Assembly: GCA_021463195.1 (NCBI GenBank)
Contig: JAJTXZ010000002.1
Coordinates: forward strand, 1-64,000
Length of the DNA: 64,000 bases
Direction: 5' to 3'
DNA from: Anaerolineae bacterium
Lineage (GTDB): Bacteria; Chloroflexota; Anaerolineae; UBA4142; SHND01
Below are positions 1-64,000 of this stretch, piece after piece (positions within the stretch are counted from its first letter, which is position 1; each line of letters begins with the position of its first letter). The notes beneath the pieces were generated by a model. That model did no database searches, was not told the DNA's origin, and saw only the letters and a list, made by a program, of their open reading frames with translations. Made by a program: the position numbers and the translations under genes.

Positions 1-285
1 CATATCTTGGCCAAACAGCGCCAAGTCGCCGGTCATTGCCGCGCTAAATGACGCTTTGATGGTGTCGCCTTTTTTGACGACGACATCGCCCCATTCGTCA
101 GCGGCGGTGGTGGCAGCCGTGGGTTGCGCTGGCGCGGCGGTGGGTTGCGCTGGCGCGGCAGTGGGCTGCGCTGGCGCGGCAGTGGGTTGCGCCGGAACAG
201 CAGTAGGCGCGGGCGCAGGCGCGCAAGCGCCAATCGCAAGGACCAGCGCCAATACTGTCAAGCCGTAAACTAACGTGCGTTTCAT
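1..285 (-). CDS. ABC transporter substrate-binding lipoprotein, N-terminal part (probably branched-chain amino acid type)
   Basis: The 5' 95 codons of a gene that runs off the left edge. The start ATG at 285 follows a strong Shine-Dalgarno stretch (GAGGAGGAG). The product begins with a lipoprotein signal peptide (MKRTLVYGLTVLALVLAIGA, then Cys), so it should be lipid-anchored outside the membrane. A linker of four AQPTAAP units follows, then the start of a mature domain (DEWGDVVVKKGDTIKASFSA) typical of type 1 periplasmic binding proteins. It lies downstream of livH and livM on the same strand, which supports the solute-binding subunit of that transporter. The substrate cannot be read from this fragment. 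Confidence 0.78.
   Translation of the reverse strand, partial: MKRTLVYGLTVLALVLAIGACAPAPAPTAVPAQPTAAPAQPTAAPAQPTAAPAQPTAATTAADEWGDVVVKKGDTIKASFSAAMTGDLALFGQDM
120..202 (-). repeat. 21-bp tandem repeat (4 units) coding an AQPTAAP linker
   Basis: Four nearly identical 21-bp units, differing at one or a few bases, encode the flexible linker between the lipid-anchored Cys and the ligand-binding domain of the substrate-binding protein. Each unit is a whole number of codons, so slippage would change tether length without shifting frame. Confidence 0.85.
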
Positions 286-658
286 TCGGTTCTCCTCCTC
301 CGAGAACTGCGGAAAATTTTCCGCAAATTGGACGCGACTGTATTGCGTTGGGGTTTATCGAATTGCCAAGCGCTTGGGCAATGCGTCAGCCAGCGGACAT
401 GGCAAAGCGCAGAGCTCGTGGCGTAGGGTTGTTGAACAATATCGCGTCAGGTTGTTCAACAGTCGGTTACACTTGCTTGGCTACAAGTTGTCCAAGGTAT
501 TAGCGTGCGAGTATATCCCACTTGAATACGCGTGTCAAAGATTTTGCGCTCGCGGGTATAGTTCGCTTTGAGGTCAGTTTGCGAATCAAATTCGCGCCAA
601 AAGCGAACTGCGCGCGCGCTTGGCGTCATCACAGCGTCAGACCAAAAATTTCGCGCGC
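286..658. other. Intergenic stretch between livM and the substrate-binding gene
   Basis: No ORF here has a plausible ribosome-binding site or recognisable product. The one structure seen is an inverted repeat at 431-460 (arms GTTGAACAA and TTGTTCAAC, 12-nt loop). It has no T-run, so it is more likely an operator or mRNA processing or stability hairpin than a terminator. Such structures between permease and binding-protein genes often let the binding protein be made in excess; that role is inference. Confidence 0.5.
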
Positions 659-2194
659 TCAACTCGATTCAATAATCTCTAATTCCGTATCGTCTTTATG
701 AAATTCCAATTTGCGGCGCGCCGAAGGAATTAGACCTTCAGGTCGCACGAGCATCATTACGATTAACAGCGCCGCATACGCCAAGAGACGATAATCCGCA
801 ATCGGACGCAAGATTTCGGGCAAGCCAATTAGAACGACGGAACCGATGATGACGCCGGGGATGGAACCCAAGCCGCCGATGATGATGAGCGCCAACGCGT
901 TAATCGAGACGAGCAGCGTAAAGTCGTCGGGAAAAATATGTTGTTGGCGCGAGGCATAGATGGCGCCGCCCAAGCCCGCAAAGAACGCGCCCGTGCCGAA
1001 TGCCAACAATTTGGCGCGCGTCGTGTCCACGCCCATCGCTTCAGAGGCGTCTTCATCTTCGCGCATCGCCATCCACGCGCGCCCGGTGCGCGAATCATTC
1101 AAGCGCAGCGCGATAAAGGCGATAATGATACAGGTGAAAAAAATCAAATACCAAAATGGCGTGGAGGAATTGAATTCGACGGTGTGTCCGATAAAGGGAA
1201 TGGTAAAAGTAGGCGCCGCCACATTCAAAATGCCTTGCGGCCCGCCGGTCACCGGAATAAATTTAAAAATGATGCGAATGATTTCGCCAAAGCCGAGCGT
1301 GACGATAGCTAAATAATCGCCGCGCAAGCGGAGGACTGGAATGCCGAGCAGTGTTCCCGCGAATGCCGCCATAATCATCGCGGCGGGCAGCGCGAGCCAA
1401 AAAGTCCAGCCGAACGGATAATTGGGCGACGTTAACACCGCGATGGTGTATGCGCCAATCGCGAAAAAGCCGACATAGCCCAAATCGAGCAAGCCCGCAA
1501 AACCGACGACGATATTCAAACCGAGTCCGAGCAGCACATACAACCCAATCGAACCCAGCACTTGGTTCCAATAAACGCCGATGAATAACGGCGCGACCAA
1601 GAGAAAGATGCCCACGCCGAGCAATGCGCCGATTTGGACGCGCCGCGTCGTATTGCGCGCGCCGGAAGGAGGCGCGTTAAGGGGGCGCGGTTTATGGAGC
1701 GCGCGCCAGCCGAGCTCCAAGAGCGCGCCTAGAAAACCAAAACCCGCCATGATGACAACCCAAATGGCGGCGCCGATGAACGGCGGTTGATTAAACAATA
1801 ATGCTTGAACGGTTGGCGCTTTGACCTTTTCAAAAACGAATGCGACATTGAAACCTGCGCCGTACAGCGCGTTGATAATGATCAAAAACAATCCCACCAT
1901 CGCGGCGGCGAGCGCGCTGGCAGTCACCGCGCGCAAAAACATTTCAATTGGCCGCGCCGCGCGCCGCGCCGCAAGCAGCCCAATGATGAGGGCGGCGGCT
2001 GCGGTCACAATCCGCGAAAATTGCGGATTGAACGTAGTGGGGACCTGCGCGGCAATTTCGCTCGCCGTTGCGCCTTGAATGTTGAGCCACACCCCGCCCA
2101 GGGTCAATGCCTCGAACGTAGTGTACACGCCAATCAGGATAAAGAACAAGAGGACGAATCCGGAATTTAATCCGATGTGAATGGCTGCGCGCAT
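659..2194 (-). CDS. livM: Branched-chain amino acid ABC transporter permease LivM
   Basis: Integral membrane permease of a high-affinity branched-chain amino acid (or related amide) importer, pairing with LivH. The product is about 511 aa. The C-terminal ~310 residues hold the LivM fold: GLGLNIVVGFAGLLDLGYVG, then the cytoplasmic coupling loop near RTGRAWMAMREDEDASEAMG. The N-terminal ~190 residues carry extra hydrophobic segments, making it longer than E. coli LivM (~425 aa). I take ATG 2194 as the start, although a TTG six bases upstream is also possible. livH ends 12 bp upstream, so the two are surely one operon. No livF or livG ATPase genes are in view; they may lie left of the window. 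Confidence 0.92.
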   Translation of the reverse strand: MRAAIHIGLNSGFVLLFFILIGVYTTFEALTLGGVWLNIQGATASEIAAQVPTTFNPQFSRIVTAAAALIIGLLAARRAARPIEMFLRAVTASALAAAMVGLFLIIINALYGAGFNVAFVFEKVKAPTVQALLFNQPPFIGAAIWVVIMAGFGFLGALLELGWRALHKPRPLNAPPSGARNTTRRVQIGALLGVGIFLLVAPLFIGVYWNQVLGSIGLYVLLGLGLNIVVGFAGLLDLGYVGFFAIGAYTIAVLTSPNYPFGWTFWLALPAAMIMAAFAGTLLGIPVLRLRGDYLAIVTLGFGEIIRIIFKFIPVTGGPQGILNVAAPTFTIPFIGHTVEFNSSTPFWYLIFFTCIIIAFIALRLNDSRTGRAWMAMREDEDASEAMGVDTTRAKLLAFGTGAFFAGLGGAIYASRQQHIFPDDFTLLVSINALALIIIGGLGSIPGVIIGSVVLIGLPEILRPIADYRLLAYAALLIVMMLVRPEGLIPSARRKLEFHKDDTELEIIESS

Positions 2195-2206
2195 ATGCAA
2201 AATTGG

Positions 2207-3307
2207 TTATGCCTTTTCGGCGCCGAGATGCTCGCCCAAAATGCCTTGTGGACGGAAAATGAGAACCAACACGAGCAGAGTAAACGCAATCACGTCTTTG
2301 TATTGCGAAGGGATACCCAATAAACTTGGACCCAACGCTTCGGCTAAACCCAAAATCAAGCCCCCCAGCATGGCGCCGGGAATATTGCCGATGCCGCCCA
2401 GCACGGCGGCGGTGAATGCTTTGATGCCGGGGAAAAAGCCCATCGTCGAATTGATTTGACTGTTGTGAAAACCGAGCATGACGCCCGCCGCGCCCGCCAG
2501 AATAGAGCCGATGGCAAATGTTATGACGATGATGCGGTCAACGCTCACGCCCATTAGCGCGGCGGCTTCTTTATTCGTCGCGACGGCGCGCATGGCGCGC
2601 CCGGTCGTGGTGCGCTGCACTAACCAATATAACAAGACCATGAGGACGAGCGATGAAAGGATAACAAAGACGCCGGTCGTGGGGATGGAAATATTGCCGG
2701 GCAAAGTGAACGCGCCTTGCAGCAAAGGCGGTTTGACATAGACGCGGATGGGCGCGCCAAAAATCAAGCGTGAGGTCTCTTGCAAAAAGACGGACGCGCC
2801 AATGGCGGTGATGAGCGGCACAAGCCGCGGCGCGTTGCGCAAGGGGCGATAGGCGATGCGTTCCAAGCCAACGCCCATGAGCATCGAGACCAACATACCC
2901 GCGCCAAAGACCAATAGCAAGGTTGCCACCTGATTGGATTTGGTGAATCCCAGCGCGTCGCATGCCGCCAGCACAAAAAATCCGGCGTACGCGCCAAACA
3001 TGACAATTTCACCGTGCGCGAAATTAATCATGAACAAGATGCCATACACCAGCGTATAGCCCAACGCAATCAACGCATATACGCCGCCTAGCACTAGACC
3101 GTTGCTAAATTGCAACGCCCAATAAGTGGGCGGGTACGCTTTGCCGGCTTGCGCCAGATCCACTTGCACCCGAATCATTTGCAAGAGCAAGAGCAAAACG
3201 AAAATGGCTGCGACGACGGCAATCCAATTGACGCGAGAATACCAAGGACGTTGTTTGCGGACAAAGGCGGATGGCTGATCGCCGCTATGTTCCGATGTTG
3301 CAGACAC
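2207..3307 (-). CDS. livH: Branched-chain amino acid ABC transporter permease LivH
   Basis: Second permease of the Liv-type importer. The characteristic opening ALQFSNGLVLGGVYALIALG and LVYGILFMINFAHGEIVMFG is followed by the coupling loop TTTGRAMRAVATNKEAAALMG. I choose GTG 3307, because AGGAG lies 5 nt before it. A TTG at 3355 would add 16 residues but has no ribosome-binding site. Even so the protein (366 aa) has about 65 more N-terminal residues than E. coli LivH (~308 aa), including a charged segment and one additional hydrophobic helix (IAVVAAIFVLLLLLQM). It is the first gene of the visible operon, downstream of the tRNA on the same strand. Confidence 0.92.
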   Translation of the reverse strand: MSATSEHSGDQPSAFVRKQRPWYSRVNWIAVVAAIFVLLLLLQMIRVQVDLAQAGKAYPPTYWALQFSNGLVLGGVYALIALGYTLVYGILFMINFAHGEIVMFGAYAGFFVLAACDALGFTKSNQVATLLLVFGAGMLVSMLMGVGLERIAYRPLRNAPRLVPLITAIGASVFLQETSRLIFGAPIRVYVKPPLLQGAFTLPGNISIPTTGVFVILSSLVLMVLLYWLVQRTTTGRAMRAVATNKEAAALMGVSVDRIIVITFAIGSILAGAAGVMLGFHNSQINSTMGFFPGIKAFTAAVLGGIGNIPGAMLGGLILGLAEALGPSLLGIPSQYKDVIAFTLLVLVLIFRPQGILGEHLGAEKA

Positions 3308-3430
3308 ATCTGCTCCTAAAGGGGGATGGATTCGCCGCAGAGTGGCGATGTGCAAACGTGCAAATAAATTACGCGTGCCAAGTGTTGCGGTTTATAAAAA
3401 TTCCTTTGCCGCAGAATCAACAAAGGAAAA

Positions 3431-3502
3431 AGCGGGAGACGGGATTTGAACCCGCGGTCCTTTGCTTGGGAAGCAAATGCTTTACCGCTAAGCTACTCCC
3501 GC
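3431..3502 (-). tRNA. tRNA-Gly, anticodon CCC
   Basis: The minus strand folds into a full 72-nt cloverleaf. It has a 7-bp acceptor stem GCGGGAG/CTCCCGC, a D arm with AGCGGTA loop, anticodon stem TTTGC/GCAAA with loop TTCCCAA (anticodon CCC, reading GGG), a 5-nt variable loop, and a T arm with TTCAAAT. The discriminator base is T. The CCA end is not encoded. Loop and stem sizes are all standard. Confidence 0.95.
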
Positions 3503-3512
3503 GTTCGTTTCG

Positions 3513-3540
3513 ATTATAGCGCGGGATTGGCGCTTGTCAA
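3513..3540 (-). promoter_or_regulatory. Sigma70-type promoter of the tRNA-Gly gene
   Basis: On the minus strand TTGACA (3540-3535) and TATAAT (3518-3513) are separated by 16 bp, and the tRNA 5' end is 11 nt further on. Both hexamers match consensus. Confidence 0.8.
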
Positions 3541-3563
3541 GGGCAATTTGAATTTGTTATAAT
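3534..3563 (+). promoter_or_regulatory. Candidate promoter of the hydrolase gene at 3703, back-to-back with the tRNA promoter
   Basis: TTGTCA (3534-3539) and TATAAT (3558-3563), 18 bp apart. The -35 box physically overlaps the -35 box of the divergent tRNA promoter. It would leave a leader of about 130 nt before the ATG at 3703. Confidence 0.55.
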
Positions 3564-3702
3564 CAACGCGCGTTCAAAAAAATCCGAATTCGGCTGACGC
3601 AGGTCATTTCAATGTAAAGCATCTCGGTTTAGCGCATGAGATTATTTTACGAATACGATTCGCGATGACTGCGGAGGCATAACCTGAATTAGGGGGTTAA
3701 AG

Positions 3703-4326
3703 ATGGACCCGAAAATCGAATGGTTGGGCCATGACAGTTTTCGATTGCGCGGCGAAAAAATAATTTATATAGATCCGTGGAAAATTGAAACGACGCCGCA
3801 CGATGCGGACGTTGTGTTGATTACGCATGACCATTTTGACCATTTCGTCGTCGAAGATATTGACCGCGTGCGTAACGCCAACACCATCGTTGTTGGACCC
3901 GCGCAGCTGCGCGGCAAAATTGACGGCAATGTCATGCTTGTTAATCGGGGCGATACGATTACGGCGCACGGGACGCCAATCCAAGTGACGCCCGCGTACA
4001 ATCTGCATCCTGACCGCCAAAATTTCCATCCCAATCAATACGGCGGCGTCGGTTACATTGTCACGCTCAATGGGAAACGCATTTATCACACCGGCGATAC
4101 CGACCCGATTCCCGAAATGAAAGAGCTGCGCTGCGACATTTTGCTCGTGCCGGTAAGCGGCACTTATGTCTGCACCGCCGACGAAGCCGTTGAGGTGACG
4201 CAAATGGTCAAGCCCGCTCTGACGATTCCCATGCACTGGGACACGATTGTGGGTTCTTGGGAAGACGCGAACACGTTCAAACAAAAAGCGGGTGTGCCGG
4301 TCGAGATTTTGGGCAAGTCATCATAA
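3703..4326 (+). CDS. Metal-dependent hydrolase, metallo-beta-lactamase fold (UPF0173/UlaG-like)
   Basis: A 207-residue single-domain hydrolase. It opens with IEWLGHDSFRL, typical of the UlaG/UPF0173 branch, and carries the metal motif THDHFDHF (HxHxDH) near residue 46. Further ligands appear to be in HTGDTD and in the C-terminal PMHWDT. The family includes L-ascorbate-6-phosphate lactonase and many uncharacterised members, so the substrate cannot be assigned. It stands alone, with a long leader and its own terminator. The ATG follows a purine run (agggggttaaag). Confidence 0.85.
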   Translation: MDPKIEWLGHDSFRLRGEKIIYIDPWKIETTPHDADVVLITHDHFDHFVVEDIDRVRNANTIVVGPAQLRGKIDGNVMLVNRGDTITAHGTPIQVTPAYNLHPDRQNFHPNQYGGVGYIVTLNGKRIYHTGDTDPIPEMKELRCDILLVPVSGTYVCTADEAVEVTQMVKPALTIPMHWDTIVGSWEDANTFKQKAGVPVEILGKSS

Positions 4327-4356
4327 AAAAATCGCCGCAATCATTGCGGCGATTTT
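4327..4356. terminator. Rho-independent terminator
   Basis: Stem AAAATCGCCGCAA/TTGCGGCGATTTT with a short loop directly after the hydrolase stop codon. A-run and T-run on the two sides would let it work in both directions, serving lgt's 3' side as well. Confidence 0.85.
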
Positions 4357-4393
4357 CTAGTTCAAGGTATGACTTGTTGTTCGAAACGTCGGT

Positions 4394-5290
4394 CTAGCGC
4401 GGGGTGACGGCGCGGCGCGTGCCAGTGCCGCGCGGCGCGCTCTGCGGCCCAGTATGCCGATACAAAAACCAAATGCCGCAGATTACAAAGGTCACGACCG
4501 AAATCACTTGCGCGGTAGGAATGCCGGTATTGGCGAGAATCCACGCATCGGGACGCTGCATCTCGGTGAAAAAGCGCACGAGTGGATAAAAAATCCCATA
4601 CAGCAAAAGCATGTCGCCGGACTTTAATGTTTTATCCCACCGACGCCCGATATACAACAACAAGCCAGTTACGATGAGCATGCCGATGGATTCGTACAAA
4701 AAGGTCGGATGAAAACGCGCTGTGTCCGGCAACTGCGCGAATTGCGGCAGACGATGATTCAGCGCAATTGGAATACCCCACGGCAAGTCAGTTGGATAGC
4801 CGTACAATTCTTGATTAAAGAAATTGCCCCAACGTCCGATAGCTTGACCGAGCGCCAAACCGGGAATCGCGATGTCTACGAGGGGCCAGAAGCGGACTTT
4901 GACAAAGCGCGTATACAGCCAAATTCCAAATACCCCGCCGACCACCGCGCCGAAAATGCCCAACCCGCCCGCGCGCGGATTCAAGACATTGATGAGATTA
5001 GTGGTGAAATCTCCGGCAAAATAACCGTTCGGGTCGCCGAGCGCGACATCGGAAAGCACGTGATAAAGTCGCGCGCCCAGCACGCCAAAGAGCAGCGCAA
5101 AGAGCAATCCATTCCAAACGTGGTCCGGGTCAATCCCTTTGCGTTTGGCTTCGTGCGCCGCCAAGAACGCGCCGGCAATCGCGCCAGCGACGATGATAAT
5201 GCCATACCAATAAATCGGAAGACTGGTTTGCCCCAACACCGCAAAGGGCAGGGGAATCGTAAAAGCTACCGGGTCCGGATTAAAATTCAT
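4394..5290 (-). CDS. lgt: Prolipoprotein diacylglyceryl transferase
   Basis: Membrane enzyme that attaches diacylglycerol from phosphatidylglycerol to the lipobox cysteine of prolipoproteins, the first step of lipoprotein maturation. Length is 298 aa, with about seven hydrophobic helices. The family signature GRWGNFFNQELYG is present, as are HPTFLYES and the N-terminal region PIYWYG. The ATG follows GAGGAAG. It is relevant to this genome because the window encodes at least seven probable lipoproteins. It is a single gene, facing the hydrolase across a shared terminator. Confidence 0.95.
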   Translation of the reverse strand: MNFNPDPVAFTIPLPFAVLGQTSLPIYWYGIIIVAGAIAGAFLAAHEAKRKGIDPDHVWNGLLFALLFGVLGARLYHVLSDVALGDPNGYFAGDFTTNLINVLNPRAGGLGIFGAVVGGVFGIWLYTRFVKVRFWPLVDIAIPGLALGQAIGRWGNFFNQELYGYPTDLPWGIPIALNHRLPQFAQLPDTARFHPTFLYESIGMLIVTGLLLYIGRRWDKTLKSGDMLLLYGIFYPLVRFFTEMQRPDAWILANTGIPTAQVISVVTFVICGIWFLYRHTGPQSAPRGTGTRRAVTPR

Positions 5291-5347
5291 AACTTCCTCG
5301 TGTTAGCGCAACGAATTGCGCGATGGTTGATTTTTTGGATGGCGAAA

Positions 5348-5376
5348 ATTATAGCACACTCATTCGACGATGAAAA
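5348..5376 (-). promoter_or_regulatory. Candidate lgt promoter
   Basis: A consensus -10 TATAAT on the minus strand (5353-5348) lies 17 bp from a weak -35 TTTTCA (5376-5371). Start would be ~60 nt before the lgt ATG. Confidence 0.45.
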
Positions 5377-5414
5377 TTTTAACGTCAGTTTGAAGCGAAT
5401 CGAATTCGCGCCAA

Positions 5415-5453
5415 CAAAAACACGAAACGTCCCTGCGGACGTTTTCGCGTGTT
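5415..5453 (-). terminator. Rho-independent terminator after the PPOX gene
   Basis: A GC-rich stem (AACACGCGAAAACGTCC paired with GGACGTTTCGTGTT on the minus strand, one bulge) is followed on that strand by TTTTTG. It lies 35 nt past the stop of the gene at 5488. Confidence 0.75.
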
Positions 5454-5487
5454 AGTTTGCGTTGACTGATTCGCGTTCAACGTCGCG

Positions 5488-5847
5488 TTAACGCACGATT
5501 CGTCGCGGAAGCAACTCAATCACGATATCGTACGTCGAGTCAGCTGTGATATTCCAATTATATTTCGCGCTAAATTCCTGGATGATGGCGGACGGCGGCG
5601 TTTGAAGAATTTTCGCATCGGCTTGGATGATTAGCGGGTCATTGCCGTCCTCCAGCGCGAAAACGACATGCGGATTGGCGGCGATATTGCGCGCCTTGAC
5701 CGACTGCTGTCCGGTGCAGAGATACGCTTTTTCGGCGTGCCATACAAACCAAATCGGAACGAGATGCGGTGTTTGATTCGGGCGCACGGTGGCGAGCCAC
5801 AGATTGCGCGCTTGCGCCAGGCGCGCCAGAGTTTTTGGGTCGAACAT
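5488..5847 (-). CDS. Pyridoxamine 5'-phosphate oxidase-like (PPOX) flavin/F420-binding protein
   Basis: A small split-barrel protein of 119 aa. The pattern ARNLWLATVRPNQTPHLVPI, WFVWHAEKAYLCTGQQSVKA and RNIAANPHVVFALEDG is typical of PPOX proteins that bind FMN or F420, where the first strand pair and Arg/Lys residues contact the cofactor phosphate. The family includes oxidoreductases of unknown substrate, so no reaction is assigned. No clear ribosome-binding site precedes ATG 5847. A terminator separates it from the HU gene upstream, so it must have its own promoter or rely on readthrough. Confidence 0.8.
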   Translation of the reverse strand: MFDPKTLARLAQARNLWLATVRPNQTPHLVPIWFVWHAEKAYLCTGQQSVKARNIAANPHVVFALEDGNDPLIIQADAKILQTPPSAIIQEFSAKYNWNITADSTYDIVIELLPRRIVR

Positions 5848-5861
5848 TGGCTAAAAAAAAG

Positions 5862-5894
5862 AAAAAAGCGCACGGCTTTAAACCGCGCGCTTTT
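5862..5894 (-). terminator. Rho-independent terminator after the HU-like gene
   Basis: Minus-strand stem AAAAGCGCGCGG/CCGTGCGCTTTT with a short loop, then TTTTC and TTTTTTTT. It lies between the HU stop (5906) and the PPOX start (5847). Confidence 0.8.
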
Positions 5895-5905
5895 GCCATA
5901 TCGAG

Positions 5906-6220
5906 CTAGCCCATCTCGCCGCTGCCGCTATGACCGCTGCCAGCGATAGCGTCTTTGGCTGCTTTGGCAACCGTGAATTTCACTTTCTTTTTCGCGGGCA
6001 CCCAATATTTTTCGCCTTTGCGCGGACCGAACGGCATGGTCGCTTCGCGCGCGGGGGATTCTTTGAGCGAAAGCTTGCCGATGCCCGGAATCACAAACGT
6101 ATTCTTGGCTTCTTGATATGCGAGCTCCGCCAACGCTTCGAGAAAAGCATCACTCTGTTTTTTGGTGATGCCCACCTTGTCGGCGAGATGGCGCGAGATT
6201 TCACTTTTTGTCATTGACAT
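5906..6220 (-). CDS. HU-family DNA-binding protein
   Basis: Nucleoid-associated protein of 104 aa. The N-terminal helical part (MTKSEISRHLADKVGITKKQ, then SDAFLEALAELAYQE) and the GIGKLSLKESPAREATMPFG arm region match the HU/IHF fold. The beta-arm segment GEKYWVPAKKKVKFTVAKAAKDAI is the variant seen in bacterial HU-like proteins, where the tip differs from the E. coli RNPxTG. The tail is Gly/Ser-rich (GSGHSGSGEMG). The start is well supported by AAGGAGG 8 nt upstream. It has its own consensus promoter and terminator, so it is monocistronic. Confidence 0.9.
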   Translation of the reverse strand: MSMTKSEISRHLADKVGITKKQSDAFLEALAELAYQEAKNTFVIPGIGKLSLKESPAREATMPFGPRKGEKYWVPAKKKVKFTVAKAAKDAIAGSGHSGSGEMG

Positions 6221-6290
6221 TCGAATTGCCTCCTTGGCATATCTAGTAGGCGATGTGTTAATTATTCACAACGCTTGTTAATATGCCCCT

Positions 6291-6320
6291 ATTATAGGGC
6301 GAAAAACGCCTATATGTCAA
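6291..6320 (-). promoter_or_regulatory. Sigma70-type promoter of the HU-like gene
   Basis: Minus-strand TTGACA (6320-6315) and TATAAT (6296-6291), 18 bp apart, about 65 nt before the start codon. The spacer itself contains an inverted repeat (GGCGTTTTTCGCC). Confidence 0.8.
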
Positions 6321-6561
6321 GCCAAAACGCGCGATGAAAATTGGCGCTTTATGGCAACTACTATGTCGCAATGATTGGGCTTTGACATAATATTTTATCG
6401 TTTTAGAATTCTGATAGAGCTGTAGATGCTTGGATAAAACGCTATTTGCGAAAATATGCCGGCGGAAACACGCTGTCAAAACATGCTGACGCGAATAATC
6501 CAACGCGTCAAATGAAAAATTTTTCGCGCCCGCCAAAGAATTTTTCAATTTTCTAAAAAAA
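6321..6561. other. Non-coding stretch, nothing recognised
   Basis: AT-richer than its surroundings. An open frame crosses it on the minus strand, but it has no ribosome-binding site, runs through the HU promoter and resembles nothing I know. I treat it as non-coding. Confidence 0.5.
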
Positions 6562-6637
6562 CTGGTGATTACCTGAATTTCCAAACCCCAAGGGTTTTCG
6601 AAAACCCTTGGGGTTTGGAACTCGGGGTAATCACCAG
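6562..6637. repeat. Palindromic intergenic element, copy 1
   Basis: Ends are perfect 12-bp inverted repeats (CTGGTGATTACC ... GGTAATCACCAG). Inside is a near-perfect palindrome centred on GGGTTTTCGAAAACCC. Total ~76 bp, with no coding capacity. Related copies lie at 45694-45787 (same ends and core) and 63692-63756 (same core, different ends). The size and terminal repeats suggest a MITE- or REP-like mobile repeat. Confidence 0.8.
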
Positions 6638-6647
6638 AAAAAAACTA

Positions 6648-6676
6648 TTGACACGCGCCCGAAAGCATGTTATATT
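6648..6676 (+). promoter_or_regulatory. Strong sigma70-type promoter of the small transcription unit
   Basis: TTGACA (6648-6653) and TATATT (6671-6676) with an exact 17-bp spacer, starting 11 bp after palindromic element copy 1. Predicted transcription start is about 6683. Confidence 0.85.
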
Positions 6677-6691
6677 TTCCATCGTTCTGGC

Positions 6692-6707
6692 GACAAACTT
6701 GTTTGTC
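6692..6707. promoter_or_regulatory. Operator-like perfect palindrome in the 5' leader
   Basis: A 16-bp perfect palindrome (GACAAAC, two bases, GTTTGTC) placed ~10 bp after the predicted transcription start and just before the ribosome-binding site. It could be a repressor site or a short RNA hairpin. The half-site GACAAA recurs in the inverted repeat at 6929-6977. Confidence 0.5.
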
Positions 6708-6724
6708 AACCGGAGGCACACTGA

Positions 6725-6826
6725 ATGGTAATGAACACCCTTTTTCTCGACAGCATCAACTTTCGCCCCGCAACGGGCGGGGATGGCGCGTTACCTTGTA
6801 CCAGTGTGCCTGTTGACTATCGCTAG
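6725..6826 (+). CDS. Small ORF, 33 aa, possible leader peptide
   Basis: Starts MVMNTLFLDSINFRP and ends VPVDYR. GGAGG lies 8 nt before the ATG. The ORF sits inside a complete mini-transcription unit: consensus promoter at 6648, two terminators at 6851 and 6898. The peptide is not obviously a membrane segment or a run of one amino acid. It could be a leader peptide controlling read-through into the GNAT gene 168 nt downstream, an independent small protein, or an accidental frame in a small RNA. No family is recognised. Confidence 0.55.
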   Translation: MVMNTLFLDSINFRPATGGDGALPCTSVPVDYR

Positions 6827-6850
6827 ATTTTTCCGCGATTGATTTTTTTG

Positions 6851-6884
6851 ACCACGGGCGACACTGAACGCTCGTGGTTTTTTG
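6851..6884 (+). terminator. Rho-independent terminator 1 of the small transcription unit
   Basis: Stem ACCACGGGCG paired with CGCTCGTGGT (one mismatch), then TTTTTT. It starts 25 nt after the small ORF stop. Confidence 0.8.
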
Positions 6885-6897
6885 TTTGCCTGTTTCC

Positions 6898-6924
6898 ACC
6901 ACGAGCCGCGCTCGTGGTTTTTTT
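6898..6924 (+). terminator. Rho-independent terminator 2 of the small transcription unit
   Basis: Perfect stem ACCACGAG/CTCGTGGT with loop CCGCG, then TTTTTTT. The stem is almost the same sequence as terminator 1, so the two may be a duplication or alternative pairing partners. Confidence 0.85.
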
Positions 6925-6928
6925 GTTG

Positions 6929-6977
6929 GACAAATTTGTAATTTGTCCGCTGGGCAGAGACAAATCACAAATTTGTC
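6929..6977. repeat. Long inverted repeat upstream of the first GNAT gene
   Basis: 19-nt arms at 6929-6947 and 6959-6977, 18 of 19 positions complementary, with an 11-nt loop; each arm is itself nearly palindromic (GACAAATT...TTTGTC). A related palindrome followed by the same GTATC bases occurs at 42491-42509. It ends 16 nt before the GNAT start and could affect its translation. Confidence 0.7.
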
Positions 6978-6993
6978 GTATCAAGGGAGCAAA

Positions 6994-7563
6994 ATGGTTC
7001 TCCAACTTTTTGAAGGCGAAAAAATTCGGCTTGCCGCGTTCGACGCGGACAAGGACGCTGAAATTTTTTCCAAATGGACGCATGACCCCGAATATCTGCG
7101 TCTCACCGAATACGAAGCCGCGCGTCCGCTTGCGCCGTTTCACATCAAGAAAAAATTTGAAGAGATGGAAAAAGACGCGCACGGCGATTTTTATTATTTC
7201 GTGATTCGAGCCAAAGAGGATGACCGCGCGCTCGGTTTCGCGCACATTCGTTGGGTGGAATGGAATCACGGCAACGCGCACTTTAATATGGCGCTTGGTT
7301 CGCCCGACGACCGTCGCAAAGGGTTGGGCAGTGAAGCATTGCAGATGATGCTGCGGTATGCGTTCGAAGAATTGAATTTGTATCGCATGACGGTTCACAC
7401 TTTCGAATACAACGACGGCGCGCGAAAATTTTTAGAGAAACGCGGCTTTCAACTCGAAGTGCGCCGCCGCGAAGCGATTTATCGCGATGGACGTTATTGG
7501 GACGCGCTGTCGTATGGAATTTTGGCGGAAGAGTGGAACAACCAAGTAGCAAGGAGCAAGTAG
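6994..7563 (+). CDS. GNAT family N-acetyltransferase (RimJ/RimL-like)
   Basis: A 189-aa acetyl-CoA-dependent acetyltransferase. The conserved core is visible: FNMALGSPDDRRKGLGSEAL (beta4 and the pyrophosphate-binding loop), then LQMMLRYAFEELNLYRMTVH and FEYNDGARKFLEKRGFQLE. I start at ATG 6994 (AAGGGAG upstream). The open frame extends to 6874, but that part crosses two terminators and a hairpin. The last codons (NNQVARSK) and the stop lie inside a repeat. First of three similar tandem genes. The substrate is unknown; the family covers ribosomal-protein N-termini, antibiotics and small amines. Confidence 0.85.
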   Translation: MVLQLFEGEKIRLAAFDADKDAEIFSKWTHDPEYLRLTEYEAARPLAPFHIKKKFEEMEKDAHGDFYYFVIRAKEDDRALGFAHIRWVEWNHGNAHFNMALGSPDDRRKGLGSEALQMMLRYAFEELNLYRMTVHTFEYNDGARKFLEKRGFQLEVRRREAIYRDGRYWDALSYGILAEEWNNQVARSK

Positions 7564-7597
7564 CAGGTTGCAAAAACTTGCTACCTGCTACCTACTA
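7542..7597. repeat. GTAGCA-type repeats and hairpin overlapping the end of the first GNAT gene
   Basis: Direct copies of AAGTAGCA/AGGAGCA are followed by an inverted repeat (GTAGCAGGT at 7560-7568, ACCTGCTAC at 7583-7591). The stop codon of the GNAT gene lies within it. There is no T-run, so it is not a standard terminator. Confidence 0.65.
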
Positions 7598-7612
7598 CTC
7601 GCCACCTAAAAC

Positions 7613-8173
7613 ATGAACAATCTTTTCACCGGCAAACTCACGCGACTCGTCGCCGAAGACGTTGAGAAAATGGGCGAGGTCATTGAACGATGGTCGCGTG
7701 ATTCCGAATTTTATCAACTGTTCGACAGTGACCCGACGCTGCCGCGCAATGCGAAACGCGCCACTGAACGAATGCGCGAACACGCGGAAAAAAATCGTCC
7801 GGGCAATTTTCCGTTTGATGTAGCGCGCTTGGAAGATGAACGCATCATCGGCGAAGGCGGTTTGTTTGACGCGTTTTCGTCGCATCGCAACGCGTGGCTC
7901 GCCATCGGCATCGGCGAACGCGAACTGTGGAGCAAGGGCTATGGCACCGACGCAGTGAACATCTTGCTGCGCTTTGCGTTTCAAGAATTGAATTTGCATC
8001 GCGTCAATCTCAACACTTTTGAATACAACGCGCGCGCGATTCGCGCGTACGAAAAAATTGGTTTTGTCCACGAAGGCAAAATGCGCGGCGCGCTGCGACG
8101 AGACGGCAGGCGTTGGGACATGATTTTTATGGGCATTCTGCGAACGGAATGGGAAGCGAAACAAAATGGATAA
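7613..8173 (+). CDS. GNAT family N-acetyltransferase (RimJ/RimL-like)
   Basis: 186 aa, clearly a paralogue of both neighbours. It shares the start xNxxFTGKLxRL, the acetyl-CoA loop region (AIGIGERELWSKGYGTDAVN), FAFQELNLHRVNLNTFEYNA and the C-terminal RRDGRRWDMIFMGILRTEWE. The C-terminal eight bases overlap the start of the next gene, so translation is coupled. No clear Shine-Dalgarno sequence precedes ATG 7613. Tandem duplication followed by divergence is the simple explanation. The target is unknown. Confidence 0.87.
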   Translation: MNNLFTGKLTRLVAEDVEKMGEVIERWSRDSEFYQLFDSDPTLPRNAKRATERMREHAEKNRPGNFPFDVARLEDERIIGEGGLFDAFSSHRNAWLAIGIGERELWSKGYGTDAVNILLRFAFQELNLHRVNLNTFEYNARAIRAYEKIGFVHEGKMRGALRRDGRRWDMIFMGILRTEWEAKQNG

Positions 8174-8723
8174 TCAAATCTTTACAGGCAAGCTCGTTCG
8201 ACTCGCCGCGCAAGACCCGGAAAAGGACGCAACGACGATTGCGGGATGGGACAAGGATACAGAATACACGCGTCTTTTGGAAGTAGATCCGGTGACACCC
8301 CCGCAGCTAAAGAACAAGCGCGAAAGATTGGAGCGCATGCCGAATCCGCATTTTTATCCCTTTGGCGTCCGCACGCTTACCGACGACATATTGATTGGCT
8401 TTTGTGTCTTGATGCGTGTCAATCATGTTCATGGTGACGCATTTGTGGGAATTGGTATGGGCGATCCCGCGTATCGCGGGAAAGGATACGGCACGGACGC
8501 CATGAATCTCATTTTGAGATTCGCGTTTCAAGAATTGAATTTGCATCGCGTTTCGCTCGATGCTGTCGCCACCAACGCGCGCGCAGTCCGTTCCTATGAA
8601 AAATGTGGTTTTGTCTTGGAAGGTCAAACGCGCGGTACGGAATTTCGCAGCGGCATTCGCGACAATATCGTCTCGATGGGGATTACGCGGCGAGAATGGG
8701 AAGGGATGAAGGTTGAAGGATGA
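8166..8723 (+). CDS. GNAT family N-acetyltransferase (RimJ/RimL-like)
   Basis: 185 aa, overlapping the previous gene by 8 bp. Core motifs are VGIGMGDPAYRGKGYGTDAM (acetyl-CoA pyrophosphate loop RGKGYG), LRFAFQELNLHRVSLDAVAT and RSYEKCGFVLEGQTRG. The near-identical FAFQELNLHRV stretch with the preceding gene shows recent common ancestry. The end (GMKVEG) is a short tail right before the stop. No substrate can be inferred beyond the family. Confidence 0.87.
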   Translation: MDNQIFTGKLVRLAAQDPEKDATTIAGWDKDTEYTRLLEVDPVTPPQLKNKRERLERMPNPHFYPFGVRTLTDDILIGFCVLMRVNHVHGDAFVGIGMGDPAYRGKGYGTDAMNLILRFAFQELNLHRVSLDAVATNARAVRSYEKCGFVLEGQTRGTEFRSGIRDNIVSMGITRREWEGMKVEG

Positions 8724-8767
8724 AACACGCGTAGGAGGCGTTCGCAAGTGAACTCCACTTGATAACG

Positions 8768-8838
8768 CCGAGAAGCGAGAAACGAGAAACGTCAAACGTC
8801 AAACGTCAGTCTCCAATCTCCAATCTCCAATCTCCAAT
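8768..8838. repeat. Composite short tandem repeat: GAGAAAC, ACGTCAA and CTCCAAT units
   Basis: Three adjacent tandem arrays: (GAGAA)(AC)G units from ~8768, three copies of AAACGTC, then four perfect copies of the heptamer CTCCAAT (8811-8838). It fills the gap before the GNAT gene at 8861. CTCCAAT arrays recur at five other places in the window. Confidence 0.85.
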
Positions 8839-8860
8839 CTCAACAAAACGAGGAAAACCA

Positions 8861-9883
8861 ATGTTAGCAACTCTTGAATCAACCACAACCTTTGCGCCCG
8901 AACTGGGTATCGAAGGATTAACCTTAAGGAATTGGCGCGATGAATCCGATTACGCCAAAATGCTGCCAATCTTGTACGCCGACCGACTCGCGCAAGGTTT
9001 GGAGGAAAGCGTTACGCTGCCCGATTACAAAACATCGTTCGAAACGATGCCGGGCATGGATGTTCGCACAGGCGTTTTCTTGCTCGAACGCTATGGCGAG
9101 CCGATTGCGTACAAGACGGTACGCGCCGTCCCCGAAGCGGATGGTTCTTTTCGTTACGCGCATTATGGCTCTGTGTTGCCTGAATGGAAAGGGCGCGGCA
9201 TCGGGCGCGCAATGATTCGTCACAGCGAAAATGTTTTGCGCGCATTGGCGAAAACGCATCCCGCCGACGCGCCGAAATTTTTTCAAACCTTTTTGCAAAG
9301 CACGCAAACGCAACTCATCCAATTGCTCGAGCAGGAAGGATACGCGCCGACGCGCTATTTTTTTGAAATGCTGCGCGAAATGTTGGACGATATTCCTGAA
9401 CATGATTTGCCGCACGGAATCGAGGCGCGTCCTGTTGAACCACAACACTATCGCAAAATTTGGGATGCGATGCTCGAAGCGTTCAAGGAACATTGGGGCG
9501 AAGAGGAGCACACCGACGCGGATTTTGAAAACTGGCTCAAGCGTTCGCATTTTGACCCGACGTTGTGGCATATCGCGTGGGATGGTGACCGCGTCGTTGC
9601 CGTCGTCATCAATCAGATTGATGAGAATGATAACGCACATTACAACCGTCAACGCGGGTTCACCGAAGACATTGCAACCTTAAAGGAATATCGCGGGCGC
9701 GGCATCGCGCAGGCATTGATCGCGCGCGGCTTGCGCCAATTCCGCCAACGCGGCATGAACGCGGCGGGGCTTGACGTGGACGGCGAAAACGCGACGGGCG
9801 CGCTGCGCTTGTACGAAAAACTGGGCTATCACCCAATTCGCACCGTGATGGCGTATCGGAAAGGATTAGAGACTGGAGACTAG
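8861..9883 (+). CDS. Tandem-domain GNAT acetyltransferase
   Basis: 340 aa with two GNAT domains. The N-terminal domain (residues ~15-165) has YGSVLPEWKGRGIGRAMIRH. The C-terminal one (~185-338) has FTEDIATLKEYRGRGIAQAL, then LDVDGENATGALRLYEKLGY. Both keep the R/Q-x-x-G-x-G/A acetyl-CoA loop. I start at ATG 8861 (GAGGAA 6 nt upstream); the open frame upstream encodes the CTCCAAT repeats (as SNLQSPISN) and is not credible. Double-GNAT proteins of this layout include mycothiol synthase-like enzymes, but residues for that activity cannot be judged here. The C-terminus (LETGD) is encoded by repeat sequence. Confidence 0.85.
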   Translation: MLATLESTTTFAPELGIEGLTLRNWRDESDYAKMLPILYADRLAQGLEESVTLPDYKTSFETMPGMDVRTGVFLLERYGEPIAYKTVRAVPEADGSFRYAHYGSVLPEWKGRGIGRAMIRHSENVLRALAKTHPADAPKFFQTFLQSTQTQLIQLLEQEGYAPTRYFFEMLREMLDDIPEHDLPHGIEARPVEPQHYRKIWDAMLEAFKEHWGEEEHTDADFENWLKRSHFDPTLWHIAWDGDRVVAVVINQIDENDNAHYNRQRGFTEDIATLKEYRGRGIAQALIARGLRQFRQRGMNAAGLDVDGENATGALRLYEKLGYHPIRTVMAYRKGLETGD

Positions 9884-9960
9884 AGACGAAAACCAGAGAC
9901 TTGGGACTGGAGCATAAAATCTCCAATCTCCAATCTCTAACCTCTAATCTTCAATCTCCA
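9866..9960. repeat. CTCCAAT-type repeats with inverted partner
   Basis: GAGACTGGAGACTAGAGAC at the end of the preceding gene is nearly the reverse complement of the following CTCCAATCTCCAATCTCTAACC array, so the transcript could fold back on itself. The stop codon of the GNAT gene at 9883 is inside it. Confidence 0.75.
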
Positions 9961-9970
9961 GATTTTCAGC

Positions 9971-10984
9971 ATGCCTATTTCAGTTGCAGCGCCAACGTTA
10001 AAGAAAAAACAAGAATATACCGCGCGCGAATTGGAGCGTCGCGATTTACCGGACATTTTGGAATTGCTCCACATCGTCAATCGAGCGGACGACAACGATT
10101 ATTATCAAGCGCTCGATGATTTGGAACGCGAGTATGCGGATCCGCGCAGCAATCCCAATACCGACGCGCGCATTTTCCGAAACGCGTTGGGGAAACTCGT
10201 CGCGTTCGCGCGTGTCTTTGTCGAACCCAAACCGACCAAAGAGAACATCGCATATTTGTCTTGTGAAATCGCGCCCGAAGCGCGTGAGCAAGGATTGGAA
10301 GAGGAATGTATCGAATGGATGCAAGAACGCGCGGCGGAATGTCTCGCCGAAACGGCGCGGGTGGATGACGTGGACGCGTTGCCGCGCGCCATGCGCGTTG
10401 ATTTCCCCGAGACTTCGCCGTTCCGCCCGTTTTATCAAGCGCGCGGTTTTGAATCTGCGCGCGCGTCGTACAGCATGGAGCGCGCTTTGCATGAACCCAT
10501 TCCCGAAAATTCATTGCCTCCCGACTTGGTTCTCGTTGAATACACAAAAGATTTGGACGATGCGGTTCGGCTCGCGTGCAACGAAGCGTTTCGTGACCAT
10601 TGGGGGCATCAAGACGCTTTGCCGGAAACATGGGAAACGGGTGTCTCGGAAGTTTCTGATTTGCGCCGCGACCTTTCTCTCGTCGTGATGGATGGAAATG
10701 AAATCGCGGCGTTTTGCGTTAATTTTGAAAATACGGCGGATAATGAAATGCGCGGCACGCGACGCGGTTGGATTGGCGTTTTGGGCACGCGGCGCCCTTG
10801 GCGCAAACGCGGCATCGCGTCCGCGCTGCTCGCGGAATCTATGCGGCGTTTTCACGCCATCGGTTTCGATTCAGTTGCGCTTGGAGTGGATACCGAAAAT
10901 CGTTCCGGCGCGCTCAGGCTGTACGAGAATTTGGGTTTCAAACCGTACATGACGCGGGTGATTTTGGAAAAAAGCGTGCGATAG
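9971..10984 (+). CDS. Tandem-domain GNAT acetyltransferase
   Basis: 337 aa, same double-GNAT layout as the gene before it. The N-terminal domain is degenerate: LSCEIAPEAREQGLEEECIE stands where the acetyl-CoA loop should be, and it lacks the R-x-x-G-x-G pattern. The C-terminal domain is intact (GVLGTRRPWRKRGIASALLA, then LGVDTENRSGALRLYENLGF). The N-terminal half is therefore probably structural. It starts at ATG 9971 with no clear Shine-Dalgarno sequence, right after repeat DNA. The two double-GNAT genes and the one at 16778 are related to each other. Confidence 0.85.
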   Translation: MPISVAAPTLKKKQEYTARELERRDLPDILELLHIVNRADDNDYYQALDDLEREYADPRSNPNTDARIFRNALGKLVAFARVFVEPKPTKENIAYLSCEIAPEAREQGLEEECIEWMQERAAECLAETARVDDVDALPRAMRVDFPETSPFRPFYQARGFESARASYSMERALHEPIPENSLPPDLVLVEYTKDLDDAVRLACNEAFRDHWGHQDALPETWETGVSEVSDLRRDLSLVVMDGNEIAAFCVNFENTADNEMRGTRRGWIGVLGTRRPWRKRGIASALLAESMRRFHAIGFDSVALGVDTENRSGALRLYENLGFKPYMTRVILEKSVR

Positions 10985-11015
10985 CGCAATCGTAGGGTAG
11001 TGCGGTAATGATAAC

Positions 11016-11051
11016 TGCACTATCGCACGCTTGCACTATCGCATTATCGCA
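11016..11051. repeat. TGCACTATCGCA direct repeats before the ABC-F gene
   Basis: Two exact copies of the 12-mer TGCACTATCGCA (11016-11027, 11032-11043) and a partial third (TTATCGCA). A different repeat family from CTCCAAT but in the same position, directly between genes. Confidence 0.75.
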
Positions 11052-11053
11052 CT

Positions 11054-12745
11054 TTGTTACACCTCTCTCATCTCTCCAAATCCTACGGCGTTACAACGAT
11101 TCTCGACGATGTTTCATTCGTTTTGAATCGCGGCGAACGCGCGGGACTCGTTGGCGTGAACGGCGCGGGGAAAACGACGCTGCTGCGAATCATCGCGGGC
11201 ATCGAACAATCCGACGCGGGCTTTGCGCGCCTCGACGCGCACGCAACATTCGGCTATTTGCCGCAGGGCTTGAATCTGGATGAAGCGCTCACGCTCGAAC
11301 AGTTGATTCGGCAGGGCGTCAGCGCGTGGGATGAGGCGCAAAATAAAATGGACGCGCTCGCGGAAAAATTGGAACGCGACGCGGCGAATGAAAATTTGCT
11401 CGCGGAATATGGCGACGCGTGCGCGCGGTTTGAAGAATTGGGCGGGTACGATGTCGAGGCGCGCCTCGAAAATGTTTTGCGCGGCTTGAGCTTGGAAAAT
11501 GTGCCGCGCGATTTGGCGATTGCGAAATTGAGCGGGGGACAACGCACGCGCGCGGGGCTCGCGCGATTGTTGATTTCCGAACCGAGCGTGTTGTTGCTCG
11601 ATGAGCCGACGAATCATCTCGACGTGGACGCGTTGGAATGGCTCGAACAGTTTATCCAAAATTATGCGGGCGCGGCGTTGATTGTTTCGCATGACCGCGT
11701 ATTTCTCGACAACACCGTTTCGCAGATTCTCGAACTCGACGACATGACGCATCGCGTCACAATGTATCACGGCGATTATTCGGCTTACGAAATGGCGAAA
11801 GCGCGCGAACTCGAACAGCAGTGGGGAATGTACAAAGACCAACAAATCGAACTCGCGCGTTTGTCCAATGCGGCGCGGCATTTGCGCGGCATCGCCAAAT
11901 TCCGCAAAGGCGGCAAAGCGGACACGAACGACAAATTCGCCAAAGCATTTTTTGCGAATCGCGGCAAAGCGACGGTGGCGCGCGCGAAAAGCATCGAAAA
12001 ACGAATCGAACATTTACAAACCGACGAAAAAATTTTCAAGCCCAAAGCGGGTTACGCGCTCAAATTGGATTTTGGCGAAATGCCGCGTTCGGGGCAGATG
12101 GTTTTGGGTTTGGAAGCGATAGGTTTCAAGTATCAGGTAGCAGGTATCACGTCACACGTCGCCCCTCTCCAGTCCCCAATCTCCTCTCTCCACTCTTTTT
12201 TGTTTCGGAATTTGAACGCCACCCTCCGTCACGGCGAACGCGTCGCGCTCATCGGCGCGAATGGGACGGGGAAATCTACGTTGTTGAAAATCATCGTGGG
12301 CGAATTGCAGCCGACAGAAGGAAATGTGCGATTGGGCGCGAATGTGCGCATCGGTTACATGTCACAAGAACAAGAAACGTTCGACGCGTCGCAAACGCCG
12401 CTCGCGCTGATTCGTTCGCTAATGCCCGTTGATGAAACGGACGCGCGTCATTTTTTGCATTACTTTATGTTTGAGCAGGACGAGGTTTTCACGCCCATCG
12501 GCAAATTGAGTTACGGCGAGCGCGCGCGTTTGATTTTGGCAAAACTCGTCGCGGAAAAAGCGAACGTTTTGATTTTGGATGAACCGATAAATCATTTGGA
12601 TATTCCGTCGCGCGAAAATTTTCAAACCGCGCTCGACGCGTTTCCCGGCACAATTCTCGTCGCCGTGCATGACCGCGCGTTTATTCAGAAATTTGCGACG
12701 CGCGTATGGGAGATGAAAGAGGGGAGACTGGAGATTCGAGATTAG
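11054..12745 (+). CDS. ABC-F family ATP-binding protein with an in-frame repeat-derived insert
   Basis: Cytosolic ABC-F protein of 563 aa with two ATPase domains and no membrane part. The family acts on the ribosome as translation factors or antibiotic-protection proteins. Domain 1: Walker A GVNGAGKTT (~residue 35), LSGGQRTRAGLARLL, Walker B VLLLDEPTNHLD. Domain 2: Walker A GANGTGKST, LSYGERARLILAKLV, LILDEPINHLD. The charged inter-domain linker is at ~240-345. The only sensible start is TTG 11054. Between the first strand of domain 2 and the next (residues ~360-384) about 20 residues are encoded by intergenic-type repeats. The C-terminus (RLEIRD) also comes from repeat sequence. Resistance versus housekeeping role cannot be told apart by sequence alone. 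Confidence 0.9.
   Translation: MLHLSHLSKSYGVTTILDDVSFVLNRGERAGLVGVNGAGKTTLLRIIAGIEQSDAGFARLDAHATFGYLPQGLNLDEALTLEQLIRQGVSAWDEAQNKMDALAEKLERDAANENLLAEYGDACARFEELGGYDVEARLENVLRGLSLENVPRDLAIAKLSGGQRTRAGLARLLISEPSVLLLDEPTNHLDVDALEWLEQFIQNYAGAALIVSHDRVFLDNTVSQILELDDMTHRVTMYHGDYSAYEMAKARELEQQWGMYKDQQIELARLSNAARHLRGIAKFRKGGKADTNDKFAKAFFANRGKATVARAKSIEKRIEHLQTDEKIFKPKAGYALKLDFGEMPRSGQMVLGLEAIGFKYQVAGITSHVAPLQSPISSLHSFLFRNLNATLRHGERVALIGANGTGKSTLLKIIVGELQPTEGNVRLGANVRIGYMSQEQETFDASQTPLALIRSLMPVDETDARHFLHYFMFEQDEVFTPIGKLSYGERARLILAKLVAEKANVLILDEPINHLDIPSRENFQTALDAFPGTILVAVHDRAFIQKFATRVWEMKEGRLEIRD
12131..12206 (+). repeat. Intergenic-type composite repeat inside the ABC-F coding region
   Basis: AGGTAGCAGGTATCAC, then ACGTCACACGTC, then a degraded CTCCAGTCCCCAATCTCC array: the same building blocks, and in part the same order, as the intergenic array at 8768-8838. 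It keeps the reading frame and encodes YQVAGITSHVAPLQSPISS in the second ATPase domain. Confidence 0.75.
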
Positions 12746-12790
12746 AGACTGGAGATTGCAGATTTTTGAATTTCGATTTTCGATTTCGGT
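12726..12790. repeat. GAGATT-type repeats at the end of the ABC-F gene
   Basis: GGAGACTGGAGATTCGAGATTAGAGACTGG is the reverse-complement orientation of the CTCCAAT family and includes the ABC-F stop codon. It is followed by GATTTTNGATTTCGGTTT-like direct repeats. Confidence 0.65.
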
Positions 12791-12843
12791 TTGCCGTTTG
12801 AGTAACCGCAAGCTGCGATCTGCACTCTGCCATCTGTAATAGT

Positions 12844-14190
12844 ATGGACATTCTAAAAACTTTACCCAATGGTCTTGTGATTCGTCGCGCGGCAATCGCC
12901 GACACTGACGCTCTGGTGGATTTGCAGATTCACGCGTTCGCAAATCCCGACACGGGCGAACTCGATCATTATCTCGGCGGCTGGACGCGCGATTTGATGA
13001 GCTGCAAACATCCGACCTTTCGCCCGGAAGATTTTCTCGTCGTTCAAGATACCAAAATGGGCGCGCTCGTTTCGTGTACCTGTTTGATTTCGCAAGTCTG
13101 GACTATGGATGGGATTTCGATTCGCGTAGGACGCCCGGAAATTGTGGGAACGTTAGCGGATTATCGGCGACGCGGTTTGATTCGCGAACAATTTAAAATC
13201 TTGCATGAATGGTCGCACGCGCGCGGCGAAATGGCGCAAGCGATTACGGGGATTCCGCATTACTATCGTCAATTCGGTTACGAGTTTGCGCTTGAACTCG
13301 TCGCGCCGCGTCAAACCTTTGTGCCGCAGCAAATTCCTGAATTGAAAGAGGGCGAACAGGAAAAATTCCGATTGCGCCGCGCGGAGCAAAATGATTTGTC
13401 CTTTATCGCGGAACTGTACAAACAATCGTGCGCGCGTTCATACGTTTCTTGTACGCGCGATGAAACGATGTTCGAGTACGAAAATTTTCTCGAAAACAAT
13501 TCGCTCAACGGTAACGCGTCGTGGTGGGATGTAATTGAGACGCAGGATGGTATGCGCGCGGGAATTGTGATGCACCGCCGCTATGTGTATCAAGGGCGCC
13601 ATTCGTCGCATTGTTTCGAGATTCTGCCACAATTCGCGTGGACTGAGGTGACGCCGTGTGTGTTGCGCGCGTTGACGCAACAAGCGAACGCGATGGAAAT
13701 AGAAGACAAGCAGCCGCTCGCAAAACTCGGTTGGTTCTTGCAATCTAATCATCCGTTTTATGAGATGTTTCCCGAACGCATTGCGACATGGTTTGGCGGC
13801 TATGCGTGGTATATCCGCGTTCCTGACATTCCCGCGTTTCTCCAACACATCGCGCCCATTTTAGAAAAACGTCTCGCGACATCAAATTTTCGCGGACTGA
13901 CCGAAGCGCTGCGTTTGAATTTTTATCGCGACGGCGTCGAGATGATTCTTGAAAATGGAAAAATGAAAGCCGCGCAAGCATGGCGCGCGACAGCGAATGA
14001 TTTTGGACAAAGCGGTTTTGGTAATGCCGCGTTTCCCGAATTAACGTTTCTCAAAATCTTGTTCGGCTATTGTTCACGTGCCGAACTGCAAGCGATGTTT
14101 CCCGATTGCCTCACGGATGGGGAGAAAACGTCCGCGCTGCTTGACGTTCTCTTTCCAAAGCAAATCTCGCACATCATGCCGATTCATTAA
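12844..14190 (+). CDS. Eis-like GNAT acetyltransferase
   Basis: 448 aa. The N-terminal GNAT domain (~10-160) has VGRPEIVGTLADYRRRGLIR (acetyl-CoA loop RRRGLI) and then AITGIPHYYRQFGYEFAL, close to the Eis-family pattern of a self-contained 'IYxRFGYG' strand. The rest is a larger C-terminal region with a second degenerate GNAT-like fold and an SCP2-like end, as in Eis. Eis enzymes acetylate aminoglycosides and protein lysines; sharing the fold does not prove that substrate here. It follows the ABC-F gene across a repeat-filled gap, with no clear Shine-Dalgarno sequence. Confidence 0.75.
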   Translation: MDILKTLPNGLVIRRAAIADTDALVDLQIHAFANPDTGELDHYLGGWTRDLMSCKHPTFRPEDFLVVQDTKMGALVSCTCLISQVWTMDGISIRVGRPEIVGTLADYRRRGLIREQFKILHEWSHARGEMAQAITGIPHYYRQFGYEFALELVAPRQTFVPQQIPELKEGEQEKFRLRRAEQNDLSFIAELYKQSCARSYVSCTRDETMFEYENFLENNSLNGNASWWDVIETQDGMRAGIVMHRRYVYQGRHSSHCFEILPQFAWTEVTPCVLRALTQQANAMEIEDKQPLAKLGWFLQSNHPFYEMFPERIATWFGGYAWYIRVPDIPAFLQHIAPILEKRLATSNFRGLTEALRLNFYRDGVEMILENGKMKAAQAWRATANDFGQSGFGNAAFPELTFLKILFGYCSRAELQAMFPDCLTDGEKTSALLDVLFPKQISHIMPIH

Positions 14191-14204
14191 TCAGTCGCCA
14201 TTCG

Positions 14205-14233
14205 CCAATCTCCAATCTCCAATCTCTAATCTC
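14205..14233. repeat. CTCCAAT heptamer array
   Basis: Several units of (C)CAATCTC/CTCCAAT between the Eis-like gene and rsgA, the same family as at 8811 and 9919. Confidence 0.75.
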
Positions 14234-14255
14234 AAATTCATCAAGGAGGTGTTTT

Positions 14256-14372
14256 ATGCACAAACAATTTCAATTCTCCCCAAACACAAATCATTTATTC
14301 GATTCAAGGAGAATCCATGTCTCTCGAACGAAACACCTCCGTTACAGAGGTTACACAAGGCGTTGTATATAA
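14256..14372 (+). CDS. Small upstream ORF (38 aa) overlapping the rsgA start
   Basis: ATG 14256 has the best Shine-Dalgarno sequence in the region (AAGGAGGT, 5 nt spacing). The frame encodes a basic peptide beginning MHKQFQFSPNTNHLF. It ends 56 nt inside rsgA in another frame. A strong ribosome site here means ribosomes translating it would cross the rsgA start, so a regulatory upstream ORF is plausible. It may equally be a remnant of a lost gene. Confidence 0.4.
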   Translation: MHKQFQFSPNTNHLFDSRRIHVSRTKHLRYRGYTRRCI

Positions 14373-15312
14373 AAAATCGCAAGGACATTACGGCGTGCGC
14401 GTCAATGGGCATTTGCTCGACTGCGAAATTTCGTCGCGCTTACGCAAGCATCTCGAATACCCAATCGCCGCGCCTACCTCGCGCCGTCACCGCGTTCTCG
14501 CCGTACACGAAATCCGCGTCGTTGACCCGATAGCGATTGGCGATGTCGTGCAGTTTTTACGCGCGGGCGATGACGCGGGCATCATCACAAATGTCTTGCC
14601 GCGTCGCAATCAAATCGCGCGCCAAGACCCGGGTCCGCGCCCGACAGAACAAATCATCGCCGCAAACATTGATTATCTCGTGCATGTGATTGCGTGCGCG
14701 CAGCCCGCGCCGCGTTGGGAATTGCTTGACCGCTATCTCGCGTCGGCAGAGAAAGCGGAAATTCCTTCACTCATCATTTTTACGAAAAGCGATTTGCTGC
14801 AGGATGAGGCGCTCGAACGCGAAATGGAAAATTATCGCGCCATCGGTTATCCCGTGATATTCACGAGCGCGACGACAGGGCAGGGGATTGCGGAATTGCG
14901 CGACGCGCTGCGCGACAAAACATGTGTGTTCGTTGGCATGTCAGGCGTGGGCAAATCAACATTGTTGAACGCGTTACAGCCCGAACTCGCGCTGCGCGTA
15001 AAGGAAATCAGCCGCGCGTCGGGCAAGGGCAAACACACGACGACGCATCTCGAAATGTTTGATTTTGATTTCGGCGGGCGTGTGATTGATACGCCGGGGT
15101 TGAAATATCTGACGCTGTGGGAAATGAACGGCGCGCAAATCGCGGAATACTTTGTCGAGATGCAGCCGTATCTCGGCAAATGCAAATTCGGCGCGGACTG
15201 TTCGCATGACCACGAACCCGATTGCGCGATAAAACGCGCGGTGAACGCGGGCGCGATTTCGGAACGACGTTATGCGAGTTATTTGCGGATAAAGGATAAA
15301 ACGTCCGTGTAA
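14317..15312 (+). CDS. rsgA: Ribosome small subunit-dependent GTPase A
   Basis: Circularly permuted GTPase (331 aa) that acts in late 30S ribosome maturation. Order of parts: OB-fold (~1-100, ending GDVVQFLRAGDD), then G4 TKSDLL (~158), then G1 GMSGVGKSTLL (~208), then G3 DTPGLKYL, then the zinc knuckle CKFGADCSHDHEPDC. This permuted motif order is diagnostic. It starts at ATG 14317 with CAAGGAG upstream. The stop codon is part of a 21-bp hairpin shared with the following MFS gene. It is the only clear housekeeping gene inside the acetyltransferase island. Confidence 0.95.
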   Translation: MSLERNTSVTEVTQGVVYKKSQGHYGVRVNGHLLDCEISSRLRKHLEYPIAAPTSRRHRVLAVHEIRVVDPIAIGDVVQFLRAGDDAGIITNVLPRRNQIARQDPGPRPTEQIIAANIDYLVHVIACAQPAPRWELLDRYLASAEKAEIPSLIIFTKSDLLQDEALEREMENYRAIGYPVIFTSATTGQGIAELRDALRDKTCVFVGMSGVGKSTLLNALQPELALRVKEISRASGKGKHTTTHLEMFDFDFGGRVIDTPGLKYLTLWEMNGAQIAEYFVEMQPYLGKCKFGADCSHDHEPDCAIKRAVNAGAISERRYASYLRIKDKTSV

Positions 15313-15351
15313 AAAATTATTGGTTACAGAGTAACCAATAATTTTTTACAC
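15307..15351. terminator. Perfect 21-bp hairpin, bidirectional terminator-like
   Basis: Arms 15307-15327 and 15331-15351 are exact reverse complements with a 3-nt loop (AGA). Each arm has a 6-nt A/T run, so it can act as a terminator on either strand. It contains the rsgA stop codon and ends only 8 nt before the MFS start, so it would also shape translation of the next gene. Confidence 0.8.
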
Positions 15352-15359
15352 TCTCATCC

Positions 15360-16592
15360 ATGAAGCGCCTTGACGGCTATACCGTTTTTCTGTTTCAAGA
15401 ATTTACGGGTTCGCTTTTGTTCGCCGTAATTTTCACTGCCAACATTCTGTACCAAGTGCAGACGGTTGGCTTGAATCCGTTTCAACTCGTGCTGGTCGGC
15501 ACGGTGTTAGAGTTGACCGCGTTCATTGCCGAAGTGCCGACGGGCATTATCGCGGATGTGTACAGTCGGCGGCTCTCGATCATCATCGGTTACGTGGTGG
15601 TGGGCATCGGGCTGATGCTCGAAGGTTCGATTCCGCAATTTTGGGCGGTGCTGCTCGCGCAAGTGATTTGGGGCATCGGCATCACGTTTCAAAGCGGCGC
15701 GCTCGAAGCATGGGTCGCAGATGAAGTGGGGCAAGAAAACGCGGGCAAAGCATTTTTGCGCGGCGCGCAGTTCGGCAAAGCGGGCGCGCTCGTCGGAATT
15801 GGCGTCAGTGTGTTGTTGGGCAGTATCGCGTTGAACGTGCCGATTGTGGTCGGCGCCGCGCTGCTGATTGTCTTGGGCATTGTGCTGGCTTTCATCATGC
15901 CCGAAACAGGATTCAAGCCGACGCCGCGCGAAGATCGCAATACGTTTCAACACATGGGACACACTTTCCGCGCAGGCACCGCGCTCGTGCGAAAAAATCG
16001 AATTCTCATTTCGCTGCTGCTCGCCGCCGCGTTCTTTGGCGCGTTCAGCGAAGGGTTTGACCGCTTGTGGCTGCCGCATTTGGTTCAATTTACACTGCCG
16101 TATTTTGAACCGATTGTGTGGGTGGGCATCATTGATGCAGTCTCGCTCGGGTTGGGAATTGTTGCGACGGAATTTGTGACGCGCCGTGTGGATACGAACA
16201 ATCAATTCATCGTCGCGCGCGCGTTGCAAATTGTCATCGCGCTGATTATGGCGTTGATGTTCGTGTACGGACTCGCGTGGGAGTTTAGCGTTGCGCTCAT
16301 TGCGCTGCTTGCGCTCAACCCGCTGCGCGGGATGAATTATCCGCTCGCGACGGCGTGGATGAATCTGCATGTCGAATCGTCGGTGCGCGCGACAGTGTTT
16401 TCGATTCGCAATCAAGCCGACGCGTTCGGACAAATGCTTGGCGGTCCGATACTTGGCGCGATTGCGACGCTGGTTTCGCTGCGCGCGGAAATGGTTGTCG
16501 CCGCGTTGTTTCTGATTCCCACGTTGTACTTGTATTCGCGCAAGTTTGATGCGAATGAAATGTCGAATGTACAAGCAGAACTGAATATGTAA
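15360..16592 (+). CDS. MFS transporter (drug-efflux-like)
   Basis: 410 aa with about 12 hydrophobic helices. The segment between helices 2 and 3 reads GIIADVYSRRLSIIIG, the D-x-x-S/G-R-R signature of the major facilitator superfamily; EVPTG before it is typical of DHA3-like multidrug or macrolide exporters. A central loop rich in charged residues (ETGFKPTPREDRNTFQH) divides the two halves. There is no Shine-Dalgarno sequence; the ATG sits 8 nt after a perfect hairpin. The neighbourhood (ABC-F, Eis-like) makes antibiotic efflux an attractive idea, but the substrate is unproven. Confidence 0.85.
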   Translation: MKRLDGYTVFLFQEFTGSLLFAVIFTANILYQVQTVGLNPFQLVLVGTVLELTAFIAEVPTGIIADVYSRRLSIIIGYVVVGIGLMLEGSIPQFWAVLLAQVIWGIGITFQSGALEAWVADEVGQENAGKAFLRGAQFGKAGALVGIGVSVLLGSIALNVPIVVGAALLIVLGIVLAFIMPETGFKPTPREDRNTFQHMGHTFRAGTALVRKNRILISLLLAAAFFGAFSEGFDRLWLPHLVQFTLPYFEPIVWVGIIDAVSLGLGIVATEFVTRRVDTNNQFIVARALQIVIALIMALMFVYGLAWEFSVALIALLALNPLRGMNYPLATAWMNLHVESSVRATVFSIRNQADAFGQMLGGPILGAIATLVSLRAEMVVAALFLIPTLYLYSRKFDANEMSNVQAELNM

Positions 16593-16599
16593 ATAGAAT

Positions 16600-16650
16600 C
16601 GCGGATAACGCGGATTCTACGGATTGCAAAATAAATCCGCGTCATCCGTG
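16600..16650. repeat. Inverted repeat of ATCCGCG units
   Basis: Left arm CGCGGATAACGCGGATT (16600-16616) and right arm AATCCGCGTCATCCGTG (16634-16650) pair at 15 of 17 positions. More degenerate units extend to ~16665. It follows the MFS stop with no T-run. Confidence 0.7.
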
Positions 16651-16700
16651 CTATCTGCGGTTTATAAAATGAATCACGAATCGGAATAGCGATTAAAGTA

Positions 16701-16766
16701 GGGGCGAAGCATTGACATTGACAACCGCGCGTCGAGTCACAAACGCGACTGTCAATGCTTTGCCCC
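16701..16766. repeat. Palindromic element with GGGGCGAAGCATTGACA ends
   Basis: Terminal inverted repeats of 17 bp (16701-16717 and 16750-16766, 16 of 17 match) enclose 32 bp that contains its own inner inverted repeat (CGCG...CGCG). Size and shape are those of a small MITE-like repeat. It lies just before the GNAT start at 16778. Confidence 0.7.
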
Positions 16767-16777
16767 AACAAACGAAA

Positions 16778-17710
16778 ATGAAAAACGAATTACTCTCGGG
16801 TTTTACATGGCGCGCGCCGACGCCCGATGACGCGCAAGCCGTGACCGATTTTCTCGCGGTGTGCGATACGTTTGATTATGGCGAACCCGATTTTTCGCTG
16901 GAAGATGTGCGCGCGGATTGGCGGCGCGATGGGTTTCAGTTGGAACGCGACGCGTGGTTAATTTTTGCGAAGGATGGAACGCTCGCGGCGTATGGTTTCG
17001 TTTGGGACACGGACGAACGCGCGCGCGTGGAGCCGACAACGTGTGTGCATCCAAATTTTCGCGCACAGGGGCTGGAGGATTTTCACATCGCGCAGGTGGA
17101 GGCGCACACGCGCGCGCAACTGGAAACAAAAATTATTCAGTGGATTGTCAACAGCGCGCAACATTCTTGGACGGAACGCTTTGAGCAGCGCGGCTATCAC
17201 ATCGCGCGTCACGATTACGTGATGGAAATTGTGTTGGATGAAAAACCGAATCCCCCGACTCTCGCCAATGGTTTTGTGATGCGTTCGTTTGAGCGCGGAC
17301 GCGATGACCGCGCGGTGTGGGCGTGTTTGCAAGAAGCGTTTCGTGACCATCGCGGACACAGCGATAGGGAATACGAGGAATGGGCGTCAAGTTTTTTCGA
17401 GCACCCCGAGTGGTCGTCGGAATTGTCAACGGTTGTGACACAGGGCGAAGAGGTGGTCGCGGCGGCGATGGTGTTTCATTCGTTCGCGGGCGGCTGGATT
17501 CGCGCGCTCGGCGTGCGGCGTCCGTGGCGCAAACACGGGATTGGGCTTGCAATGCTGCATCGAATTTTTGGCGAATGTTACGCGCGCGGAATTCATAAAG
17601 TGGGACTCGGCGTAGACGCGGAGAGTTTAACTGGCGCGACGCGTTTGTATAAACGCGCGGGGATGAAGGTAAAAGTTCATTTTGTGAGATATGAAAAAGA
17701 AATTGTGTAA
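16778..17710 (+). CDS. Tandem-domain GNAT acetyltransferase
   Basis: 310 aa, related to the double-GNAT genes at 8861 and 9971. The N-terminal domain carries VHPNFRAQGLEDFHIAQ (degenerate acetyl-CoA loop). The C-terminal domain is intact: ALGVRRPWRKHGIGLAMLHR and LGVDAESLTGATRLYKRAGM. I use ATG 16778; the open frame continues up to 16712, but that start lies inside a palindromic repeat. It ends with a strong terminator shared with the convergent TA module. The target is unknown. Confidence 0.84.
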   Translation: MKNELLSGFTWRAPTPDDAQAVTDFLAVCDTFDYGEPDFSLEDVRADWRRDGFQLERDAWLIFAKDGTLAAYGFVWDTDERARVEPTTCVHPNFRAQGLEDFHIAQVEAHTRAQLETKIIQWIVNSAQHSWTERFEQRGYHIARHDYVMEIVLDEKPNPPTLANGFVMRSFERGRDDRAVWACLQEAFRDHRGHSDREYEEWASSFFEHPEWSSELSTVVTQGEEVVAAAMVFHSFAGGWIRALGVRRPWRKHGIGLAMLHRIFGECYARGIHKVGLGVDAESLTGATRLYKRAGMKVKVHFVRYEKEIV

Positions 17711-17713
17711 ATC

Positions 17714-17745
17714 AAAACCGCAGAGTTTTATACTCTGCGGTTTTT
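17714..17745. terminator. Bidirectional rho-independent terminator
   Basis: Stem AAAACCGCAGAGT/ACTCTGCGGTTTT with a 5-nt loop and trailing T-run. It closes the acetyltransferase island on the plus strand and the PIN toxin gene on the minus strand. Confidence 0.85.
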
Positions 17746-17778
17746 CACATTGAGAGGGAAAATGAACACGACGGGAGC

Positions 17779-18213
17779 TTATATGCCAATAATTTTTTGA
17801 AAATCAGTCAGGTCGATGATTTGCGTCCCGTAGAAATGTTTGATATTGCGGAGGTGTGCGTCTTCGCTGATGAGATAGTCCGCGTGCGTTTCAAGTGAGC
17901 ATGCCAGAAAGACATTATCCGTTGGGTCTTGTTCGACGCGCGACACCTGATACAGATCATCTGCTAACAAGGCGATGTCAAGCAGTTGGTTCAGAAAACT
18001 CTGAATGGAAGATTCCGTCAAACGATTTTTCTCTTTGATACGAGGATAGTTCAAGACGCGCTCGAGTTCCTGCATGATCGCGTGCGACATTCCCAAGAGA
18101 AACTCGCCTGTTTTGATCCGCTCCAGCATTTTTCGGCTTGCAGGTGATTTGCTCAATGCAAGGCGAACGAGAATATTTGCGTCAAAGATGGCGACAACGC
18201 GTGATTTTGCCAT
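17779..18213 (-). CDS. PIN-domain toxin (putative RNase), TA module 1
   Basis: 144 aa. PIN-domain acids are all in place: FDANILVRLAL (Asp ~9), QELERVL (Glu), DPTDNVFLACS (Asp) and LISEDAHLRNI (Asp). It belongs to the family annotated as 'putative toxin-antitoxin system toxin component, PIN family', expected to cleave RNA in a metal-dependent way. It sits 12 bp after its putative antitoxin. It is homologous to the PIN toxin at 18773 (shared end HLRNIKxFYGTQI), so the two modules are duplicates that diverged. Confidence 0.85.
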   Translation of the reverse strand: MAKSRVVAIFDANILVRLALSKSPASRKMLERIKTGEFLLGMSHAIMQELERVLNYPRIKEKNRLTESSIQSFLNQLLDIALLADDLYQVSRVEQDPTDNVFLACSLETHADYLISEDAHLRNIKHFYGTQIIDLTDFQKIIGI

Positions 18214-18225
18214 GGGTAGGTTGAT

Positions 18226-18537
18226 CTATTGATTGCGTTTGTTCTCGGCGCGCACGGCTTGGACGGCTTGATCAATATCGCGAATCAATTCCTCCTCGGG
18301 AATATCAGGAAGCTGTTCGCGCAGCGCCTCAAATTTCTTCCACGCGCTCTCCCATTCCGGGCGCGCGCGCTTGCGTTCAAATTCTACCTCTATCAGTCTT
18401 CGCACGCGGCGGCGTTCGATTTCACGTTCCGCCATTTCGAGTAACGCCTGTTCGGGTTTCAGATTTTCGAGCGCTGCGATTTCATCTATCGCGCGGAATG
18501 TCCTTTCAGAAAGTTCGACCATCAAAAAGTGCGACAT
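18226..18537 (-). CDS. Putative antitoxin, TA module 1
   Basis: 103 aa from ATG 18537, which has AAGGAAGGAG just upstream (a longer TTG start would swallow it). The N-terminus (MSHFLMVELSERTFRAIDEI) resembles a short strand-helix DNA-binding start, followed by charged helices. The C-terminal end (PEWESAWKKFEALREQLPDI, PEEELIRDIDQAV) is shared with the antitoxin of module 2. Role as antitoxin is inferred from position and pairing. Confidence 0.75.
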   Translation of the reverse strand: MSHFLMVELSERTFRAIDEIAALENLKPEQALLEMAEREIERRRVRRLIEVEFERKRARPEWESAWKKFEALREQLPDIPEEELIRDIDQAVQAVRAENKRNQ

Positions 18538-18556
18538 GTTTCGCTCCTTCCTTGAC

Positions 18557-18767
18557 AAATGCCTGTGATGCTCAATTGCATCACAGGCATTTTATCACCA
18601 ATCTTTTCTACGCGGCGACTTTATCTTTTCTCTTTTTCCCATCATTCCGCGTTTGCGGTTCTTCTTGCAGAAAAATCAACTTGCCATTTTCCACATCCGC
18701 TACAACATGGTCGCCGTCGCGGATGTGTCCGTTTAACACATCCAGCGCGAGTGGGTCGAGGACGCGG
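18557..18767. repeat. Direct repeat L: displaced copy of the clpB 3' end and terminator
   Basis: This ~210 bp matches 19560-19771, which holds the hairpin after clpB (AATGCCTG...CAGGCATTTT) and its last ~53 codons. The match ends sharply at 18767, six bases before the stop codon of the PIN gene of module 2. The stop-proximal 30 bp is the most diverged part. Together the two copies bracket TA module 2. Confidence 0.88.
18608..18767 (-). pseudogene. Fragment of clpB 3' end
   Basis: Encodes [40 protein letters not shown] and a Lys-rich tail up to TAG 18608, matching the end of the full ClpB at 19612. No start, and no upstream part: it is cut exactly where TA module 2 begins. Substitutions relative to the full gene are mostly synonymous or conservative (HIRDGD for RIRDGD), so it diverged while still coding or comes from a related strain. 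Confidence 0.88.
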
Positions 18768-18772
18768 AAATT

Positions 18773-19213
18773 CTATTTCTTGAGTCCCATCTCCTTTTCG
18801 AATTGCTCCAGCCCCACAATCTGTGTTCCGTAAAAGTATTTGATATTGCGAAGATGCGGGTCTTCGCTGACAAGGTAATCGGCTTTGACCTCGTAAGCAA
18901 CCGCAAGAAAAATGTCGTCAGTTGGATCATCTTTTACGACGGAGACTTCGTACAAATCCTCCGCTTCAAAACCAGCGTCGCGGAGCGCGTCCAAAAATTC
19001 GCCAAAATACTTGCGCGCTTCGGGTTGCTTGCGCGCAATGCGCCGATAACCCAGCACGCGCTCGAGTTCGGAAAGAATTTTTGCTGAAACGACGAGACGG
19101 AATCGTCCCTGCAAAACCGTCTGCCACATTTGGCGAATGGCTTCAGTTCGAGCCAACGCGATCCGCACGAGTTCATTTGTATCAAAGACGGCAACCAAGA
19201 TTTCCTCATCCAT
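18773..19213 (-). CDS. PIN-domain toxin (putative RNase), TA module 2
   Basis: 146 aa, homologous to the toxin of module 1. Catalytic acids: VFDTNELVRIAL (Asp), SELERVLGY (Glu), DPTDDIFLAVA (Asp), LVSEDPHLRNI (Asp). Start ATG 19213 follows GGAGAG. Its stop codon abuts the clpB 3' fragment. It lies 23 bp after its antitoxin. Presumed RNase activity follows from the PIN family, not from this sequence alone. Confidence 0.85.
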   Translation of the reverse strand: MDEEILVAVFDTNELVRIALARTEAIRQMWQTVLQGRFRLVVSAKILSELERVLGYRRIARKQPEARKYFGEFLDALRDAGFEAEDLYEVSVVKDDPTDDIFLAVAYEVKADYLVSEDPHLRNIKYFYGTQIVGLEQFEKEMGLKK

Positions 19214-19236
19214 ATTCTCTCCAATATGGTAGTGAG

Positions 19237-19545
19237 TTATTTCTGTGTTTTCTTTCGTACTGCGCGAATAGCCGCTTCAATATCAGCATCTAGCTCCGCT
19301 TCAGGAATGGGTCGAACTTTTGCGCGAAATTTTTCGATACGCTCAAACGTCTTGCTCCATTCAGGGCTGGCTTGTCGACGCGCCATCTCTTGCAAAACAT
19401 ATTCATGCTTACTCTCACGCCGCAAAGCCTCGCGGAAAATTGCGCGCGCTGCTTGCTGGCGCTTGAGCTTTTTATTCATGGCTAGTCGTTCTAGCTCGCG
19501 CGCTTCGCGCTTTGTCAATCGGAAAGAGACCGTCAAATTCTCCAT
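19237..19545 (-). CDS. Putative antitoxin, TA module 2
   Basis: 102 aa from ATG 19545 (GGAGG 5 nt upstream; a longer frame reaches into the clpB terminator repeat). The N-terminus (MENLTVSFRLTKREARELER) looks like a ribbon-helix-helix type DNA-binding segment. The C-terminal PEWSKTFERIEKF and IPEAELDADIEAAIRAVR match the antitoxin of module 1. Position directly before the PIN gene supports the role. Confidence 0.77.
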   Translation of the reverse strand: MENLTVSFRLTKREARELERLAMNKKLKRQQAARAIFREALRRESKHEYVLQEMARRQASPEWSKTFERIEKFRAKVRPIPEAELDADIEAAIRAVRKKTQK

Positions 19546-19559
19546 CGCAACCTCCATAA

Positions 19560-19771
19560 AAAATGCCTGCAACGCAATCTCGCATCACAGGCATTTTATC
19601 ACCAATCTTTTCTACGTCACCATTTTTTCTTTCTTCTTTCGTCCATCATCCCGCGTCTGCGGCTCTTCTTGCAGAAAAATCAACTTGCCATTTTCCACAT
19701 CCGCCACAACATGGTCGCCGTCGCGGATGCGACCGTTCAATACGTCTAGCGCGAGCGGGTCGAGGACGCGG
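19560..19771. repeat. Direct repeat R: clpB 3' end and terminator
   Basis: Native copy of the repeat at 18557-18767. It includes the hairpin AATGCCTG...CAGGCATTTT after the clpB stop and the last ~53 clpB codons. Confidence 0.88.
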
Positions 19772-22266
19772 CGTTGGATGGTGCGTTTCAACGGGCGCGC
19801 GCCGTATTTCGGGTCATAGCCCTCGTTCACCAGAAACTCTTTTGCCTGGTCGCTCAACTCGATGCTGATGTGACGGTCTTCCAAACGCCGCGCCACTTGC
19901 TTGAGCAGAATCTCGACAATGTTTTTCAAGTTCTCCATCGTGAGACCATGAAAGACTACAATGTCGTCCACACGATTCAAAAATTCGGGACGGAAATGTT
20001 TTCGCATTTCTTCGGTGACGCGATTTTTCACATTCTCCCATTCGCTCTCGTTCATTTCGCGCCCCGCGTACATGCCCAAAAATTCACTGCCGATGTTTGA
20101 CGTCATAATCACGACGACGTTTTTGAAATCCACAACGCGTCCTTGTCCGTCGGTCAAACGTCCGTCGTCGAGAATTTGCAGCATCACGTTGAACACATCG
20201 GGCGCGGCTTTTTCGATTTCGTCAAAGAGGACGACAGAGTACGGTTTGCGGCGCACGGCTTCGGTGAGTTGTCCGCCTTCGTCGTAGCCGATGTATCCGG
20301 GCGGCGCGCCAATCAAACGCGCGACCGTGTGCTTTTCTTGATATTCGCTCATGTCAATCCGAATCATCGCGTTCTCGTCGTCGAACAAAAATTCCGCGAG
20401 CGCGCGCGCAAGTTCCGTTTTGCCGACGCCCGTGGGTCCGAGAAAGATGAATGAGCCGACGGGGCGCTGCGGGTCTTTTAATCCCGCGCGCGCGCGTCGT
20501 ACCGCGTTCGCCACCACCGTAATCGCTTCGTCTTGCCCGACAACGCGCTCGTGCAAACGTGTTTCCATTTGAATCAATTTTTGCACTTCGCCTTCCATCA
20601 AGCGCGAAACGGGAATGCCCGTCCATTTTGCGACGACTTCGGCGATGTTGTCTTCGGTCACTTCTTCATTTAACAGCGCGCCCGATTTTTTCAGTTCCGC
20701 AAGTTTTTGCGCGCTCTCCTCGATTTTTTTGTCCAGCGCAACCATCTTGCCGTATTGAATTTCGGCGGCTTTTTGATAATCGCCTTGCCGCGTTGCCTGG
20801 TCCAAATCGTTGACGAGTTGGTCGCGTTCTTTTTTCAGCGTCAGTTCCGAATCCATCAACTCTTTTTCTTGTTTCCAACGCGCGGTCAACGCGGTGGATT
20901 GTTCTTGCAAATTCGCCAACTCTTTTTCTAAATTTTTGAGCCGTTCGCGCGACGCGGAATCTTTTTCGTTTTTCAACGCGACGCGTTCAATTTCCAACTG
21001 ACTGATGCGCCGTTGAATTTCGTCCAACTCGGCAGGCATCGAATCCAACTGCAAACGCAAACGCGAACTCGCTTCGTCCACGAGGTCAATCGCCTTGTCG
21101 GGCAAAAAGCGGTCGCTGATGTAACGATGGCTCAACACCGCCGCGGCGACGAGCGCGCTGTCGCGGATTTCGACGCCGTGATGGCGTTGATACGCGTCGC
21201 GCAAGCCGCGTAAAATGCTGATGGTGTCTTCGACGCTCGGCTCTTCCACCAAGACAGGTTGGAAACGCCGTTCGAGCGCCGCGTCCTTTTCGATATACTT
21301 GCGATATTCGTTCAACGTCGTCGCGCCAATCGCGTGCAGTTCGCCGCGCGCGAGCATCGGTTTAATCATGTTGCCCGCATCCATCGAACCTTCCGCCGCG
21401 CCCGCGCCGACGATGGTGTGAATCTCGTCAATGAAAACGATGATTTGACCTTCCGCGCTCGTGACCTCTTTCAGCACTGCCTTCAAACGTTCTTCAAATT
21501 CGCCGCGAAATTTCGCGCCCGCAATCATCGCGCCAAAATCCAAGGCGATCACTTTTTTGTCTTTCAAGGGTTCAGGCACATCGCCGCGCACAATGCGCTG
21601 CGCGAGTCCTTCGACAATCGCGGTTTTGCCGACGCCCGGTTCGCCAATCAACACCGGATTATTTTTCGTGCGCCGCGAAAGAATTTGCATCACGCGCCGC
21701 ACCTCTTCGTCGCGTCCGATCACGGGGTCGAGTTTTCCTTTACGCGCGAGCTCGGTGAGGTCGCGCCCGTATTTTTTCAATGCCTCGTAGGTGGCTTCAG
21801 GATTTTGTGTCGTGACGCGTTGATTGCCGCGCACGGATTGCAATGCCGCGAGAATTTTGTCGCGCGTGACGCCCGCGCGATTCAAAATTTGACTCGCCTT
21901 GCTTTCGACGTTTGCGAGCGCGATAAGCATTGCTTCGGTTGAGACAAAATCGTCTTTCAATCCATCTGCAACCGTTTGCGATTCATCCAACGCGCGCTGC
22001 GTTTGCCGCGCGAGTCCGACTTGGACCGCGCCGCCATACGCTTTGGCGAGTTTGTCAATTTCACTTTTTGCTTGCTGCGCGAGCGTTTCGGGATTTGCGC
22101 CCACTGCGCGCACAACTTGCGGCGCCACGCCGTCGGTCTGATTTAACAGCGCGAGCAAAAGATGTTCGGGTTCTACCGTGCTGTTTGCATTTTCTTGCGC
22201 CAGCGCAATCGCCGCTTGCAACGCTTCGGCTGCTTTTTCAGTTAGTTTTTGCATGTTTAGTGCCAT
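19612..22266 (-). CDS. clpB: ATP-dependent chaperone ClpB
   Basis: Hexameric disaggregase (884 aa) that works with DnaK/DnaJ to rescue aggregated proteins. Order: N-terminal Clp_N repeats (1-150), AAA+ 1 with Walker A GEPGVGKT (~204) and FIDEIHTI, the long coiled-coil middle domain (~400-525, [15 protein letters not shown]), AAA+ 2 with GPTGVGKT (~605) and LFDEIEKA, then the small C-terminal domain. Start ATG 22266 follows AGAGGAAA; MQKLTEK four codons later aligns with usual ClpB starts. It appears complete. Both ends are duplicated next to TA modules, yet the gene itself is intact. Confidence 0.97.
22232..22259. repeat. 28-bp direct repeat, inner copy (clpB first codons)
   Basis: Exact 28-bp match to 23035-23062. 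It covers the MQKLTEKA start region of clpB and four bases upstream. The two copies bracket the TumE-like module. Confidence 0.9.
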
Positions 22267-22268
22267 AT

Positions 22269-22664
22269 TTATTTCCTCTTGTTTGCTAATTCAACTTCAA
22301 TTTCCAGAATTACCTGTAAGATATTTAACGGATTGCTTATTTCTGATACGGTTCCATCAGCCCAATGCACATGATGAGTGCTAGAAAACTCTTTGTAGTG
22401 TGCAGCGTTATCCCATCGCTTGATTAGCTTGCCGTCTTGATCTTGCCAATGAAAACTATACTTGCGAATTTTGATTTCTGAATTTGTCTCTATCACATTC
22501 TCGAAAAATTCACCTTGACTCGCATCTATCAACTTGGCTTTCACGCGAAAAATGCCGTCTATGTCGGATACATCGCGGCGCAAGATTTGAAAAGTGGTAA
22601 TTGCCGGACTGGCGATAAAACGCGCCTCGATTTCATCAAAGTAGGATGCGATACGCGAGTTCAC
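22269..22664 (-). CDS. TumE-like (DUF6516) putative toxin
   Basis: 131 aa. The pattern [33 protein letters not shown] and the end [13 protein letters not shown] fits the TumE/DUF6516 toxin family (RWDNxPHH...HVH in typical members). The first His of the usual HH pair is replaced here (AAHYKEF), which might affect activity. Start is GTG 22664 with AGGAG 7 nt upstream, overlapping the ribosome site with the antitoxin stop. The stop is 2 bp before the clpB start, so clpB may be transcribed from this module. Confidence 0.65.
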
Positions 22665-22666
22665 TG

Positions 22667-22984
22667 TTAATCTCCTATTTCAAGCAAAGAGATGCGCCTT
22701 TCGAGATTTTGCAGCATTTCATACGTCGCGGACCATTCAAAAAAATCCATCGCATCACCCAATGCGCCATCTTCAAAGCGCGGATAAAATTCGCGCGTCG
22801 GCATGTGGTATTGGTTTTCAAACGCGGCGATTCGTGCTGCGAGTGTTGTCTTGAGCGTCTCCAAGCGCGTTGATTCTCTTTCCAAGAGTTTATCAAGTGT
22901 TTGTTCTACGACATGGTCAATAGCATTTTCATCAGCCGCCACATATTGCTCAAGTCGTTTTACTTTTTCGAGTACGGTTGACAT
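22667..22984 (-). CDS. Putative antitoxin partner of the TumE-like protein
   Basis: 105 aa, helical and charged (LEKVKRLEQYVAADENAIDH, LDKLLERESTRLETLKTTL). A coiled-coil N-terminal half is followed by a segment FEWSATYEMLQNLERRISLL. Start ATG 22984 has GAGGAG upstream. It sits 2 bp before the toxin gene, the usual arrangement. Family recognised only by context. Confidence 0.6.
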   Translation of the reverse strand: MSTVLEKVKRLEQYVAADENAIDHVVEQTLDKLLERESTRLETLKTTLAARIAAFENQYHMPTREFYPRFEDGALGDAMDFFEWSATYEMLQNLERRISLLEIGD

Positions 22985-23000
22985 GGATTATTTCTCCTCG

Positions 23001-23141
23001 TTAAATACATTGCGTGCCGATGAGCGCCTCTTGTGCTTTTTCAGTTAGTTTTTGCATGTTTATCAGGGCGATTCCGCCAATAATTGCCGCGATGATTGCT
23101 GCATTTCCTTGTGGTACGCCGCGATGGTCGGTGGATGACAT
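23001..23141 (-). CDS. Small chimeric ORF: hydrophobic segment fused to the clpB start
   Basis: 46 codons. The first half is MSSTDHRGVPQGNAAIIAAI and IGGIALIN, a possible membrane helix. The second half is [18 protein letters not shown], the beginning of ClpB including AQEAL, which is closer to typical ClpB than the present gene's AAEAL. It is probably a junction product, not a functional protein, but it records where clpB once started. AGGTCACTC lies upstream of the ATG. Confidence 0.45.
   Translation of the reverse strand: MSSTDHRGVPQGNAAIIAAIIGGIALINMQKLTEKAQEALIGTQCI
23035..23062. repeat. 28-bp direct repeat, outer copy (displaced clpB start)
   Basis: Identical to 22232-22259. The clpB homology continues for about five more codons on one side (AQEAL), so the outer copy is a remnant of an earlier clpB 5' end. 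Confidence 0.9.
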
Positions 23142-23188
23142 GAGTGACCTCGCTTACAATGCTTTTATCTCGGTGCCGACTTCCCGTC

Positions 23189-23428
23189 TTAATCCTTTGA
23201 GCGTTGCTTAACCATTTGATTGTAAATGTCTTGCGCGCTCGTATCACCCCACAACTCGCGGAAATGCTTGACCGCATCTCCTGACCCCTTATCAATCAAC
23301 ATGATAAAGCGCGTGGCATCGGCGTAGCCCAAGTTTTCTACTAGCACATTCCAACCGCGCGAGACTAGGACCGTATTCGTTGACTCAGCGCCGCGTCCTG
23401 TTCCGAGGGATGATGTTTGAATTGCCAT
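23189..23428 (-). CDS. Small protein of unknown function in the TA cluster
   Basis: 79 aa from ATG 23428 (AGGAG 10 nt upstream, overlapping the stop of the preceding PIN gene). Sequence parts: TNTVLVSRGWNVLVENLGYA, ATRFIMLIDKGSGDAVKHFR, TSAQDIYNQMVKQ. I recall similar short proteins next to toxin genes in Chloroflexota and cyanobacteria, but cannot name the family. Being immediately downstream of a PIN gene, it may be an antitoxin or a third component. Confidence 0.6.
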   Translation of the reverse strand: MAIQTSSLGTGRGAESTNTVLVSRGWNVLVENLGYADATRFIMLIDKGSGDAVKHFRELWGDTSAQDIYNQMVKQRSKD

Positions 23429-23441
23429 CTTGGTTTTTCTC

Positions 23442-23900
23442 CTAATTCTCTGCTTGCGCAGCAAATTCTTCGAGGCGAATCAGTTTCACCCGAAAGCCAT
23501 GCTCGCTCGTAATCCGTTCACAGCAGTCTGCATGTCTAATCATGCGGCCATCGCAGGTAACGCAAAAAACCGCTTCTCCAAAGCACGCCGCCGCGACATG
23601 AAGAGCATCGCGGCCCTTAAATCCGCAGTCATGTTCTAGCTGTTGCGCTAATTTCAATTGCCTCTCATCAGCGCGTAGCGAGTGCGCGCAAAGTTTCAAG
23701 TACGTTTCAACTTTATTTTTAAGTCCGCATCGCTGACCTGCTCAATTTCAAATTCCAGTATTTCCGATTTGAGCAATTCAATCTCACCTTCTTCGACTTT
23801 CTAAAATCTTAACAAACGCTTCTGCCTCTTGCCGAATACGCGTCTGTGTTTGGTCATTGAATGGGCGAAAATACACGTTGGTGTCCAAATAGATTATCAT
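23442..23900 (-). pseudogene. PIN-domain toxin gene broken by frameshifts
   Basis: Reading starts MIIYLDTNVYFRPFNDQTQT, a perfect PIN opening with the first Asp. The frame breaks near ...KILESRRR, and homology continues as VEEGEIELLKSEILEFEIEQ in a second frame. It ends in a third frame as TYLKLCAHSLRADERQ, RDALHVAAACFG and CVTCDGRMIRHAD. All four catalytic acids survive across the three frames, so the damage is recent. ATG 23900 directly follows the TAA of the partner gene. Confidence 0.8.
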
Positions 23901-24158
23901 TTAATCCATCCGAACACTTGTGAAATGTTGTAACACGCGCATATTTATTTCCCCGCGAGTTTCATTTGGAAATTGCAACGCAAATTCTTCGCACTTGATT
24001 GCCCGCGCCTTCTCCGAGTCGCGCATACCTTCCAAAATCCGCTCAGCGTTGGTCAAGCTCGCGAGGTATCTCATTCGTTCCCAATCAATGGACGGAATTC
24101 CATGCACAATTTCCGCGATTTCTTCGCGCGTCAGTTCTTTTCTCTGTGGCGTTTCCAT
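23901..24158 (-). CDS. Putative antitoxin of the broken PIN module
   Basis: 85 aa, acidic and helical: KELTREEIAEIVHGIPSIDW, ERMRYLASLTNAERILEGMR, FALQFPNETRGEINMRVLQH. Stop and the next start are adjacent (TAAATG), so the two were co-translated. It remains open although its partner is broken, as expected when the toxin is lost first. No clear ribosome-binding site. The family is not recognised. Confidence 0.6.
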   Translation of the reverse strand: METPQRKELTREEIAEIVHGIPSIDWERMRYLASLTNAERILEGMRDSEKARAIKCEEFALQFPNETRGEINMRVLQHFTSVRMD

Positions 24159-24177
24159 CAATCTTTGTTCAAAACAA

Positions 24178-24240
24178 CAGCGTTTGCTTTCTCACGCTCC
24201 TGGCCTCAAGAAAATCGCGCGAATGAAAAAGCAAACGCTG
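24178..24240. terminator. Inverted repeat after the BON gene
   Basis: Perfect 13-bp arms CAGCGTTTGCTTT (24178-24190) and its complement (24228-24240), with a 37-nt loop. It lies between the BON-protein stop and the TA cluster and may end transcription on the minus strand. Confidence 0.5.
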
Positions 24241-24268
24241 TGTATTTCAATGTATCGAACGAAAAAAA

Positions 24269-24841
24269 TTATTCGTCCGCAGGCGTTTCCTCTTCGCCCT
24301 CTTCCGCTTTTGGCGCGGGTTTTGGCGCAGGTTTGGCGACGGGTTTTGCCCCCGCCGCCGGTTTTGCCGCGGCGGGCGCGGCTGGTTTCGGCGGCTCGGG
24401 CGCTTCGAGCGCGTTCACCACGTTGCGCACGCCGTCCACTTTTGCCGCGATTTCTCCTGCCGCTTTTTTGATGTCTTGTGAAGCGACATTCCCCTTGAGA
24501 TAAATTTCGCCGAACGCGCTGCCGACGAGAATGCCGGGAAAGCTGCCGCGTGTGCGCGCGTCCTTGCCCAGCGCTTGCGCGACAGCTATTTCCAAATCGG
24601 TGTCCACATACAATTTATTGATGACATCTTTGACATTGTTAACCTGAATGATGACATCTTCCGTCACAATTTTTTCGGCATGCGTGCGAACGTGTCCGCT
24701 AATTTCAATAATGCCTTTGCGCGCTGTAAAAACGAGCGCGTCCGTCCATACGCGCACGCCGGGATAGCTGTTTAGCGCGTCTGCGGCGGCGAGGATGAGC
24801 GCGTTATCTTGCGCCGATAGCGTTGTTGGGGTTTCTGCCAT
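24269..24841 (-). CDS. BON-domain protein with Ala/Pro/Lys-rich tail
   Basis: 190 aa. Two BON domains in a row: ~10-80 (ALNSYPGVRVWTDALVFTAR, GIIEISGHVRTHAEKI, VNNVKDVINKLYVDTDLEIA) and ~82-145 (GEIYLKGNVASQDIKKAAGE, VDGVRNVVNAL). A low-complexity tail follows (KPAPKPAPKAEEGEEETPAD). No signal peptide, so it is cytoplasmic, unlike OsmY. Its start overlaps the end of hspR by 38 bp, so it belongs to the heat-shock regulator transcript. BON domains bind membranes or ligands; its role here is unknown. Confidence 0.85.
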   Translation of the reverse strand: MAETPTTLSAQDNALILAAADALNSYPGVRVWTDALVFTARKGIIEISGHVRTHAEKIVTEDVIIQVNNVKDVINKLYVDTDLEIAVAQALGKDARTRGSFPGILVGSAFGEIYLKGNVASQDIKKAAGEIAAKVDGVRNVVNALEAPEPPKPAAPAAAKPAAGAKPVAKPAPKPAPKAEEGEEETPADE

Positions 24842-25289
24842 TGCGAGTGCTCCTTTTGGATGTTTGCGTTTCGATGTCCTGCGCCTGACCGCGCGGGCGC
24901 CGCACTTTAATTTTGCGTGACGCCGCGCGTGGCGTTAACTCATCCGTTTCATTGGAATCGTCCAACTCTTCCGGCTGCGCCAAGGTAATCTGATTTTGTT
25001 CCAAAATTTTTTGCAAGGATTCCACTTTGGCGGTGAGATTCAAAATGACTTCGACGCCCGCGAGATTCACGCCCAAATCATCCACCAGCCGCGCGATTTT
25101 TCGCAGCCGCTCAATGTCATGCTGTGAATATAAACGGATGCTCCCGCGCGAACGTTTAGGTTTGACCAAACCCGCGCGTTCGTAATAGCGCAGCGTCTGC
25201 GGATGCATTTCAACCAGCCGCGCGGCGACGCTGATGACAAACATCGGTTCGTCTGCTGCCACAGTGGATTCAATAAAATAGACCGACAT
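24804..25289 (-). CDS. hspR: MerR-family heat-shock regulator HspR
   Basis: 161 aa. Winged-helix MerR N-terminus: FVISVAARLVEMHPQTLRYY, then ERAGLVKPKRSRGSIRLYS, the near-diagnostic HspR pattern. HspR represses chaperone genes by binding HAIR inverted repeats and is released under heat stress. A helical dimerisation segment follows (AKVESLQKILEQNQ), then a disordered basic tail. It is followed by dnaJ upstream on the same strand, and a HAIR-like site stands at 26449. Starting ATG 25289; GAAAGGTG lies upstream. Confidence 0.9.
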   Translation of the reverse strand: MSVYFIESTVAADEPMFVISVAARLVEMHPQTLRYYERAGLVKPKRSRGSIRLYSQHDIERLRKIARLVDDLGVNLAGVEVILNLTAKVESLQKILEQNQITLAQPEELDDSNETDELTPRAASRKIKVRRPRGQAQDIETQTSKRSTRNGRNPNNAIGAR

Positions 25290-25349
25290 ACTATAACACC
25301 TTTCTCGCCCAATTCAATTTTTCAGCGCGCGGGTCGCGCGCAGCGAAAT

Positions 25350-26336
25350 TTATTTTTTACGCAGCGCGGCGAGGTCTTGAAATAATTCTTGCTCGCGTTT
25401 GCTCAGCTTGTCCGGCAGCACGACTTTGACGCGCGCATACAAATTACCGAACGCGTTGGGCTCGTTCAATTTGGGCATCCCTTTGCTAGCCAGCCGAAAG
25501 GATTTGCCGTTTTGCGTTTCGGGCGGAACCTTAAGCATCAAGCTGACGCCTTTGGGCGTCGGCACGGCGACTTCGCCGCCGAGCAAGGCGGTGTACAAAT
25601 CTATTGGCACCTCGACGGTCAAATCGTCGCCATTACGTTCGTACCGCGCGTCGGGCAGGACTTGAATGTTGAGATACAAATCGCCTGCGGCGCCGCCGCC
25701 CGCGCCCGTGCCGCCCTGTTTTGCCAGACGGATGCGCGAGCCGGTGCGGACGCCCGGTTTGATATCCACTTCGATTTTCTTGCCGTCTTTTTGCAAAAGA
25801 CGCTTTGTGCCGCTATACGCTTCTTCCATTGTGATTTGCACGGGCTGTTCAATATCATGTCCGCGCAAATTCGCGCCCGAGCCGCCGCGTCCGCCGAAAC
25901 CGCCCGCGCCGCCCAACCCGCCCGCGCCGCCCAACCCGCCAAAAAAGGTGCGAAAGAAATCGGATGCGCCGCCCAAATCGCCAAAGATTTGTTCGTATTC
26001 TTCGGGCGAGACGGTGCGATAGCTGCCGCTGCTTGTGCGCCCGCCGCCCGCGCCGCCGGCCTCGCCCCAGGTGAATGGCTCGGCGTTGCCCGCGCGTTGA
26101 TACTGTTCGTATTCTTTCCAATTCGCGCCGAGCGAATCATATTTTTTGCGTTTTTCGGGATCGCCCAAAACTTCGTACGCCTCATTCACTTCTTTGAACT
26201 GCTGTTCAGAGTTCTTGTCATTCGGATTTACATCCGGATGCAGCTTGCGCGCCAATTTACGGTACGCCGCTTTGATGTCCTTGTCGGCGGCGTCTTTGGA
26301 GATGCCCAAAACCTTGTAATAATCCTTGTATTCCAT
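25350..26336 (-). CDS. DnaJ-type co-chaperone (CbpA-like, no zinc domain)
   Basis: 328 aa. J domain 1-70 with HPD (ARKLHPDVNPNDK) and QQFKEVNEAYEVLGDPEKRK. A Gly/Phe-rich region (~90-155, FFGGLGGAGGLGGAGGFGG) is followed directly by the two C-terminal beta domains (KKIEVDIKPGVRTGSRIRLA, GDLYLNIQVLP). The cysteine-rich zinc domain of DnaJ is absent, so it is a class B J-protein. It stimulates DnaK ATPase. It is the first gene of the dnaJ-hspR-BON operon, transcribed divergently from hsp20. Confidence 0.93.
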   Translation of the reverse strand: MEYKDYYKVLGISKDAADKDIKAAYRKLARKLHPDVNPNDKNSEQQFKEVNEAYEVLGDPEKRKKYDSLGANWKEYEQYQRAGNAEPFTWGEAGGAGGGRTSSGSYRTVSPEEYEQIFGDLGGASDFFRTFFGGLGGAGGLGGAGGFGGRGGSGANLRGHDIEQPVQITMEEAYSGTKRLLQKDGKKIEVDIKPGVRTGSRIRLAKQGGTGAGGGAAGDLYLNIQVLPDARYERNGDDLTVEVPIDLYTALLGGEVAVPTPKGVSLMLKVPPETQNGKSFRLASKGMPKLNEPNAFGNLYARVKVVLPDKLSKREQELFQDLAALRKK

Positions 26337-26392
26337 GTAAGCGCCTTTCGCAAAAAATAGGCGGGCTGAAACGCCCGCGCCACTCTACGACC

Positions 26393-26421
26393 ATTATAGC
26401 GCTTGCTATATTCTACGTCAA
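26393..26421 (-). promoter_or_regulatory. dnaJ operon promoter
   Basis: Minus-strand TTGACG (26421-26416) and TATAAT (26398-26393) with a 17-bp spacer, ~55 nt before the dnaJ ATG. It faces the HAIR-like site. Confidence 0.75.
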
Positions 26422-26448
26422 TAGAATTATACATAACTTTAACAGAAA

Positions 26449-26469
26449 CTTGATAATGATATTATCAAG
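26449..26469. promoter_or_regulatory. HAIR-like HspR operator
   Basis: Perfect inverted repeat: 9-bp arms CTTGATAAT and ATTATCAAG around GAT. The total of 21 bp with CTTGA/TCAAG ends is the same spacing as the known HAIR consensus (CTTGAGT-N7-ACTCAAG), the target of HspR. It lies between the divergent dnaJ and hsp20 promoters, 5 bp before the hsp20 -35 box, so one site could control both. Confidence 0.8.
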
Positions 26470-26473
26470 TCTA

Positions 26474-26502
26474 TTGACAAATAGACCAGTATTCTGTATA
26501 AT
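26474..26502 (+). promoter_or_regulatory. hsp20 promoter
   Basis: TTGACA (26474-26479) and TATAAT (26497-26502), both perfect consensus with a 17-bp spacer, right next to the HAIR-like site. Confidence 0.85.
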
Positions 26503-26553
26503 GGCGTTGTCTAAAGTTTAAAGACGAGATTCGGTGATGCAGGAGGTAACCTT

Positions 26554-27027
26554 ATGAGCAAAATAGTACGTTGGCAGCCCGCCGGCGATTTGATGTCATT
26601 GCGCGAGGCGATGGACCGTTTGTTTGAAGATTCGTGGGTTGGCGCGCGCGGATGGAATTTTCCGTCGCCGTGGACCGAGCCGACGCTCGATGTGTTCGAG
26701 ACCGCCGACCATGTGACTGTCAAAGCCGCGATTCCGGGCGTCAAACCCGAAGACGTGGAAATCACTATTACGGGGAATATGCTGGCGCTTTCGGGCGAGA
26801 CAAAAACCGAAAGTGAAACGCAAGAAAAGAATTATCTGCGCCGCGAGACGCGTATGGGCGCCTTTAGTCGGATGCTCGAATTGCCCGCCGGTCTGGAAAC
26901 CGACCGCGCGGACGCCAAATTTGAAAATGGCATTTTGACCATCGAATTTCCAAAAGCGGAAGAGGTCAAACCCAAGAGCATCAAAGTCAAACCTGTGACG
27001 AATGGCAACGCGCCATCCAAAAATTAA
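26554..27027 (+). CDS. Small heat shock protein, Hsp20/alpha-crystallin family
   Basis: 157 aa. ATP-independent holdase that binds unfolding proteins. Short N-terminal arm (MSLREAMDRLFEDSWV), then the alpha-crystallin domain ~45-140 (TEPTLDVFETADHVTVKAAI, VEITITGNMLALSGE, ETRMGAFSRMLELPAGLE, FENGILTIEFPKAEEVKPKS). The usual C-terminal I-x-I motif seems to be replaced by IKVKPV. Ribosome site AGGAGG precedes ATG 26554. Divergent from dnaJ under a shared HspR-type site. Confidence 0.95.
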   Translation: MSKIVRWQPAGDLMSLREAMDRLFEDSWVGARGWNFPSPWTEPTLDVFETADHVTVKAAIPGVKPEDVEITITGNMLALSGETKTESETQEKNYLRRETRMGAFSRMLELPAGLETDRADAKFENGILTIEFPKAEEVKPKSIKVKPVTNGNAPSKN

Positions 27028-27037
27028 ACGCGAAAAA

Positions 27038-27067
27038 AACAAGACCGCCGATTTCGGCGGTCTTGTT
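27038..27067. terminator. Bidirectional terminator between hsp20 and a small membrane protein gene
   Basis: Perfect 14-bp stem AACAAGACCGCCGA/TCGGCGGTCTTGTT with a 2-nt loop, preceded by an A-run. Serves both convergent genes. Confidence 0.85.
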
Positions 27068-27069
27068 CG

Positions 27070-27264
27070 TTATGGCACGAGCGTAGTTGTAGGAATGGCT
27101 TGGACTGGCGCAGACGGTTGGGGTGGCACGGTAAAGATACTAGAGACGACCATACTTAGCGCAACCAACACACCCAAGATTACAAATAACGCGCTGGCAA
27201 TTTTCAAACCGCGATTCGAGCTTTGCGTGGTTTTCTTTTGAGTCGCTTTGCGAGCCTTTGTCAT
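27070..27264 (-). CDS. Small single-pass membrane protein, unknown function
   Basis: 64 aa. Basic N-terminus (MTKARKATQKKTTQSSNRG) then one hydrophobic helix (LKIASALFVILGVLVALSMV) and a Pro/Thr tail (TVPPQPSAPVQAIPTTTLVP). Positive-inside rule puts the N-terminus in the cytoplasm. Start ATG 27264 has AAGGAGGG upstream, which supports a real gene. It sits alone between hsp20 and FTR1. No family recognised. Confidence 0.75.
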   Translation of the reverse strand: MTKARKATQKKTTQSSNRGLKIASALFVILGVLVALSMVVSSIFTVPPQPSAPVQAIPTTTLVP

Positions 27265-27334
27265 ATCTATCCCTCCTTCAGAATGCGGCGGAATTATAGC
27301 GCCAAGCCAAAGGGTATCCTAATTTCCGCGCGCG

Positions 27335-27369
27335 AAAAAAAACGCCGCGCAAAAAATTGCGCGGCGTTT
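27335..27369 (-). terminator. Rho-independent terminator after the FTR1 gene
   Basis: Stem AAACGCCGCGCAA/TTGCGCGGCGTTT followed on the minus strand by TTTTTT. Confidence 0.8.
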
Positions 27370-27377
27370 AAATTGCG

Positions 27378-28214
27378 TCAAGCGTTCGCTTGTCGCGCTG
27401 TCAAATTTAGACTGAGGCGATGGGTCCACCACCGAATGCCGACCAAAATAACCACCCAATAGAACACGTACGCGACCACTTCCAAGACGCTGGGCGAATC
27501 ATTATAGCCCACCAGCGCGCGTAAAATCGAGCCGACTGTGGAATTGTTGGGCAGGACAGCCGACAAATCCCACGCTTGTTGCGTCAAGAAAGGCAGCCAG
27601 CCGATTTCCTGAAATTCATGCACCGCATGCGCGAACAAGCCGGCGGCGAAAAAGAGCAAGAGGATGCTCGTCACATCAAAAAACCGCTTTACGTCGAGGC
27701 GCATAGACATGGCATAAATAGCATAGCCGACTCCAACCGCCAACGCCAAGCCGATGAGACTGCCGATGAGCGTCGCGGTCGCGTCGGTGGCAAACGCGCT
27801 GGCGGATAAAAAGAGCGCGGTCTCGATGCCTTCGCGAAATACCGCGACAAAAGTCAACGCAAAAATGCCCCACGACATATTTTGCGACAAAGTGGCTTGC
27901 ACTTGATGTTCCAAATCGCGTTTCATGTAACGCCCTTGATAACGCATCCAAAAGATCATCCAAGTCAAAATCAAAACCGCCAACAACATCATGCTGCCTT
28001 CAAAAATCTGTTCGTAGGGTTCTTCCAAACTCATGCCGATAAATTGCAACCCTACCGCCGCGAGAATGCTCGCCGCGATGGCGGCAATGACGCCGAGCCA
28101 GGCGGTGCGCGTATGATGCGCTTGGCCGATTTTGACGAGATAACTGAGGACGATGCCGACAATGAGCGCGGCTTCCAGTCCTTCGCGAAAAGTAACAAGT
28201 CCTGCTGCGAGCAT
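27378..28214 (-). CDS. FTR1-family high-affinity iron permease
   Basis: 278 aa, seven hydrophobic segments. The two R-E-x-L-E type motifs that mark iron permeases are at residues ~10 (FREGLEAALIV) and ~128 (FREGIETALFL), the Glu residues lining the Fe(III) path. No ferroxidase is fused. Its cotranscribed upstream neighbour is a cupredoxin lipoprotein (27 bp gap), consistent with EfeUO-like iron uptake in which a copper or periplasmic partner prepares iron. A DtxR-type regulator lies divergently next door. Confidence 0.92.
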   Translation of the reverse strand: MLAAGLVTFREGLEAALIVGIVLSYLVKIGQAHHTRTAWLGVIAAIAASILAAVGLQFIGMSLEEPYEQIFEGSMMLLAVLILTWMIFWMRYQGRYMKRDLEHQVQATLSQNMSWGIFALTFVAVFREGIETALFLSASAFATDATATLIGSLIGLALAVGVGYAIYAMSMRLDVKRFFDVTSILLLFFAAGLFAHAVHEFQEIGWLPFLTQQAWDLSAVLPNNSTVGSILRALVGYNDSPSVLEVVAYVFYWVVILVGIRWWTHRLSLNLTARQANA

Positions 28215-28241
28215 AATGAAATAAATCCTTTGCGCGTTAAA

Positions 28242-28664
28242 TTATTGCACGATGAGCGTGCCCTCCATGCCTTGTTCGAGATGCCCCGGCAGCCCACAGA
28301 CGATGCGGTACGTGCCGGCTTGCGCGGGCGCGGTGAAAAAACTCACTTTGGCGCTGCCCGGTTCGACTTCGGATTCAAACGCAATGCGCGCTTCGTCGTC
28401 CGCGTCAAAGGGCATTGTCACCTCCGCGCCTTGCTGAAGCAAAACCCACTCATGCTCGGTATTGCTTTCATTCATCATCCGCAAGGTTACGCGTTCGCCC
28501 GCGCGCACGTTCCAGACGTTTGGCGTAAAACTAAAATCCGTCGTGTTTGTGCTGATTGTTTGCGCGTTGTTTTGTCCGCACCCCGCGACAAGCGTCGCAA
28601 ACATCAATAGGATCATTCCGCCGCGCCAAGTTTTGCTTGGATGACGCAGCTGTTTGGCATTCAT
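28242..28664 (-). CDS. Cupredoxin-domain lipoprotein (iron-uptake associated)
   Basis: 140 aa from ATG 28664 (an upstream start would add an unlikely hydrophilic leader). Signal peptide with lipobox FATLVAGCGQ. The mature domain is a cupredoxin fold with type 1 copper ligands: His in NTEHEW, then C-x4-H-x4-M (CGLPGHLEQGM). It lies just before the FTR1 permease gene, so it probably acts as an electron-transfer or metal-binding partner, similar in idea to EfeO's cupredoxin domain. That role is inferred. Confidence 0.85.
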   Translation of the reverse strand: MNAKQLRHPSKTWRGGMILLMFATLVAGCGQNNAQTISTNTTDFSFTPNVWNVRAGERVTLRMMNESNTEHEWVLLQQGAEVTMPFDADDEARIAFESEVEPGSAKVSFFTAPAQAGTYRIVCGLPGHLEQGMEGTLIVQ

Positions 28665-28737
28665 TTGGATTCGCGTTACAATCGGCACGCACTCTCCAAT
28701 CTTTAAATTATTTTGTAATCCCATACGAATAACGCTT

Positions 28738-28753
28738 GTTAGTATAGCATAAC
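28738..28753. promoter_or_regulatory. Possible DtxR/IdeR-type operator
   Basis: GTTAGTATAGCATAAC is an imperfect palindrome with the TTAG...TAA spacing of iron-box sites, between the divergent FTR1/cupredoxin and DtxR-family genes. Match to consensus is partial. Confidence 0.35.
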
Positions 28754-28793
28754 GATTTACGCATGAGCATTAGACTTGTGTAAAAATTAAGCC

Positions 28794-29477
28794 ATGCCGC
28801 ATTCCACGCGTCCCGACACCACGCCGACAACTGAAGAATATTTGGAAATCATTTACATGATGGCGGCTGAGGACCGTATCGTCAAAGGCGCGCGGCTTGC
28901 TGAAATCATTGGCGTTTCGCGTCCGACGGTGACTGCCACCTTGCGCCGTATGTTGCGCGATGATTTAATCGCGCTGGATGCCAAGAAACAAATCACGCTC
29001 ACGCCAAAGGGTTATGCCATCGCTGATATGTTGCAACGGCGCCATCGCATCATCGAGCGTTGGTTGACTGATACGCTTGGTTTAGATTGGGCGGAATCGG
29101 ACGCGGAATCGCATCGGCTCGAACATGTTTTTTCGGATCAGGTGGTAGAACGACTCAACGAACTTTTGGGTTTTCCCGAAACATGTCCGCACGGCAATCC
29201 GATTCCGGGCAATCAACGCGGTGAGCCAAGCGCGGCGGCGTTTCCATTGAGCCAGGCGCCAGAGGGCGCGCGTTTGCTTGTCGCGCGGATTTCGGAATAT
29301 GTCGAAAATTCCGGCGAGATGTTGAAACATTTGGGTGGACGCGGCCTTGTGCCCGGAGCCCAAGTCACGGTAGTGGAGCATTCGCCTTTGAACCAAGCGT
29401 TGACGCTGCGCGTGAACGATAAACATTTTGCGCTGGCGCTTGAGATCGCCAACGCGCTGTGGGTGACGAAAGGTTAA
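28794..29477 (+). CDS. DtxR/MntR-family metal-dependent transcriptional regulator
   Basis: 227 aa. Winged helix-turn-helix ~10-75 (TTEEYLEIIYMMAAEDRIVK, AEIIGVSRPTVTATLRRML), metal-binding and dimerisation helices (~75-140, RRHRIIERWLTDTLGLDWAE, SHRLEHVFSDQVVERL, and the CPHGNPIPG signature of the family), and a C-terminal FeoA/SH3-like domain. Such proteins repress metal uptake genes when Fe2+ or Mn2+ is plentiful. Divergent from the FTR1 iron uptake genes, its probable targets. No clear ribosome site at 28794. Confidence 0.92.
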   Translation: MPHSTRPDTTPTTEEYLEIIYMMAAEDRIVKGARLAEIIGVSRPTVTATLRRMLRDDLIALDAKKQITLTPKGYAIADMLQRRHRIIERWLTDTLGLDWAESDAESHRLEHVFSDQVVERLNELLGFPETCPHGNPIPGNQRGEPSAAAFPLSQAPEGARLLVARISEYVENSGEMLKHLGGRGLVPGAQVTVVEHSPLNQALTLRVNDKHFALALEIANALWVTKG

Positions 29478-29528
29478 GTCTGTGACGCAGGTCATTTTTG
29501 GACAGTGACTGGCGCGCATCGTGTATTT

Positions 29529-30938
29529 ATGTTACGCACACGCATTGTTTGCACGCTTGGGCCTGCTTCGGAAGAGGCGGAGCGCGTCCGCGCGTTGATT
29601 CGCGCGGGCATGAATGTGGCGCGCATCAATTTTTCGCATGGCGCTTTAGAGGACCACCAGCGCCGCGTGGACACGCTGCGCGCGATGGCGGCGCAAGAAA
29701 ACGCGGTAGTGGCGTTGCTGGGCGATTTATCCGGCCCGAAATTGCGCGTCGGTATTTTGCCCAACAATTCTTTTATGCTGCGCGCGGGCGAGACCGTCAC
29801 GTTTGCTTTAACCAAGCAAGCTGCGCCGCCGGCGATCCCGCTCGATTTTCCTTTTTTGGGCGCGGCGCTGCAGCGCGACGCTCAAATTCTATTGGATGAT
29901 GGCGCGTTTGAATTGCGCGTGGTGAGCGCTGACCCGCATAAAATCACGGCGCGCGTGATTACCGGCGGCGAATTGAAATCGCGCAAAGGCGTCAATTTGC
30001 CGAACGTGACGCTGCCGATTCCAAGTCTGACCGACGCGGACCGCGCCAATGCGCTTTGGGCGATTCAAAATGAATTTGATTATTTGGCGTTGTCGTTCGT
30101 GCGCCGCGCCGCGGACATGACGGAATTGCGCGAGTTGTTGCGCGCAAACAACGCGCAAATTCCGATCATTGCCAAAATCGAAAAGCCCCAAGCGGTGCAG
30201 GACATGGATGCGATTTTGCGACAAAGCGATGGCGTGATGGTCGCGCGCGGCGATTTGGGAGTCGAGATGCCCGCCGAGCAAGTGCCAATCACCCAAAAGT
30301 TGATTATTCGCAAAGCGAACGCGCTCGGTATTCCGGTGATTACGGCGACGCAGATGCTCGAATCCATGATGGAAAATCCGCGCCCGACGCGCGCCGAAGC
30401 GAGCGACGTGGCGAACGCGGTTTTGGATGGCAGCGACGCGGTGATGCTTTCCGGCGAAACGGCAGTGGGGCAGCATCCGATTGAAGCGGTTCAGGCGATG
30501 GCGCGGATTGCGGAATATACCGAACAGTTCATGCGCCAAGAATACGTGAATCGCCCGGCGCTTTTGCTGCAAGGACAGACCATCACAGATGCGATTGGCG
30601 AAAGCACGGTCGCGCTCGCAATGGACTTGGCTGCGAAACTGATCATCACGCTCACCTCGTCGGGCTATACTGCGCGGATGGTGGCGCGACATCGCCCGCG
30701 CATTCCAATTTTGGCGGTGACGGTGGAAGAACGCGTGCGCCGTCGCCTTGCGTTGGTGTGGGGCATTCAATCCGCATGCACGCAAGAACATGCGGACATG
30801 GAGCATTTGGTGCGCGACGCGCTCGCGCTGGCTTTGGAATTAAAATTGGCGACACCCGGCGACCGCGTGATTATTACGGCAGGCGTGCCGACAGGCATCA
30901 GCGGCGCGACGAACATGGTGCAGGTGCGCACCGTGTAG
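29529..30938 (+). CDS. pyk: Pyruvate kinase
   Basis: 469 aa. Converts phosphoenolpyruvate and ADP to pyruvate and ATP, the last step of glycolysis. TKIVCTxGPAS-type opening (RTRIVCTLGPASEEAERVRA), NFSHG, then IIAKIEKPQAVQDMDAIL, the active-site MVARGDLGVEMPAEQVP and ATQMLESMMENPRPTRAEAS. The C-terminal allosteric domain is present but short. I start at ATG 29529; a GTG at 29505 would add 8 residues. Follows the regulator gene by 51 bp on the same strand. Confidence 0.95.
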   Translation: MLRTRIVCTLGPASEEAERVRALIRAGMNVARINFSHGALEDHQRRVDTLRAMAAQENAVVALLGDLSGPKLRVGILPNNSFMLRAGETVTFALTKQAAPPAIPLDFPFLGAALQRDAQILLDDGAFELRVVSADPHKITARVITGGELKSRKGVNLPNVTLPIPSLTDADRANALWAIQNEFDYLALSFVRRAADMTELRELLRANNAQIPIIAKIEKPQAVQDMDAILRQSDGVMVARGDLGVEMPAEQVPITQKLIIRKANALGIPVITATQMLESMMENPRPTRAEASDVANAVLDGSDAVMLSGETAVGQHPIEAVQAMARIAEYTEQFMRQEYVNRPALLLQGQTITDAIGESTVALAMDLAAKLIITLTSSGYTARMVARHRPRIPILAVTVEERVRRRLALVWGIQSACTQEHADMEHLVRDALALALELKLATPGDRVIITAGVPTGISGATNMVQVRTV

Positions 30939-30963
30939 TTTGCAAGACCAAGTTTGTCAGAAA

Positions 30964-30996
30964 AGAAAACCCGTCAAAAGACGGGTTTCTTTTTTT
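30964..30996. terminator. Rho-independent terminator between pyk and the zinc-ribbon gene
   Basis: Stem AAACCCGTC/GACGGGTTT with an AAAA loop, then TTTTTTT on the plus strand. The stop codon of the convergent gene lies in the T-run. Confidence 0.85.
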
Positions 30997-31576
30997 AACT
31001 TGGTCCTTCCGCCGGTTGCGCGCTGGTAGGCAATGGTTTGGGCGTTTCGGGCGAGGGTAATGGCGGCGCTTCGTGTCGTGGCAAGCGCGCGGGGGGTGGC
31101 GGCGGCGGAGTTGTGATGCGCCCGACGACCGGCGTGCCTTGCGTTTCGCCGCAGTATGGGCAAACATTCCATTTCAAATTCAAAATGCGCGCGCAGTGGT
31201 CGCACTTTTTATGCAGTTTGGTATGACAATTTGGACAAACCAAAAAATCGCGCGCGATTTTATGATGGCAGACCGGACACACTTGGCGCTCTTCGATGTC
31301 TTGGAGCATCGCTTCACCCGCGAGCTCGCGTTCGTATTTTTCCGCGAGCGTTTCGCGCGGACGCAAAATCATGTACAACAAGAGACCGGGCAGATTGAAA
31401 ATGACGACGAGGGCGACCGAGAGGATTTGGGTAAAGATGTCGCGCGACCGCGAACGCGCATCGCGAAACGTCCATACAATCATGGCAATCCACACGGCAA
31501 ACAGATACGCGCCAATGCAGGCGACGAGAAATTGCAGCGCCGAAGTCAAGCCGGAAAGATCGGGCAGTTGAGGCAT
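30995..31576 (-). CDS. Double zinc-ribbon membrane protein, unknown function
   Basis: 193 aa. Two hydrophobic helices at the N-terminus (~15-35 and ~48-70), then two zinc ribbons: CPVCHHKIARDFLVCPNC and CDHCARILNLKWNVCPYC (four CxxC pairs, DZANK-like). A Pro-rich tail ends the protein. Architecture suggests a membrane-anchored adaptor with a cytoplasmic zinc-binding part. Common in Chloroflexota-type genomes but of unknown role, as far as I know. Confidence 0.8.
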   Translation of the reverse strand: MPQLPDLSGLTSALQFLVACIGAYLFAVWIAMIVWTFRDARSRSRDIFTQILSVALVVIFNLPGLLLYMILRPRETLAEKYERELAGEAMLQDIEERQVCPVCHHKIARDFLVCPNCHTKLHKKCDHCARILNLKWNVCPYCGETQGTPVVGRITTPPPPPPARLPRHEAPPLPSPETPKPLPTSAQPAEGPS

Positions 31577-31812
31577 TACGGTTCCTTACACAGATGAATC
31601 TGACGCGGCGCGCTGGGCGTGACAAATTAAACGCCGCGCGCGCGCGTGTTGCAAGTTCAAGACAACATGCCGATTATAGCATTATCCGCGTTGAAATCGA
31701 AAAATCACGCGCGTCGCCGCGCCGCGTGCGTGCGCGCTTTGTGGTATAATCGTTGCACGCAGCGGTGTCGCGGGGCAGAGCGCGATGGCGCTTTGCGCGG
31801 AGGTTTCACGGT

Positions 31813-32337
31813 ATGGACATGGTAGAAGTTTCGATTGACAGCATTCGGGTAAGTCTCGTTTCGCATCATCGCATCGTCGTGCTCAAAGATACCGAGGAGC
31901 GTTTTCTGCCGATTTGGATTGGGCCATTTGAAGCGGATGCAATAACCATCGCCTTGCAGGGCGGCGATGTGGCGCGGCCCTTGACGCATGATTTGATGCG
32001 TAATCTGATTTCAGAGACTGGCGCCAGCGCGCAGCATATTTTGGTGAGCGAACTGCGCGACGAGATTTTTTTCGCGCGAATTGTGCTAGATGTGGGCGGA
32101 CGGCATGTCGAAGTGGATTCGCGACCCAGTGACGCGATTGCGCTTGCGGTGCGTCTCAAATGTCCGATTTTTGTTTCCGACAGCGTGATGGAAAAAGCGT
32201 CCATTACGCCGAGCGTCAGTATGGAAACCGTGACGTTCGAAGAAGTCGAAAAGTTTTCCGCGTTCCGTGATTTGATCGAAGACCTCGATTTGTCCGATCT
32301 CGACTCCGAGTCGGATCATCCCAAGCTGGAAGATTAA
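31813..32337 (+). CDS. Bifunctional nuclease family protein (DUF151)
   Basis: 174 aa from ATG 31813 (GGAGG 10 nt upstream; a longer frame has no such site). Family features: IRVSLVSHHRIVVLKDTEER, LPIWIGPFEADAITIALQG, RPLTHDLMRNLI, and VDSRPSDAIALAVRLKCPIF. DUF151 proteins have DNase/RNase activity in the plant homologue and are common in Chloroflexota and Actinobacteria. The acidic tail (DLIEDLDLSDLDSESDHPKL) is an addition. A -10-like TATAAT is at 31745. Precedes dnaB. Confidence 0.9.
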   Translation: MDMVEVSIDSIRVSLVSHHRIVVLKDTEERFLPIWIGPFEADAITIALQGGDVARPLTHDLMRNLISETGASAQHILVSELRDEIFFARIVLDVGGRHVEVDSRPSDAIALAVRLKCPIFVSDSVMEKASITPSVSMETVTFEEVEKFSAFRDLIEDLDLSDLDSESDHPKLED

Positions 32338-32414
32338 ATTTTTTACGTCTTGGCGCCATGCTTGCGCGTCCTTTTTGTGTTTACACAACAGAACAAACAT
32401 TCTAATTTACGCGT

Positions 32415-33863
32415 ATGTTGGATACTCTTTCGCGTCAACGCTTGGAGACGCCGCAAACGATTGAACGACAAATGCCGTCGAATGTCGAAGCCGAGCAAGC
32501 GGTCTTGGGTTCGCTGCTGTTGGACGGCGAAGCCATCACGCGCATTCTCGGTTTTTTGCGCGCCTCGGATTTTTATCTCGAAAAGCATCGCTGGATCTTT
32601 CAAGTAATGCTTGATTTGCATGACCATCGCGAGCCGCTGGATATTCTCAGCGTGAGCTCGGCGTTGGATTTGCAGGGACATCTGGCGGGCGCGGGCGGAT
32701 TGGCTTATCTCACTGCGCTGCTCAATGCTGTGCCAACCGCCGCGCATGTGGAACATTATGCGCATTTGGTTGAACACACGGCGCTGGAACGGCGTTTGAT
32801 TCATGTCTCGACCGAAATCGCAGAGTTGGCGTATGATGGTGAAATCGAGGTCAAGGATAAAATTGAACGCGCGGAAAAATTGGTGTACGATATTGCGCAG
32901 CAGCGCCAAGCGCGCGATTTGATTCCGATTCATAAAGCGGTGGATACGTGGGCGGATCGGATCGAGCGATTGCGCGAACACGAAGCTGATTTGTTGGGAG
33001 TGGGGAGCGGCTTTGCGGATTTGGACAAGGTGCTGGGCGGTTTGCAGAAAAGCGATTTGATTATTGTGGCGGGACGCCCTGGCACGGGCAAGACAAGTTT
33101 TGGTCTTTCGATTGCATACAATGTCGCGGTCAAGAGTCACAAGCGTATCGCGATTTTTACGCTGGAAATGTCCGCGGCGCAGTTGGTCGAGCGGCTGATT
33201 TCGCAAGTCGCGGACACCATCGCAAGCGAATTTCCGGGACGCTTTGAAGCGTTACGCGTGGATTCGCAGCGTTTACGCACCGGCGATGTGACCGAAGAGC
33301 AATATGTGATTCTGGCAAAAGCGATGGGCGAATTGGCGCAGGCGCATATTTACATTGACGAATCGTCGTTGGTGACGCCGATTGAAATGCGAAGCAAAGC
33401 GCGGCGTCTTTCGGCTGAATTGAACGGACTGGATCTTATCATTGTAGATTACATGCAGTTGATGAATGATCGCGGGCGGACGGAAAATCGCGTGCAGGAA
33501 ATGTCCAACATTTCGCGACAGTTAAAATTTCTCGCGCGCGAAATGGATGTGCCAGTGATTGCCATGTCGCAGCTTTCGCGCGCGGTGGAGAATCGCACCG
33601 ACAAACGTCCGCAGTTGTCAGATTTGCGCGAATCCGGTTCGATTGAACAGGACGCGGATGTGGTTGTGATGTTGCATCGCGAAAAAACGTATTATCCCAC
33701 GCCCGAAGCGTGGCAGCGCGCGTTTCCCAATAAAGAGTATCCCGAAAACATCGCCGATATTATTATCGCGAAACATCGGCACGGTCCAACCGGCGAATTC
33801 AAAATGTTTTTTGACGAAAAGCGCGCCAAGTACGCCGATTTGGCGGTGATGCCGGGCGGATGA
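32415..33863 (+). CDS. dnaB: Replicative DNA helicase DnaB
   Basis: 482 aa. Hexameric 5'-3' helicase that unwinds DNA at the replication fork. N-terminal domain (MPSNVEAEQAVLGSLLLDGE, ~15-115) and RecA-like C-terminal domain: Walker A GRPGTGKTSFGLSIAYNVA (~217), FTLEMSAAQLVERL, DLIIVDYMQLM (Walker B), and the H4 region LRESGSIEQDADVVVMLHRE. No intein: the Walker A and later motifs are continuous. First of three replication genes (dnaB, DnaD-domain, loader). Confidence 0.97.
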   Translation: MLDTLSRQRLETPQTIERQMPSNVEAEQAVLGSLLLDGEAITRILGFLRASDFYLEKHRWIFQVMLDLHDHREPLDILSVSSALDLQGHLAGAGGLAYLTALLNAVPTAAHVEHYAHLVEHTALERRLIHVSTEIAELAYDGEIEVKDKIERAEKLVYDIAQQRQARDLIPIHKAVDTWADRIERLREHEADLLGVGSGFADLDKVLGGLQKSDLIIVAGRPGTGKTSFGLSIAYNVAVKSHKRIAIFTLEMSAAQLVERLISQVADTIASEFPGRFEALRVDSQRLRTGDVTEEQYVILAKAMGELAQAHIYIDESSLVTPIEMRSKARRLSAELNGLDLIIVDYMQLMNDRGRTENRVQEMSNISRQLKFLAREMDVPVIAMSQLSRAVENRTDKRPQLSDLRESGSIEQDADVVVMLHREKTYYPTPEAWQRAFPNKEYPENIADIIIAKHRHGPTGEFKMFFDEKRAKYADLAVMPGG

Positions 33864-33926
33864 TTTTGGCTTGTGATTTTAGATTTATGATTTCAGATTT
33901 TTCACGCGTTCAGCAAAGTATAAACC
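33864..33926. other. Short AT-rich repeat-like gap after dnaB
   Basis: GATTTNNGATTT-type direct repeats (TTTTAGATTTATGATTTCAGATTTTTC), similar in style to the repeat at 12760. No gene; no clear Shine-Dalgarno sequence for the next start. Confidence 0.45.
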
Positions 33927-34625
33927 ATGAATCAAAAATCAGAGATGAAATTTCAAGGCGTTCCGACCGGGCAGCTCTTGTTCACTTCCGTCCCCAACGT
34001 TATTTTCAGCGAGCTGTTGCCGCTGCTCGATGACGCGGCGGCGCTGCATGTGACGCTGCATATTTTTTATTTGCTGTCGCAAAAAAAGGGCAGTCCGCGT
34101 TACGTGACGTTTGACGAATTGCGCGCGGATGAAACGTTAATGCGCGCGTTAGAATACAAAGCGCAGCATTTGACGCGCGGTTTAGAAAAGGCGACCGCGC
34201 AGGGCGCGCTGCTGCAAGCGGAAACCGATGGCGCGGCGTGGTATTTTTTCAACACGCCCGAGGGACGGAAAAATATCGCGCAAATCGAGCGCGGCGAATG
34301 GAGCGCCATGACGCGCCGCGCGCCGCCGCCCGCCGAGCTGACGCCGAATATTTATAAATTGTACGAACAATACATTGGCTCATTGAATCCCATCATCGCC
34401 GAAACTTTGCAAGAGGCGGAGCAAGAATATCCGCCAGACATTATTTTGGACGCGTTCAGAATTGCCGCCGAAAACAATGCGCGGTCGTGGAACTATGTGA
34501 ACAAGCTGTTGGTAGCTTGGACGCGGAACGCGCGGAGTATGCGTGATGAAACGGCTCGCAGACCTGCTTCAAAACGGCGACCTGTCGTTACCGGAAAATT
34601 GGCAGACATCGCCAAACCCAAATAA
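33927..34625 (+). CDS. DnaD-domain primosome-like protein
   Basis: 232 aa. Winged-helix-like N-terminal half (FTSVPNVIFSELLPLLDDAA, LHVTLHIFYLLSQKKGSPRY) and a C-terminal DnaD domain: TPNIYKLYEQYIGSLNPIIA, EAEQEYPPDIILDAFRIAAE, RSWNYVNKLLVAW. DnaD-type proteins act in primosome assembly with the helicase and loader. Its end overlaps the start of the loader gene by 80 bp. Name kept generic because the family is diverse in Chloroflexota. Confidence 0.85.
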   Translation: MNQKSEMKFQGVPTGQLLFTSVPNVIFSELLPLLDDAAALHVTLHIFYLLSQKKGSPRYVTFDELRADETLMRALEYKAQHLTRGLEKATAQGALLQAETDGAAWYFFNTPEGRKNIAQIERGEWSAMTRRAPPPAELTPNIYKLYEQYIGSLNPIIAETLQEAEQEYPPDIILDAFRIAAENNARSWNYVNKLLVAWTRNARSMRDETARRPASKRRPVVTGKLADIAKPK

Positions 34626-35946
34626 CGTTTGCCCTTTGTGCGGCGGTCCTGCGCTCTGCGGCGGTGTCGGTTTTGTGCGCAAAGATGTGCCGCTCGGACA
34701 TCCCGATTTTGGCAAGGCGTTTCCATGCCCCGCGCGTCCGACATCCAACTCGCCAGCGGCTGCCGGCGGCCTCACTGAATCGTCCAGCATTTATCTGCTG
34801 GGACATTTGACGTTTGACCAGTTTATTCCGCAAGGGCTTGGCCTTGCGCCGGAACGTCAAAAGAACTTGCAACGCGCGTACGATTTGGCGTTTGAATTCG
34901 CGCAGAATCCGCAGGGTTGGCTTTTGCTCAAAGGCGGTTTTGGCGCGGGCAAAACGCATCTCGCCGCCGCGATCGCGAATTTCCGCTTGCAAATTGGGCA
35001 GCCCGCGTTATTTATTGTCGTGCCGGATTTACTCGATTATTTACGCGCGACCTATTCGCCCAATAGCGCGGTGACGTATGACGAACGTTTTGAAGCGTTG
35101 CGCGGCGCGCCCTTGCTGTTGCTCGACGATTATGGCGCGCACAGCGCGACGCCGTGGGCGCAAGAGAAATTATTTCAACTGTTGAACTTTCGCTACAACG
35201 CGCAGCTGCCGACCGTAATCACCACGAATCAAGAACTCGAAGAAATTGATTTGCGACTGCGTTCGCGTCTTGCCGATGTGACGCTGTGTCAAATTGTCCA
35301 TATCAACGCGCCTGACTTTCGTCAAAGCGGCGCGAATCGCGTCGAATCGGAACTGTCAACGTTGCATTTGCATCGCGACCAGCGCTTTGATAATTTCGAT
35401 TTGCGCGAGCGCGAAATGACGCGCGAGGCGCGCGACGCGTTACGCATGGCGTACGAGACGTGCAAACATTACGCCGACGCGCCCGAAGGTTGGCTTGTGT
35501 TGACGGGCGGATATGGCAGCGGTAAAACGCATCTCGCGGCGGCGATTACGAATTATCGCGAAGAAAAAGGCGACCAACCGTTATTTATTGTCGTGCCAGA
35601 TTTGTTGGATCATTTGCGCGCGACGTACAATCCACACAGTCCTGTTTCCTACGACCGCCGCTTTGATGAAATTCGCAGCGCGCCGTTTTTGACGCTGGAC
35701 GATTTGGGCACCGAAAGCGCGACGCCGTGGGCAAAAGAGAAATTATTTCAAATCGTGAATTACCGATACGCCGCGCGCTTGCCCACTGTTTTTACAACGT
35801 TGTATCCGCTTGAAGAAATCGAACCGCGTTTGCGTTCGCGTATGATTGATTTGCGGCGCTGCACGATTATTTCCGATTTTGCGCCAAGTTATCGCGGTGA
35901 AATCAAAATAACGCGGAGTGAAAAAAAGGGACGGAATCGAAAATGA
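34546..35946 (+). CDS. DnaC/DnaI-like helicase loader with two ATPase domains
   Basis: 466 aa, about twice the usual length of a loader. N-terminal zinc-binding part (CPLCGG ... FPCPARP). ATPase 1 at ~100-240: Walker A GGFGAGKTHLAAAIANF and Walker B PLLLLDDYGAHS. ATPase 2 at ~305-450: GGYGSGKTHLAAAITNYRE and PFLTLDDLGTES. Both end in the R-finger region LRSRLADVTLCQI / LRSRMIDLRRCTI. The two domains are clear duplicates, with many shared stretches (PLFIVVPDLLDHLRATYNPH). Start ATG 34546 follows CGGAG. It presumably loads DnaB; a fused pair of loader domains is unusual. Confidence 0.88.
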   Translation: MKRLADLLQNGDLSLPENWQTSPNPNNVCPLCGGPALCGGVGFVRKDVPLGHPDFGKAFPCPARPTSNSPAAAGGLTESSSIYLLGHLTFDQFIPQGLGLAPERQKNLQRAYDLAFEFAQNPQGWLLLKGGFGAGKTHLAAAIANFRLQIGQPALFIVVPDLLDYLRATYSPNSAVTYDERFEALRGAPLLLLDDYGAHSATPWAQEKLFQLLNFRYNAQLPTVITTNQELEEIDLRLRSRLADVTLCQIVHINAPDFRQSGANRVESELSTLHLHRDQRFDNFDLREREMTREARDALRMAYETCKHYADAPEGWLVLTGGYGSGKTHLAAAITNYREEKGDQPLFIVVPDLLDHLRATYNPHSPVSYDRRFDEIRSAPFLTLDDLGTESATPWAKEKLFQIVNYRYAARLPTVFTTLYPLEEIEPRLRSRMIDLRRCTIISDFAPSYRGEIKITRSEKKGRNRK

Positions 35947-36136
35947 AAATTGAAATTATTTTCGAGATTTGCCAAGCCCTTGTATAATTGCCCCTGTTTG
36001 TGACGCTATCACCCCGCACGCGTCTGCCTGCTCAATTTTTGCCAGCGCGATGAGGCGCTTGGTCGTTTGCGCCGCGCGCGTTCTCCGCATTCTTGTCTGT
36101 CCAAACTGTGAAACTTATTGGAGGTATGTTCGTCGC

Positions 36137-36847
36137 ATGAAGTTGAAACGCACCGTTTCGATGACGCTGTTGTGCGCCGCCGCGTTAGCGGTATCGTTAG
36201 CCTGCAGCGTCAGCACAAATCTGCCCTTTGCCTCGCAAGCTGCGCCGACCTCGACTCGCCGCTCGACGCGCGTCGCGCGCGCGACATTCACGCCGCTGCC
36301 GGAAGCGACCGAGATTCCGACGCTTGAACCGACCGAGGAACCCACCGAAGCGCCGCCGACCGAAGAACCCACCGAAGCGCCGCCGACCAAAAAACCGGCA
36401 GTCAAAGCGACCAAGCCGCCGCAGCCGACCGCGCCGCCGCAGCCGACCGCGCCGCCGCCGCCGGCAGCTACCGAAGCCCCAAAATTTCCATACAAAGCAT
36501 CCATCGTCACTTGCACGCACGCGGGCAACGCGTATATCAAGGGTTCGGTCTGCAACGACAACAAATGTAATGCCAAAATGTCAGGCATGATTGTGGTCAT
36601 GTCGGACGCGCCGCATGGCACGATTTTGGACAAAGTGAAAACCGATGTCAGCGGCGATTTTACCTTTACGCGCAGCGGCAGCGGTCCGGTCAAGGATGAA
36701 ACCTGGTATTTCTGGGTGGTGAATGGCCAAGACCAACCTTTATCCGACGCCGGGGGCCCTGTGCATTTGGATATGGGACACAATGAGGACGATCTGATTA
36801 ATAAATGTCCGAATACGGCTGCGTTCATCTCATTCTTTAAACCGTAA
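36137..36847 (+). CDS. Pro/Thr-linker lipoprotein, paralogue 1
   Basis: 236 aa from ATG 36137 (GGAGGT upstream). The open frame runs further back without a start signal. Lipobox LAVSLACSVS. A long linker of PTEEPTEAPPTE and QPTAPPQPTAPP repeats follows. The C-terminal ~100 residues form a small Cys-containing domain (VTCTHAGNAYIKGSVCNDNK, VSGDFTFTRSGSG, ETWYFWVVNGQ) with a CarboxypepD_reg-like look. A TATAAT box stands at 35983. First of five related lipoproteins. Function unknown; exposure at the surface is inferred. Confidence 0.8.
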   Translation: MKLKRTVSMTLLCAAALAVSLACSVSTNLPFASQAAPTSTRRSTRVARATFTPLPEATEIPTLEPTEEPTEAPPTEEPTEAPPTKKPAVKATKPPQPTAPPQPTAPPPPAATEAPKFPYKASIVTCTHAGNAYIKGSVCNDNKCNAKMSGMIVVMSDAPHGTILDKVKTDVSGDFTFTRSGSGPVKDETWYFWVVNGQDQPLSDAGGPVHLDMGHNEDDLINKCPNTAAFISFFKP

Positions 36848-36864
36848 TAAATTTAATTCGCGCC

Positions 36865-37398
36865 ATGTCAGATTCCGCGTCTCCGTTGGTTATGCTCGCG
36901 CGATATTCGATAGCTGAATATGCGCGACGTGGGCAACGCGCGTCTATTCCGGATATTCCCGAATTGGCGCCGTATCTGATGCTGCGCGCGGGCGTGTTTG
37001 TTTCGCTGCATAAAAGGGACGGCGCTTTGCGCGGCTGTGTCGGAACTTTTGCGCCGACGCGCGCGAATGTCGCGGCGGAAGTCATTGAAAACGCGATTGC
37101 TTCTGCCACACGCGACCCGCGCTTTTCTCCCATCCAAGTGTGGGAATTGGATGACTTGGATATTTCGGTGGATGTGTTGAGCGAGCCGGAAGCCATTCAA
37201 TCGGTGGCGGAATTGGACCCGCAAGTGTATGGCGTCATCGTAGCCGACCGCGCGGGAACGCGGCGCGGTTTGCTTTTGCCCATGTTGGAACAGGTCAAGA
37301 CCGCTGAACAGCAAGTCGCGATTGCCAAGCAAAAAGCGTTTATCGGCGCGGAGGAACCGACGCAGCTGTGGCGGTTCCGTGTGCAGCGTTATCATTAA
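36865..37398 (+). CDS. AMMECR1-domain protein
   Basis: 177 aa. The AMMECR1 core is clear: LARYSIAEYARRG, LMLRAGVFVSLHKRDGALRG, CVGTFAPTRANVAAEVIENA, ATRDPRFSPIQVWELDDLDI, VDVLSEPE. The LRGC(V/I)G signature is present (ALRGCVGTF). This domain is part A of the 'AmmeMemoRadiSam' group, whose function is not established; the MEMO and radical-SAM partners are not in this window. It sits among five lipoproteins, 17 bp after the first. Confidence 0.9.
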   Translation: MSDSASPLVMLARYSIAEYARRGQRASIPDIPELAPYLMLRAGVFVSLHKRDGALRGCVGTFAPTRANVAAEVIENAIASATRDPRFSPIQVWELDDLDISVDVLSEPEAIQSVAELDPQVYGVIVADRAGTRRGLLLPMLEQVKTAEQQVAIAKQKAFIGAEEPTQLWRFRVQRYH

Positions 37399-37411
37399 GA
37401 GCGAGCCGTTT

Positions 37412-38161
37412 TTGAAAATACGTTCATTGCGAATTTGGTTGTTGGTGTTGAGTGTGAGTGGCGCGCTCTTGGCATGTCGCACCGCTGACTTGCTTTCCAA
37501 CGCGTGGACGCCGCGCGTCGCGCAAAATGACCCCGCGGCGTCCGCGCCGCAAGATGCCACCGCCACATTACGCGCGCCGACGCACACACGTCCCACGCGC
37601 GTGCCAACCCAAACTCCGACGGAATTTATTCCCACCGAAGCGCCGCCGCCCACTGAAATTCCCGCGACCGAAGCGCCGCCGCCGACGGACACGCGACGGC
37701 CCGCGCCGACGAAAAAACCATTGCCGACCGAACCGCCCACGCCGACGGGACCGACCGCGACGCCCGCGCCCACACGCTGCCCGCAACAATATTGCGTCGT
37801 GTATCGCGGCTGCCAGCCGGACGCGGGGAACACAATGGTTGAAGGCATCGTCTATAACAATGGCGTCCCTGAAAACGGCGTCGCGGTGCGCGTGGCTAAA
37901 GCGCAAGGCGCCTATCCGATGGTGGATGATTTTATCAGCGGCACTGACTCCATCAATCCGGGTCAACCCGACCCAAACAATCCGGGACGTTATATTCTAC
38001 AAATCGTGGCTGGTGCGCCGCGTGAGGGGAACTGGTGGATTTTTGTCGTAGACCGCGCGAACGGAACCAAGCAAATTTCCGAAGCGAAACTCATTCATAC
38101 CAACGACGACCCGAACAATCCCGCAAATTGTCAACACGCCTTTGTGGATTTCGTACGCTGA
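37412..38161 (+). CDS. Pro/Thr-linker lipoprotein, paralogue 2
   Basis: 249 aa from TTG 37412, the first start after the preceding stop that leaves a good signal peptide (LKIRSLRIWLLVLSVSGALL, then lipobox ALLACR). The linker has PTEAPPPTE and TPTGPTATPAPT units. The C-terminal domain CPQQYCVVYRGCQPDAGNTM, GVPENGVAVRVAKAQG, DFISGTDSINPGQPDPNNPG and NWWIFVVD matches paralogue 3 closely. Its stop overlaps the next gene's start (CTGA), so the two are translationally coupled. Confidence 0.78.
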   Translation: MKIRSLRIWLLVLSVSGALLACRTADLLSNAWTPRVAQNDPAASAPQDATATLRAPTHTRPTRVPTQTPTEFIPTEAPPPTEIPATEAPPPTDTRRPAPTKKPLPTEPPTPTGPTATPAPTRCPQQYCVVYRGCQPDAGNTMVEGIVYNNGVPENGVAVRVAKAQGAYPMVDDFISGTDSINPGQPDPNNPGRYILQIVAGAPREGNWWIFVVDRANGTKQISEAKLIHTNDDPNNPANCQHAFVDFVR

Positions 38162-39006
38162 ACCGCGCGCTCTGGTTGTGCGGCGCGGTGATTTTTTCTT
38201 TGAGCTGCAGTCTTTCATTGAATGTTTCGGGCCCCGGCGATAATGCCACTCCAACCGTCGTGACGGACGCGGTGAATCTCGCTGTAGAGCGCACGCTCAC
38301 CGCGCTCGCGCGCGATAATCAAACCAATCCCGACAATCCGCAGCCAACGCTCAATGCGACTGAAATGGCGCAGCTCGTGCCGACTTTGGTGGCGCAGGCA
38401 TTGTTGACGATGCAACCGACCGATGCGCCGCCGACGGACACGCGCGTGCCGCCGCGCGCAACGCGTACGCCGATTCCCGCGACGGTAGAAATCATTGCGC
38501 CGACTGAAGCGCCATTGCCGACCGATACGCCATTGCCGACCGATACGCCTATTCCAACTGATACCCCGCTGCCGACGGCGACCTATACACCGACCCCGAC
38601 CAATACCTATACGCCGACGCGCATTCCGACACATTGTCCACAACAATTTTGCGTCATCATGCAGCGCTGCGAACCCGGCGAGAATACGCGCGCGGTCGGA
38701 ACGATTTACGAAAATGATAAACCGAAAAATGGAGTGCGCGTGCGCGTTTCGTACGCAATGGGCGGTCCGCCGGTGATTCCCGATTTTATTTCGGGGAACG
38801 ATCCCAACAACCCGAATCAAGCCGATCCGTTGCGTCCCGGCTATTATCAACTGGGGCTGCTTGAAGGCGCGGCGCTCGCGGGTAACTGGTGGGTCTTTAT
38901 CGTAGACGGCAGAAATCAAGTATTGTCCGAGGGCCGTTTTTTTAATACGCAGGAACAGATGACTGCGACCTCGTGTCAGGTAGGCATCACCGATTTCTAT
39001 CGTTGA
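38158..39006 (+). CDS. Pro/Thr-linker lipoprotein, paralogue 3
   Basis: 282 aa if it starts at CTG 38158, overlapping the previous stop by 4 nt; a nearby TTG is possible. Signal peptide LNRALWLCGAVIFSLSC, then the lipid-anchored Cys region. A linker of PLPTDTPLPTDTPIPT and TPTNTYTPT units precedes the domain CPQQFCVIMQRCEPGENTRA, DFISGNDPNNPNQADP and NWWVFIVDGRN. The domain is ~45% like paralogue 2 by eye. A hydrophilic ~80-residue segment with NATPTVVTDAVNLAVERTLT precedes the linker, which the others lack. Confidence 0.75.
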   Translation: MNRALWLCGAVIFSLSCSLSLNVSGPGDNATPTVVTDAVNLAVERTLTALARDNQTNPDNPQPTLNATEMAQLVPTLVAQALLTMQPTDAPPTDTRVPPRATRTPIPATVEIIAPTEAPLPTDTPLPTDTPIPTDTPLPTATYTPTPTNTYTPTRIPTHCPQQFCVIMQRCEPGENTRAVGTIYENDKPKNGVRVRVSYAMGGPPVIPDFISGNDPNNPNQADPLRPGYYQLGLLEGAALAGNWWVFIVDGRNQVLSEGRFFNTQEQMTATSCQVGITDFYR

Positions 39007-39009
39007 GTA

Positions 39010-39040
39010 GGCGCGCCTTGATTCAGCGCGCCGGATTTTT
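39010..39040 (+). terminator. Rho-independent terminator
   Basis: Stem GGCGCG/CGCGCC with an 11-nt loop, then ATTTTT, right after paralogue 3. A TATAAT at 39065 follows, so the last two lipoproteins have their own promoter. Confidence 0.7.
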
Positions 39041-39096
39041 AATGATGTCGCAATCGTGTGATAATATAATTTGTTCTGCGTAGAATAAATTTGTTC

Positions 39097-39603
39097 ATGC
39101 CAAACCATACGCGTTTTGTCTTTGGGTGCGTTCTTTTGACAATCGGATTATTGTTGGCGTGCCGCACCACTGAACTTTTGACCGGCGGCGCGCGTTCCGC
39201 GCGCGTGACGCCAACGCGAAAAACAAGCGTTTCGGCGGCGACGCAGGCGACCGAGGACCCGAATGCCGGTTTGGAATTTTTGCCCGAGGGAACGCCGCAT
39301 TGTGGTGTGGGCGATAATAGCGCGTCGGTGGTGCGTGGGCGCATTCTCGAAAATGGCGCGCCATTGGAAGGGCAGCGCGTGACCGCTTCCGCTGGCCCCG
39401 GCGCGGAACCTATCAGCGATGAACCCGCTGTCTCGAACGCGCAAGGTAATTATCAAGTTACGTTCGTGTGCGACAACAAAGCGTGCGATGGCGCGTTTTG
39501 GGTGTGGACGGTGGACGCCGAGATGCGCCAGACATCGCCATTCGTAAAATTTATTTTCGACAATCAATGTCGTCGCGGCGCGCTCGATTTTAATAAACGT
39601 TAA
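39097..39603 (+). CDS. Lipoprotein, paralogue 4 (short linker)
   Basis: 168 aa from ATG 39097 (a TTG six bases upstream is possible). Signal peptide with lipobox GLLLACRT. It has only a short linker, not the long Pro/Thr repeats of its relatives. The C-terminal domain HCGVGDNSASVVRGRILENG, QRVTASAGPGAEPISDEPAV, NYQVTFVCDNKACDGAFWVW and FVKFIFDNQCRRGALDF matches paralogue 5 throughout. The conserved Cys positions suggest one or two disulfides. Confidence 0.8.
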   Translation: MPNHTRFVFGCVLLTIGLLLACRTTELLTGGARSARVTPTRKTSVSAATQATEDPNAGLEFLPEGTPHCGVGDNSASVVRGRILENGAPLEGQRVTASAGPGAEPISDEPAVSNAQGNYQVTFVCDNKACDGAFWVWTVDAEMRQTSPFVKFIFDNQCRRGALDFNKR

Positions 39604-39604
39604 A

Positions 39605-40282
39605 ATGATTTCTATCTCGCATCGGCGCTCTTTGGCGCTGCTGATGATTGTCAGCGCGCTCTTTTTACTTGCGTGTCGGACCGCCAATCTCTTGGGGGGC
39701 GCGGAACCGACGATAACGCGCGCGCACACCACGCGCGCCGCGCAGCGTCCAACCTTTACGCCCATTCCTTTGGCGACTCAAACGCCGCCGCCCACCGAAA
39801 CGCCCGAACCCACCGAAGCGCCGCCGCCCACCGACGAGCCGACCGAACCGCCGCCGACTAAACGTCCGCCGACCAAACGTCCGCCGACCGCTGTGCCGCC
39901 AACTCAACCGCCGCCGCCGCCGACCGCGCAACCGAGTCCGACAGTATTTTTTATGTGGACCACCGCGGGCAATGCGTCATGTGATGGCGGCTCGGATACG
40001 GAATCTTCAGTCTCGGGTAAAATCACCGCCAACAATAAAGGCGCTGTTGGGCAACGTGTGCAAGCCTCGTCAGGCGCGGGCGGGTCGCCCATTAGCGATA
40101 ATCCGGCGGAATCGAACAAGGATGGCAATTATAAAGTCACGTTCATTTGCGGGAATAAAGCGTGCAATGGCGATTTTTGGATTTGGATGGTGGATCCAAA
40201 CGGACGGCAAATTTCACCGTTTGTGAAATTTCATTTTGACGGGGGCTGTCGCAAAGGGACGCAGAATTTTCAAAAGCGCTAG
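39605..40282 (+). CDS. Pro/Thr-linker lipoprotein, paralogue 5
   Basis: 225 aa; ATG one base after the previous TAA, so they are coupled. Lipobox LFLLACRT. A linker of PPPTETPEPTEAPPPTDEPT and TKRPPTKRPP units leads to the same domain as paralogue 4 (AGNASCDGGSDTESSVSGKI, SSGAGGSPISDNPAESNKDG, VTFICGNKACNGDFWIW, FVKFHFDGGCRKGTQNF). Function unknown; likely a cell-surface protein of a monoderm-like or simple envelope. Confidence 0.8.
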   Translation: MISISHRRSLALLMIVSALFLLACRTANLLGGAEPTITRAHTTRAAQRPTFTPIPLATQTPPPTETPEPTEAPPPTDEPTEPPPTKRPPTKRPPTAVPPTQPPPPPTAQPSPTVFFMWTTAGNASCDGGSDTESSVSGKITANNKGAVGQRVQASSGAGGSPISDNPAESNKDGNYKVTFICGNKACNGDFWIWMVDPNGRQISPFVKFHFDGGCRKGTQNFQKR

Positions 40283-40336
40283 AAAGGCCAGTCTGAATTC
40301 GCCGCGCGCAATATTCCGCGTCCATTGCCGCATGTG

Positions 40337-40858
40337 ATGAAAATAGCCATTGGTTCGACCAATCCCACCAAAACGCGCGCCGTTGAAAATACGCTGCGCG
40401 TTTTATATGCCGATTTGGAAATTGTCACGCTGGATGTTTTTTCCGGCGTTGCCGCGCAACCCATTGGCGACCCGGAGACGCGACGCGGCGCAGCGAATCG
40501 CGCGCGCGCCGCGTTGGAATTGACAAATGCTGAATGGGGTTTCGGTTTAGAGGGCGGCATCATCGAAACCGAGTTTGGCGTAATGACGAATGCGTGGTGC
40601 GTGATTATGGCGCGGGATGGACGCGTCAGCGTCGGCGGCTCGGCGAATATGCTGCTGCCGCAAACGATTGCGCAGCGGGTCTTGCGCGATGGGCGCGAAT
40701 TGGGCGAAGCGATGGACGAGTACGCGCAAACGCAAGATGTAAAACGCGGGCAAGGCGCGATTGGCATTTTGACGCGCGGCTTGTTGAATCGGCAAGGCGC
40801 GTATGAGTATATTGTCAAACTCGCGCTGGCGCGTTTTATGTGGGAGGATAAAACATGA
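40337..40858 (+). CDS. Inosine/xanthosine triphosphatase (DUF84, YjjX-like)
   Basis: 173 aa from ATG 40337 (KIAIGSTNPTKTRAVENTLR). House-cleaning NTPase that removes non-canonical purine nucleotides. Family motifs: GSTNPTKTRAVE, ETRRGAANRARAALE, FGLEGGI, MTNAWCVIMARDG. The spacing of GLEGG and the RRGAxNRA block agrees with YjjX/DUF84 (usually ~170-180 aa). A TTG 12 bases upstream is an alternative start. Its end runs directly into a promoterless 100-bp gap. Confidence 0.88.
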   Translation: MKIAIGSTNPTKTRAVENTLRVLYADLEIVTLDVFSGVAAQPIGDPETRRGAANRARAALELTNAEWGFGLEGGIIETEFGVMTNAWCVIMARDGRVSVGGSANMLLPQTIAQRVLRDGRELGEAMDEYAQTQDVKRGQGAIGILTRGLLNRQGAYEYIVKLALARFMWEDKT

Positions 40859-40960
40859 GCAAGGTCAGGCGTATTGAAAATAACGCGTTGCCGCGTGCGC
40901 GCAGCTCATGTTTTGGGAAACTCGAAAGATTTTTTACGCTAGACCAAATAAGAATCTGCT

Positions 40961-41422
40961 CTAATTTGCGGTCAATTCTTTGACAACCTCGTTCACCAAT
41001 TTTCCGTCGGCGCGCCCGCGTGTACGCGCGGCAGCTTCCTTCATGACTTTGGGAAATTCGCGCGTCCCTAATTCGTCTATCACTTGCTGCGCGACCGCGC
41101 GAATTTCTTGACGCGTCATTGGCGGCGGCATGTATTTACTCAACGCTTCCAATTCCGCTTGTTCGTTTGCCGCGAGATCGGGACGATTGCCGCGTGTGTA
41201 CAGCTCGATCGCTTCGCGCCGTTGTTTGATTTGATTTTCCACCACGCGCAGCAGGTCGTTCTCGCTCACCGGTTCGTTGTAATCGGGATTTTTCGCGTCG
41301 GTGCGGGTATATTCTAATTGCGTAATCGCCGCTTTGAGCATTCGAATCGCGCTCAGGCGTGTCGCCTCTTTATTGCGCAGCGCCTCTTTCAAGTCGGCGT
41401 TCAGTTGTTCTACGAGTCCCAT
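40961..41422 (-). CDS. GatB/YqeY-domain protein
   Basis: 153 aa from ATG 41422 (MGLVEQLNADLKEALRNKEA). The longer frame upstream runs through CTCCAAT repeats. YqeY domain: LSAIRMLKAAITQLEYTRTD, VENQIKQRREAIELYTRGNR, EQAELEALSKYMPPPMTRQE and FPKVMKEAAARTRGRADGKL. The domain resembles the tail of the GatB amidotransferase subunit and is thought to bind tRNA; the role of stand-alone YqeY proteins is not settled. Confidence 0.9.
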   Translation of the reverse strand: MGLVEQLNADLKEALRNKEATRLSAIRMLKAAITQLEYTRTDAKNPDYNEPVSENDLLRVVENQIKQRREAIELYTRGNRPDLAANEQAELEALSKYMPPPMTRQEIRAVAQQVIDELGTREFPKVMKEAAARTRGRADGKLVNEVVKELTAN

Positions 41423-41458
41423 ATTTTCAAGAGATTCGAAAATAAAGTTTGCGGCTCC

Positions 41459-41483
41459 ACTTTCCAATCTCCAATCTCCAATC
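41459..41483. repeat. CTCCAAT heptamer array
   Basis: ACTTTCCAATCTCCAATCTCC, about three units, just upstream of YqeY and downstream of the quinone reductase. Same family as in the acetyltransferase island 25-30 kb away. Confidence 0.7.
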
Positions 41484-41498
41484 TTCCAGCTCCGCGTG

Positions 41499-42467
41499 CT
41501 ACGGGATGAGTAATATTTTGCCCATCGCGGCGCGGCTGGCGAGATAACGATGCGCGTCCGCCGCGTCGCGCAAAGAAAATTGTTTGTCAATTCGCACGCG
41601 TAATTTTCCTTCCGCCATCCATTGAAATAAATCGTTCGCGCGCGCCGCGTATTCCGCGCGGGTCGCGATGTAATGTCCAAGCGTCGGGCGCGTGAGATAC
41701 AATGAACCTTTGTTCATCAAGAGCAGCGGGTCAATCGGCGGGACCGCGCCCGAAGCGTTGCCCCATAATACTAACATGCCGCGCGGCGCGAGACAATTTA
41801 GACTGCCCTGCCAAGTATCCTTGCCGACGGAATCATAGACGACGGGCAATCCTTGGCCGGCGGTGATTCGCCGCGTTTCTGCCACAAAATCTGTTTGCGA
41901 ATATAGGATCACTTCATCGCAACCGGCTGCGCGTGCGACGCGCGCTTTTTCCTCCGTCGAAACGGTGCCGATGACGCGCGCGCCGCGAATTTTCGCGACT
42001 TGGACGGCTAGTTGTCCCGCGCCACCCGCCGCCGCGTGAATCAGACACCATTCATTGGGCTTGAGCGGATATGTGTTGAAACATAAATAATGCGCGGTGA
42101 GACCTTGCAACAACGCCGCCGCCGCGTCTTTGAATGAAACCGCGTCGGGAACGCGCACGATGCGCTGCGCGGACACTAGCGCGTATTCCGCGTACGATGG
42201 CGCGTCCAAGACAAACGCGACGCGTTCGCCAATTTTAGCGTCAGTTACATTTGCGCCCACCGCGTCAATCACGCCCGCGCCTTCGCGCCCAAGAATCGCG
42301 GGCAGCGGCAGCGGATACAAACCCACGCGATGATAAACGTCAATGTAATTGATGCCAATCGCGTTCAATTTCACGCGCACCTGATTCTCGCCGGGCGCAG
42401 GCGTGTCAATCTCGTCATAACGTAAAACGTCGGGTTCGCCAGTTTCGTGAATGCGTACTGCGCGCAT
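41499..42467 (-). CDS. NADPH:quinone reductase-like zinc-independent oxidoreductase
   Basis: 322 aa, medium-chain dehydrogenase/reductase family. GroES-like N-terminal domain (MRAVRIHETGEPDVLRYDEI, NAIGINYIDVYHRVGLY, ILGREGAGVIDAVG), then the Rossmann fold with HAAAGGAGQLAVQVAKIRGA as nucleotide-binding loop, and GCDEVILYSQ. The zinc-ligand cysteines of alcohol dehydrogenases are absent, as in QOR. Start ATG 42467 has GAGGAG upstream. Single gene; cofactor NADPH is the family default. Confidence 0.9.
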   Translation of the reverse strand: MRAVRIHETGEPDVLRYDEIDTPAPGENQVRVKLNAIGINYIDVYHRVGLYPLPLPAILGREGAGVIDAVGANVTDAKIGERVAFVLDAPSYAEYALVSAQRIVRVPDAVSFKDAAAALLQGLTAHYLCFNTYPLKPNEWCLIHAAAGGAGQLAVQVAKIRGARVIGTVSTEEKARVARAAGCDEVILYSQTDFVAETRRITAGQGLPVVYDSVGKDTWQGSLNCLAPRGMLVLWGNASGAVPPIDPLLLMNKGSLYLTRPTLGHYIATRAEYAARANDLFQWMAEGKLRVRIDKQFSLRDAADAHRYLASRAAMGKILLIP

Positions 42468-42490
42468 GATTTCTCCTCTTGCAAATGCGC

Positions 42491-42509
42491 GACAAATTTT
42501 AAATTTGTC
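42491..42509. repeat. Palindrome related to the 6929 inverted repeat
   Basis: 19-bp perfect palindrome GACAAATTT-T-AAATTTGTC, followed by GTATC as at 6977. It lies upstream of the quinone reductase and downstream of the MFS gene. Confidence 0.6.
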
Positions 42510-42585
42510 GTATCCGCTTTTATTTTTATTCGCTGCGGACGGGCGATTGAAAATGGAATGTGGCGAGCGATTTTTATTGTTCGCT

Positions 42586-43923
42586 TTAGCGCACCTTGCG
42601 AATTCGTCGCACCAAGACCGTGCCTAAAATGAAATAGAGTGTCGCTAGCGCAAAGATAACGGTATAGCCAAAAGTCGGCGGCACGCGGCCGGTCTCGGCG
42701 CCGACGCGATTAAAGTAATCGAGCAGCACGCCCGCAATCGGCACTGCAATCACTTGGGGCAGCGTCATGGCGATATGCCATACGCCCATATCTTTGGCGT
42801 AATCATCTTCCGACGGCAAAACTTGGCTCGCCATTGCCCAATCCACCGATTGATACGCGCCATAACCGATGCCAAAAATCAGGCCGAGCGTTGCCGCGAA
42901 CGTAAAACTGGGCGCGTAGAGCACAAAAATAATTGGCACAAACGCTTGAAAGGCGCTCGAAATGTACACCATCAATTTGCGCCCGTACTTGTCCGAAAGA
43001 ATGCCGGCGGTGATGGAGCTTGGCAGCGCGCCCACTAAAAAGAGAATTAAAAAGACGCTGGTCGCCTCAATCGCGTTGGACGCGGTAAAGCGATTGAGAA
43101 AATTAAATTCTTTGATAACGTCGTTCATATAATATTGCAAAAATTGTTGGACAGTGAATGTGCCCATGACCATGAGAAAGCGCGTCATAAAGACCCAGCG
43201 AAAATCGTGGTCGCGCAGCGGCGAAAATAAATGACGCGCAAAATGTCCGAAATCAAATGGCGGCGGTTGTTTGGTCACTGGAGGTTCGCGCGTAAAGAGG
43301 ATAGTGCCGAGCGTGGTTAAAATCAAAATCGCCGCGACGAACCAATACAAAGCTGTGAGATCGGTGACGCCGCCGCGGGTAAATAAAAATGGCGCGAGCG
43401 CGCCGACGAATGTGCCCAAGATATTCATCAAGCCGTACCAACCCGACGCGCTGCCGCGTTGTTCCGCTGGCACAAGGTCGGGAATCAACGCCGAATAGGG
43501 CGCCGTGGCGACATTATTCCAAAACTCGACCCACATGAACGCGAAAATATATAAAGGCAGCGTGGACAAATCATTTGCGCGCGGCACGTACGCCAGCGCA
43601 AACAAGCCGATGACATTCAGCGTTGTGCCGAGCGCCATCCACGGATGCCGTCTGCCAAAACGCGTAATGATGCGGTCACTCAACGCGCCAAAAACGGGCG
43701 CGACAATCATTGAAACAAACGCGCCAAAGCCCAACACGATCCCGAGCGTTTGGCCCTTGACCGCGCCGCCGCCAATCAATTCGGCTTGCGCGGGCAAAGT
43801 GGTAATTAAAATAATCGTCCAATGCACGCCGTTGCCGAACCAATAGAGCGAGAGCATCGCTTGGCGAAAGGTGGAAAGACGCGGTCGTTCGGCGGTTGCG
43901 GTATATAGAGCCATCGGCGGCAA
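42586..43923 (-). CDS. MFS transporter (sugar-type, GPH-like)
   Basis: 445 aa, 12 predicted helices. N-terminal half: MLSLYWFGNGVHWTIILITT, FGAFVSMIVAPVFGALSDRI, TRFGRRHPWMALGTTLNVIG. The motif GALSDRITRFGRRHPW is typical of the sugar (glycoside) branch, with D/R-rich loop 2-3. Second half: GILSDKYGRKLMVYIS, a further RxGRR-type motif. Substrate not predictable. Followed closely by mogA on the same strand. Confidence 0.87.
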   Translation of the reverse strand: MPPMALYTATAERPRLSTFRQAMLSLYWFGNGVHWTIILITTLPAQAELIGGGAVKGQTLGIVLGFGAFVSMIVAPVFGALSDRIITRFGRRHPWMALGTTLNVIGLFALAYVPRANDLSTLPLYIFAFMWVEFWNNVATAPYSALIPDLVPAEQRGSASGWYGLMNILGTFVGALAPFLFTRGGVTDLTALYWFVAAILILTTLGTILFTREPPVTKQPPPFDFGHFARHLFSPLRDHDFRWVFMTRFLMVMGTFTVQQFLQYYMNDVIKEFNFLNRFTASNAIEATSVFLILFLVGALPSSITAGILSDKYGRKLMVYISSAFQAFVPIIFVLYAPSFTFAATLGLIFGIGYGAYQSVDWAMASQVLPSEDDYAKDMGVWHIAMTLPQVIAVPIAGVLLDYFNRVGAETGRVPPTFGYTVIFALATLYFILGTVLVRRIRKVR

Positions 43924-43966
43924 TAGCGATTAGGGGATAACGGACTGGAAATAAAAAATCAAAAAC

Positions 43967-44512
43967 TTAATCCTGCATGTTTCGTTCTTGCAGTTCGCGT
44001 TCGGCGGTGTCAAGCGGATGTTCCAACGCGTGCGAAGCGTCGCCTTGGCCGCGCAGCAACTCCAACGCGTGCGGGAGCGCGGGCAGAATCGCGAGCAAAT
44101 TTTCGCGCGCGGCTTTGGGGCTGCCGGGCAAATTGACAATCAGCGTTTGTCCACGAATGCCGGCGACGGCGCGCGATAACATCGCGTGCGGCGTCTTTTG
44201 CAGACTCGCCGCGAGCATCGCGTAAATAATGCCCGGCGCCTCGCGTTCCAACGTCGCGCGCGTGGCTTCGGGCGTCACATCGCGCGGCGCAAAACCAGTG
44301 CCGCCGGTTGTCAAAATCAAATCCATGTGCGCGTCGTCGCACCATTTTTCCAACGCGCGCTTGATTTCCATGAAATCATCGGGCGCAATATGATACAAGT
44401 CATGCAGCTGTTGAAAATGTTCTTGGACCAATTCAATCAACGCGGGACCTGATTCGTCTTCGTACACGCCTTGATAGGCGCGGTCGGAAATTGTCAAAAT
44501 GCCAATACGCAT
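43967..44512 (-). CDS. mogA: Molybdopterin adenylyltransferase MogA
   Basis: 181 aa. Activates molybdopterin by adenylation for molybdenum insertion. MoaB/MogA motifs: GILTISDRAYQGVYEDESGP, LILTTGGTGFAPRDVTPEAT, NLPGSPKAARENLLAILPAL. It ends 43 bp before the MFS start and overlaps nothing. The genes for other molybdopterin steps are not in the window. Confidence 0.92.
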   Translation of the reverse strand: MRIGILTISDRAYQGVYEDESGPALIELVQEHFQQLHDLYHIAPDDFMEIKRALEKWCDDAHMDLILTTGGTGFAPRDVTPEATRATLEREAPGIIYAMLAASLQKTPHAMLSRAVAGIRGQTLIVNLPGSPKAARENLLAILPALPHALELLRGQGDASHALEHPLDTAERELQERNMQD

Positions 44513-44521
44513 GTTAGTTGG

Positions 44522-45646
44522 TTACTTGATAGGATACCCGTGCCGTTTCATAATTTCCATTGTCTCTTGAATGGGCAGCGCATGGATGATACGATTATCG
44601 CGTCCGCGCATTGTTTCGGCTTTGAACAAGGAATTGAGTACCGCTTCTTCGGTCGCTTCGACCACTGCCTCGAACAATTTGTTAATGACCGCCGAATCTT
44701 CGACGACTTGGGGCAGCTGCAGCGTGGGCATGGTGGAATGATGCGGACGATTGCGCGTGGTGGAAAAGCAAATGGCAAAATCGCCGCTCGTGTTGCCGCC
44801 TTGCGTGCCGGTGCGCGCGAGGCCAAAAGTCACGCGCATGCCCAACCGTTTTAATTGGCGCGAAGACATGGGGGCGTCGGTGGCAATGACGACAATGACG
44901 CTGCCTTGCGATTCGCGTTGGATGCGTTCATCGTAATCCGTCAGCGCGCGCCCGACTGGCACACCGTCAATACGCAGTTTCGCGCGCGAACCGAAATTTG
45001 TTTGCGCCAGCGCGCCGACGACAAAACCGCCCGCGTCCGGCGGCAAGACGCGCGAAGCTGTGCCGATGCCGCCTTTAAAATCGTAACAAATCATGCCGGT
45101 GCCACCGCCCACCGCGCCTTCGGTGACGATGCCGTCGCGCGCGCTGGCAATGGCTTCAAAGACATGTTCGCGCCGCACGTGGCGTCCACGCGCGTCGTTC
45201 AAATAGCTGTCGCTGGTTTCGGCGACGATGGGCGAAATGCCCCATGTCGTCACGCTCATATCGTTAGAATGTTCAAATGCCCAATCAATCACCGCGTCGG
45301 CGACGCGCGGCACATTCATCGTGTTGGTGAGCATAATGGGGCCTTCCATCACGCCCATCTCGTCAATCTGTTGGGTGTTGGTGACTTCGCCAAAGCCATT
45401 GATGCGGACGACGGCGCCCGTGATTTTTTCTAAAAACAAATCGCCGGGATGCGGAATGATTGCGGTGACGCCGGTGCGAATCGGACCTTGGCTAGGCATT
45501 AACGCGCCGTTGCCTTGAATGATGGTGCTGTGTCCAACGCGCACGCCCGGCACATCGGTGATAGCATTATACGCGCCGGGCGGTAATACGCCGATGACGA
45601 TGCCCAGATCGCGCGCGCGGGGACGATTGCCAAATCCGTTATTCAT
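44522..45646 (-). CDS. P1 family peptidase (DmpA/BapA-like)
   Basis: 374 aa. Self-processing N-terminal-nucleophile peptidase family. Motifs: ITDVPGVRVGHSTIIQGNG, TEGAVGGGTGMICYDFKGG, and the processing site GSVIVVIATDAPMSSRQLKR, where the Ser after Gly becomes the new N-terminus and nucleophile. The C-terminal part has FGLARTGTQGGNTSGDFAIC. Such enzymes release N-terminal residues from peptides, amides or beta-peptides. Directly upstream of mogA (9 bp gap), possibly cotranscribed. Confidence 0.93.
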   Translation of the reverse strand: MNNGFGNRPRARDLGIVIGVLPPGAYNAITDVPGVRVGHSTIIQGNGALMPSQGPIRTGVTAIIPHPGDLFLEKITGAVVRINGFGEVTNTQQIDEMGVMEGPIMLTNTMNVPRVADAVIDWAFEHSNDMSVTTWGISPIVAETSDSYLNDARGRHVRREHVFEAIASARDGIVTEGAVGGGTGMICYDFKGGIGTASRVLPPDAGGFVVGALAQTNFGSRAKLRIDGVPVGRALTDYDERIQRESQGSVIVVIATDAPMSSRQLKRLGMRVTFGLARTGTQGGNTSGDFAICFSTTRNRPHHSTMPTLQLPQVVEDSAVINKLFEAVVEATEEAVLNSLFKAETMRGRDNRIIHALPIQETMEIMKRHGYPIK

Positions 45647-45693
45647 GGGTAAAGATGATAGCGGCGCAGCGCGGCATTGTCAATGGGGGGTTA

Positions 45694-45787
45694 CTGGTGA
45701 TTACCTGGATTTCCAGACCCTAAGGGTTTTCGAAAACCCTTTGGGTCTGGAAATCCGCTATGTTTTCGAGATGTGGATAATCACCAG
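45694..45787. repeat. Palindromic intergenic element, copy 2
   Basis: Ends CTGGTGATTACC and GGATAATCACCAG, core GGGTTTTCGAAAACCC inside a ~37-bp palindrome (AGACCCTAAGGG.../...CCCTTTGGGTCT). The right part has an extra ~18 bp compared with copy 1. It lies between two minus-strand genes. Confidence 0.8.
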
Positions 45788-45843
45788 CCAAGTGAATTGG
45801 CGGAATAAGATTTTTCAAACGCTTGCGTCAAAGCAAGCCCGCG

Positions 45844-47178
45844 CTAGTACACCACCAACGCCATATTATTGAAATAGCCCGATGTGCGCTGATGATTTGC
45901 CCAACTGGTAAAGCGCACGCTGCCGTCGTATGGGTCATGGTAGGTGATGCCTTGCGCGTTGGCGGCGACAATTAAAACGGCGTGTTCGTAGGGTGTCAAA
46001 CGAACTTGGTCGCCGTTAGCGAGAGTGAGCTCGCGCGGCGTTTGGTACGATTCGCGCCACGTCGTCCACCAAATCACCGGACGCCCTTGCCGCAGATTTT
46101 CGAGGATGCTTGCTTTGAAGTTTTCGTACGGTTGTCCGTAATAGACCGTTGACGCGCGCCCCAATTTAGTCAACCCCTTTTTTAACCCTTGCGCGTACGT
46201 GCCGTAATGGGTCAAACCGCCATACAATTCAAAATTAGTTTTGCCGCGAATTCCCTCGAATGGATTTTCGCTAAACTCCATCGCGGCGACGATTTGATTT
46301 TCCGAGAGCGCGCCCCCAGTCGCCATCGCGGCTGCCGCTTCTTCGCACGTCAAAGTTTGTTGCTGCCGATACAACGGCACGCCCGAAATTTTCAACGCGC
46401 TGGCATCGCTCAAGAGCGCATTGTTAGCGGATGGCGCGTCTGCGTTAACCGGCGGCGCATTCGTCGTCGCGCCCGGAATCGTCAAACGCTGTCCGACATA
46501 GACAAAATAGGTTGGCAAAGTATTGGCAATCGTGATCGCCTGAATCGTCACGCCATGCCGAACCGCAATGCGGAATAGGGTATCGCCGGGCTGGACAATG
46601 TACGAGACAGCGGTGGTGTTGACGGGCGCGACGCTGGCGTTGGGTGACGCGCCGTTTGAGCTGGCGGACGCGTTATTTTGCGGCAATGCTTGCGCCGGCG
46701 GATTATTTGGCGGCGCGGCGGACGCGTTCGTTGGATTGTTTGTAGAAGGGGCTGAGTTTGGCGCCGCGGCGGCGGGAATTTTTATCGTCCAACCGGTGTA
46801 CAAAAAACCGTTCGGTGGAATGTCATTCGCGTCAGCAATGGCTTGCGCTGAAATGCCGAATTGGCGCGCGACGGAATATAACGTATCGCCTGCGCGGACG
46901 AGATAACTTTTGCCCGGCGTAATTTGGCTTGGCGTGTCGGGCGCGTTGGGCGCGGCGGCGCTGTCGCTGGGGATGACCAAACGTTGTCCCGCGTACACCC
47001 AACTTGATAAGGTTAGCCCATTCGCGTTGGCGAGCGTTTGCGGCGCGACGTCGTACTTGCGCGCGATAGAGAACAGCGTTTCGCCGTACGCGACCAGATG
47101 CGAGGGCGAATCCGCGCGCGCGGTCAATGGCAATGTCGCGCTTACGAGCCATAGCAATAGCAAGCTCAATCGTTTCAT
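45844..47178 (-). CDS. Secreted LysM and C39-like peptidase protein
   Basis: 444 aa. Signal peptide MKRLSLLLLWLVSATLPLTA. Three LysM repeats at ~25-70, ~88-130 and ~190-235 (VAYGETLFSIARKYDVAPQT, VRAGDTLYSVARQFGISAQA, VQPGDTLFRIAVRHGVTIQA). Ala/Pro/Asn linkers separate them. The C-terminal ~200 residues form a papain-like/C39 domain: Cys in QTLTCEEAAAAMATGG, the loop FEGIRGKTNFELYGGLTHYG, His in PYEHAVLIVAAN and Asp in YHDPYDGSVRF. It probably binds peptidoglycan and cuts peptides outside the cell. Confidence 0.88.
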   Translation of the reverse strand: MKRLSLLLLWLVSATLPLTARADSPSHLVAYGETLFSIARKYDVAPQTLANANGLTLSSWVYAGQRLVIPSDSAAAPNAPDTPSQITPGKSYLVRAGDTLYSVARQFGISAQAIADANDIPPNGFLYTGWTIKIPAAAAPNSAPSTNNPTNASAAPPNNPPAQALPQNNASASSNGASPNASVAPVNTTAVSYIVQPGDTLFRIAVRHGVTIQAITIANTLPTYFVYVGQRLTIPGATTNAPPVNADAPSANNALLSDASALKISGVPLYRQQQTLTCEEAAAAMATGGALSENQIVAAMEFSENPFEGIRGKTNFELYGGLTHYGTYAQGLKKGLTKLGRASTVYYGQPYENFKASILENLRQGRPVIWWTTWRESYQTPRELTLANGDQVRLTPYEHAVLIVAANAQGITYHDPYDGSVRFTSWANHQRTSGYFNNMALVVY

Positions 47179-47278
47179 GGATGACGCTATTGTATCAAAA
47201 AAGCGCGCCGCGCGCGAGTTTGAAAAAAAAAGCGAACGGGAAATTTTCCGTTCGCTTTTGGCTATCGCGTTGTCCGAG

Positions 47279-49783
47279 TTATTGCTCAGTTTCAGAACTC
47301 GCGGATTCGTCCGTGCGCGTGATGATAAATTGGTCTGGGAGATTGACGTCTATCGTCGGTGGAGTCAAATCCGCTGCGTTGTTTGGAATTTCCACAATCG
47401 GCGCAAGCGTTTGGCCCGAGACAATTTCGACCGGCGTAAAAACCGCATATGTCGTTGGCGCATCCGGGATTTCGAGCGCGAAAGGCAGTTCGACGTTTGA
47501 CGCGTCCAAATGCGGCGATTCCGAAATTATTTCGGGCGCGGTTTTGACAGCAATCTCTGCGGCTGCCGCGGGTTCGGAAGAATTCGCTTCCGCAAACGTA
47601 AATGGCGGCGGCGCGGTTGACTCGCTGCGCGCGTCGAACGCGATCGGCGTTGGCTCGTCGCGCGCGATGGATACATCATCTGTCTCGGACGTAGAGGGCG
47701 TCAAATCGTAATCGGGCGGCGGAAACAAACTGCGCCCGGGCGTGATGAGGAGCGCTGGAATTATTGGAAATGGCGCGGCGTCCGTTGCCGATTCGGCGGC
47801 GGCGGACAAAAGCATTTCGTCGGGCGCGGAATCGGTGACGGCATCTGCCGGGGCGCGAGTTGTTGCCAGGTCTGCTTCGGTGACGGCATCTATCGCGGCG
47901 CGAGTTGTTGCCAGGTCTGCTTCGGCGGCTCCAAGCTCATCGGTCATTATGGCAGGAGCGGTAACGGTTTCGTCTTCGTCAGATTCGATCGCCAGTGGCG
48001 TGGTGATACTCTCGACCAAATCTTTCCAAATGCCGTGAATGCCGTCATCGGTGACGCCATAATATACATGCAGCGCGCCCGTCGAATCGCGCTGCGCCAA
48101 ATCGTAACGCACCTTGCCCGCGCGTTCGCTGGCTTTCAAGACGCCGACTTGGCCGAGCCAATGGATATCCGCTTTTTCCGCCGCCTTGTTATCGTACTCG
48201 CCGATGGCGTATTGCCATAATTTGCGCGCGCTGGAACGCGTAACATTGTGAATGATGCGATTGTTGCGCAAGTCGCGCATCGTATATTGCAGGTCGCCTT
48301 TGGCGCGCGTTTTCGAGGCGACGATTTCAACGCCGGTGCGAGGGAGCGGATTGGCGAGTTTTGGCGCGGCGGCTTCGCTTTTCTCTTGGGCTTGGGCGAA
48401 CGCTTCCACTGATTCAACGGCGGCGACGGCTTCCAGGGGCGCGTTTTCCACGCGCGCCGCGAATTCAACCGCCACCGCGTCGCGCACGAGATTGACGATT
48501 TCATCGCGCACGGCGAGCGAAGTTTCATTTTCCGAACGCACAAAGATTTGCGTTGAATCCAACGCATAAGGCACGTCGCTGCCGCGCGGCACAATCATTT
48601 GCAAAATTATTTTGCCCGCTGTTTTCAGCGTATCAATTTGCGCGTCGAGTGGCGGCACGATATGTTTATTGATTTCATTCCGCAGATGATTCGCGGTCTC
48701 GAGCGGTTTTGGCACGCCTTGAATCGGCTGCCGAATGTTGGCGGATGCGCCGATATAAATTGTGCCGCCATTGGTGTTGGCGAGCGCGACGACATCTTGC
48801 AAAATGCGTCGGTCCACGCCGTGCTTGCCGATGCTTTCGTGAAACGCTTGCACCAATGAATCGCCTTCTTCGCGCGCGGCGTACAACGGGTCGAATTCAT
48901 GTAGCGCGGCGGGGATATACGGACGTGTCTTGGAAAAATCGCGTCCGAGAAAAACATCCAAAATAGCGTCAAACGCGAGTTCGGGTAACAAGATTTCAGT
49001 GGGACGGTCGCCGACGCCGAGTTCCTGATTGTTGCTTGGAATGCCGTTCAAGCGATGCGCGTCGCTGCCTTGAATGCAGTGCATTTTGCGCGGATATTCC
49101 GGTTTTGTGCCGCTAAAGAACATCTGCGTGCGGCGGCGCGATTTGGAAGTGAGGTCAGTCACTTCGAGCGCGTGCAAATTTTCGTCTTGGGTATAGGCGA
49201 TGCGCGTTTGGCCGCCAAAATCAAAACCGGGCATCGCGACGCCGTGCGAAGAGTTGGCGTGCGCGGCGATGGCCAAGCCGCCCGCTTCGTTAATGAGCCG
49301 ATACGCGGTCAGCACATCGCTCGTGGCGCCGACTTCGCCGGAACCAACATCCAATTTTTCCGGCGGCACATGCAAATTCAAGAGCAAGTGTTCAAGTTCG
49401 CGGACGGTGGTCTCGGGCGGAAAAATTCCCAGCACATGAAAGCCGAGCGTGCAAGTGAGTTCAAAACCGGGGAGGACGAGAATTTTTTCGCGCAAGCGGC
49501 GGAATTCCGCGAGCTGCGCTTTTTCTTCGTCGGTGAGTCGTTTGCGGCGTTCGAGCAATTCGAGGTCGTCAATTTCATCTTGATAACGTCGAAAGCCCGC
49601 GGCGGTATTATGGTCCGTGATGGCGATAATATCGAGACCCTTTTGCTCCGCCTTTTTTAAAATATCGAGATAAGTTACGCCCGTCTCGCGATAATCCGCC
49701 GATGCGGGGGTATGCAGATGCAAATCCATGCGGCGCCATTGCGGCGCCGCGCTTTTATTTGATTGTTTCTTGCGTTGTGGCAC
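47279..49783 (-). CDS. PHP-domain phosphoesterase with Schlafen-like AlbA_2 domain
   Basis: 834 aa from GTG 49783 (AAGGAAGGG upstream). PHP domain ~20-290: MDLHLHTPASADYRETG, DIIAITDHNTAAGF, IQGSDAHRLNGIPSNN. Then an AlbA_2/Schlafen-type domain ~330-460 (VALANTNGGTIYIGASANIR and a winged tail), then a small DUF-like part with YTMRDLRNNRIIHNVTRSSA. The last ~200 residues are low-complexity, acidic Ala/Thr/Ser/Glu. PHP domains hydrolyse phosphoesters, and AlbA_2 binds nucleic acid, so a DNA- or RNA-directed role fits. Confidence 0.87.
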   Translation of the reverse strand: MPQRKKQSNKSAAPQWRRMDLHLHTPASADYRETGVTYLDILKKAEQKGLDIIAITDHNTAAGFRRYQDEIDDLELLERRKRLTDEEKAQLAEFRRLREKILVLPGFELTCTLGFHVLGIFPPETTVRELEHLLLNLHVPPEKLDVGSGEVGATSDVLTAYRLINEAGGLAIAAHANSSHGVAMPGFDFGGQTRIAYTQDENLHALEVTDLTSKSRRRTQMFFSGTKPEYPRKMHCIQGSDAHRLNGIPSNNQELGVGDRPTEILLPELAFDAILDVFLGRDFSKTRPYIPAALHEFDPLYAAREEGDSLVQAFHESIGKHGVDRRILQDVVALANTNGGTIYIGASANIRQPIQGVPKPLETANHLRNEINKHIVPPLDAQIDTLKTAGKIILQMIVPRGSDVPYALDSTQIFVRSENETSLAVRDEIVNLVRDAVAVEFAARVENAPLEAVAAVESVEAFAQAQEKSEAAAPKLANPLPRTGVEIVASKTRAKGDLQYTMRDLRNNRIIHNVTRSSARKLWQYAIGEYDNKAAEKADIHWLGQVGVLKASERAGKVRYDLAQRDSTGALHVYYGVTDDGIHGIWKDLVESITTPLAIESDEDETVTAPAIMTDELGAAEADLATTRAAIDAVTEADLATTRAPADAVTDSAPDEMLLSAAAESATDAAPFPIIPALLITPGRSLFPPPDYDLTPSTSETDDVSIARDEPTPIAFDARSESTAPPPFTFAEANSSEPAAAAEIAVKTAPEIISESPHLDASNVELPFALEIPDAPTTYAVFTPVEIVSGQTLAPIVEIPNNAADLTPPTIDVNLPDQFIITRTDESASSETEQ
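47834..47923 (-). repeat. 45-bp tandem repeat (2 units) in the PHP protein tail
   Basis: Two 45-bp units differing at a handful of bases encode EADLATTRAAIDAVT and its twin (15 residues). In-frame expansion of a disordered tail. Confidence 0.85.
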
Positions 49784-49967
49784 GTGAACCCTTCCTTGGG
49801 TGGAACAACCGCATGACGGCTCGCGCGATCAGACGCGCAAGCACGCGTCGCGCCTGCGCGTGAAAACGCGCGCTCGAAAACGGTCATGGATTGTTCAAAT
49901 GGACGAAGGAGGGGCAGGGTCTTTTTTGCGACAGTCAAATGCAAAATTCTGACAGAGGAGCGTTCCT

Positions 49968-50117
49968 ATGGCTCGGTGTAAATCAGAGTACCGCGCCGGG
50001 CGAAACCAAAATAGAGAAATGCGCGCGCAGCCGAAAAAATTTCTAGCCAACGCTAAACACTATAAAGATGGTTTCTGGCGTCAAATTGAACGCGCGCCCA
50101 AAGGGGCGCCTCAATAG
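49968..50117 (+). CDS. Small basic ORF, 49 aa
   Basis: Begins MARCKSEYRAGRNQNREMRA and continues QPKKFLANAKHYKDGFWRQI, then ERAPKGAPQ. GAGGAG 7 nt upstream is a good ribosome-binding site. About 12 Lys/Arg and few acids point to nucleic-acid binding, or simply to high-GC frame bias. It stands alone between the divergent PHP gene and the HPF terminator. No family recognised; either a genuine small protein or chance. Confidence 0.4.
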   Translation: MARCKSEYRAGRNQNREMRAQPKKFLANAKHYKDGFWRQIERAPKGAPQ

Positions 50118-50383
50118 GGAAGCGCTCACACGCAGTTTGCCGAGAACAATTTCTCGCATCAGCGGAAAAAAAGGATCCGCCGAACACAACCAAGAGTCCA
50201 AAAAATAACGCGCTGCTGCTCGCCTCGTTTTGATTCGGGCAAACCAATGAATGCCCTTGTTTTGTTAAACGCTTTCGTCAAATATTACGAAAGTGGGCGG
50301 GCGCTGCCTGACGACTCGTCCGCAAACGTCCCGCCCTACCGAGTTATCATATAACAAATCGCTTATTTTGTCACTTTTAATTT
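50118..50383. other. Non-coding stretch with GC-rich hairpin
   Basis: No ORF. A segment around 50294-50338 pairs GGGCGGG with CCCGCCC over a loop and looks structured. I cannot match it to a known riboswitch or ribozyme. Confidence 0.4.
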
Positions 50384-50416
50384 AAAAAAATGGTGGCAGA
50401 ATGAAACTGCCACCAT
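50384..50416 (-). terminator. Rho-independent terminator after hpf
   Basis: Stem ATGGTGGCAG/CTGCCACCAT, 7-nt loop, then TTTTTTT on the minus strand. Confidence 0.87.
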
Positions 50417-50423
50417 TGGGATT

Positions 50424-50969
50424 TCAATCGAGCTGCGGCTCTAGCACGCCATAATTTCCATCGCTGCGACGATAGACGAGATTCACCTCGCCCGAGCGTT
50501 GATTTAGGAACAGATAAAACGAATGTCCCAACAATTCCATCTGGTCTATGGCTTCGGGCGGACTCATGGGCAGAGTTTTGAAACGCTTGGTGCGCACAAT
50601 CAGCGGCTCGGATTCAAATGACTCGGTATGTTCCGCGACCGCTTCGCCCAAGCCCACCGGCGCGCGGCGTTTGCGTTCGCGCTTGCCTTTGTAGCGGCGG
50701 ATTTGTTTGTCCAGTTTATCAACCACCGCGTCCACCGCCGCGCGTAAATCAGCCGAGCGTTCTTCGGCGCGAATAATCGTGCCATTTTTATAAAGGGTCA
50801 CTTGAACGATTTGGCGTTGGTGAACATTTCTTGTGTTTTCGGTAGCGAGTTCGACCCGCGCCTCCACCGGTTCGCTCAAATGCCGATCCAGCCGTTCGAG
50901 CTTTTCACGCACATAACTTTCGGTGCGCTCCGTGATATTCATATTCTTGCCCGTAATATGCAGCTGCAT
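50424..50969 (-). CDS. hpf: Ribosome hibernation promoting factor, long form
   Basis: 181 aa from ATG 50969 (AGGAGG 6 nt upstream; upstream codons in frame have no such site). N-terminal S30AE domain (MQLHITGKNMNITERTESYV, LYKNGTIIRAEERSADLRAA, VDKLDKQIRRYKGKRERKRR). Basic/acidic linker, then the C-terminal dimerisation domain (FKTLPMSPPEAIDQMELLGH, SFYLFLNQRSGEVNLVYRRS, DGNYGVLEPQ). Long HPF dimerises 70S ribosomes into 100S in stationary phase. Single gene with its own terminator. Confidence 0.95.
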   Translation of the reverse strand: MQLHITGKNMNITERTESYVREKLERLDRHLSEPVEARVELATENTRNVHQRQIVQVTLYKNGTIIRAEERSADLRAAVDAVVDKLDKQIRRYKGKRERKRRAPVGLGEAVAEHTESFESEPLIVRTKRFKTLPMSPPEAIDQMELLGHSFYLFLNQRSGEVNLVYRRSDGNYGVLEPQLD

Positions 50970-51065
50970 CTTTGCCTCCTCGACCGGGCGTCCCCCGCGT
51001 AAAATTTGGCTTGCGCCATGAACGCGCCGGTCCAACAATATTTATTTTGGTAAAGGACAATCGAA

Positions 51066-51788
51066 TTAACGCGGGCGCGCGACGGTCACGCCATAGACCG
51101 CGCTTGCGCCGCGCGCGAATAATGCCGCGGCGCAGGCGTCCAATGTCGCGCCCGTCGTGTATACATCGTCAATCAATACAATTTGCTTGCCTTGTAGCTG
51201 GATAGACGCATTGACCCGAAACGCGTCGCGCACATTCGCGTGCCGTTCTTGCGCGTTTAAACCGATTTGGTCGGCGGTCGCGCGGGTGCGTTCCAACAAT
51301 CGCGCATATGTGCCGCCACTGCGCCGCGCGGTTTGTTTGGCGAGCTCTTCCGCTTGATTATAACCGCGTTCGCGTTGTCGTTCGGGATGCAGTGGCACGC
51401 TCGTAAGCAAATCCGGTTTTGATTCAGTGTTGAGACACAATGGCGCGAGGAGCGTCGCCAAGGGCGCGGCGACATCGCGCCGCCGATTATATTTCAACGC
51501 GTGAATAGCTTGACGGATCGCGCCTTCGTGCCATGCCGCGGCGCGCACGCGCGTAATGAGACGCGGCTGCGCGCGGCAAGCGGGGCAGGGCGCGTTCGCG
51601 GAAACAAGCCAATGCGAACAGCGCGGACAAAATGGGGGTTGAATGAATTGAATGCTGCCGAAACATTGCGGACAAAATGCGCCGCCGACTTGCTTGCAGT
51701 TTACGCAGCGCGGCGGAAAAAGAAGGTCGAGCAATCTGCCGCCCAGCGCAAACCTTGCCGCATTGAGACGTTCCGGCATCGGGGTCAT
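51066..51788 (-). CDS. ComF-like phosphoribosyltransferase-domain protein
   Basis: 240 aa. Two zinc-finger-like Cys pairs in the N-terminus (CVNCKQVGGAFCPQC and FCPRCSHWLV), then a type I phosphoribosyltransferase fold ending VLIDDVYTTGATLDACAAAL (PRPP loop). This is the ComF/GntX architecture; ComF helps DNA uptake in naturally competent bacteria, though many homologues have no proven role. Its start overlaps the DUF192 stop (ATGA), so they are coupled. Confidence 0.88.
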   Translation of the reverse strand: MTPMPERLNAARFALGGRLLDLLFPPRCVNCKQVGGAFCPQCFGSIQFIQPPFCPRCSHWLVSANAPCPACRAQPRLITRVRAAAWHEGAIRQAIHALKYNRRRDVAAPLATLLAPLCLNTESKPDLLTSVPLHPERQRERGYNQAEELAKQTARRSGGTYARLLERTRATADQIGLNAQERHANVRDAFRVNASIQLQGKQIVLIDDVYTTGATLDACAAALFARGASAVYGVTVARPR

Positions 51789-52144
51789 AGCAATTTTATT
51801 TCCAGAAAATCGCCGACGCGCGTTTCAGTGCGCTCCAGCGTTCCTACGGGTAATTCTAGCACATCTCGCGCCCCGCGCACAAGGGGCCCTAGACGCAAAG
51901 GTCGCATGACATTTGTCAGGTGTACGACTCGACACGCGCGGTCGAGATACACCACGTCAATGGCGATCCGCATACCAAAGGTGTGAATGGCGGATTCGCG
52001 CGGAAAGTACAAACCGTATCCTTCCGGCAGCGCGCGGCGTCCCATCAAGCCGCGGAAACGTGTCCAGAGATTATCCGCGATTTCGCCGCGCGTCACCAAG
52101 ACTGTATGGCGCGTGCGATTTGTGATTTGCACAGAGCGCGACAT
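51785..52144 (-). CDS. DUF192 protein
   Basis: 119 aa, cytoplasmic. DUF192 signatures: IADNLWTRFRGLMGRRALPE, YGLYFPRESAIHTFGMRIAI, DVVYLDRACRVVHLTNVMRP, VLELPVGTLERTETRVGDFL. Usually exported in other bacteria, but this one has no signal peptide and begins directly at the domain (MSRSVQITNRTRHTVLVTRG). The function of the family is unknown. Starts at ATG 52144; no clear Shine-Dalgarno sequence. Confidence 0.9.
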   Translation of the reverse strand: MSRSVQITNRTRHTVLVTRGEIADNLWTRFRGLMGRRALPEGYGLYFPRESAIHTFGMRIAIDVVYLDRACRVVHLTNVMRPLRLGPLVRGARDVLELPVGTLERTETRVGDFLEIKLL

Positions 52145-52147
52145 GTT

Positions 52148-52187
52148 AAAAAAAGGGCGCGGCGAAAATTGATTGTTTTGCCGCGCC
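52148..52187 (-). terminator. Terminator at the end of the Tad operon
   Basis: GC-rich stem GGCGCGGCAAAA/TTTTCGCCGCGCC with T-run on the minus strand, 12 bp after the TadC stop. Confidence 0.8.
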
Positions 52188-52198
52188 GCGCGAGCGGT

Positions 52199-53128
52199 TC
52201 AAGGGATGTTAAAGCCGCCCGTCATAAAGATAACAACGGTGGGGCCCAATAACACGATAAAGATGGAGGGAAAGACTAAAAAGGCGAGCGGAATCAACAT
52301 CTTGATTGGCGCTTGATTCGCTTTTTCTTCGGCGCGTTGGCGGCGCTTGACGCGCATTTGTTCGGATTGGATCCGCAGTACTTTGCCGATGCTGACGCCC
52401 AGTTGGTCGGCTTGGATGATAGCGGCGATGAAATTTGTAAAATCGGGCACTTCGATGCGCGCGGCCATATCACGCAGCGCTTCGCGGCGCAATTTGCCTA
52501 CGCGCATTTCGCTGAGCGCGCGTCCGAACGCATGACTCAATTCATTATCCCATTTGTCCGCCACTTTGCCCATTGCCGCATCGAAACCCAGTCCAGATTC
52601 GACGCTGATGGTCAATAAATCCATCGCGTCGGGCAGCTGCTTTTGAATCTTGTGTTGGCGCGCGCGGATAACGCGATTAAGCCACAGCAGCGGAAAATAG
52701 AAACCTAAAATGCCGCCGATGCCCAAAAATAGCAAAATCATGCCCGGCTGCATTCCAAGCACAAAAGCGAGCGCGGTGCCAAGTCCCGCGATAGAAATGG
52801 CTGCTAGTCCGCGCAAGCCGACAAAATCCGCCGGCGCCCAATTATTCGGATTGCCCGCCAAATCGAGTTTGTGCCGAATTTGTTCTACATTGCGCTGTGG
52901 CGTAGTGCGCGACAAGAGGCGCGCCAAGCCGCGCATTAACGGCAAAAGGGCGCGCTCGGTAAAGGGCTGCTGCAGTTCAATTTCTTCGAGCGTGCGCGGT
53001 TGCACGCCGTACATTTGCAAGCGTTCTTGGGCGGGGCTGGGCGTCTGCGCGTTGCGCGAGATGCCCAGAAATAGAATGATTATCGCAACCGCCATTAAAC
53101 CTGCGACGAGCAATGGAAGCAGTGGCAT
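52199..53128 (-). CDS. tadC: Tad pilus inner-membrane platform protein TadC (GspF family)
   Basis: 309 aa, T2SF (PilC/GspF) membrane protein with helices at ~5-25, ~110-150 and ~275-305. Central T2SF domain: IQKQLPDAMDLLTISVESGL, GFDAAMGKVADKWDNELSHA, GRALSEMRVGKLRREALRDM, PDFTNFIAAIIQADQLG. Works with TadB to form the pilus assembly platform above the TadA ATPase. Last gene of the operon, 7 bp from TadB. Confidence 0.92.
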   Translation of the reverse strand: MPLLPLLVAGLMAVAIIILFLGISRNAQTPSPAQERLQMYGVQPRTLEEIELQQPFTERALLPLMRGLARLLSRTTPQRNVEQIRHKLDLAGNPNNWAPADFVGLRGLAAISIAGLGTALAFVLGMQPGMILLFLGIGGILGFYFPLLWLNRVIRARQHKIQKQLPDAMDLLTISVESGLGFDAAMGKVADKWDNELSHAFGRALSEMRVGKLRREALRDMAARIEVPDFTNFIAAIIQADQLGVSIGKVLRIQSEQMRVKRRQRAEEKANQAPIKMLIPLAFLVFPSIFIVLLGPTVVIFMTGGFNIP

Positions 53129-53135
53129 ACCTCAC

Positions 53136-54113
53136 CTACACTTCGATATTCGTGATTTTGCGAATGACTAGAAAGCCGATGACAATCATGATAAAGCCGA
53201 CGGCGAGCATGAGCAAGCCGCAGTTGCTGGTCCACAAGCGCGAAATGTATTGCGGGTTCAATGTAAAAATGAGAAGCCCTAAAATGATGGGCAGCGCGGC
53301 GAGAATATAACCCGAAAGACGCTGCTGCGCCGTGATGGTGCGAATTTCGCCCAAGATGCGAATGCGTTCGCGGATGGTATGCGCGATATTGTCGAGAATT
53401 TCGGCTAGATTGCCGCCGACTTCGTGTTGCACGTTGATTGCCGTAATTAACAAATCCAAATCATCGCTCGGCACGCGCCGATACATGTTTGCCAAGGCGG
53501 TTTGTGTGGTCAAACCCAAGCCGATTTCGCGCGTCACGCGCTGCAATTCGGTTGACATGGGCGGCGGCAATTCTTTGGAGGCGGTCTCCATAGATTGGAG
53601 CAGACTATAGCCCGAGCGCATCGAGTTCGCCAATAGGACAATGGTATCGCCGAGTTGATTATTGAACGCGTTCAGGCGGCGGTCTTGCAAAAAGCGCACA
53701 TACATTCGCGGTCCGTAAAAACCGACTAGCGCTCCAACCAAAGCTAAAACAAAGCCCGAAGTCGTCGTGCCGCCGCCCAATATGAGCCCCAGAAATGCGC
53801 CCAGCGCGACGGCGCCGAGATTCAACATGACATATTCGCCGGGGGTCAAGCGCAAATCCGCGCGCGCGAGTTCGGCGGAAATCGAACTGCTGCGCTCTTC
53901 ATTGACCAATCCCTCAAAGCGTTCGCCGCGTCCTTTTTTGGGTTGGGTCTCAGCGGGCGCGGCGGACCGCGCGGCATAGCGATCGAGACGCGTTTCGATG
54001 ATTTCATTGCGTCCGGACAGCACGCGCGCGAGTCCCAAGAATAAAATCAGAATGGCGCCGGCAAACACCGCTGCCATAATGATTGGAAGTGAAATAAACC
54101 CGTCTAAACCCAT
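53136..54113 (-). CDS. tadB: Tad pilus inner-membrane platform protein TadB (GspF family)
   Basis: 325 aa. Helices at ~10-30, ~100-150 and ~265-320; T2SF domain FNNQLGDTIVLLANSMRSGY, SLLQSMETASKELPPPMSTE, LQRVTREIGLGLTTQTALAN. Paralogous partner of TadC. In this family TadB is the larger, first of the two. 66 bp after the TadA stop. Confidence 0.92.
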   Translation of the reverse strand: MGLDGFISLPIIMAAVFAGAILILFLGLARVLSGRNEIIETRLDRYAARSAAPAETQPKKGRGERFEGLVNEERSSSISAELARADLRLTPGEYVMLNLGAVALGAFLGLILGGGTTTSGFVLALVGALVGFYGPRMYVRFLQDRRLNAFNNQLGDTIVLLANSMRSGYSLLQSMETASKELPPPMSTELQRVTREIGLGLTTQTALANMYRRVPSDDLDLLITAINVQHEVGGNLAEILDNIAHTIRERIRILGEIRTITAQQRLSGYILAALPIILGLLIFTLNPQYISRLWTSNCGLLMLAVGFIMIVIGFLVIRKITNIEV

Positions 54114-54179
54114 TCCGATTTTACCTCCCGCTACGAATTATTTTTCGTATGAATCGCGCTTTGATTGGCGTCGCGCAGG

Positions 54180-55583
54180 TTATTGATAAAAGCGCGGGTC
54201 CAAACCAAAAATGCTTGGCGGCAGAAAAATGCCGGCGGCTTCGATGCGTTCAATAAATTTTGGACGAATGCCGGTGGCTTTGAGGGCGCCGAGAACTTTG
54301 CCGTCTTTGACGCCTGCATTTTCCCAGCGAAAGACTTCTTGCGAGATAATGACATCGCCTTCCATGCCTTGAATTTCCGCGAGATTGACAATTTTGCGCG
54401 TGCCATCGCGCATACGCTCCAGCTGCACAATGACATCAACGGCGCTGGCGATTTGTTCGCGAATCGCTTTGAGCGGCAGGTCAAAGCCCGCCATCAAAAC
54501 CATTGTTTCGAGACGATGCAGCGCGTCGCGCGGCGTGTTGGCATGGACGGTGGTCATGGAACCTTCGTGACCGGTATTCATCGCTTGGAGCATGTCTAGC
54601 GCTTCGCCGGAACGACATTCGCCGACGATAATGCGGTCGGGGCGCATACGCAGCGCATTGATGACAAGGTCGCCGCGCGTGACTTCGCCGCGCCCTTCAA
54701 TATTTTTAGAGCGCGATTCCAGCGAGACCACATGCTCTTGGCGCAGCTGCAATTCCGCCGCGTCTTCGATGGTGATGATGCGCTCGTCGTTGGGAATGTA
54801 ACTTGAAAAAATATTGAGCATGGTGGTCTTGCCGGTGCCAGTGCCGCCCGAGACCACCATGTTGAGACGCGCCTTGACGCACGCCTTGACAAATTCGTCA
54901 AACTCTTTGGTGAACGCGCCGCGTTGAATCAGGTCATCCGAAGTCAATGGGATTTTGGCGAATTTGCGGATGGTGATGGTCGGGCCGTTGAGCGCGAGCG
55001 GCGGAATGATAATGTTAACGCGCGAGCCATCGGGGAGACGCGCATCCACAAAAGGTTGTCCTTCATCTACGCGCCGACCCAGCGGCGCGACAATGCGATC
55101 AATGATACGCATAATGTGCATATCGCTGTCAAAACGCGCAGACACGCGTTCGATTTTGCCGTTGCGCTCAATGTAAATCATGTTGGGACCATTAACCATG
55201 ACTTCAGAGATAGTATTGTCGCGCAAGAGCGGTTCAAGGGGGCCAAAGCCCATGATTTCGGCGGTCAACTGATCGAGCAAGCGTTGACGTTCTACCCGAC
55301 CCAATACCACGTCCGATTCTTCGGCGAGAAATTGATTGAAAAGTTCTTCGACGTTGCGGCGCAAATCATCCGAGCGTCCAATATCGAGTTTGGGGTCTAA
55401 TTCGGCGATGATTTTGCTCAAGAGCCGCGCGCGCAGTTCGACCATCTTGTCCACCGGCGGCGCGGGAGTTTGACGCTGCCGTGACATTGATTCGACGGGC
55501 GGCGGCATACTGTTGCCGCCAACGCTGGCGGGCGGCGCAGTTTGCGCTGGCTCTTTTTTCTCAATACGTTTTAAAAGCGACAT
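54180..55583 (-). CDS. tadA: Tad pilus assembly ATPase TadA (CpaF)
   Basis: 467 aa hexameric secretion ATPase. N-terminal part disordered (PPASVGGNSMPPPVESMSRQ), then the CpaF domain: LLRDNTISEVMVNGPNMIYI, Walker A VVSGGTGTGKTTMLNIFSSY (~260), IITIEDAAELQLRQEHVVSL (Walker B / Asp box), and His box NTGHEGSMTTVHANTPRDAL. Powers pilus assembly on the cytoplasmic face, using TadB/TadC. 21 bp after the TadZ stop. Confidence 0.96.
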   Translation of the reverse strand: MSLLKRIEKKEPAQTAPPASVGGNSMPPPVESMSRQRQTPAPPVDKMVELRARLLSKIIAELDPKLDIGRSDDLRRNVEELFNQFLAEESDVVLGRVERQRLLDQLTAEIMGFGPLEPLLRDNTISEVMVNGPNMIYIERNGKIERVSARFDSDMHIMRIIDRIVAPLGRRVDEGQPFVDARLPDGSRVNIIIPPLALNGPTITIRKFAKIPLTSDDLIQRGAFTKEFDEFVKACVKARLNMVVSGGTGTGKTTMLNIFSSYIPNDERIITIEDAAELQLRQEHVVSLESRSKNIEGRGEVTRGDLVINALRMRPDRIIVGECRSGEALDMLQAMNTGHEGSMTTVHANTPRDALHRLETMVLMAGFDLPLKAIREQIASAVDVIVQLERMRDGTRKIVNLAEIQGMEGDVIISQEVFRWENAGVKDGKVLGALKATGIRPKFIERIEAAGIFLPPSIFGLDPRFYQ

Positions 55584-55604
55584 GGTAGGTTCCTCGTGGT
55601 CTTG

Positions 55605-56918
55605 TTAACTGCGTCCGAATAGCGCAAAACGTTTCTTGGGTTTAGCTGTTTTAGTTGGCAAAGCCGCCGCCGCGGCGTTCTTGGCATTGGACGAAGACGC
55701 TTCAGCCGGAATGGGTTCGCGCTTGAGCATTCGCGCCATCGAGAACAACGCCTGACTAAATGGAATCCCGCGCTGTGTAAGCACAACCGGGATGCCGCGC
55801 GTGAGCGCAAGCGCGGTGGCTTTGTCATCGCGCGGCACCAAGCCCGTAATCGGATGCTTGATGATGGCTTCAAGGTCGCGCGCGTTGAGATTGGATTTAT
55901 CGTGGCGATTTAAAATGAGCATCGTTTTAGCGGGCGGATATTCAAGTTTTTGCGTGACTTCAAAAAAGAGTTTGGCGTCTTTGAGCGCGCTCATTTCGCC
56001 AGTGGCAACCAGGACGATTTGTTCTGCTAAATCAAATACGGTCAGCAAGGGGTCGTTGAGCGCTTTGCCGGTGTCCACCACAATATAGTCAAACATTTTT
56101 TGTAACAGTTCAAGAATGGCGCGCAAATGGTCGGGCGTTACCAGTTCCGCCATTTCTGGCTGCGGCGGCGCGACCAATATTTTGACGCCGGAACTGTGTG
56201 TCACCAAGATGCCATTCATTAGAACTTCATCGGGGTCGCCTTTGGCTTCGATCACATCGGCGATGGTGCGGCTCGTCGGCAAATTTAGCAAGACGCCGAC
56301 ATCGCCAAATTGCAGGTTGGCGTCCACGATGGCGACGCGCGCGCGCGTTTCGCTTTGCAGCGCCAACGCCAGATTCACCGCGAGCGTGGAAACGCCGACG
56401 CCGCCTTTGGGCGAATAGAGCGCGATAATTTTTCCGACTTGGGGTTTACGCGGAATATATTGAATGTATTCGGCATCGGGGGGGGGGGCGAGTGGCGCGG
56501 GCGCGGGCATGGCGACGCGACGGGTGAGCGCGAGTTGATACACGCGGCGCAAACTATTGGCGAGCTCTTCGCTGGAAAACGGTTTAATTAAAAATTCGCG
56601 CGCGCCGGCGAGCATGGAACGGCGTAAATAATCGGCTTCGCCTTGCACCGACATCATGACGACTTGGATGTTGGGGTCTTGTTGTGAAATCAGTTCGCTA
56701 GCTTGAATGCCATCCATGCCCGGCATGTTAATATCCATTAACACAATGTCGGGTCGCAGCGCGGTAGCTTGTTCGACGCCTTCGCGTCCATTCGAGGCGG
56801 TGCCGATGATTTCAATATCATCCTCAAAATAGAGGAGTTTTTTCAAATTGTCGCGTGTTTCTTGAATGTCATCCACAATCAAGACGCGAATTTTTTTATT
56901 GTCACGCGAGACAGACAT
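55605..56918 (-). CDS. tadZ: Receiver-domain TadZ/CpaE-like polar localisation ATPase
   Basis: 437 aa. Residues ~8-125 are a true response-regulator receiver domain with the acidic pair (LIVDDIQE), phosphorylation site LMDINMPGMDG and Lys (KPFSSEEL). A Pro-rich linker (PAPAPLAPPPDAEYI) follows, then a MinD/ParA-like ATPase with deviant Walker A IALYSPKGGVGVSTLAVNLA (~168) and VVDTGKAL. TadZ places the pilus at a pole; here the receiver looks phosphorylatable, unlike the degenerate ones in many TadZ proteins. The linker contains an 11-C tract. Confidence 0.92.
   Translation of the reverse strand: MSVSRDNKKIRVLIVDDIQETRDNLKKLLYFEDDIEIIGTASNGREGVEQATALRPDIVLMDINMPGMDGIQASELISQQDPNIQVVMMSVQGEADYLRRSMLAGAREFLIKPFSSEELANSLRRVYQLALTRRVAMPAPAPLAPPPDAEYIQYIPRKPQVGKIIALYSPKGGVGVSTLAVNLALALQSETRARVAIVDANLQFGDVGVLLNLPTSRTIADVIEAKGDPDEVLMNGILVTHSSGVKILVAPPQPEMAELVTPDHLRAILELLQKMFDYIVVDTGKALNDPLLTVFDLAEQIVLVATGEMSALKDAKLFFEVTQKLEYPPAKTMLILNRHDKSNLNARDLEAIIKHPITGLVPRDDKATALALTRGIPVVLTQRGIPFSQALFSMARMLKREPIPAEASSSNAKNAAAAALPTKTAKPKKRFALFGRS
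56478..56488 (-). repeat. 11-base homopolymer tract in tadZ
   Basis: Eleven consecutive C on the coding strand (G on the plus strand) encode the PPP of the linker between receiver and ATPase domains. Long mononucleotide tracts in coding DNA are slippage-prone, and loss or gain of one base would abort the ATPase domain. Confidence 0.8.
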
Positions 56919-56941
56919 AGCAATATAGCCCCCCGTTGGTC

Positions 56942-57730
56942 TTATTGGCCCAAGCCCGGAATATTAAAGTTAAAGCGTTTATTTAAATATTCAAGCGTCA
57001 CTGGCTCGGTCGTAAAAATTTGTTCGTCATTCGCCGCGCGCAGGACAAAGGTGTAACTGCTCGCGGTGTTTTGCAAATGGCGCAAGGCGATGGCGTCCTG
57101 TTCGGTCATTTGCAGCGTGAGGACATTCACCGAACCGCCGCCTTGCGAAGATTGTTCGCCGACTTGACGGGGCCATGGTCCGACCTGAAGCACCAAGACG
57201 TTTTCAAGTGTTTTCTGCGAAACCTCGTATTGCGAGCTGCCTTGAATCGCGTTTTGGATTTGAGCGTTGTACGTCACAATGAGGTCAATGCGATCGCCGG
57301 CTTGGAGCGCTTCGGCAACGCTGCTGTCGAGTCCGACGCCGATGGCGACAGCCACTTGGCCTTTTTCAATAATCAATGCGGCGTTGCTGTGTTGCGCTTC
57401 GGCGTCGCCTTTGGAAATGACCATGTCCGTGTTAATGGTTTGACCCGGATAGATGGGATTCTTTGCGATTTTGCCTACGACATCGGCAGTAGTTCCGAAC
57501 GCGCCGGTTGGAGTGGGAACGGTTTGAGGCCATTCCACTTGGCCGATTTGGTCGGGCGAAATTTCGCTGCGCCCGGGAATTTGTTGAAAGGAAACGACTA
57601 GTTGCGTCGTTTGCACCGGTGTGGCTTGCGGCTCGGCGGTAGCAAGCACATAGAAAACGCCGACCCCTGAAATAAGCGCAAGCACCAAGCCAAGGAGAAC
57701 AAAGATACGACCGCTGCCGCTACGCTTCAT
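56942..57730 (-). CDS. cpaB: Tad pilus assembly protein CpaB
   Basis: 262 aa from ATG 57730 (GGAGG 9 nt upstream; upstream frame has no such site). N-terminal membrane anchor FVLLGLVLALISGVGVFYVL, SAF-like region (TTQLVVSFQQIPGRSEISPD), and RcpC/CpaB domain with VAIGVGLDSSVAEALQAGDR and LENVLVLQVG. In diderm Tad systems CpaB/RcpC interacts with the secretin; no secretin is visible here. 23 bp from tadZ. Confidence 0.88.
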   Translation of the reverse strand: MKRSGSGRIFVLLGLVLALISGVGVFYVLATAEPQATPVQTTQLVVSFQQIPGRSEISPDQIGQVEWPQTVPTPTGAFGTTADVVGKIAKNPIYPGQTINTDMVISKGDAEAQHSNAALIIEKGQVAVAIGVGLDSSVAEALQAGDRIDLIVTYNAQIQNAIQGSSQYEVSQKTLENVLVLQVGPWPRQVGEQSSQGGGSVNVLTLQMTEQDAIALRHLQNTASSYTFVLRAANDEQIFTTEPVTLEYLNKRFNFNIPGLGQ

Positions 57731-57857
57731 CTGTGAATTCCTCCGAAAAAATATCGCGAATGCCGGAACATCTATCGCATCGCGTGACACGCGCGTCTAT
57801 TGTATGGCAAAACCTATAATTTTGACAACAGGTAAAAGGTAAGGGCAACGCGCGAGA

Positions 57858-57899
57858 AAAAGCAAGAGCGGCGGGGTCTGCTTTGGTCAGCCCGCCGCC
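57858..57899 (-). terminator. Terminator-like hairpin after the kelch gene
   Basis: GCGGCGGG/CCCGCCGC stem, 15-nt loop, then CTTGCTTTTTC on the minus strand. It may set expression of the genes downstream (cpaB onward) relative to the upstream part. Confidence 0.55.
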
Positions 57900-57921
57900 C
57901 TTTGTGTTGAAATGCGGATTA

Positions 57922-59976
57922 TTATTTCGCTTTTTTAGCGACTTTGAAACTCCACCATTCGGACCATTTGCCGCAACCGGCGCTATTGCAAGCTTTTACT
58001 TTCCAAACATACGTACGTCCTTTAGCCAATTTGGCTGTGGTTACTGAATTGGTGATGATGTTGGTTTTCTTGAAGGCTTTGGCGCCCTTTTTGCTATCGT
58101 ACTTTACCATGATTTTGAATTTTTGCGCGCAGGGTTCGCCTTGCCACGCCAAAGGCACTTGGCGCACGAACAGGTTCGCGCCTTTGTTAGGCGAGACTTG
58201 ACTCTCGCGTCCGGGTTTGCCTTTGCAAGGTGTGTTGGTCACAGTGGGCGTAAGCGAAGGCAAACCTGTGCTTGTTGGCGTTGGCGATGGCGTCAACGAT
58301 GGTGTGACGGTCGGCGTAGCCGTTTGCGTTGCCTGCGTGGTCGCGGTCGGCGTCCAAGTCGGAGTGGGCGTATTGGCCGGTCCGGTGGTTGGCGTATTGG
58401 TCGGCGTCGGCGTCGGTGTCGGGTCTTGTTCAAAAACCAATTCGACGGCGTTCAGACGCGGCGATTTGTTAATGTAGGTTGTGGCAAAAACCGCTTGGTA
58501 TTGCAGATAACGCTGGTCTAGGCGCGTAGGAAAGGTTAGCGTGTTGGTAAAACCATTTGCGCTCTGCGCGGACGCGCCCGCCAGCGTCCAGCTCGCATTT
58601 TGGAGCGCGGTCAAATCGTTGGCGGCGCGATAATACAGTGTCAACGCCATTTTATTGTTGGACGTATCTTCGACGGCGGCGTTCCATTTGAGCGCCGTCA
58701 TGTGTTTATTCAGCCCGATATCAAACGGTTCGCCGATATATGTTCCATCGGGCGCATACGTTGATGCCGCGCCGGTGGTTGAACCGTGGTAAACGTTTTT
58801 CTTTGGTTGACCCTGTTTGTCATAACCGCCGACGATAAAAAGTTCGCCGCCGCTGTTTGCCGCGCTGCCGTGAAAAAAGCGCTCTTGCGGCAAGGGTTCT
58901 GTGACAATCCATTTGCCGGTCTGTGGACCCCAATCATGCAGCGAGCCGTCCGGCTCGATGAGCGCGGTCAATACTTTGGTGATCGCTTCGCTGTTGGCGA
59001 TGCCTTCTTTGCCGCCGACGACATAAATCGCGCCATTGTATTGAATGGTCCCGTGCGCGGTAAAGGCGTTCGTCAAACTGGTGTTGAGCCAATCGGGGTC
59101 GCCATTATCATGCAGCGAGCCGTCCTGATTAAAAGATGTATAGTATACGTCTGCGGATGCTTCCGACCAATCTTGGCCGCCTGTGATATAGAGAAAATCA
59201 TGCGCGGGGTCGTACCAAGTCACCGCGCCCAACGCGCTCAGCGCTTCCGGCAGCGGCATATCTTCAACGGCGTCGCTCAAACTTCCGTTGCTATCTTGAA
59301 TTGAGAGACGATAGACAATATCGCTGCCGCTTGCGCCGCCGCCAAGCACATATAGATTAGCGCCGCGCGCCACCGCGCCGGAATAGATCACTTCGGTCGG
59401 CAGATTTTTTACGTTCCATGATCCATTGAGCGCGCCGTTCGCGGCGATTTTTTTGTAATAGATTGTCTTGCTCGAGTTGCCATTCGCGCCGCCGCCAATG
59501 ACGTACAAAATGGGATCGGGATTGAACGCGATGACCGCCGCGGCGCCGGCGCGCGCGGCGGGCAGATTATCCGCCAAAGCCCAGCTCGAGGTGATATCTC
59601 CGACGGTGGAGGTTGTGGCGGAATAGATTGTGGTGTGATAGTTAACGCCGTCAAAGCCGCCGATAGCGTACAAAATATCGTTGTGAGAAACGAGCGCCAG
59701 TTCCGCGCGGTTGACGGGCAAACTGGTGGTGGCTTGCCATGGCGAACTTAGACCGACCGGCAAGAGCTGCACTTCGCCGTCATTCAGTTTGCGCAGCCCG
59801 GTCGCATAAAATTTCCCTTTGACAAAATCGTTTGTGGTAGTGTGTACGCTTTTGCACACCAAGCCGTTGCAATCTTGCGAATCGGCGCGCAAAGGGCGCA
59901 AGCCCAACATCAACAGAGTCGTCAGTAAAAATGCTGCCGCGCCGAGTCCGAGCAAAATTTGATTTCGTGTCGCCAT
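57922..59976 (-). CDS. Surface kelch-repeat beta-propeller protein with Pro/Thr stalk
   Basis: 684 aa. Signal or anchor helix at the start (ILLGLGAAAFLLTTLLMLGL). Residues ~60-400 are kelch-type repeats (ELALVSHNDILYAIGGFDGV, GAAAVIAFNPDPILYVIGGG, YSGAVARGANLYVLGGGASG, TIQYNGAIYVVGGKEGI). Then a beta-sandwich region, a Pro/Thr stalk (PTPTPTNTPTTGPANTPTPT), and a fibronectin-III-like end (KGRTYVWKVKACNSAGCGKW). No catalytic residues of galactose oxidase are seen. It lies inside the Tad operon, so a pilus-linked surface adhesin is possible. Confidence 0.85.
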   Translation of the reverse strand: MATRNQILLGLGAAAFLLTTLLMLGLRPLRADSQDCNGLVCKSVHTTTNDFVKGKFYATGLRKLNDGEVQLLPVGLSSPWQATTSLPVNRAELALVSHNDILYAIGGFDGVNYHTTIYSATTSTVGDITSSWALADNLPAARAGAAAVIAFNPDPILYVIGGGANGNSSKTIYYKKIAANGALNGSWNVKNLPTEVIYSGAVARGANLYVLGGGASGSDIVYRLSIQDSNGSLSDAVEDMPLPEALSALGAVTWYDPAHDFLYITGGQDWSEASADVYYTSFNQDGSLHDNGDPDWLNTSLTNAFTAHGTIQYNGAIYVVGGKEGIANSEAITKVLTALIEPDGSLHDWGPQTGKWIVTEPLPQERFFHGSAANSGGELFIVGGYDKQGQPKKNVYHGSTTGAASTYAPDGTYIGEPFDIGLNKHMTALKWNAAVEDTSNNKMALTLYYRAANDLTALQNASWTLAGASAQSANGFTNTLTFPTRLDQRYLQYQAVFATTYINKSPRLNAVELVFEQDPTPTPTPTNTPTTGPANTPTPTWTPTATTQATQTATPTVTPSLTPSPTPTSTGLPSLTPTVTNTPCKGKPGRESQVSPNKGANLFVRQVPLAWQGEPCAQKFKIMVKYDSKKGAKAFKKTNIITNSVTTAKLAKGRTYVWKVKACNSAGCGKWSEWWSFKVAKKAK

Positions 59977-60076
59977 AATGGAATCGTCCCGATAATCTCA
60001 CGCGCTGCCTTGCTCAATTTCGAGTGGGCAGCGCGTGAGTTCGTTCAATGTTCTGTGAAGCGGAGGCGTTCAGATC

Positions 60077-62350
60077 TTATTTCGATTGTTTACACACCAG
60101 ATCATCCGTCTTGAGCGAGAGGTTCTTTTCGTACGTCCCCGCCCCCGTCCCGATTTCAATGGATGGCGGGTCGCTCAGCACAGGACCGCCTACGCCATCG
60201 GTAAAGATATCATAAGTGAGTCCGCTGATATTGACGGTGATGGATTGGAACTCGTAGGTGCCCGGGGCAATATTGCTGAACGCAAAATAGCCGGTCGAGG
60301 TTGTGGTTGTGCTTAATGTGGCGCCGGTATCTTTGTTGCGCACCCGCACCGTCACATTCGGTCCGAAAATTTCTTTTTGATTGGTGAGACATGTCTCGCC
60401 GGCAATGACATCAGAAATATCGTCATAGATTTGCTGCATCGAGCTGGCGTCGCTGGCAGTGTAGAAATGGTCGTCCACCGGTTCCGATGCGATGGCTTTT
60501 AGCGTTTCCGGATTAAAATCCGTTCCGATAGCAATCGTAAAGACGATTGCATCCGGTTTACCGTCGCCGTTACTATCTGATTTGGCGAGATTGGCTTCCG
60601 TGATAGCGTCCTGATCCGCTTGGCTATTGCACGTTAACGGATTGTATGTCATGCCGCCAAAGCCGGTGTATTGACCATTAAGCTTTACATTCGCGAGACC
60701 GTCCGATGCCAAGATAATCACCGGCACATGGGATGGATTGTGGAAATTTGGGTCCAACACCATCGCACGTCCTACAGACAATCCACCTGCGATGGGTGTC
60801 TTGTTCCCTGGTGTGAGCGAATTAATTGTCGATCTTACGCCTGGTATATCCGCGGTCAGGTCAATGCGTTTTTGACCGAATAGATATTCCCTAGTTGAAC
60901 CTTTATTATCGCAGTTGTATGAATATGCGTCTCTCTGGGGGCGGTTTTCCACCCTTGGAAAGGTCGCTAACCCGACACGGTCTCCGTCCGATTGACCGCC
61001 AATGGTAGTTGAAAGCACATTGTTAAAGCTGATGAGCGCGTTTTTGGCGGCAGTCATTTTCTTGACGGCGGGTTTGCCAAAAGACGAGTCCATACTGCCC
61101 GAGATGTCGAGAACATGGATGACATCCACCGGGACTTGGGACAAATCCACATCTTCCAAGGGCAAAAGCTGATTGATTTTGACCACGCCAATCAACGAGC
61201 GGGTTTCGTCAACCGGCGGATGAATGGTGTTTGTTACGATGCCGTAATTCGGGCAAGTGCCTTCGCACAGCGAGGTGGACCAATTCTGAAATTTGCCTTG
61301 CACGTAGGGATCGCTATTGTTAAATTGCTCAATACCGCATTCCCCTTGCTGATTATTAAAGCGGCAATATCCCGTCACCTTGAAACGCGCAAAGCCGACG
61401 ATATTGTACGTCAAATTATTTCCTGTGCCGTTTGCGGTGTCGTAAATCGGAATTGTAATAGACTGTCCAATATGGTCAATCCATTGTTGGCGCACCGCGT
61501 TGCTGTTCGAGACGCCGGTCGAACCGGATACATCGTCATCCACATACCATTTGCCGCTGCGAGTCGGGTCCGCCATGTTAGCGGCAAGCGTTGTGGCGGA
61601 TGAATTGTCGTCGCGCCAGCGCAGGTATCCGAAATTACCGGGGCCTTCGTCGCCGTCGCGGTCCCAAATTTGATAGTTGTATCCCGGGTCATTCTGTTCA
61701 AAGTGCATATCGCGAATGCCGTCTTTATTTTCATCCGGAAAAGTGGTTTGCGGGATCGTCACGGGAAAGAGATTGTCCGCGCAGCATGTGCCATTGGTAA
61801 TAACCGGCGGCGGTGTATTGGGCGGATTGGGCGGCGGCGCGCCGTAACCGGTGGAGGGCGCGCCGACAGTCATGGTCTTGATGCCGACGATGCCGGCAAA
61901 GAACGAGTTAAATTCTTTATTCGCCGTGACGTAAACCCCGACGACCGGCAATCCGTCAAGCGTGACGGGCGCGACGCTGCCAGTGCCAAGACCGCCCGCG
62001 CCGATGAGTTCGTCGTCAATGACGGATTGGCCCGTGTTATTGCGCGTCACATAATATGCTTTAATTGCGACGGCTTCTACGCCGTTACGCACTGCGGCGG
62101 TTTGGATCGCGGTCAAAACTTGACCGTTGGTTGCGCGGCAAATTTGATTGTTGATGCAGCCGGTATTGGGCTGCGCCAACCGTTGTCCGCCGGCGTACGC
62201 GGCGGCATCCACCGCATTTTGCACTTGGCGGCGCTGGGCATAGACATTTCCGCCGTCTACTGCCAGAGCCATAAATGCCATCAAGGCAGCCAAGCCGAGC
62301 GCTATCAAAATCATGGATTGCCCATGTTCCTGAGAAACTGTTTTGTTCAT
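60077..62350 (-). CDS. TadG-like Flp pilus protein with VWA and CNA_B-type domains
   Basis: 757 aa. N-terminal Tad region: SMILIALGLAALMAFMALAV, then DGGNVYAQRRQVQNAVDAAA (the Tad motif). VWA domain ~415-640 with MIDAS start DVIHVLDISGSMDSSFGKPA and later TFPRV and VIILASDGLANVK. C-terminal beta domain VTVRVRNKDTGATLSTTTTS, GYFAFSNIAPGTYEFQSI, a CNA_B/carboxypeptidase-regulatory fold. Likely a surface adhesin anchored by the N-terminal helix. Upstream of the kelch gene, 100-bp gap. Confidence 0.9.
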   Translation of the reverse strand: MNKTVSQEHGQSMILIALGLAALMAFMALAVDGGNVYAQRRQVQNAVDAAAYAGGQRLAQPNTGCINNQICRATNGQVLTAIQTAAVRNGVEAVAIKAYYVTRNNTGQSVIDDELIGAGGLGTGSVAPVTLDGLPVVGVYVTANKEFNSFFAGIVGIKTMTVGAPSTGYGAPPPNPPNTPPPVITNGTCCADNLFPVTIPQTTFPDENKDGIRDMHFEQNDPGYNYQIWDRDGDEGPGNFGYLRWRDDNSSATTLAANMADPTRSGKWYVDDDVSGSTGVSNSNAVRQQWIDHIGQSITIPIYDTANGTGNNLTYNIVGFARFKVTGYCRFNNQQGECGIEQFNNSDPYVQGKFQNWSTSLCEGTCPNYGIVTNTIHPPVDETRSLIGVVKINQLLPLEDVDLSQVPVDVIHVLDISGSMDSSFGKPAVKKMTAAKNALISFNNVLSTTIGGQSDGDRVGLATFPRVENRPQRDAYSYNCDNKGSTREYLFGQKRIDLTADIPGVRSTINSLTPGNKTPIAGGLSVGRAMVLDPNFHNPSHVPVIILASDGLANVKLNGQYTGFGGMTYNPLTCNSQADQDAITEANLAKSDSNGDGKPDAIVFTIAIGTDFNPETLKAIASEPVDDHFYTASDASSMQQIYDDISDVIAGETCLTNQKEIFGPNVTVRVRNKDTGATLSTTTTSTGYFAFSNIAPGTYEFQSITVNISGLTYDIFTDGVGGPVLSDPPSIEIGTGAGTYEKNLSLKTDDLVCKQSK

Positions 62351-62367
62351 GTTCTCCCTACCTTTGC

Positions 62368-62907
62368 CTAAGGATCAATTCGCATTACCGCCTGGCTTGA
62401 TACCCATATCGGTCCCAAAAATGTCATACTACCGCCGTTAATCCAAGTAACACCTAAAGTAGGCACTGGCGCGCGGAATTCGACGCGCACCGAGATTTGA
62501 GCATTGGGGACTCGCTCCGCCACATTGGTCGGCTCAACCGTAATCTCCAGCCCATCGCTATCTATATTTTCATTCGCGTTTTTAGCCTTGCAAGCGGCAA
62601 CGCTGCCGCCCAACATTACGCTGCTAGAACAAATCGCATTTTGAATTTGAGAATACGAAGCCGTAGGGTTGCCAATAATAAATCGCGCTCCTTCGCGCGC
62701 CGCCGAAACTGTGGTCAGCCAAGCAAAAAAGACAACCGCGAAACCAAGAAAGCCAATAAAGAGCATAATAAAGATTGAAAAGGTCAACGCAAACTCGACC
62801 ATCGCTTGAGCGTTTTCTGCGGACGCCGCGGCGCGGCGGCTGGGCGTGCTACGCTGCCGCGCGCGCTGCCAAATTAAACCAACGAGTGTTTGACGCTTCA
62901 TGGACAT
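62368..62907 (-). CDS. TadE-family pseudopilin
   Basis: 179 aa. Basic N-terminus (MKRQTLVGLIWQRARQRSTP), then the TadE signature AQAMVEFALTFSIFIMLFIG with Glu at +5-like position, a long hydrophobic helix and SAAREGARFI. The remainder is a pseudopilin-like globular part with cysteines. Starts at ATG 62907 (a second ATG at 62901). It overlaps the upstream TadE gene by 10 bp. Confidence 0.9.
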   Translation of the reverse strand: MSMKRQTLVGLIWQRARQRSTPSRRAAASAENAQAMVEFALTFSIFIMLFIGFLGFAVVFFAWLTTVSAAREGARFIIGNPTASYSQIQNAICSSSVMLGGSVAACKAKNANENIDSDGLEITVEPTNVAERVPNAQISVRVEFRAPVPTLGVTWINGGSMTFLGPIWVSSQAVMRIDP

Positions 62908-63425
62908 GCTACCGGGTCATACGTATTCGCTTCGCGAATCGGCATCGAAACGCCATATTGAATCCGATAGGACGAAGGCAACCCAAACCTTCCGACGAGC
63001 GGCAGATTTATCCCGCTCGTAAAAGTCGTCAGCGAATAGGTAACAGTGGTGGTGATAGGGCAGTTCTTTCCCACGTCGTTGGGACGAATTGTCGGCGGCG
63101 TGATCGTCAAGTTGTCATCCACATCCAAACCCAAGGCGATCGCTTCCGCTTTGATACGGTCCACATAACTGGTGCAAATCTCTTGGTCAATGCTGCAATT
63201 CTTTAAATCAGCTTCATTACGCAGCTCTGGATGCAGCGTGGCATACACCGCGCCTTCGCGCGCGGCATTAATCATTCCAATATACACAGTGAACGCCTGC
63301 GCCAATTCAAACGCCGCAATCAGCAAGAGCAGCAGCAAGGGAAAAGTAATTGCCATCTCCGCCAAACTTTGCCCATGCTCTGATTTTGCCGCGCGCTGAT
63401 TTTTTTTCGCGAAACGCTTTATCAT
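62898..63425 (-). CDS. TadE-family pseudopilin
   Basis: 175 aa. Classical TadE start HGQSLAEMAITFPLLLLLLI, then AAFELAQAFTVYIGMINAAR and EGAVYATLHPELRNEADLKN. Cys-containing C-terminal part. First gene of the visible operon. The pre-pilin peptidase (TadV) and the major pilin (Flp) are not in the window. Confidence 0.92.
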   Translation of the reverse strand: MIKRFAKKNQRAAKSEHGQSLAEMAITFPLLLLLLIAAFELAQAFTVYIGMINAAREGAVYATLHPELRNEADLKNCSIDQEICTSYVDRIKAEAIALGLDVDDNLTITPPTIRPNDVGKNCPITTTVTYSLTTFTSGINLPLVGRFGLPSSYRIQYGVSMPIREANTYDPVACP

Positions 63426-63691
63426 TTACATAAAAAAAGAGTTAGGTGGAGACCCCGCGAATTTCCCCCCTAACCCGCTTGTCCGCCAGAGCTCTGTTCT
63501 CGAACAGTCAGGTTCTATCGCGCCGGTCGCTTGCGCCAAACTCTGATGGAATTTATCTACTTGCGCCAATTACATTATATGTACAATTCGCTGTACCGCA
63601 ATAAGAAAACGGTACTTGTGCCAAGCGCAACCTGCGCATCCTTGATTTTTAAATCCGCGTGTCGCGCGCCGCGTATTAGAGCGAATTCCTG
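63426..63691. other. Upstream region of the Tad operon, no gene
   Basis: No plausible ORF. AT-rich stretch near 63560-63610 (ACATTATATGTACAATT) could hold the operon promoter, but I find no pair of hexamers at proper spacing that I would trust. Confidence 0.4.
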
Positions 63692-63756
63692 TTTGGTCTA
63701 GGGTAAAAGACCCTTTGGGTTTCCGAAAACCCAAAGGGTCTGTCCCCTAAACCAAA
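63692..63756. repeat. Palindromic intergenic element, copy 3
   Basis: Ends TTTGGTCTAGGG / CCCCTAAACCAAA (11 of 12 paired), inner palindrome AGACCCTTTGGGTTT / AAAACCCAAAGGGTCT. Core matches copies 1 and 2 (ACCCTTTGGGT / GGGTTTTCGAAAACCC-like), the ends do not. Confidence 0.75.
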
Positions 63757-63768
63757 TCGGAAACTGGT

Positions 63769-64000
63769 CTAGTTTGATGGAATGACCACGCGCACGCGCG
63801 TCCCGCGTCCGGTGGCGCTCTGATAATTGATGGCGCCGCCGAGCATCTCGATGCGTTTTTCCAAAGTGACCAGACCGGTGCTGCCGCGCTCGCGCGCGCG
63901 CGCCAAAACCGACGCGGCGTCAAACCCGCTGCCGTCATCTTCTACAATCAACGTAATCGGTTCCGCATTCAAATCCAACGTCACCTGCACACGCGAAGCG
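63769..64000 (-). CDS. Sensor histidine kinase, C-terminal ATPase part (NarL-partner type)
   Basis: 77 codons visible of a gene continuing past the right edge. HATPase_c G-box pattern: ITLIVEDDGSGFD, then ARARERGSTGLVTLEKRIEM, LGGAINYQSATGRGTRVRVV. The short N-D-G-G-F and G-L-x-x-x-x-x-R-I/V pattern belongs to HisKA_3 (NarX/DegS-like) kinases. It ends with stop TAG 63769 at the edge of the palindromic element. Possibly it controls, or pairs with a regulator of, the neighbouring Tad operon; that is inference. Confidence 0.85.
   Translation of the reverse strand, partial: ASRVQVTLDLNAEPITLIVEDDGSGFDAASVLARARERGSTGLVTLEKRIEMLGGAINYQSATGRGTRVRVVIPSN

What the first reader, a model, noticed from the sequence alone, without database searches (positions are those of the whole stretch)
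57922..62350. Large VWA and kelch surface proteins inside a Tad operon lacking a secretin
TadG carries VWA and CNA_B-like domains, and an unrelated kelch propeller with a stalk is encoded next to it. With no RcpA secretin gene, the pilus is probably built across a single membrane. The two large proteins could be tip or surface adhesins delivered by the pilus machine.
Basis: inference. Interest (0 to 1): 0.5.

Follow-up and report, generated by a model that had tools for sequence, protein, structure and literature searches.

The report
Likely Tad pilus tip adhesin cassette
Next to the genes for a thin attachment pilus, this apparently single-membrane bacterium carries a probable pilus-tip adhesin and a secreted propeller-shaped partner protein, and the same gene pair recurs in relatives across its phylum, so it may be the business end of the pilus.

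Summary
Window 57922-62350 (minus strand) encodes a 684-aa secreted kelch propeller and a 757-aa TadG with a VWA domain, inside a Tad operon. The 4.7-Mb genome has no secretin or Omp85 match and a single T2SSE ATPase. Absence of secretins from Chloroflexota Tad loci is already published (PMC12488501).

New evidence: TadG-kelch is a conserved pair. Of 33 kelch matches in 99 genomes, 25 lie in Tad loci, including all 17 above 100 bits. Phylum-wide, 13 of 14 genomes with matches of at least 120 bits have it next to TadG; the fourteenth has it in a type IVa pilus operon. In 7 genomes of one family TadE-TadE-TadG-kelch stands without machine genes nearby.

TadG looks like the pilus cap: it keeps the prepilin Gly but lacks Glu5 in 33 of 33 sequences; TadE has Glu5 in 52 of 52. 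Its MIDAS residues are invariant in 20 of 20.

Most likely TadE/TadE/TadG form an adhesive tip with the kelch protein as non-pilin partner. Kelch at the tip is inference; a wall-anchored kelch protein is the main rival.

The parts
57922..59976 (-). Secreted kelch beta-propeller protein, 684 aa; proposed non-pilin member of the tip cassette
   Evidence: ORF; Pfam kelch; structure model mean pLDDT 81.3; best solved match kelch domain of NS1-BP (5yy8), VIA Z 36.4 over 277 residues, rmsd 2.1
59884..59976 (-). N-terminal signal sequence of the kelch protein (residues about 1-31; Sec type by eye, no prepilin G-x4-E motif)
   Evidence: Sequence read directly; helix 4-24 in the model; no signal-peptide program was run
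58762..59751 (-). Kelch propeller, residues 76-405, six GG doublets (106/107, 161/162, 212/213, 266/267, 321/322, 383/384)
   Evidence: Sequence and alignments; model and fold match
58426..58749 (-). Beta-sandwich after the propeller, residues 410-517
   Evidence: Aligned in the 24-row alignment A4; strands in model
58222..58419 (-). Thr/Pro-rich linker (stalk), residues about 520-585
   Evidence: Sequence; pLDDT below 50 for 523-579
57925..58179 (-). Fn3-like C-terminal domain, residues 600-684, a module that recurs at the C-terminus of other proteins of this genome
   Evidence: Pfam fn3 19.7 bits, cut-off 25; 16 further matches of the C-terminal part in the own genome; ends 0-3 residues before the stop in 10 of the 11 other proteins fetched
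60077..62350 (-). TadG-like minor pilin with VWA domain, 757 aa; proposed pilus apex and adhesin
62183..62323 (-). Prepilin-like GQS site and Tad helix of TadG, residues 10-56; Leu, not Glu, at +5
   Evidence: PF13400; Glu5 count
60386..61141 (-). VWA domain, residues 404-655, MIDAS residues D415, S417, S419, T518, D550
   Evidence: PF00092; the five residues invariant in 20 of 20 rows; VIA best match Mfa5 vWF domain 6tnj, Z 23.4, 199 residues, rmsd 2.4, 28% identity, tied with human CMG2 VWA domains at Z 22.8; Foldseek's first three rows are pilus adhesins SpaC (two) and PitA
60101..60385 (-). C-terminal beta domain of TadG (CarboxypepD_reg / SdrD_B-like), residues 656-750
   Evidence: Sub-threshold Pfam matches
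62368..62907 (-). TadE-like minor pilin 2 (Glu5 present)
   Evidence: PF07811
62898..63425 (-). TadE-like minor pilin 1 (Glu5 present)
   Evidence: PF07811
56942..57790 (-). RcpC/CpaB
   Evidence: PF16976 and SAF
55605..56918 (-). CpaE/TadZ-like protein: response-regulator receiver domain fused to a ParA-type ATPase
   Evidence: PF00072 and PF13614
54180..55583 (-). TadA ATPase; the only T2SSE-family match in the genome
   Evidence: PF00437; 1 match genome-wide
53136..54113 (-). TadB
   Evidence: PF00482; order and similarity
52199..53128 (-). TadC
   Evidence: PF00482; order and similarity

Best explanation
The window holds a tip cassette of a single-membrane Tad pilus: TadE-TadE-TadG-kelch. 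Two Glu5-bearing minor pilins and a Glu5-less TadG form the complex that starts pilus assembly and stays at its apex; TadG's VWA domain with its MIDAS residues is the adhesive or force-sensing head. The kelch protein is exported separately (Sec-type signal) and works as the non-pilin partner of this complex, displaying a propeller with six GG doublets on a variable stalk: a Tad counterpart of what PilC/PilY1 does for type IVa pili. Shown here: gene linkage, domain content, conserved MIDAS residues, presence or absence of Glu5, no secretin match. Inferred: tip position of TadG (about 0.75), functional partnership of kelch and tip pilins (about 0.6), kelch physically on the pilus tip rather than on the cell surface (about 0.4).
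For: Linkage: 25 of 33 kelch matches in 99 genomes (own included) are in Tad loci, all 17 above 100 bits among them; 19 of 21 long TadG genes have kelch as the next gene. Phylum-wide, 13 of 14 genomes with a match of at least 120 bits have kelch next to TadG, 9 of them outside the class in 3 families; in 7 genomes of one family TadE-TadE-TadG-kelch was seen with no TadA/B/C, CpaB or CpaE match in the 14-20 kb fetched. One multi-kelch relative lies between PilC-type and PilN genes of a type IVa operon. Apex: Glu5 in 52 of 52 TadE-type and 0 of 33 TadG-type proteins, all with Gly (once Ala) at -1; a tip complex capped by a subunit without Glu5 is the described rule in type 4 filaments (PMC10191384, passage read). 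Adhesin: MIDAS residues invariant in 20 of 20; the nearest solved folds include the pilus adhesins SpaC, PitA, Mfa5 and PilB of S. sanguinis. Co-evolution: kelch distances follow TadE1 (partial r 0.64) and TadG (0.55) beyond TadA, CpaB less so (0.43); 1 of 2000 permutations reached the TadG value (18 loci).
Against: No protein-protein contact was modelled or tested. The kelch C-terminal domain looks like a general module of the genome, which suggests surface anchoring rather than a place on the pilus. Kelch is not universal: TadA is in 77 of 99 genomes at 1e-70, a Tad-linked kelch match in 24. Kelch also accompanies TadG genes without a VWA match, 7 of 7 scanned, so the two domains need not act together. 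In G013 the TadG contig continues with unrelated genes. The TadG model is weak overall (pTM 0.40), and human VWA domains match it as well as Mfa5 does. The co-evolution test has 18 related loci and permutes labels without a tree model.
Confidence: 0.55

Rival explanations
1. The kelch protein is a cell-surface protein held by its C-terminal module in the wall or S-layer. It is co-regulated with the pilus and serves as a surface receptor or docking site near the pilus base, or as an independent adhesin; only TadG is on the pilus.
For: Sec-type signal by eye; the C-terminal Fn3-like domain ends 0-3 residues before the stop in 10 of 11 other own-genome proteins fetched. In the class outside the own genus, 18 of 18 Tad-linked kelch proteins with a complete C-terminus end in a short hydrophobic stretch with Pro and a basic residue, strict pattern in 12. 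Stalks range from a Thr/Pro linker to several DUF11 repeats. Sortase genes occur in 11 of 11 genomes searched.
Against: It does not explain why the gene stays with TadG where the cassette is apart from the machine genes, nor why its divergence follows the tip pilins.
Confidence: 0.3
2. The linkage is an accident of shared ancestry: kelch was inserted once and has been inherited with the operon without working with the pilus.
For: Gene order around it is conserved in the order; related genomes are not independent.
Against: Linkage extends to 11 families of the phylum, including cassettes without machine genes nearby, and one type IVa operon; the own genome has one match to the propeller at 1e-8.
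Confidence: 0.1
3. The kelch protein is a secreted enzyme (sialate mutarotase-like or galactose-oxidase-like) that happens to be in the operon.
For: Weak NCBIfam similarity to kelch mutarotases (27.4 bits against a cut-off of 243.2).
Against: Far below the family cut-offs; the 50 best solved matches are kelch domains of eukaryotic proteins or designed propellers. Catalytic residues were not examined.
Confidence: 0.05

Closest known systems
CpaL of Caulobacter crescentus Tad pili (PMC12607857, abstract and passages read)
   Same: Minor-pilin module fused to a VWA domain with MIDAS, predicted at the Tad pilus tip with two other minor pilins (CpaJ, CpaK)
   Different: A species with a secretin (CpaC); the word 'propeller' does not occur in that paper's main text
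Kil Tad pilus tip complexes KilL-KilM-KilN of Myxococcus xanthus (PMC12075869, passages read)
   Same: TadE/TadF/TadG-type minor pilins predicted as a tip complex; four paralogous cassettes in distinct gene clusters
   Different: KilN4's distal domain is described as unlike any characterised protein, not VWA; 'propeller' does not occur in the main text
PilC/PilY1 of type IVa pili (PMC13190605 and PMC9934059, passages read)
   Same: Non-pilin, large exported protein with a beta-propeller that accompanies tip minor pilins; about a third of published PilY1 proteins also carry a VWA domain
   Different: Here VWA and propeller are separate proteins; kelch-type propeller with six GG doublets and no PF05567 match; PilY1 is seven-bladed with a calcium site, which was not looked for here. 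Note that PMC13190605 mentions PilY1 homologs from Chloroflexota; whether this genome has one was not searched
PilA/PilB/PilC of Streptococcus sanguinis type IV pili (PMC9934059, passages read)
   Same: Single-membrane species; modular adhesive pilins and a Glu5-less subunit in a tip complex
   Different: Type IVa system; there the Glu5-less subunit is the small PilA and the adhesive modules are on PilB and PilC (PilC has Glu5)
Secretin-less Tad loci of Chloroflexota (PMC12488501, passages read)
   Same: Same phylum and system; a survey of 3,780 genomes reports Tad and type IVa loci without secretins
   Different: No kelch or tip proteins in the passages read

Membership tests
Tad (Flp) pilus system | TadA ATPase with TadB and TadC platform proteins | tested here: met
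   PF00437 and two PF00482 proteins in a row
Tad (Flp) pilus system | TadE/TadG-type minor pilins | tested here: met
   PF07811 twice, PF13400 once
Tad (Flp) pilus system | Flp major pilin | tested here: met
   One PF04964 match, 32.8 bits (cut-off 32.2), on another contig C76; a marginal score
Tad (Flp) pilus system | Prepilin peptidase | tested here: met
   One Peptidase_A24 match on contig C85, 55.6 bits
Tad (Flp) pilus system | RcpA secretin (diderm form only) | tested here: not met
   0 matches genome-wide; expected for a single-membrane species, so not disqualifying
VWA minor pilin (CpaL-like) | Pilin-type N-terminus followed by a VWA domain with MIDAS | tested here: met
VWA minor pilin (CpaL-like) | Located at the pilus tip | not testable with these tools
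   Inferred from lack of Glu5
PilC/PilY1 | PF05567 PilY1 propeller domain | tested here: not met
   Pfam scan of the kelch protein at E <= 0.01 gives kelch families and fn3, not PF05567
PilC/PilY1 | Genetic link to tip minor pilins | tested here: met
PilC/PilY1 | Physical contact with the cap pilin | not tested
   No complex prediction was run
Kelch propeller proteins | Kelch repeats in a closed propeller | tested here: met
   PF01344 above cut-off; model and Z 36.4

The most novel reading that the evidence does not exclude
Chloroflexota Tad pili carry a four-protein tip cassette, TadE-TadE-TadG-kelch, in which a Glu5-less, often VWA-bearing pilin caps the filament and a separately secreted kelch propeller docks on it: an independently evolved, single-membrane counterpart of PilC/PilY1. 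(One paper calls PilC/PilY1 absent in monoderms, PMC9934059; another lists PilY1 homologs from Chloroflexota, PMC13190605; the kelch protein itself is not a PF05567 protein.)
Probability: 0.35. Interest if true: 0.7.

Novelty: new variant of a known kind. Interest (0 to 1): 0.5.

Why it matters
In a published survey Tad loci outnumber type IVa loci in Chloroflexota (about 1,234 against 340 of 3,780 genomes; PMC12488501), yet their tips are undescribed as far as my searches show. A tip cassette recognisable by sequence would tell which proteins to look for at the pilus tip, and would suggest that pairing a VWA domain with a propeller at a pilus tip arose more than once. The Glu5 pattern found here is a simple sequence mark for the probable apex subunit of these Tad pili.

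Tried and rejected
VWA moved into the kelch protein: kelch proteins next to TadG genes without a VWA match were scanned for a VWA domain, as a sign of fusion or fission; none in 7 of 7 such pairs (L080, L091, L095, L096, L100, L101, L134), so there is no Rosetta-stone link between the two domains.

A secretin or outer-membrane assembly factor elsewhere: no match. A second type IV ATPase in the genome: no, one T2SSE match only.

Kelch as an enzyme: only sub-threshold mutarotase similarity; set aside. Promoter and terminator scans: more sites than in shuffles (10 against a mean of 5.6; 20 against 9.4), with one promoter-like site on the minus strand between kelch and CpaB (57828-57799), which could split the operon there; these are consensus matches and decide nothing.

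Literature: 'kelch'+'TadG' (2 papers, both unrelated by title), 'Chloroflexi'+'kelch'+'pili' (on cable bacteria), 'tight adherence'+'propeller'+'pilus' (14 papers, 12 listed, none on a Tad propeller protein by title and start of abstract), 'Chloroflexota'+'pilus'+'tip'+'beta-propeller' (on PilY1), 'Tad pilus'+'von Willebrand'+'tip' (10 listed), 'Anaerolineae'/'Tad'/'adhesin'/'TadG' (10 listed) showed no description of a Tad-linked kelch protein; only open-access papers are held.

Corrections to my notebook: it credits the 33 kelch matches to (they are), and says 13 of 16 motif-bearing ORFs are Tad kelch proteins (one search lists 12, plus 2 other kelch and 2 other proteins). A first Glu5 count used a loose pattern that mis-hit some rows; one search replaces it.

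Full report
What is there. On the minus strand the window carries, in order of transcription, TadE (62898-63425), TadE (62368-62907), TadG with a VWA domain (60077-62350), a kelch protein (57922-59976), RcpC/CpaB, a REC-ParA CpaE-like protein, TadA, TadB, TadC and a DUF192 protein. Upstream of TadE lie a histidine-kinase-like ORF that runs over the window's end, a LuxR-type response regulator (Pfam) and a second kinase-like ORF (the kinases named from sequence only). Kelch lies 100 bp after TadG and 131 bp before the CpaB ORF.

Envelope and machine. The whole genome (4.72 Mb in 143 contigs, 98% complete) has no secretin match, no Omp85 match (7 of 14 controls match), one T2SSE ATPase, which is this TadA, one Flp pilin candidate on another contig (32.8 bits, cut-off 32.2) and one prepilin peptidase on a third. 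Among 99 genomes of the sample, own genome included, 1 has a secretin, and that one has no TadA match at 1e-70. [quoted passage not shown] This part of the finding is correct but known.

Is the kelch gene linked to Tad? I searched 99 genomes with residues 1-520: 33 matches at E <= 1e-8 in 30 genomes, own included. I fetched the surroundings of all of them and mapped Tad genes by similarity to the window's proteins. 25 matches (24 genomes) are in Tad loci, 7 have no Tad gene in the 12-19 kb fetched (G023, G045, two in G061, one of two in G067, G077, G091; all partial and under 77 bits) and 1 (G062) starts at a contig end and cannot be judged. All 17 matches above 100 bits are Tad-linked. The linked genomes span 8 families of the class. 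The usual order is TadE-TadE-TadG-kelch-CpaB-CpaE-TadA-TadB-TadC. Of 21 long TadG matches (E below 1e-90, one cut by a contig end), 19 are followed directly by kelch (the one in G093 as a partial reading frame that one search did not list), one contig ends 0.2 kb after TadG (G015), and one (G013) is followed by unrelated genes, its kelch being on another contig with CpaB to TadC. Against the link: TadA is in 77 of 99 genomes, and the five Tad-type loci with a short TadG that I fetched without a kelch match (L112-L116) show none.

Beyond the class. A profile of the propeller and the following sandwich (A4, 24 rows) was run on 301 genomes drawn from the phylum, own included: 93 genomes match at 1e-12, most of them below 120 bits and over part of the model. 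I looked at every genome with a match of at least 120 bits: 14. In 13 the gene is next to a TadG gene (in G108 with a gap of about 0.8 kb, in G365 by the position of the profile match), including 9 outside the class in 3 families. In 7 genomes of one family the order is TadE-TadE-TadG-kelch, with no match to TadA, TadB, TadC, CpaB or CpaE at 1e-3 in the 14-20 kb fetched (the TadE genes were recognised in part by their GQxxxE leader). The machine of these genomes was not looked for elsewhere. The fourteenth (G115) has a kelch protein with 14 repeats in a type IVa operon, between a PilC-type platform gene and a PilN gene, with PilB- and PilT-type ATPases, a prepilin peptidase and an N-methylated pilin (Pfam). 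Weaker matches were not followed up. A search of named genomes returned 14 loci: the 9 best are Chloroflexota genomes in Tad loci, all with contig lengths equal to ones already fetched, so they name the sample rather than add to it; the 5 weak ones (one Anaerolineaceae, the rest from other phyla) show no Tad gene in the stretch fetched.

TadG as the cap. In type 4 filaments the tip complex is capped by a subunit without the otherwise conserved Glu5 (PMC10191384, passage read; PMC9934059, passages read). I aligned the TadE- and TadG-type proteins of loci L078-L116 to the window's (proteins whose best match was to another query, scored under 44 bits or began after residue 60 of the query were left out). 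Every one keeps Gly (one Ala, the window's own TadE2) at -1. At +5, TadE-type proteins have Glu in 52 of 52; TadG-type proteins have it in 0 of 33 and Ile, Leu, Val, Phe or Trp instead. The 8 TadG proteins outside the class listed also read Phe or Met there (found with a pattern that asks for a hydrophobic residue, so not an independent count). The sequences are related, so these are not independent events. TadG proteins of other phyla were not tested.

The VWA head. The five MIDAS residues (D415, S417, S419, T518, D550; motif as described in PMC12607857) are invariant in 20 of 20 aligned long TadG proteins. Foldseek's first three solved matches are the pilus adhesins SpaC (two) and PitA. In the VIA list the first row is the vWF domain of the pilus-tip protein Mfa5 (Z 23.4, 28% identity), but human CMG2 VWA domains (Z 22.8) are tied with it and many eukaryotic ones score within 3 units: the fold fits a tip adhesin and does not prove one. 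The model as a whole is weak (pLDDT 73, pTM 0.40). TadG genes without a VWA match, but with kelch beside them, exist in 7 loci; in the seven-genome family the VWA score is below cut-off (one scanned, 20.8 bits).

The kelch protein. The model is good for the propeller (most of residues 80-410 above 85 pLDDT), whose best solved match is the kelch domain of NS1-BP (Z 36.4, 277 residues). A short N-terminal motif before the propeller and a beta-sandwich after it align in all 24 rows. The stalk is variable: Thr/Pro linker plus Fn3-like domain in the genus; CARDB, Ig-like or DUF11 domains elsewhere. The C-terminal part has 16 further matches in the genome; in the 11 other proteins fetched the match ends 0-3 residues before the stop in 10 and is internal in 1. 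So it looks like a general C-terminal module, which could be an anchor. In the class outside the genus, 18 of 18 Tad-linked kelch proteins with a complete C-terminus end in a short hydrophobic stretch with Pro and a basic residue; a strict pattern fits 12 of them, and 16 of 969 ORFs of 150 aa or more in L077-L116. The seven-genome family and G241 do not end this way.

Do kelch and tip evolve together? In 18 loci with kelch, TadG and TadA, kelch distances correlate with TadE1 and TadG distances after removing TadA (partial Spearman 0.64 and 0.55), and with CpaB at 0.43; 1 of 2000 label permutations reached the TadG value, the other two were not permuted. This is suggestive, with few and related loci.

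Mechanism. Shown: a Tad locus without a secretin, with a conserved TadE-TadE-TadG-kelch unit. Inferred from established pilus biology: TadG caps the priming complex of minor pilins, assembly proceeds from it, and its VWA head is carried outward as the filament grows. Inferred with less support: the secreted kelch protein binds this complex, as PilC/PilY1 does in type IVa pili, and enlarges or changes its binding range. VWA and kelch are separable. The main rival is a wall-anchored kelch protein near the pilus base.

Known or new. VWA minor pilins at Tad tips (CpaL, PMC12607857) and TadE/F/G-type tip complexes in several cassettes (Kil, PMC12075869) are described; the absence of secretins is described. 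A dedicated propeller protein in the Tad tip cassette was not found in the searches listed under Tried and rejected. PilY1 homologs in Chloroflexota are mentioned in print (PMC13190605, passage read); this kelch protein is not one by Pfam. I rate it a new variant of a known kind.

Noticed in passing
57925-58179 and own-genome loci L005-L015: A Fn3-like domain recurs at the extreme C-terminus of 10 of 11 other proteins of this genome that were fetched: a possible general surface-anchoring or sorting module.
   Followed up: partly
L083-L101, kelch C-termini; L100:16251-17423; L101:16178-17350: A C-terminal hydrophobic motif with LP followed by hydrophobic residues and Lys/Arg ends many Tad-linked kelch proteins and a few other ORFs; a possible sorting signal in Chloroflexota. 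No literature search was made for it.
   Followed up: partly
L083:8546-9202, L084:10853-11440, L085:7467-8279, L091:10175-10894: In one family a Thr/Pro-rich LPxTG-type protein (LPSAG in L091) with a C-terminal hydrophobic stretch is encoded on the opposite strand between kelch and CpaB; the one scanned, of L084, passes the NCBIfam LPXTG anchor cut-off, and sortase genes are present.
   Followed up: partly
L143:8579-12055: A 14-repeat kelch protein inside a type IVa pilus operon of another Chloroflexota genome.
   Followed up: partly
L105:7878-9251, L107:2324-3592, L111:9248-10561: Proteins with a LuxR-type helix-turn-helix-like N-terminus followed by kelch-like repeats, apparently cytoplasmic regulators; seen from sequence only.
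   Followed up: no
L080 (G003 contig C48) 250-5428: A second Tad-type cassette in a genome of the same genus: TadE, short TadG without VWA match, a divergent kelch protein and CpaB.
   Followed up: partly
55605-56918 and L001:1770-4655: The CpaE/TadZ-like protein is a response-regulator receiver domain fused to a ParA-type ATPase, and kinase-like ORFs and a LuxR-type response regulator lie just upstream of TadE, so the pilus may be under two-component control.
   Followed up: no
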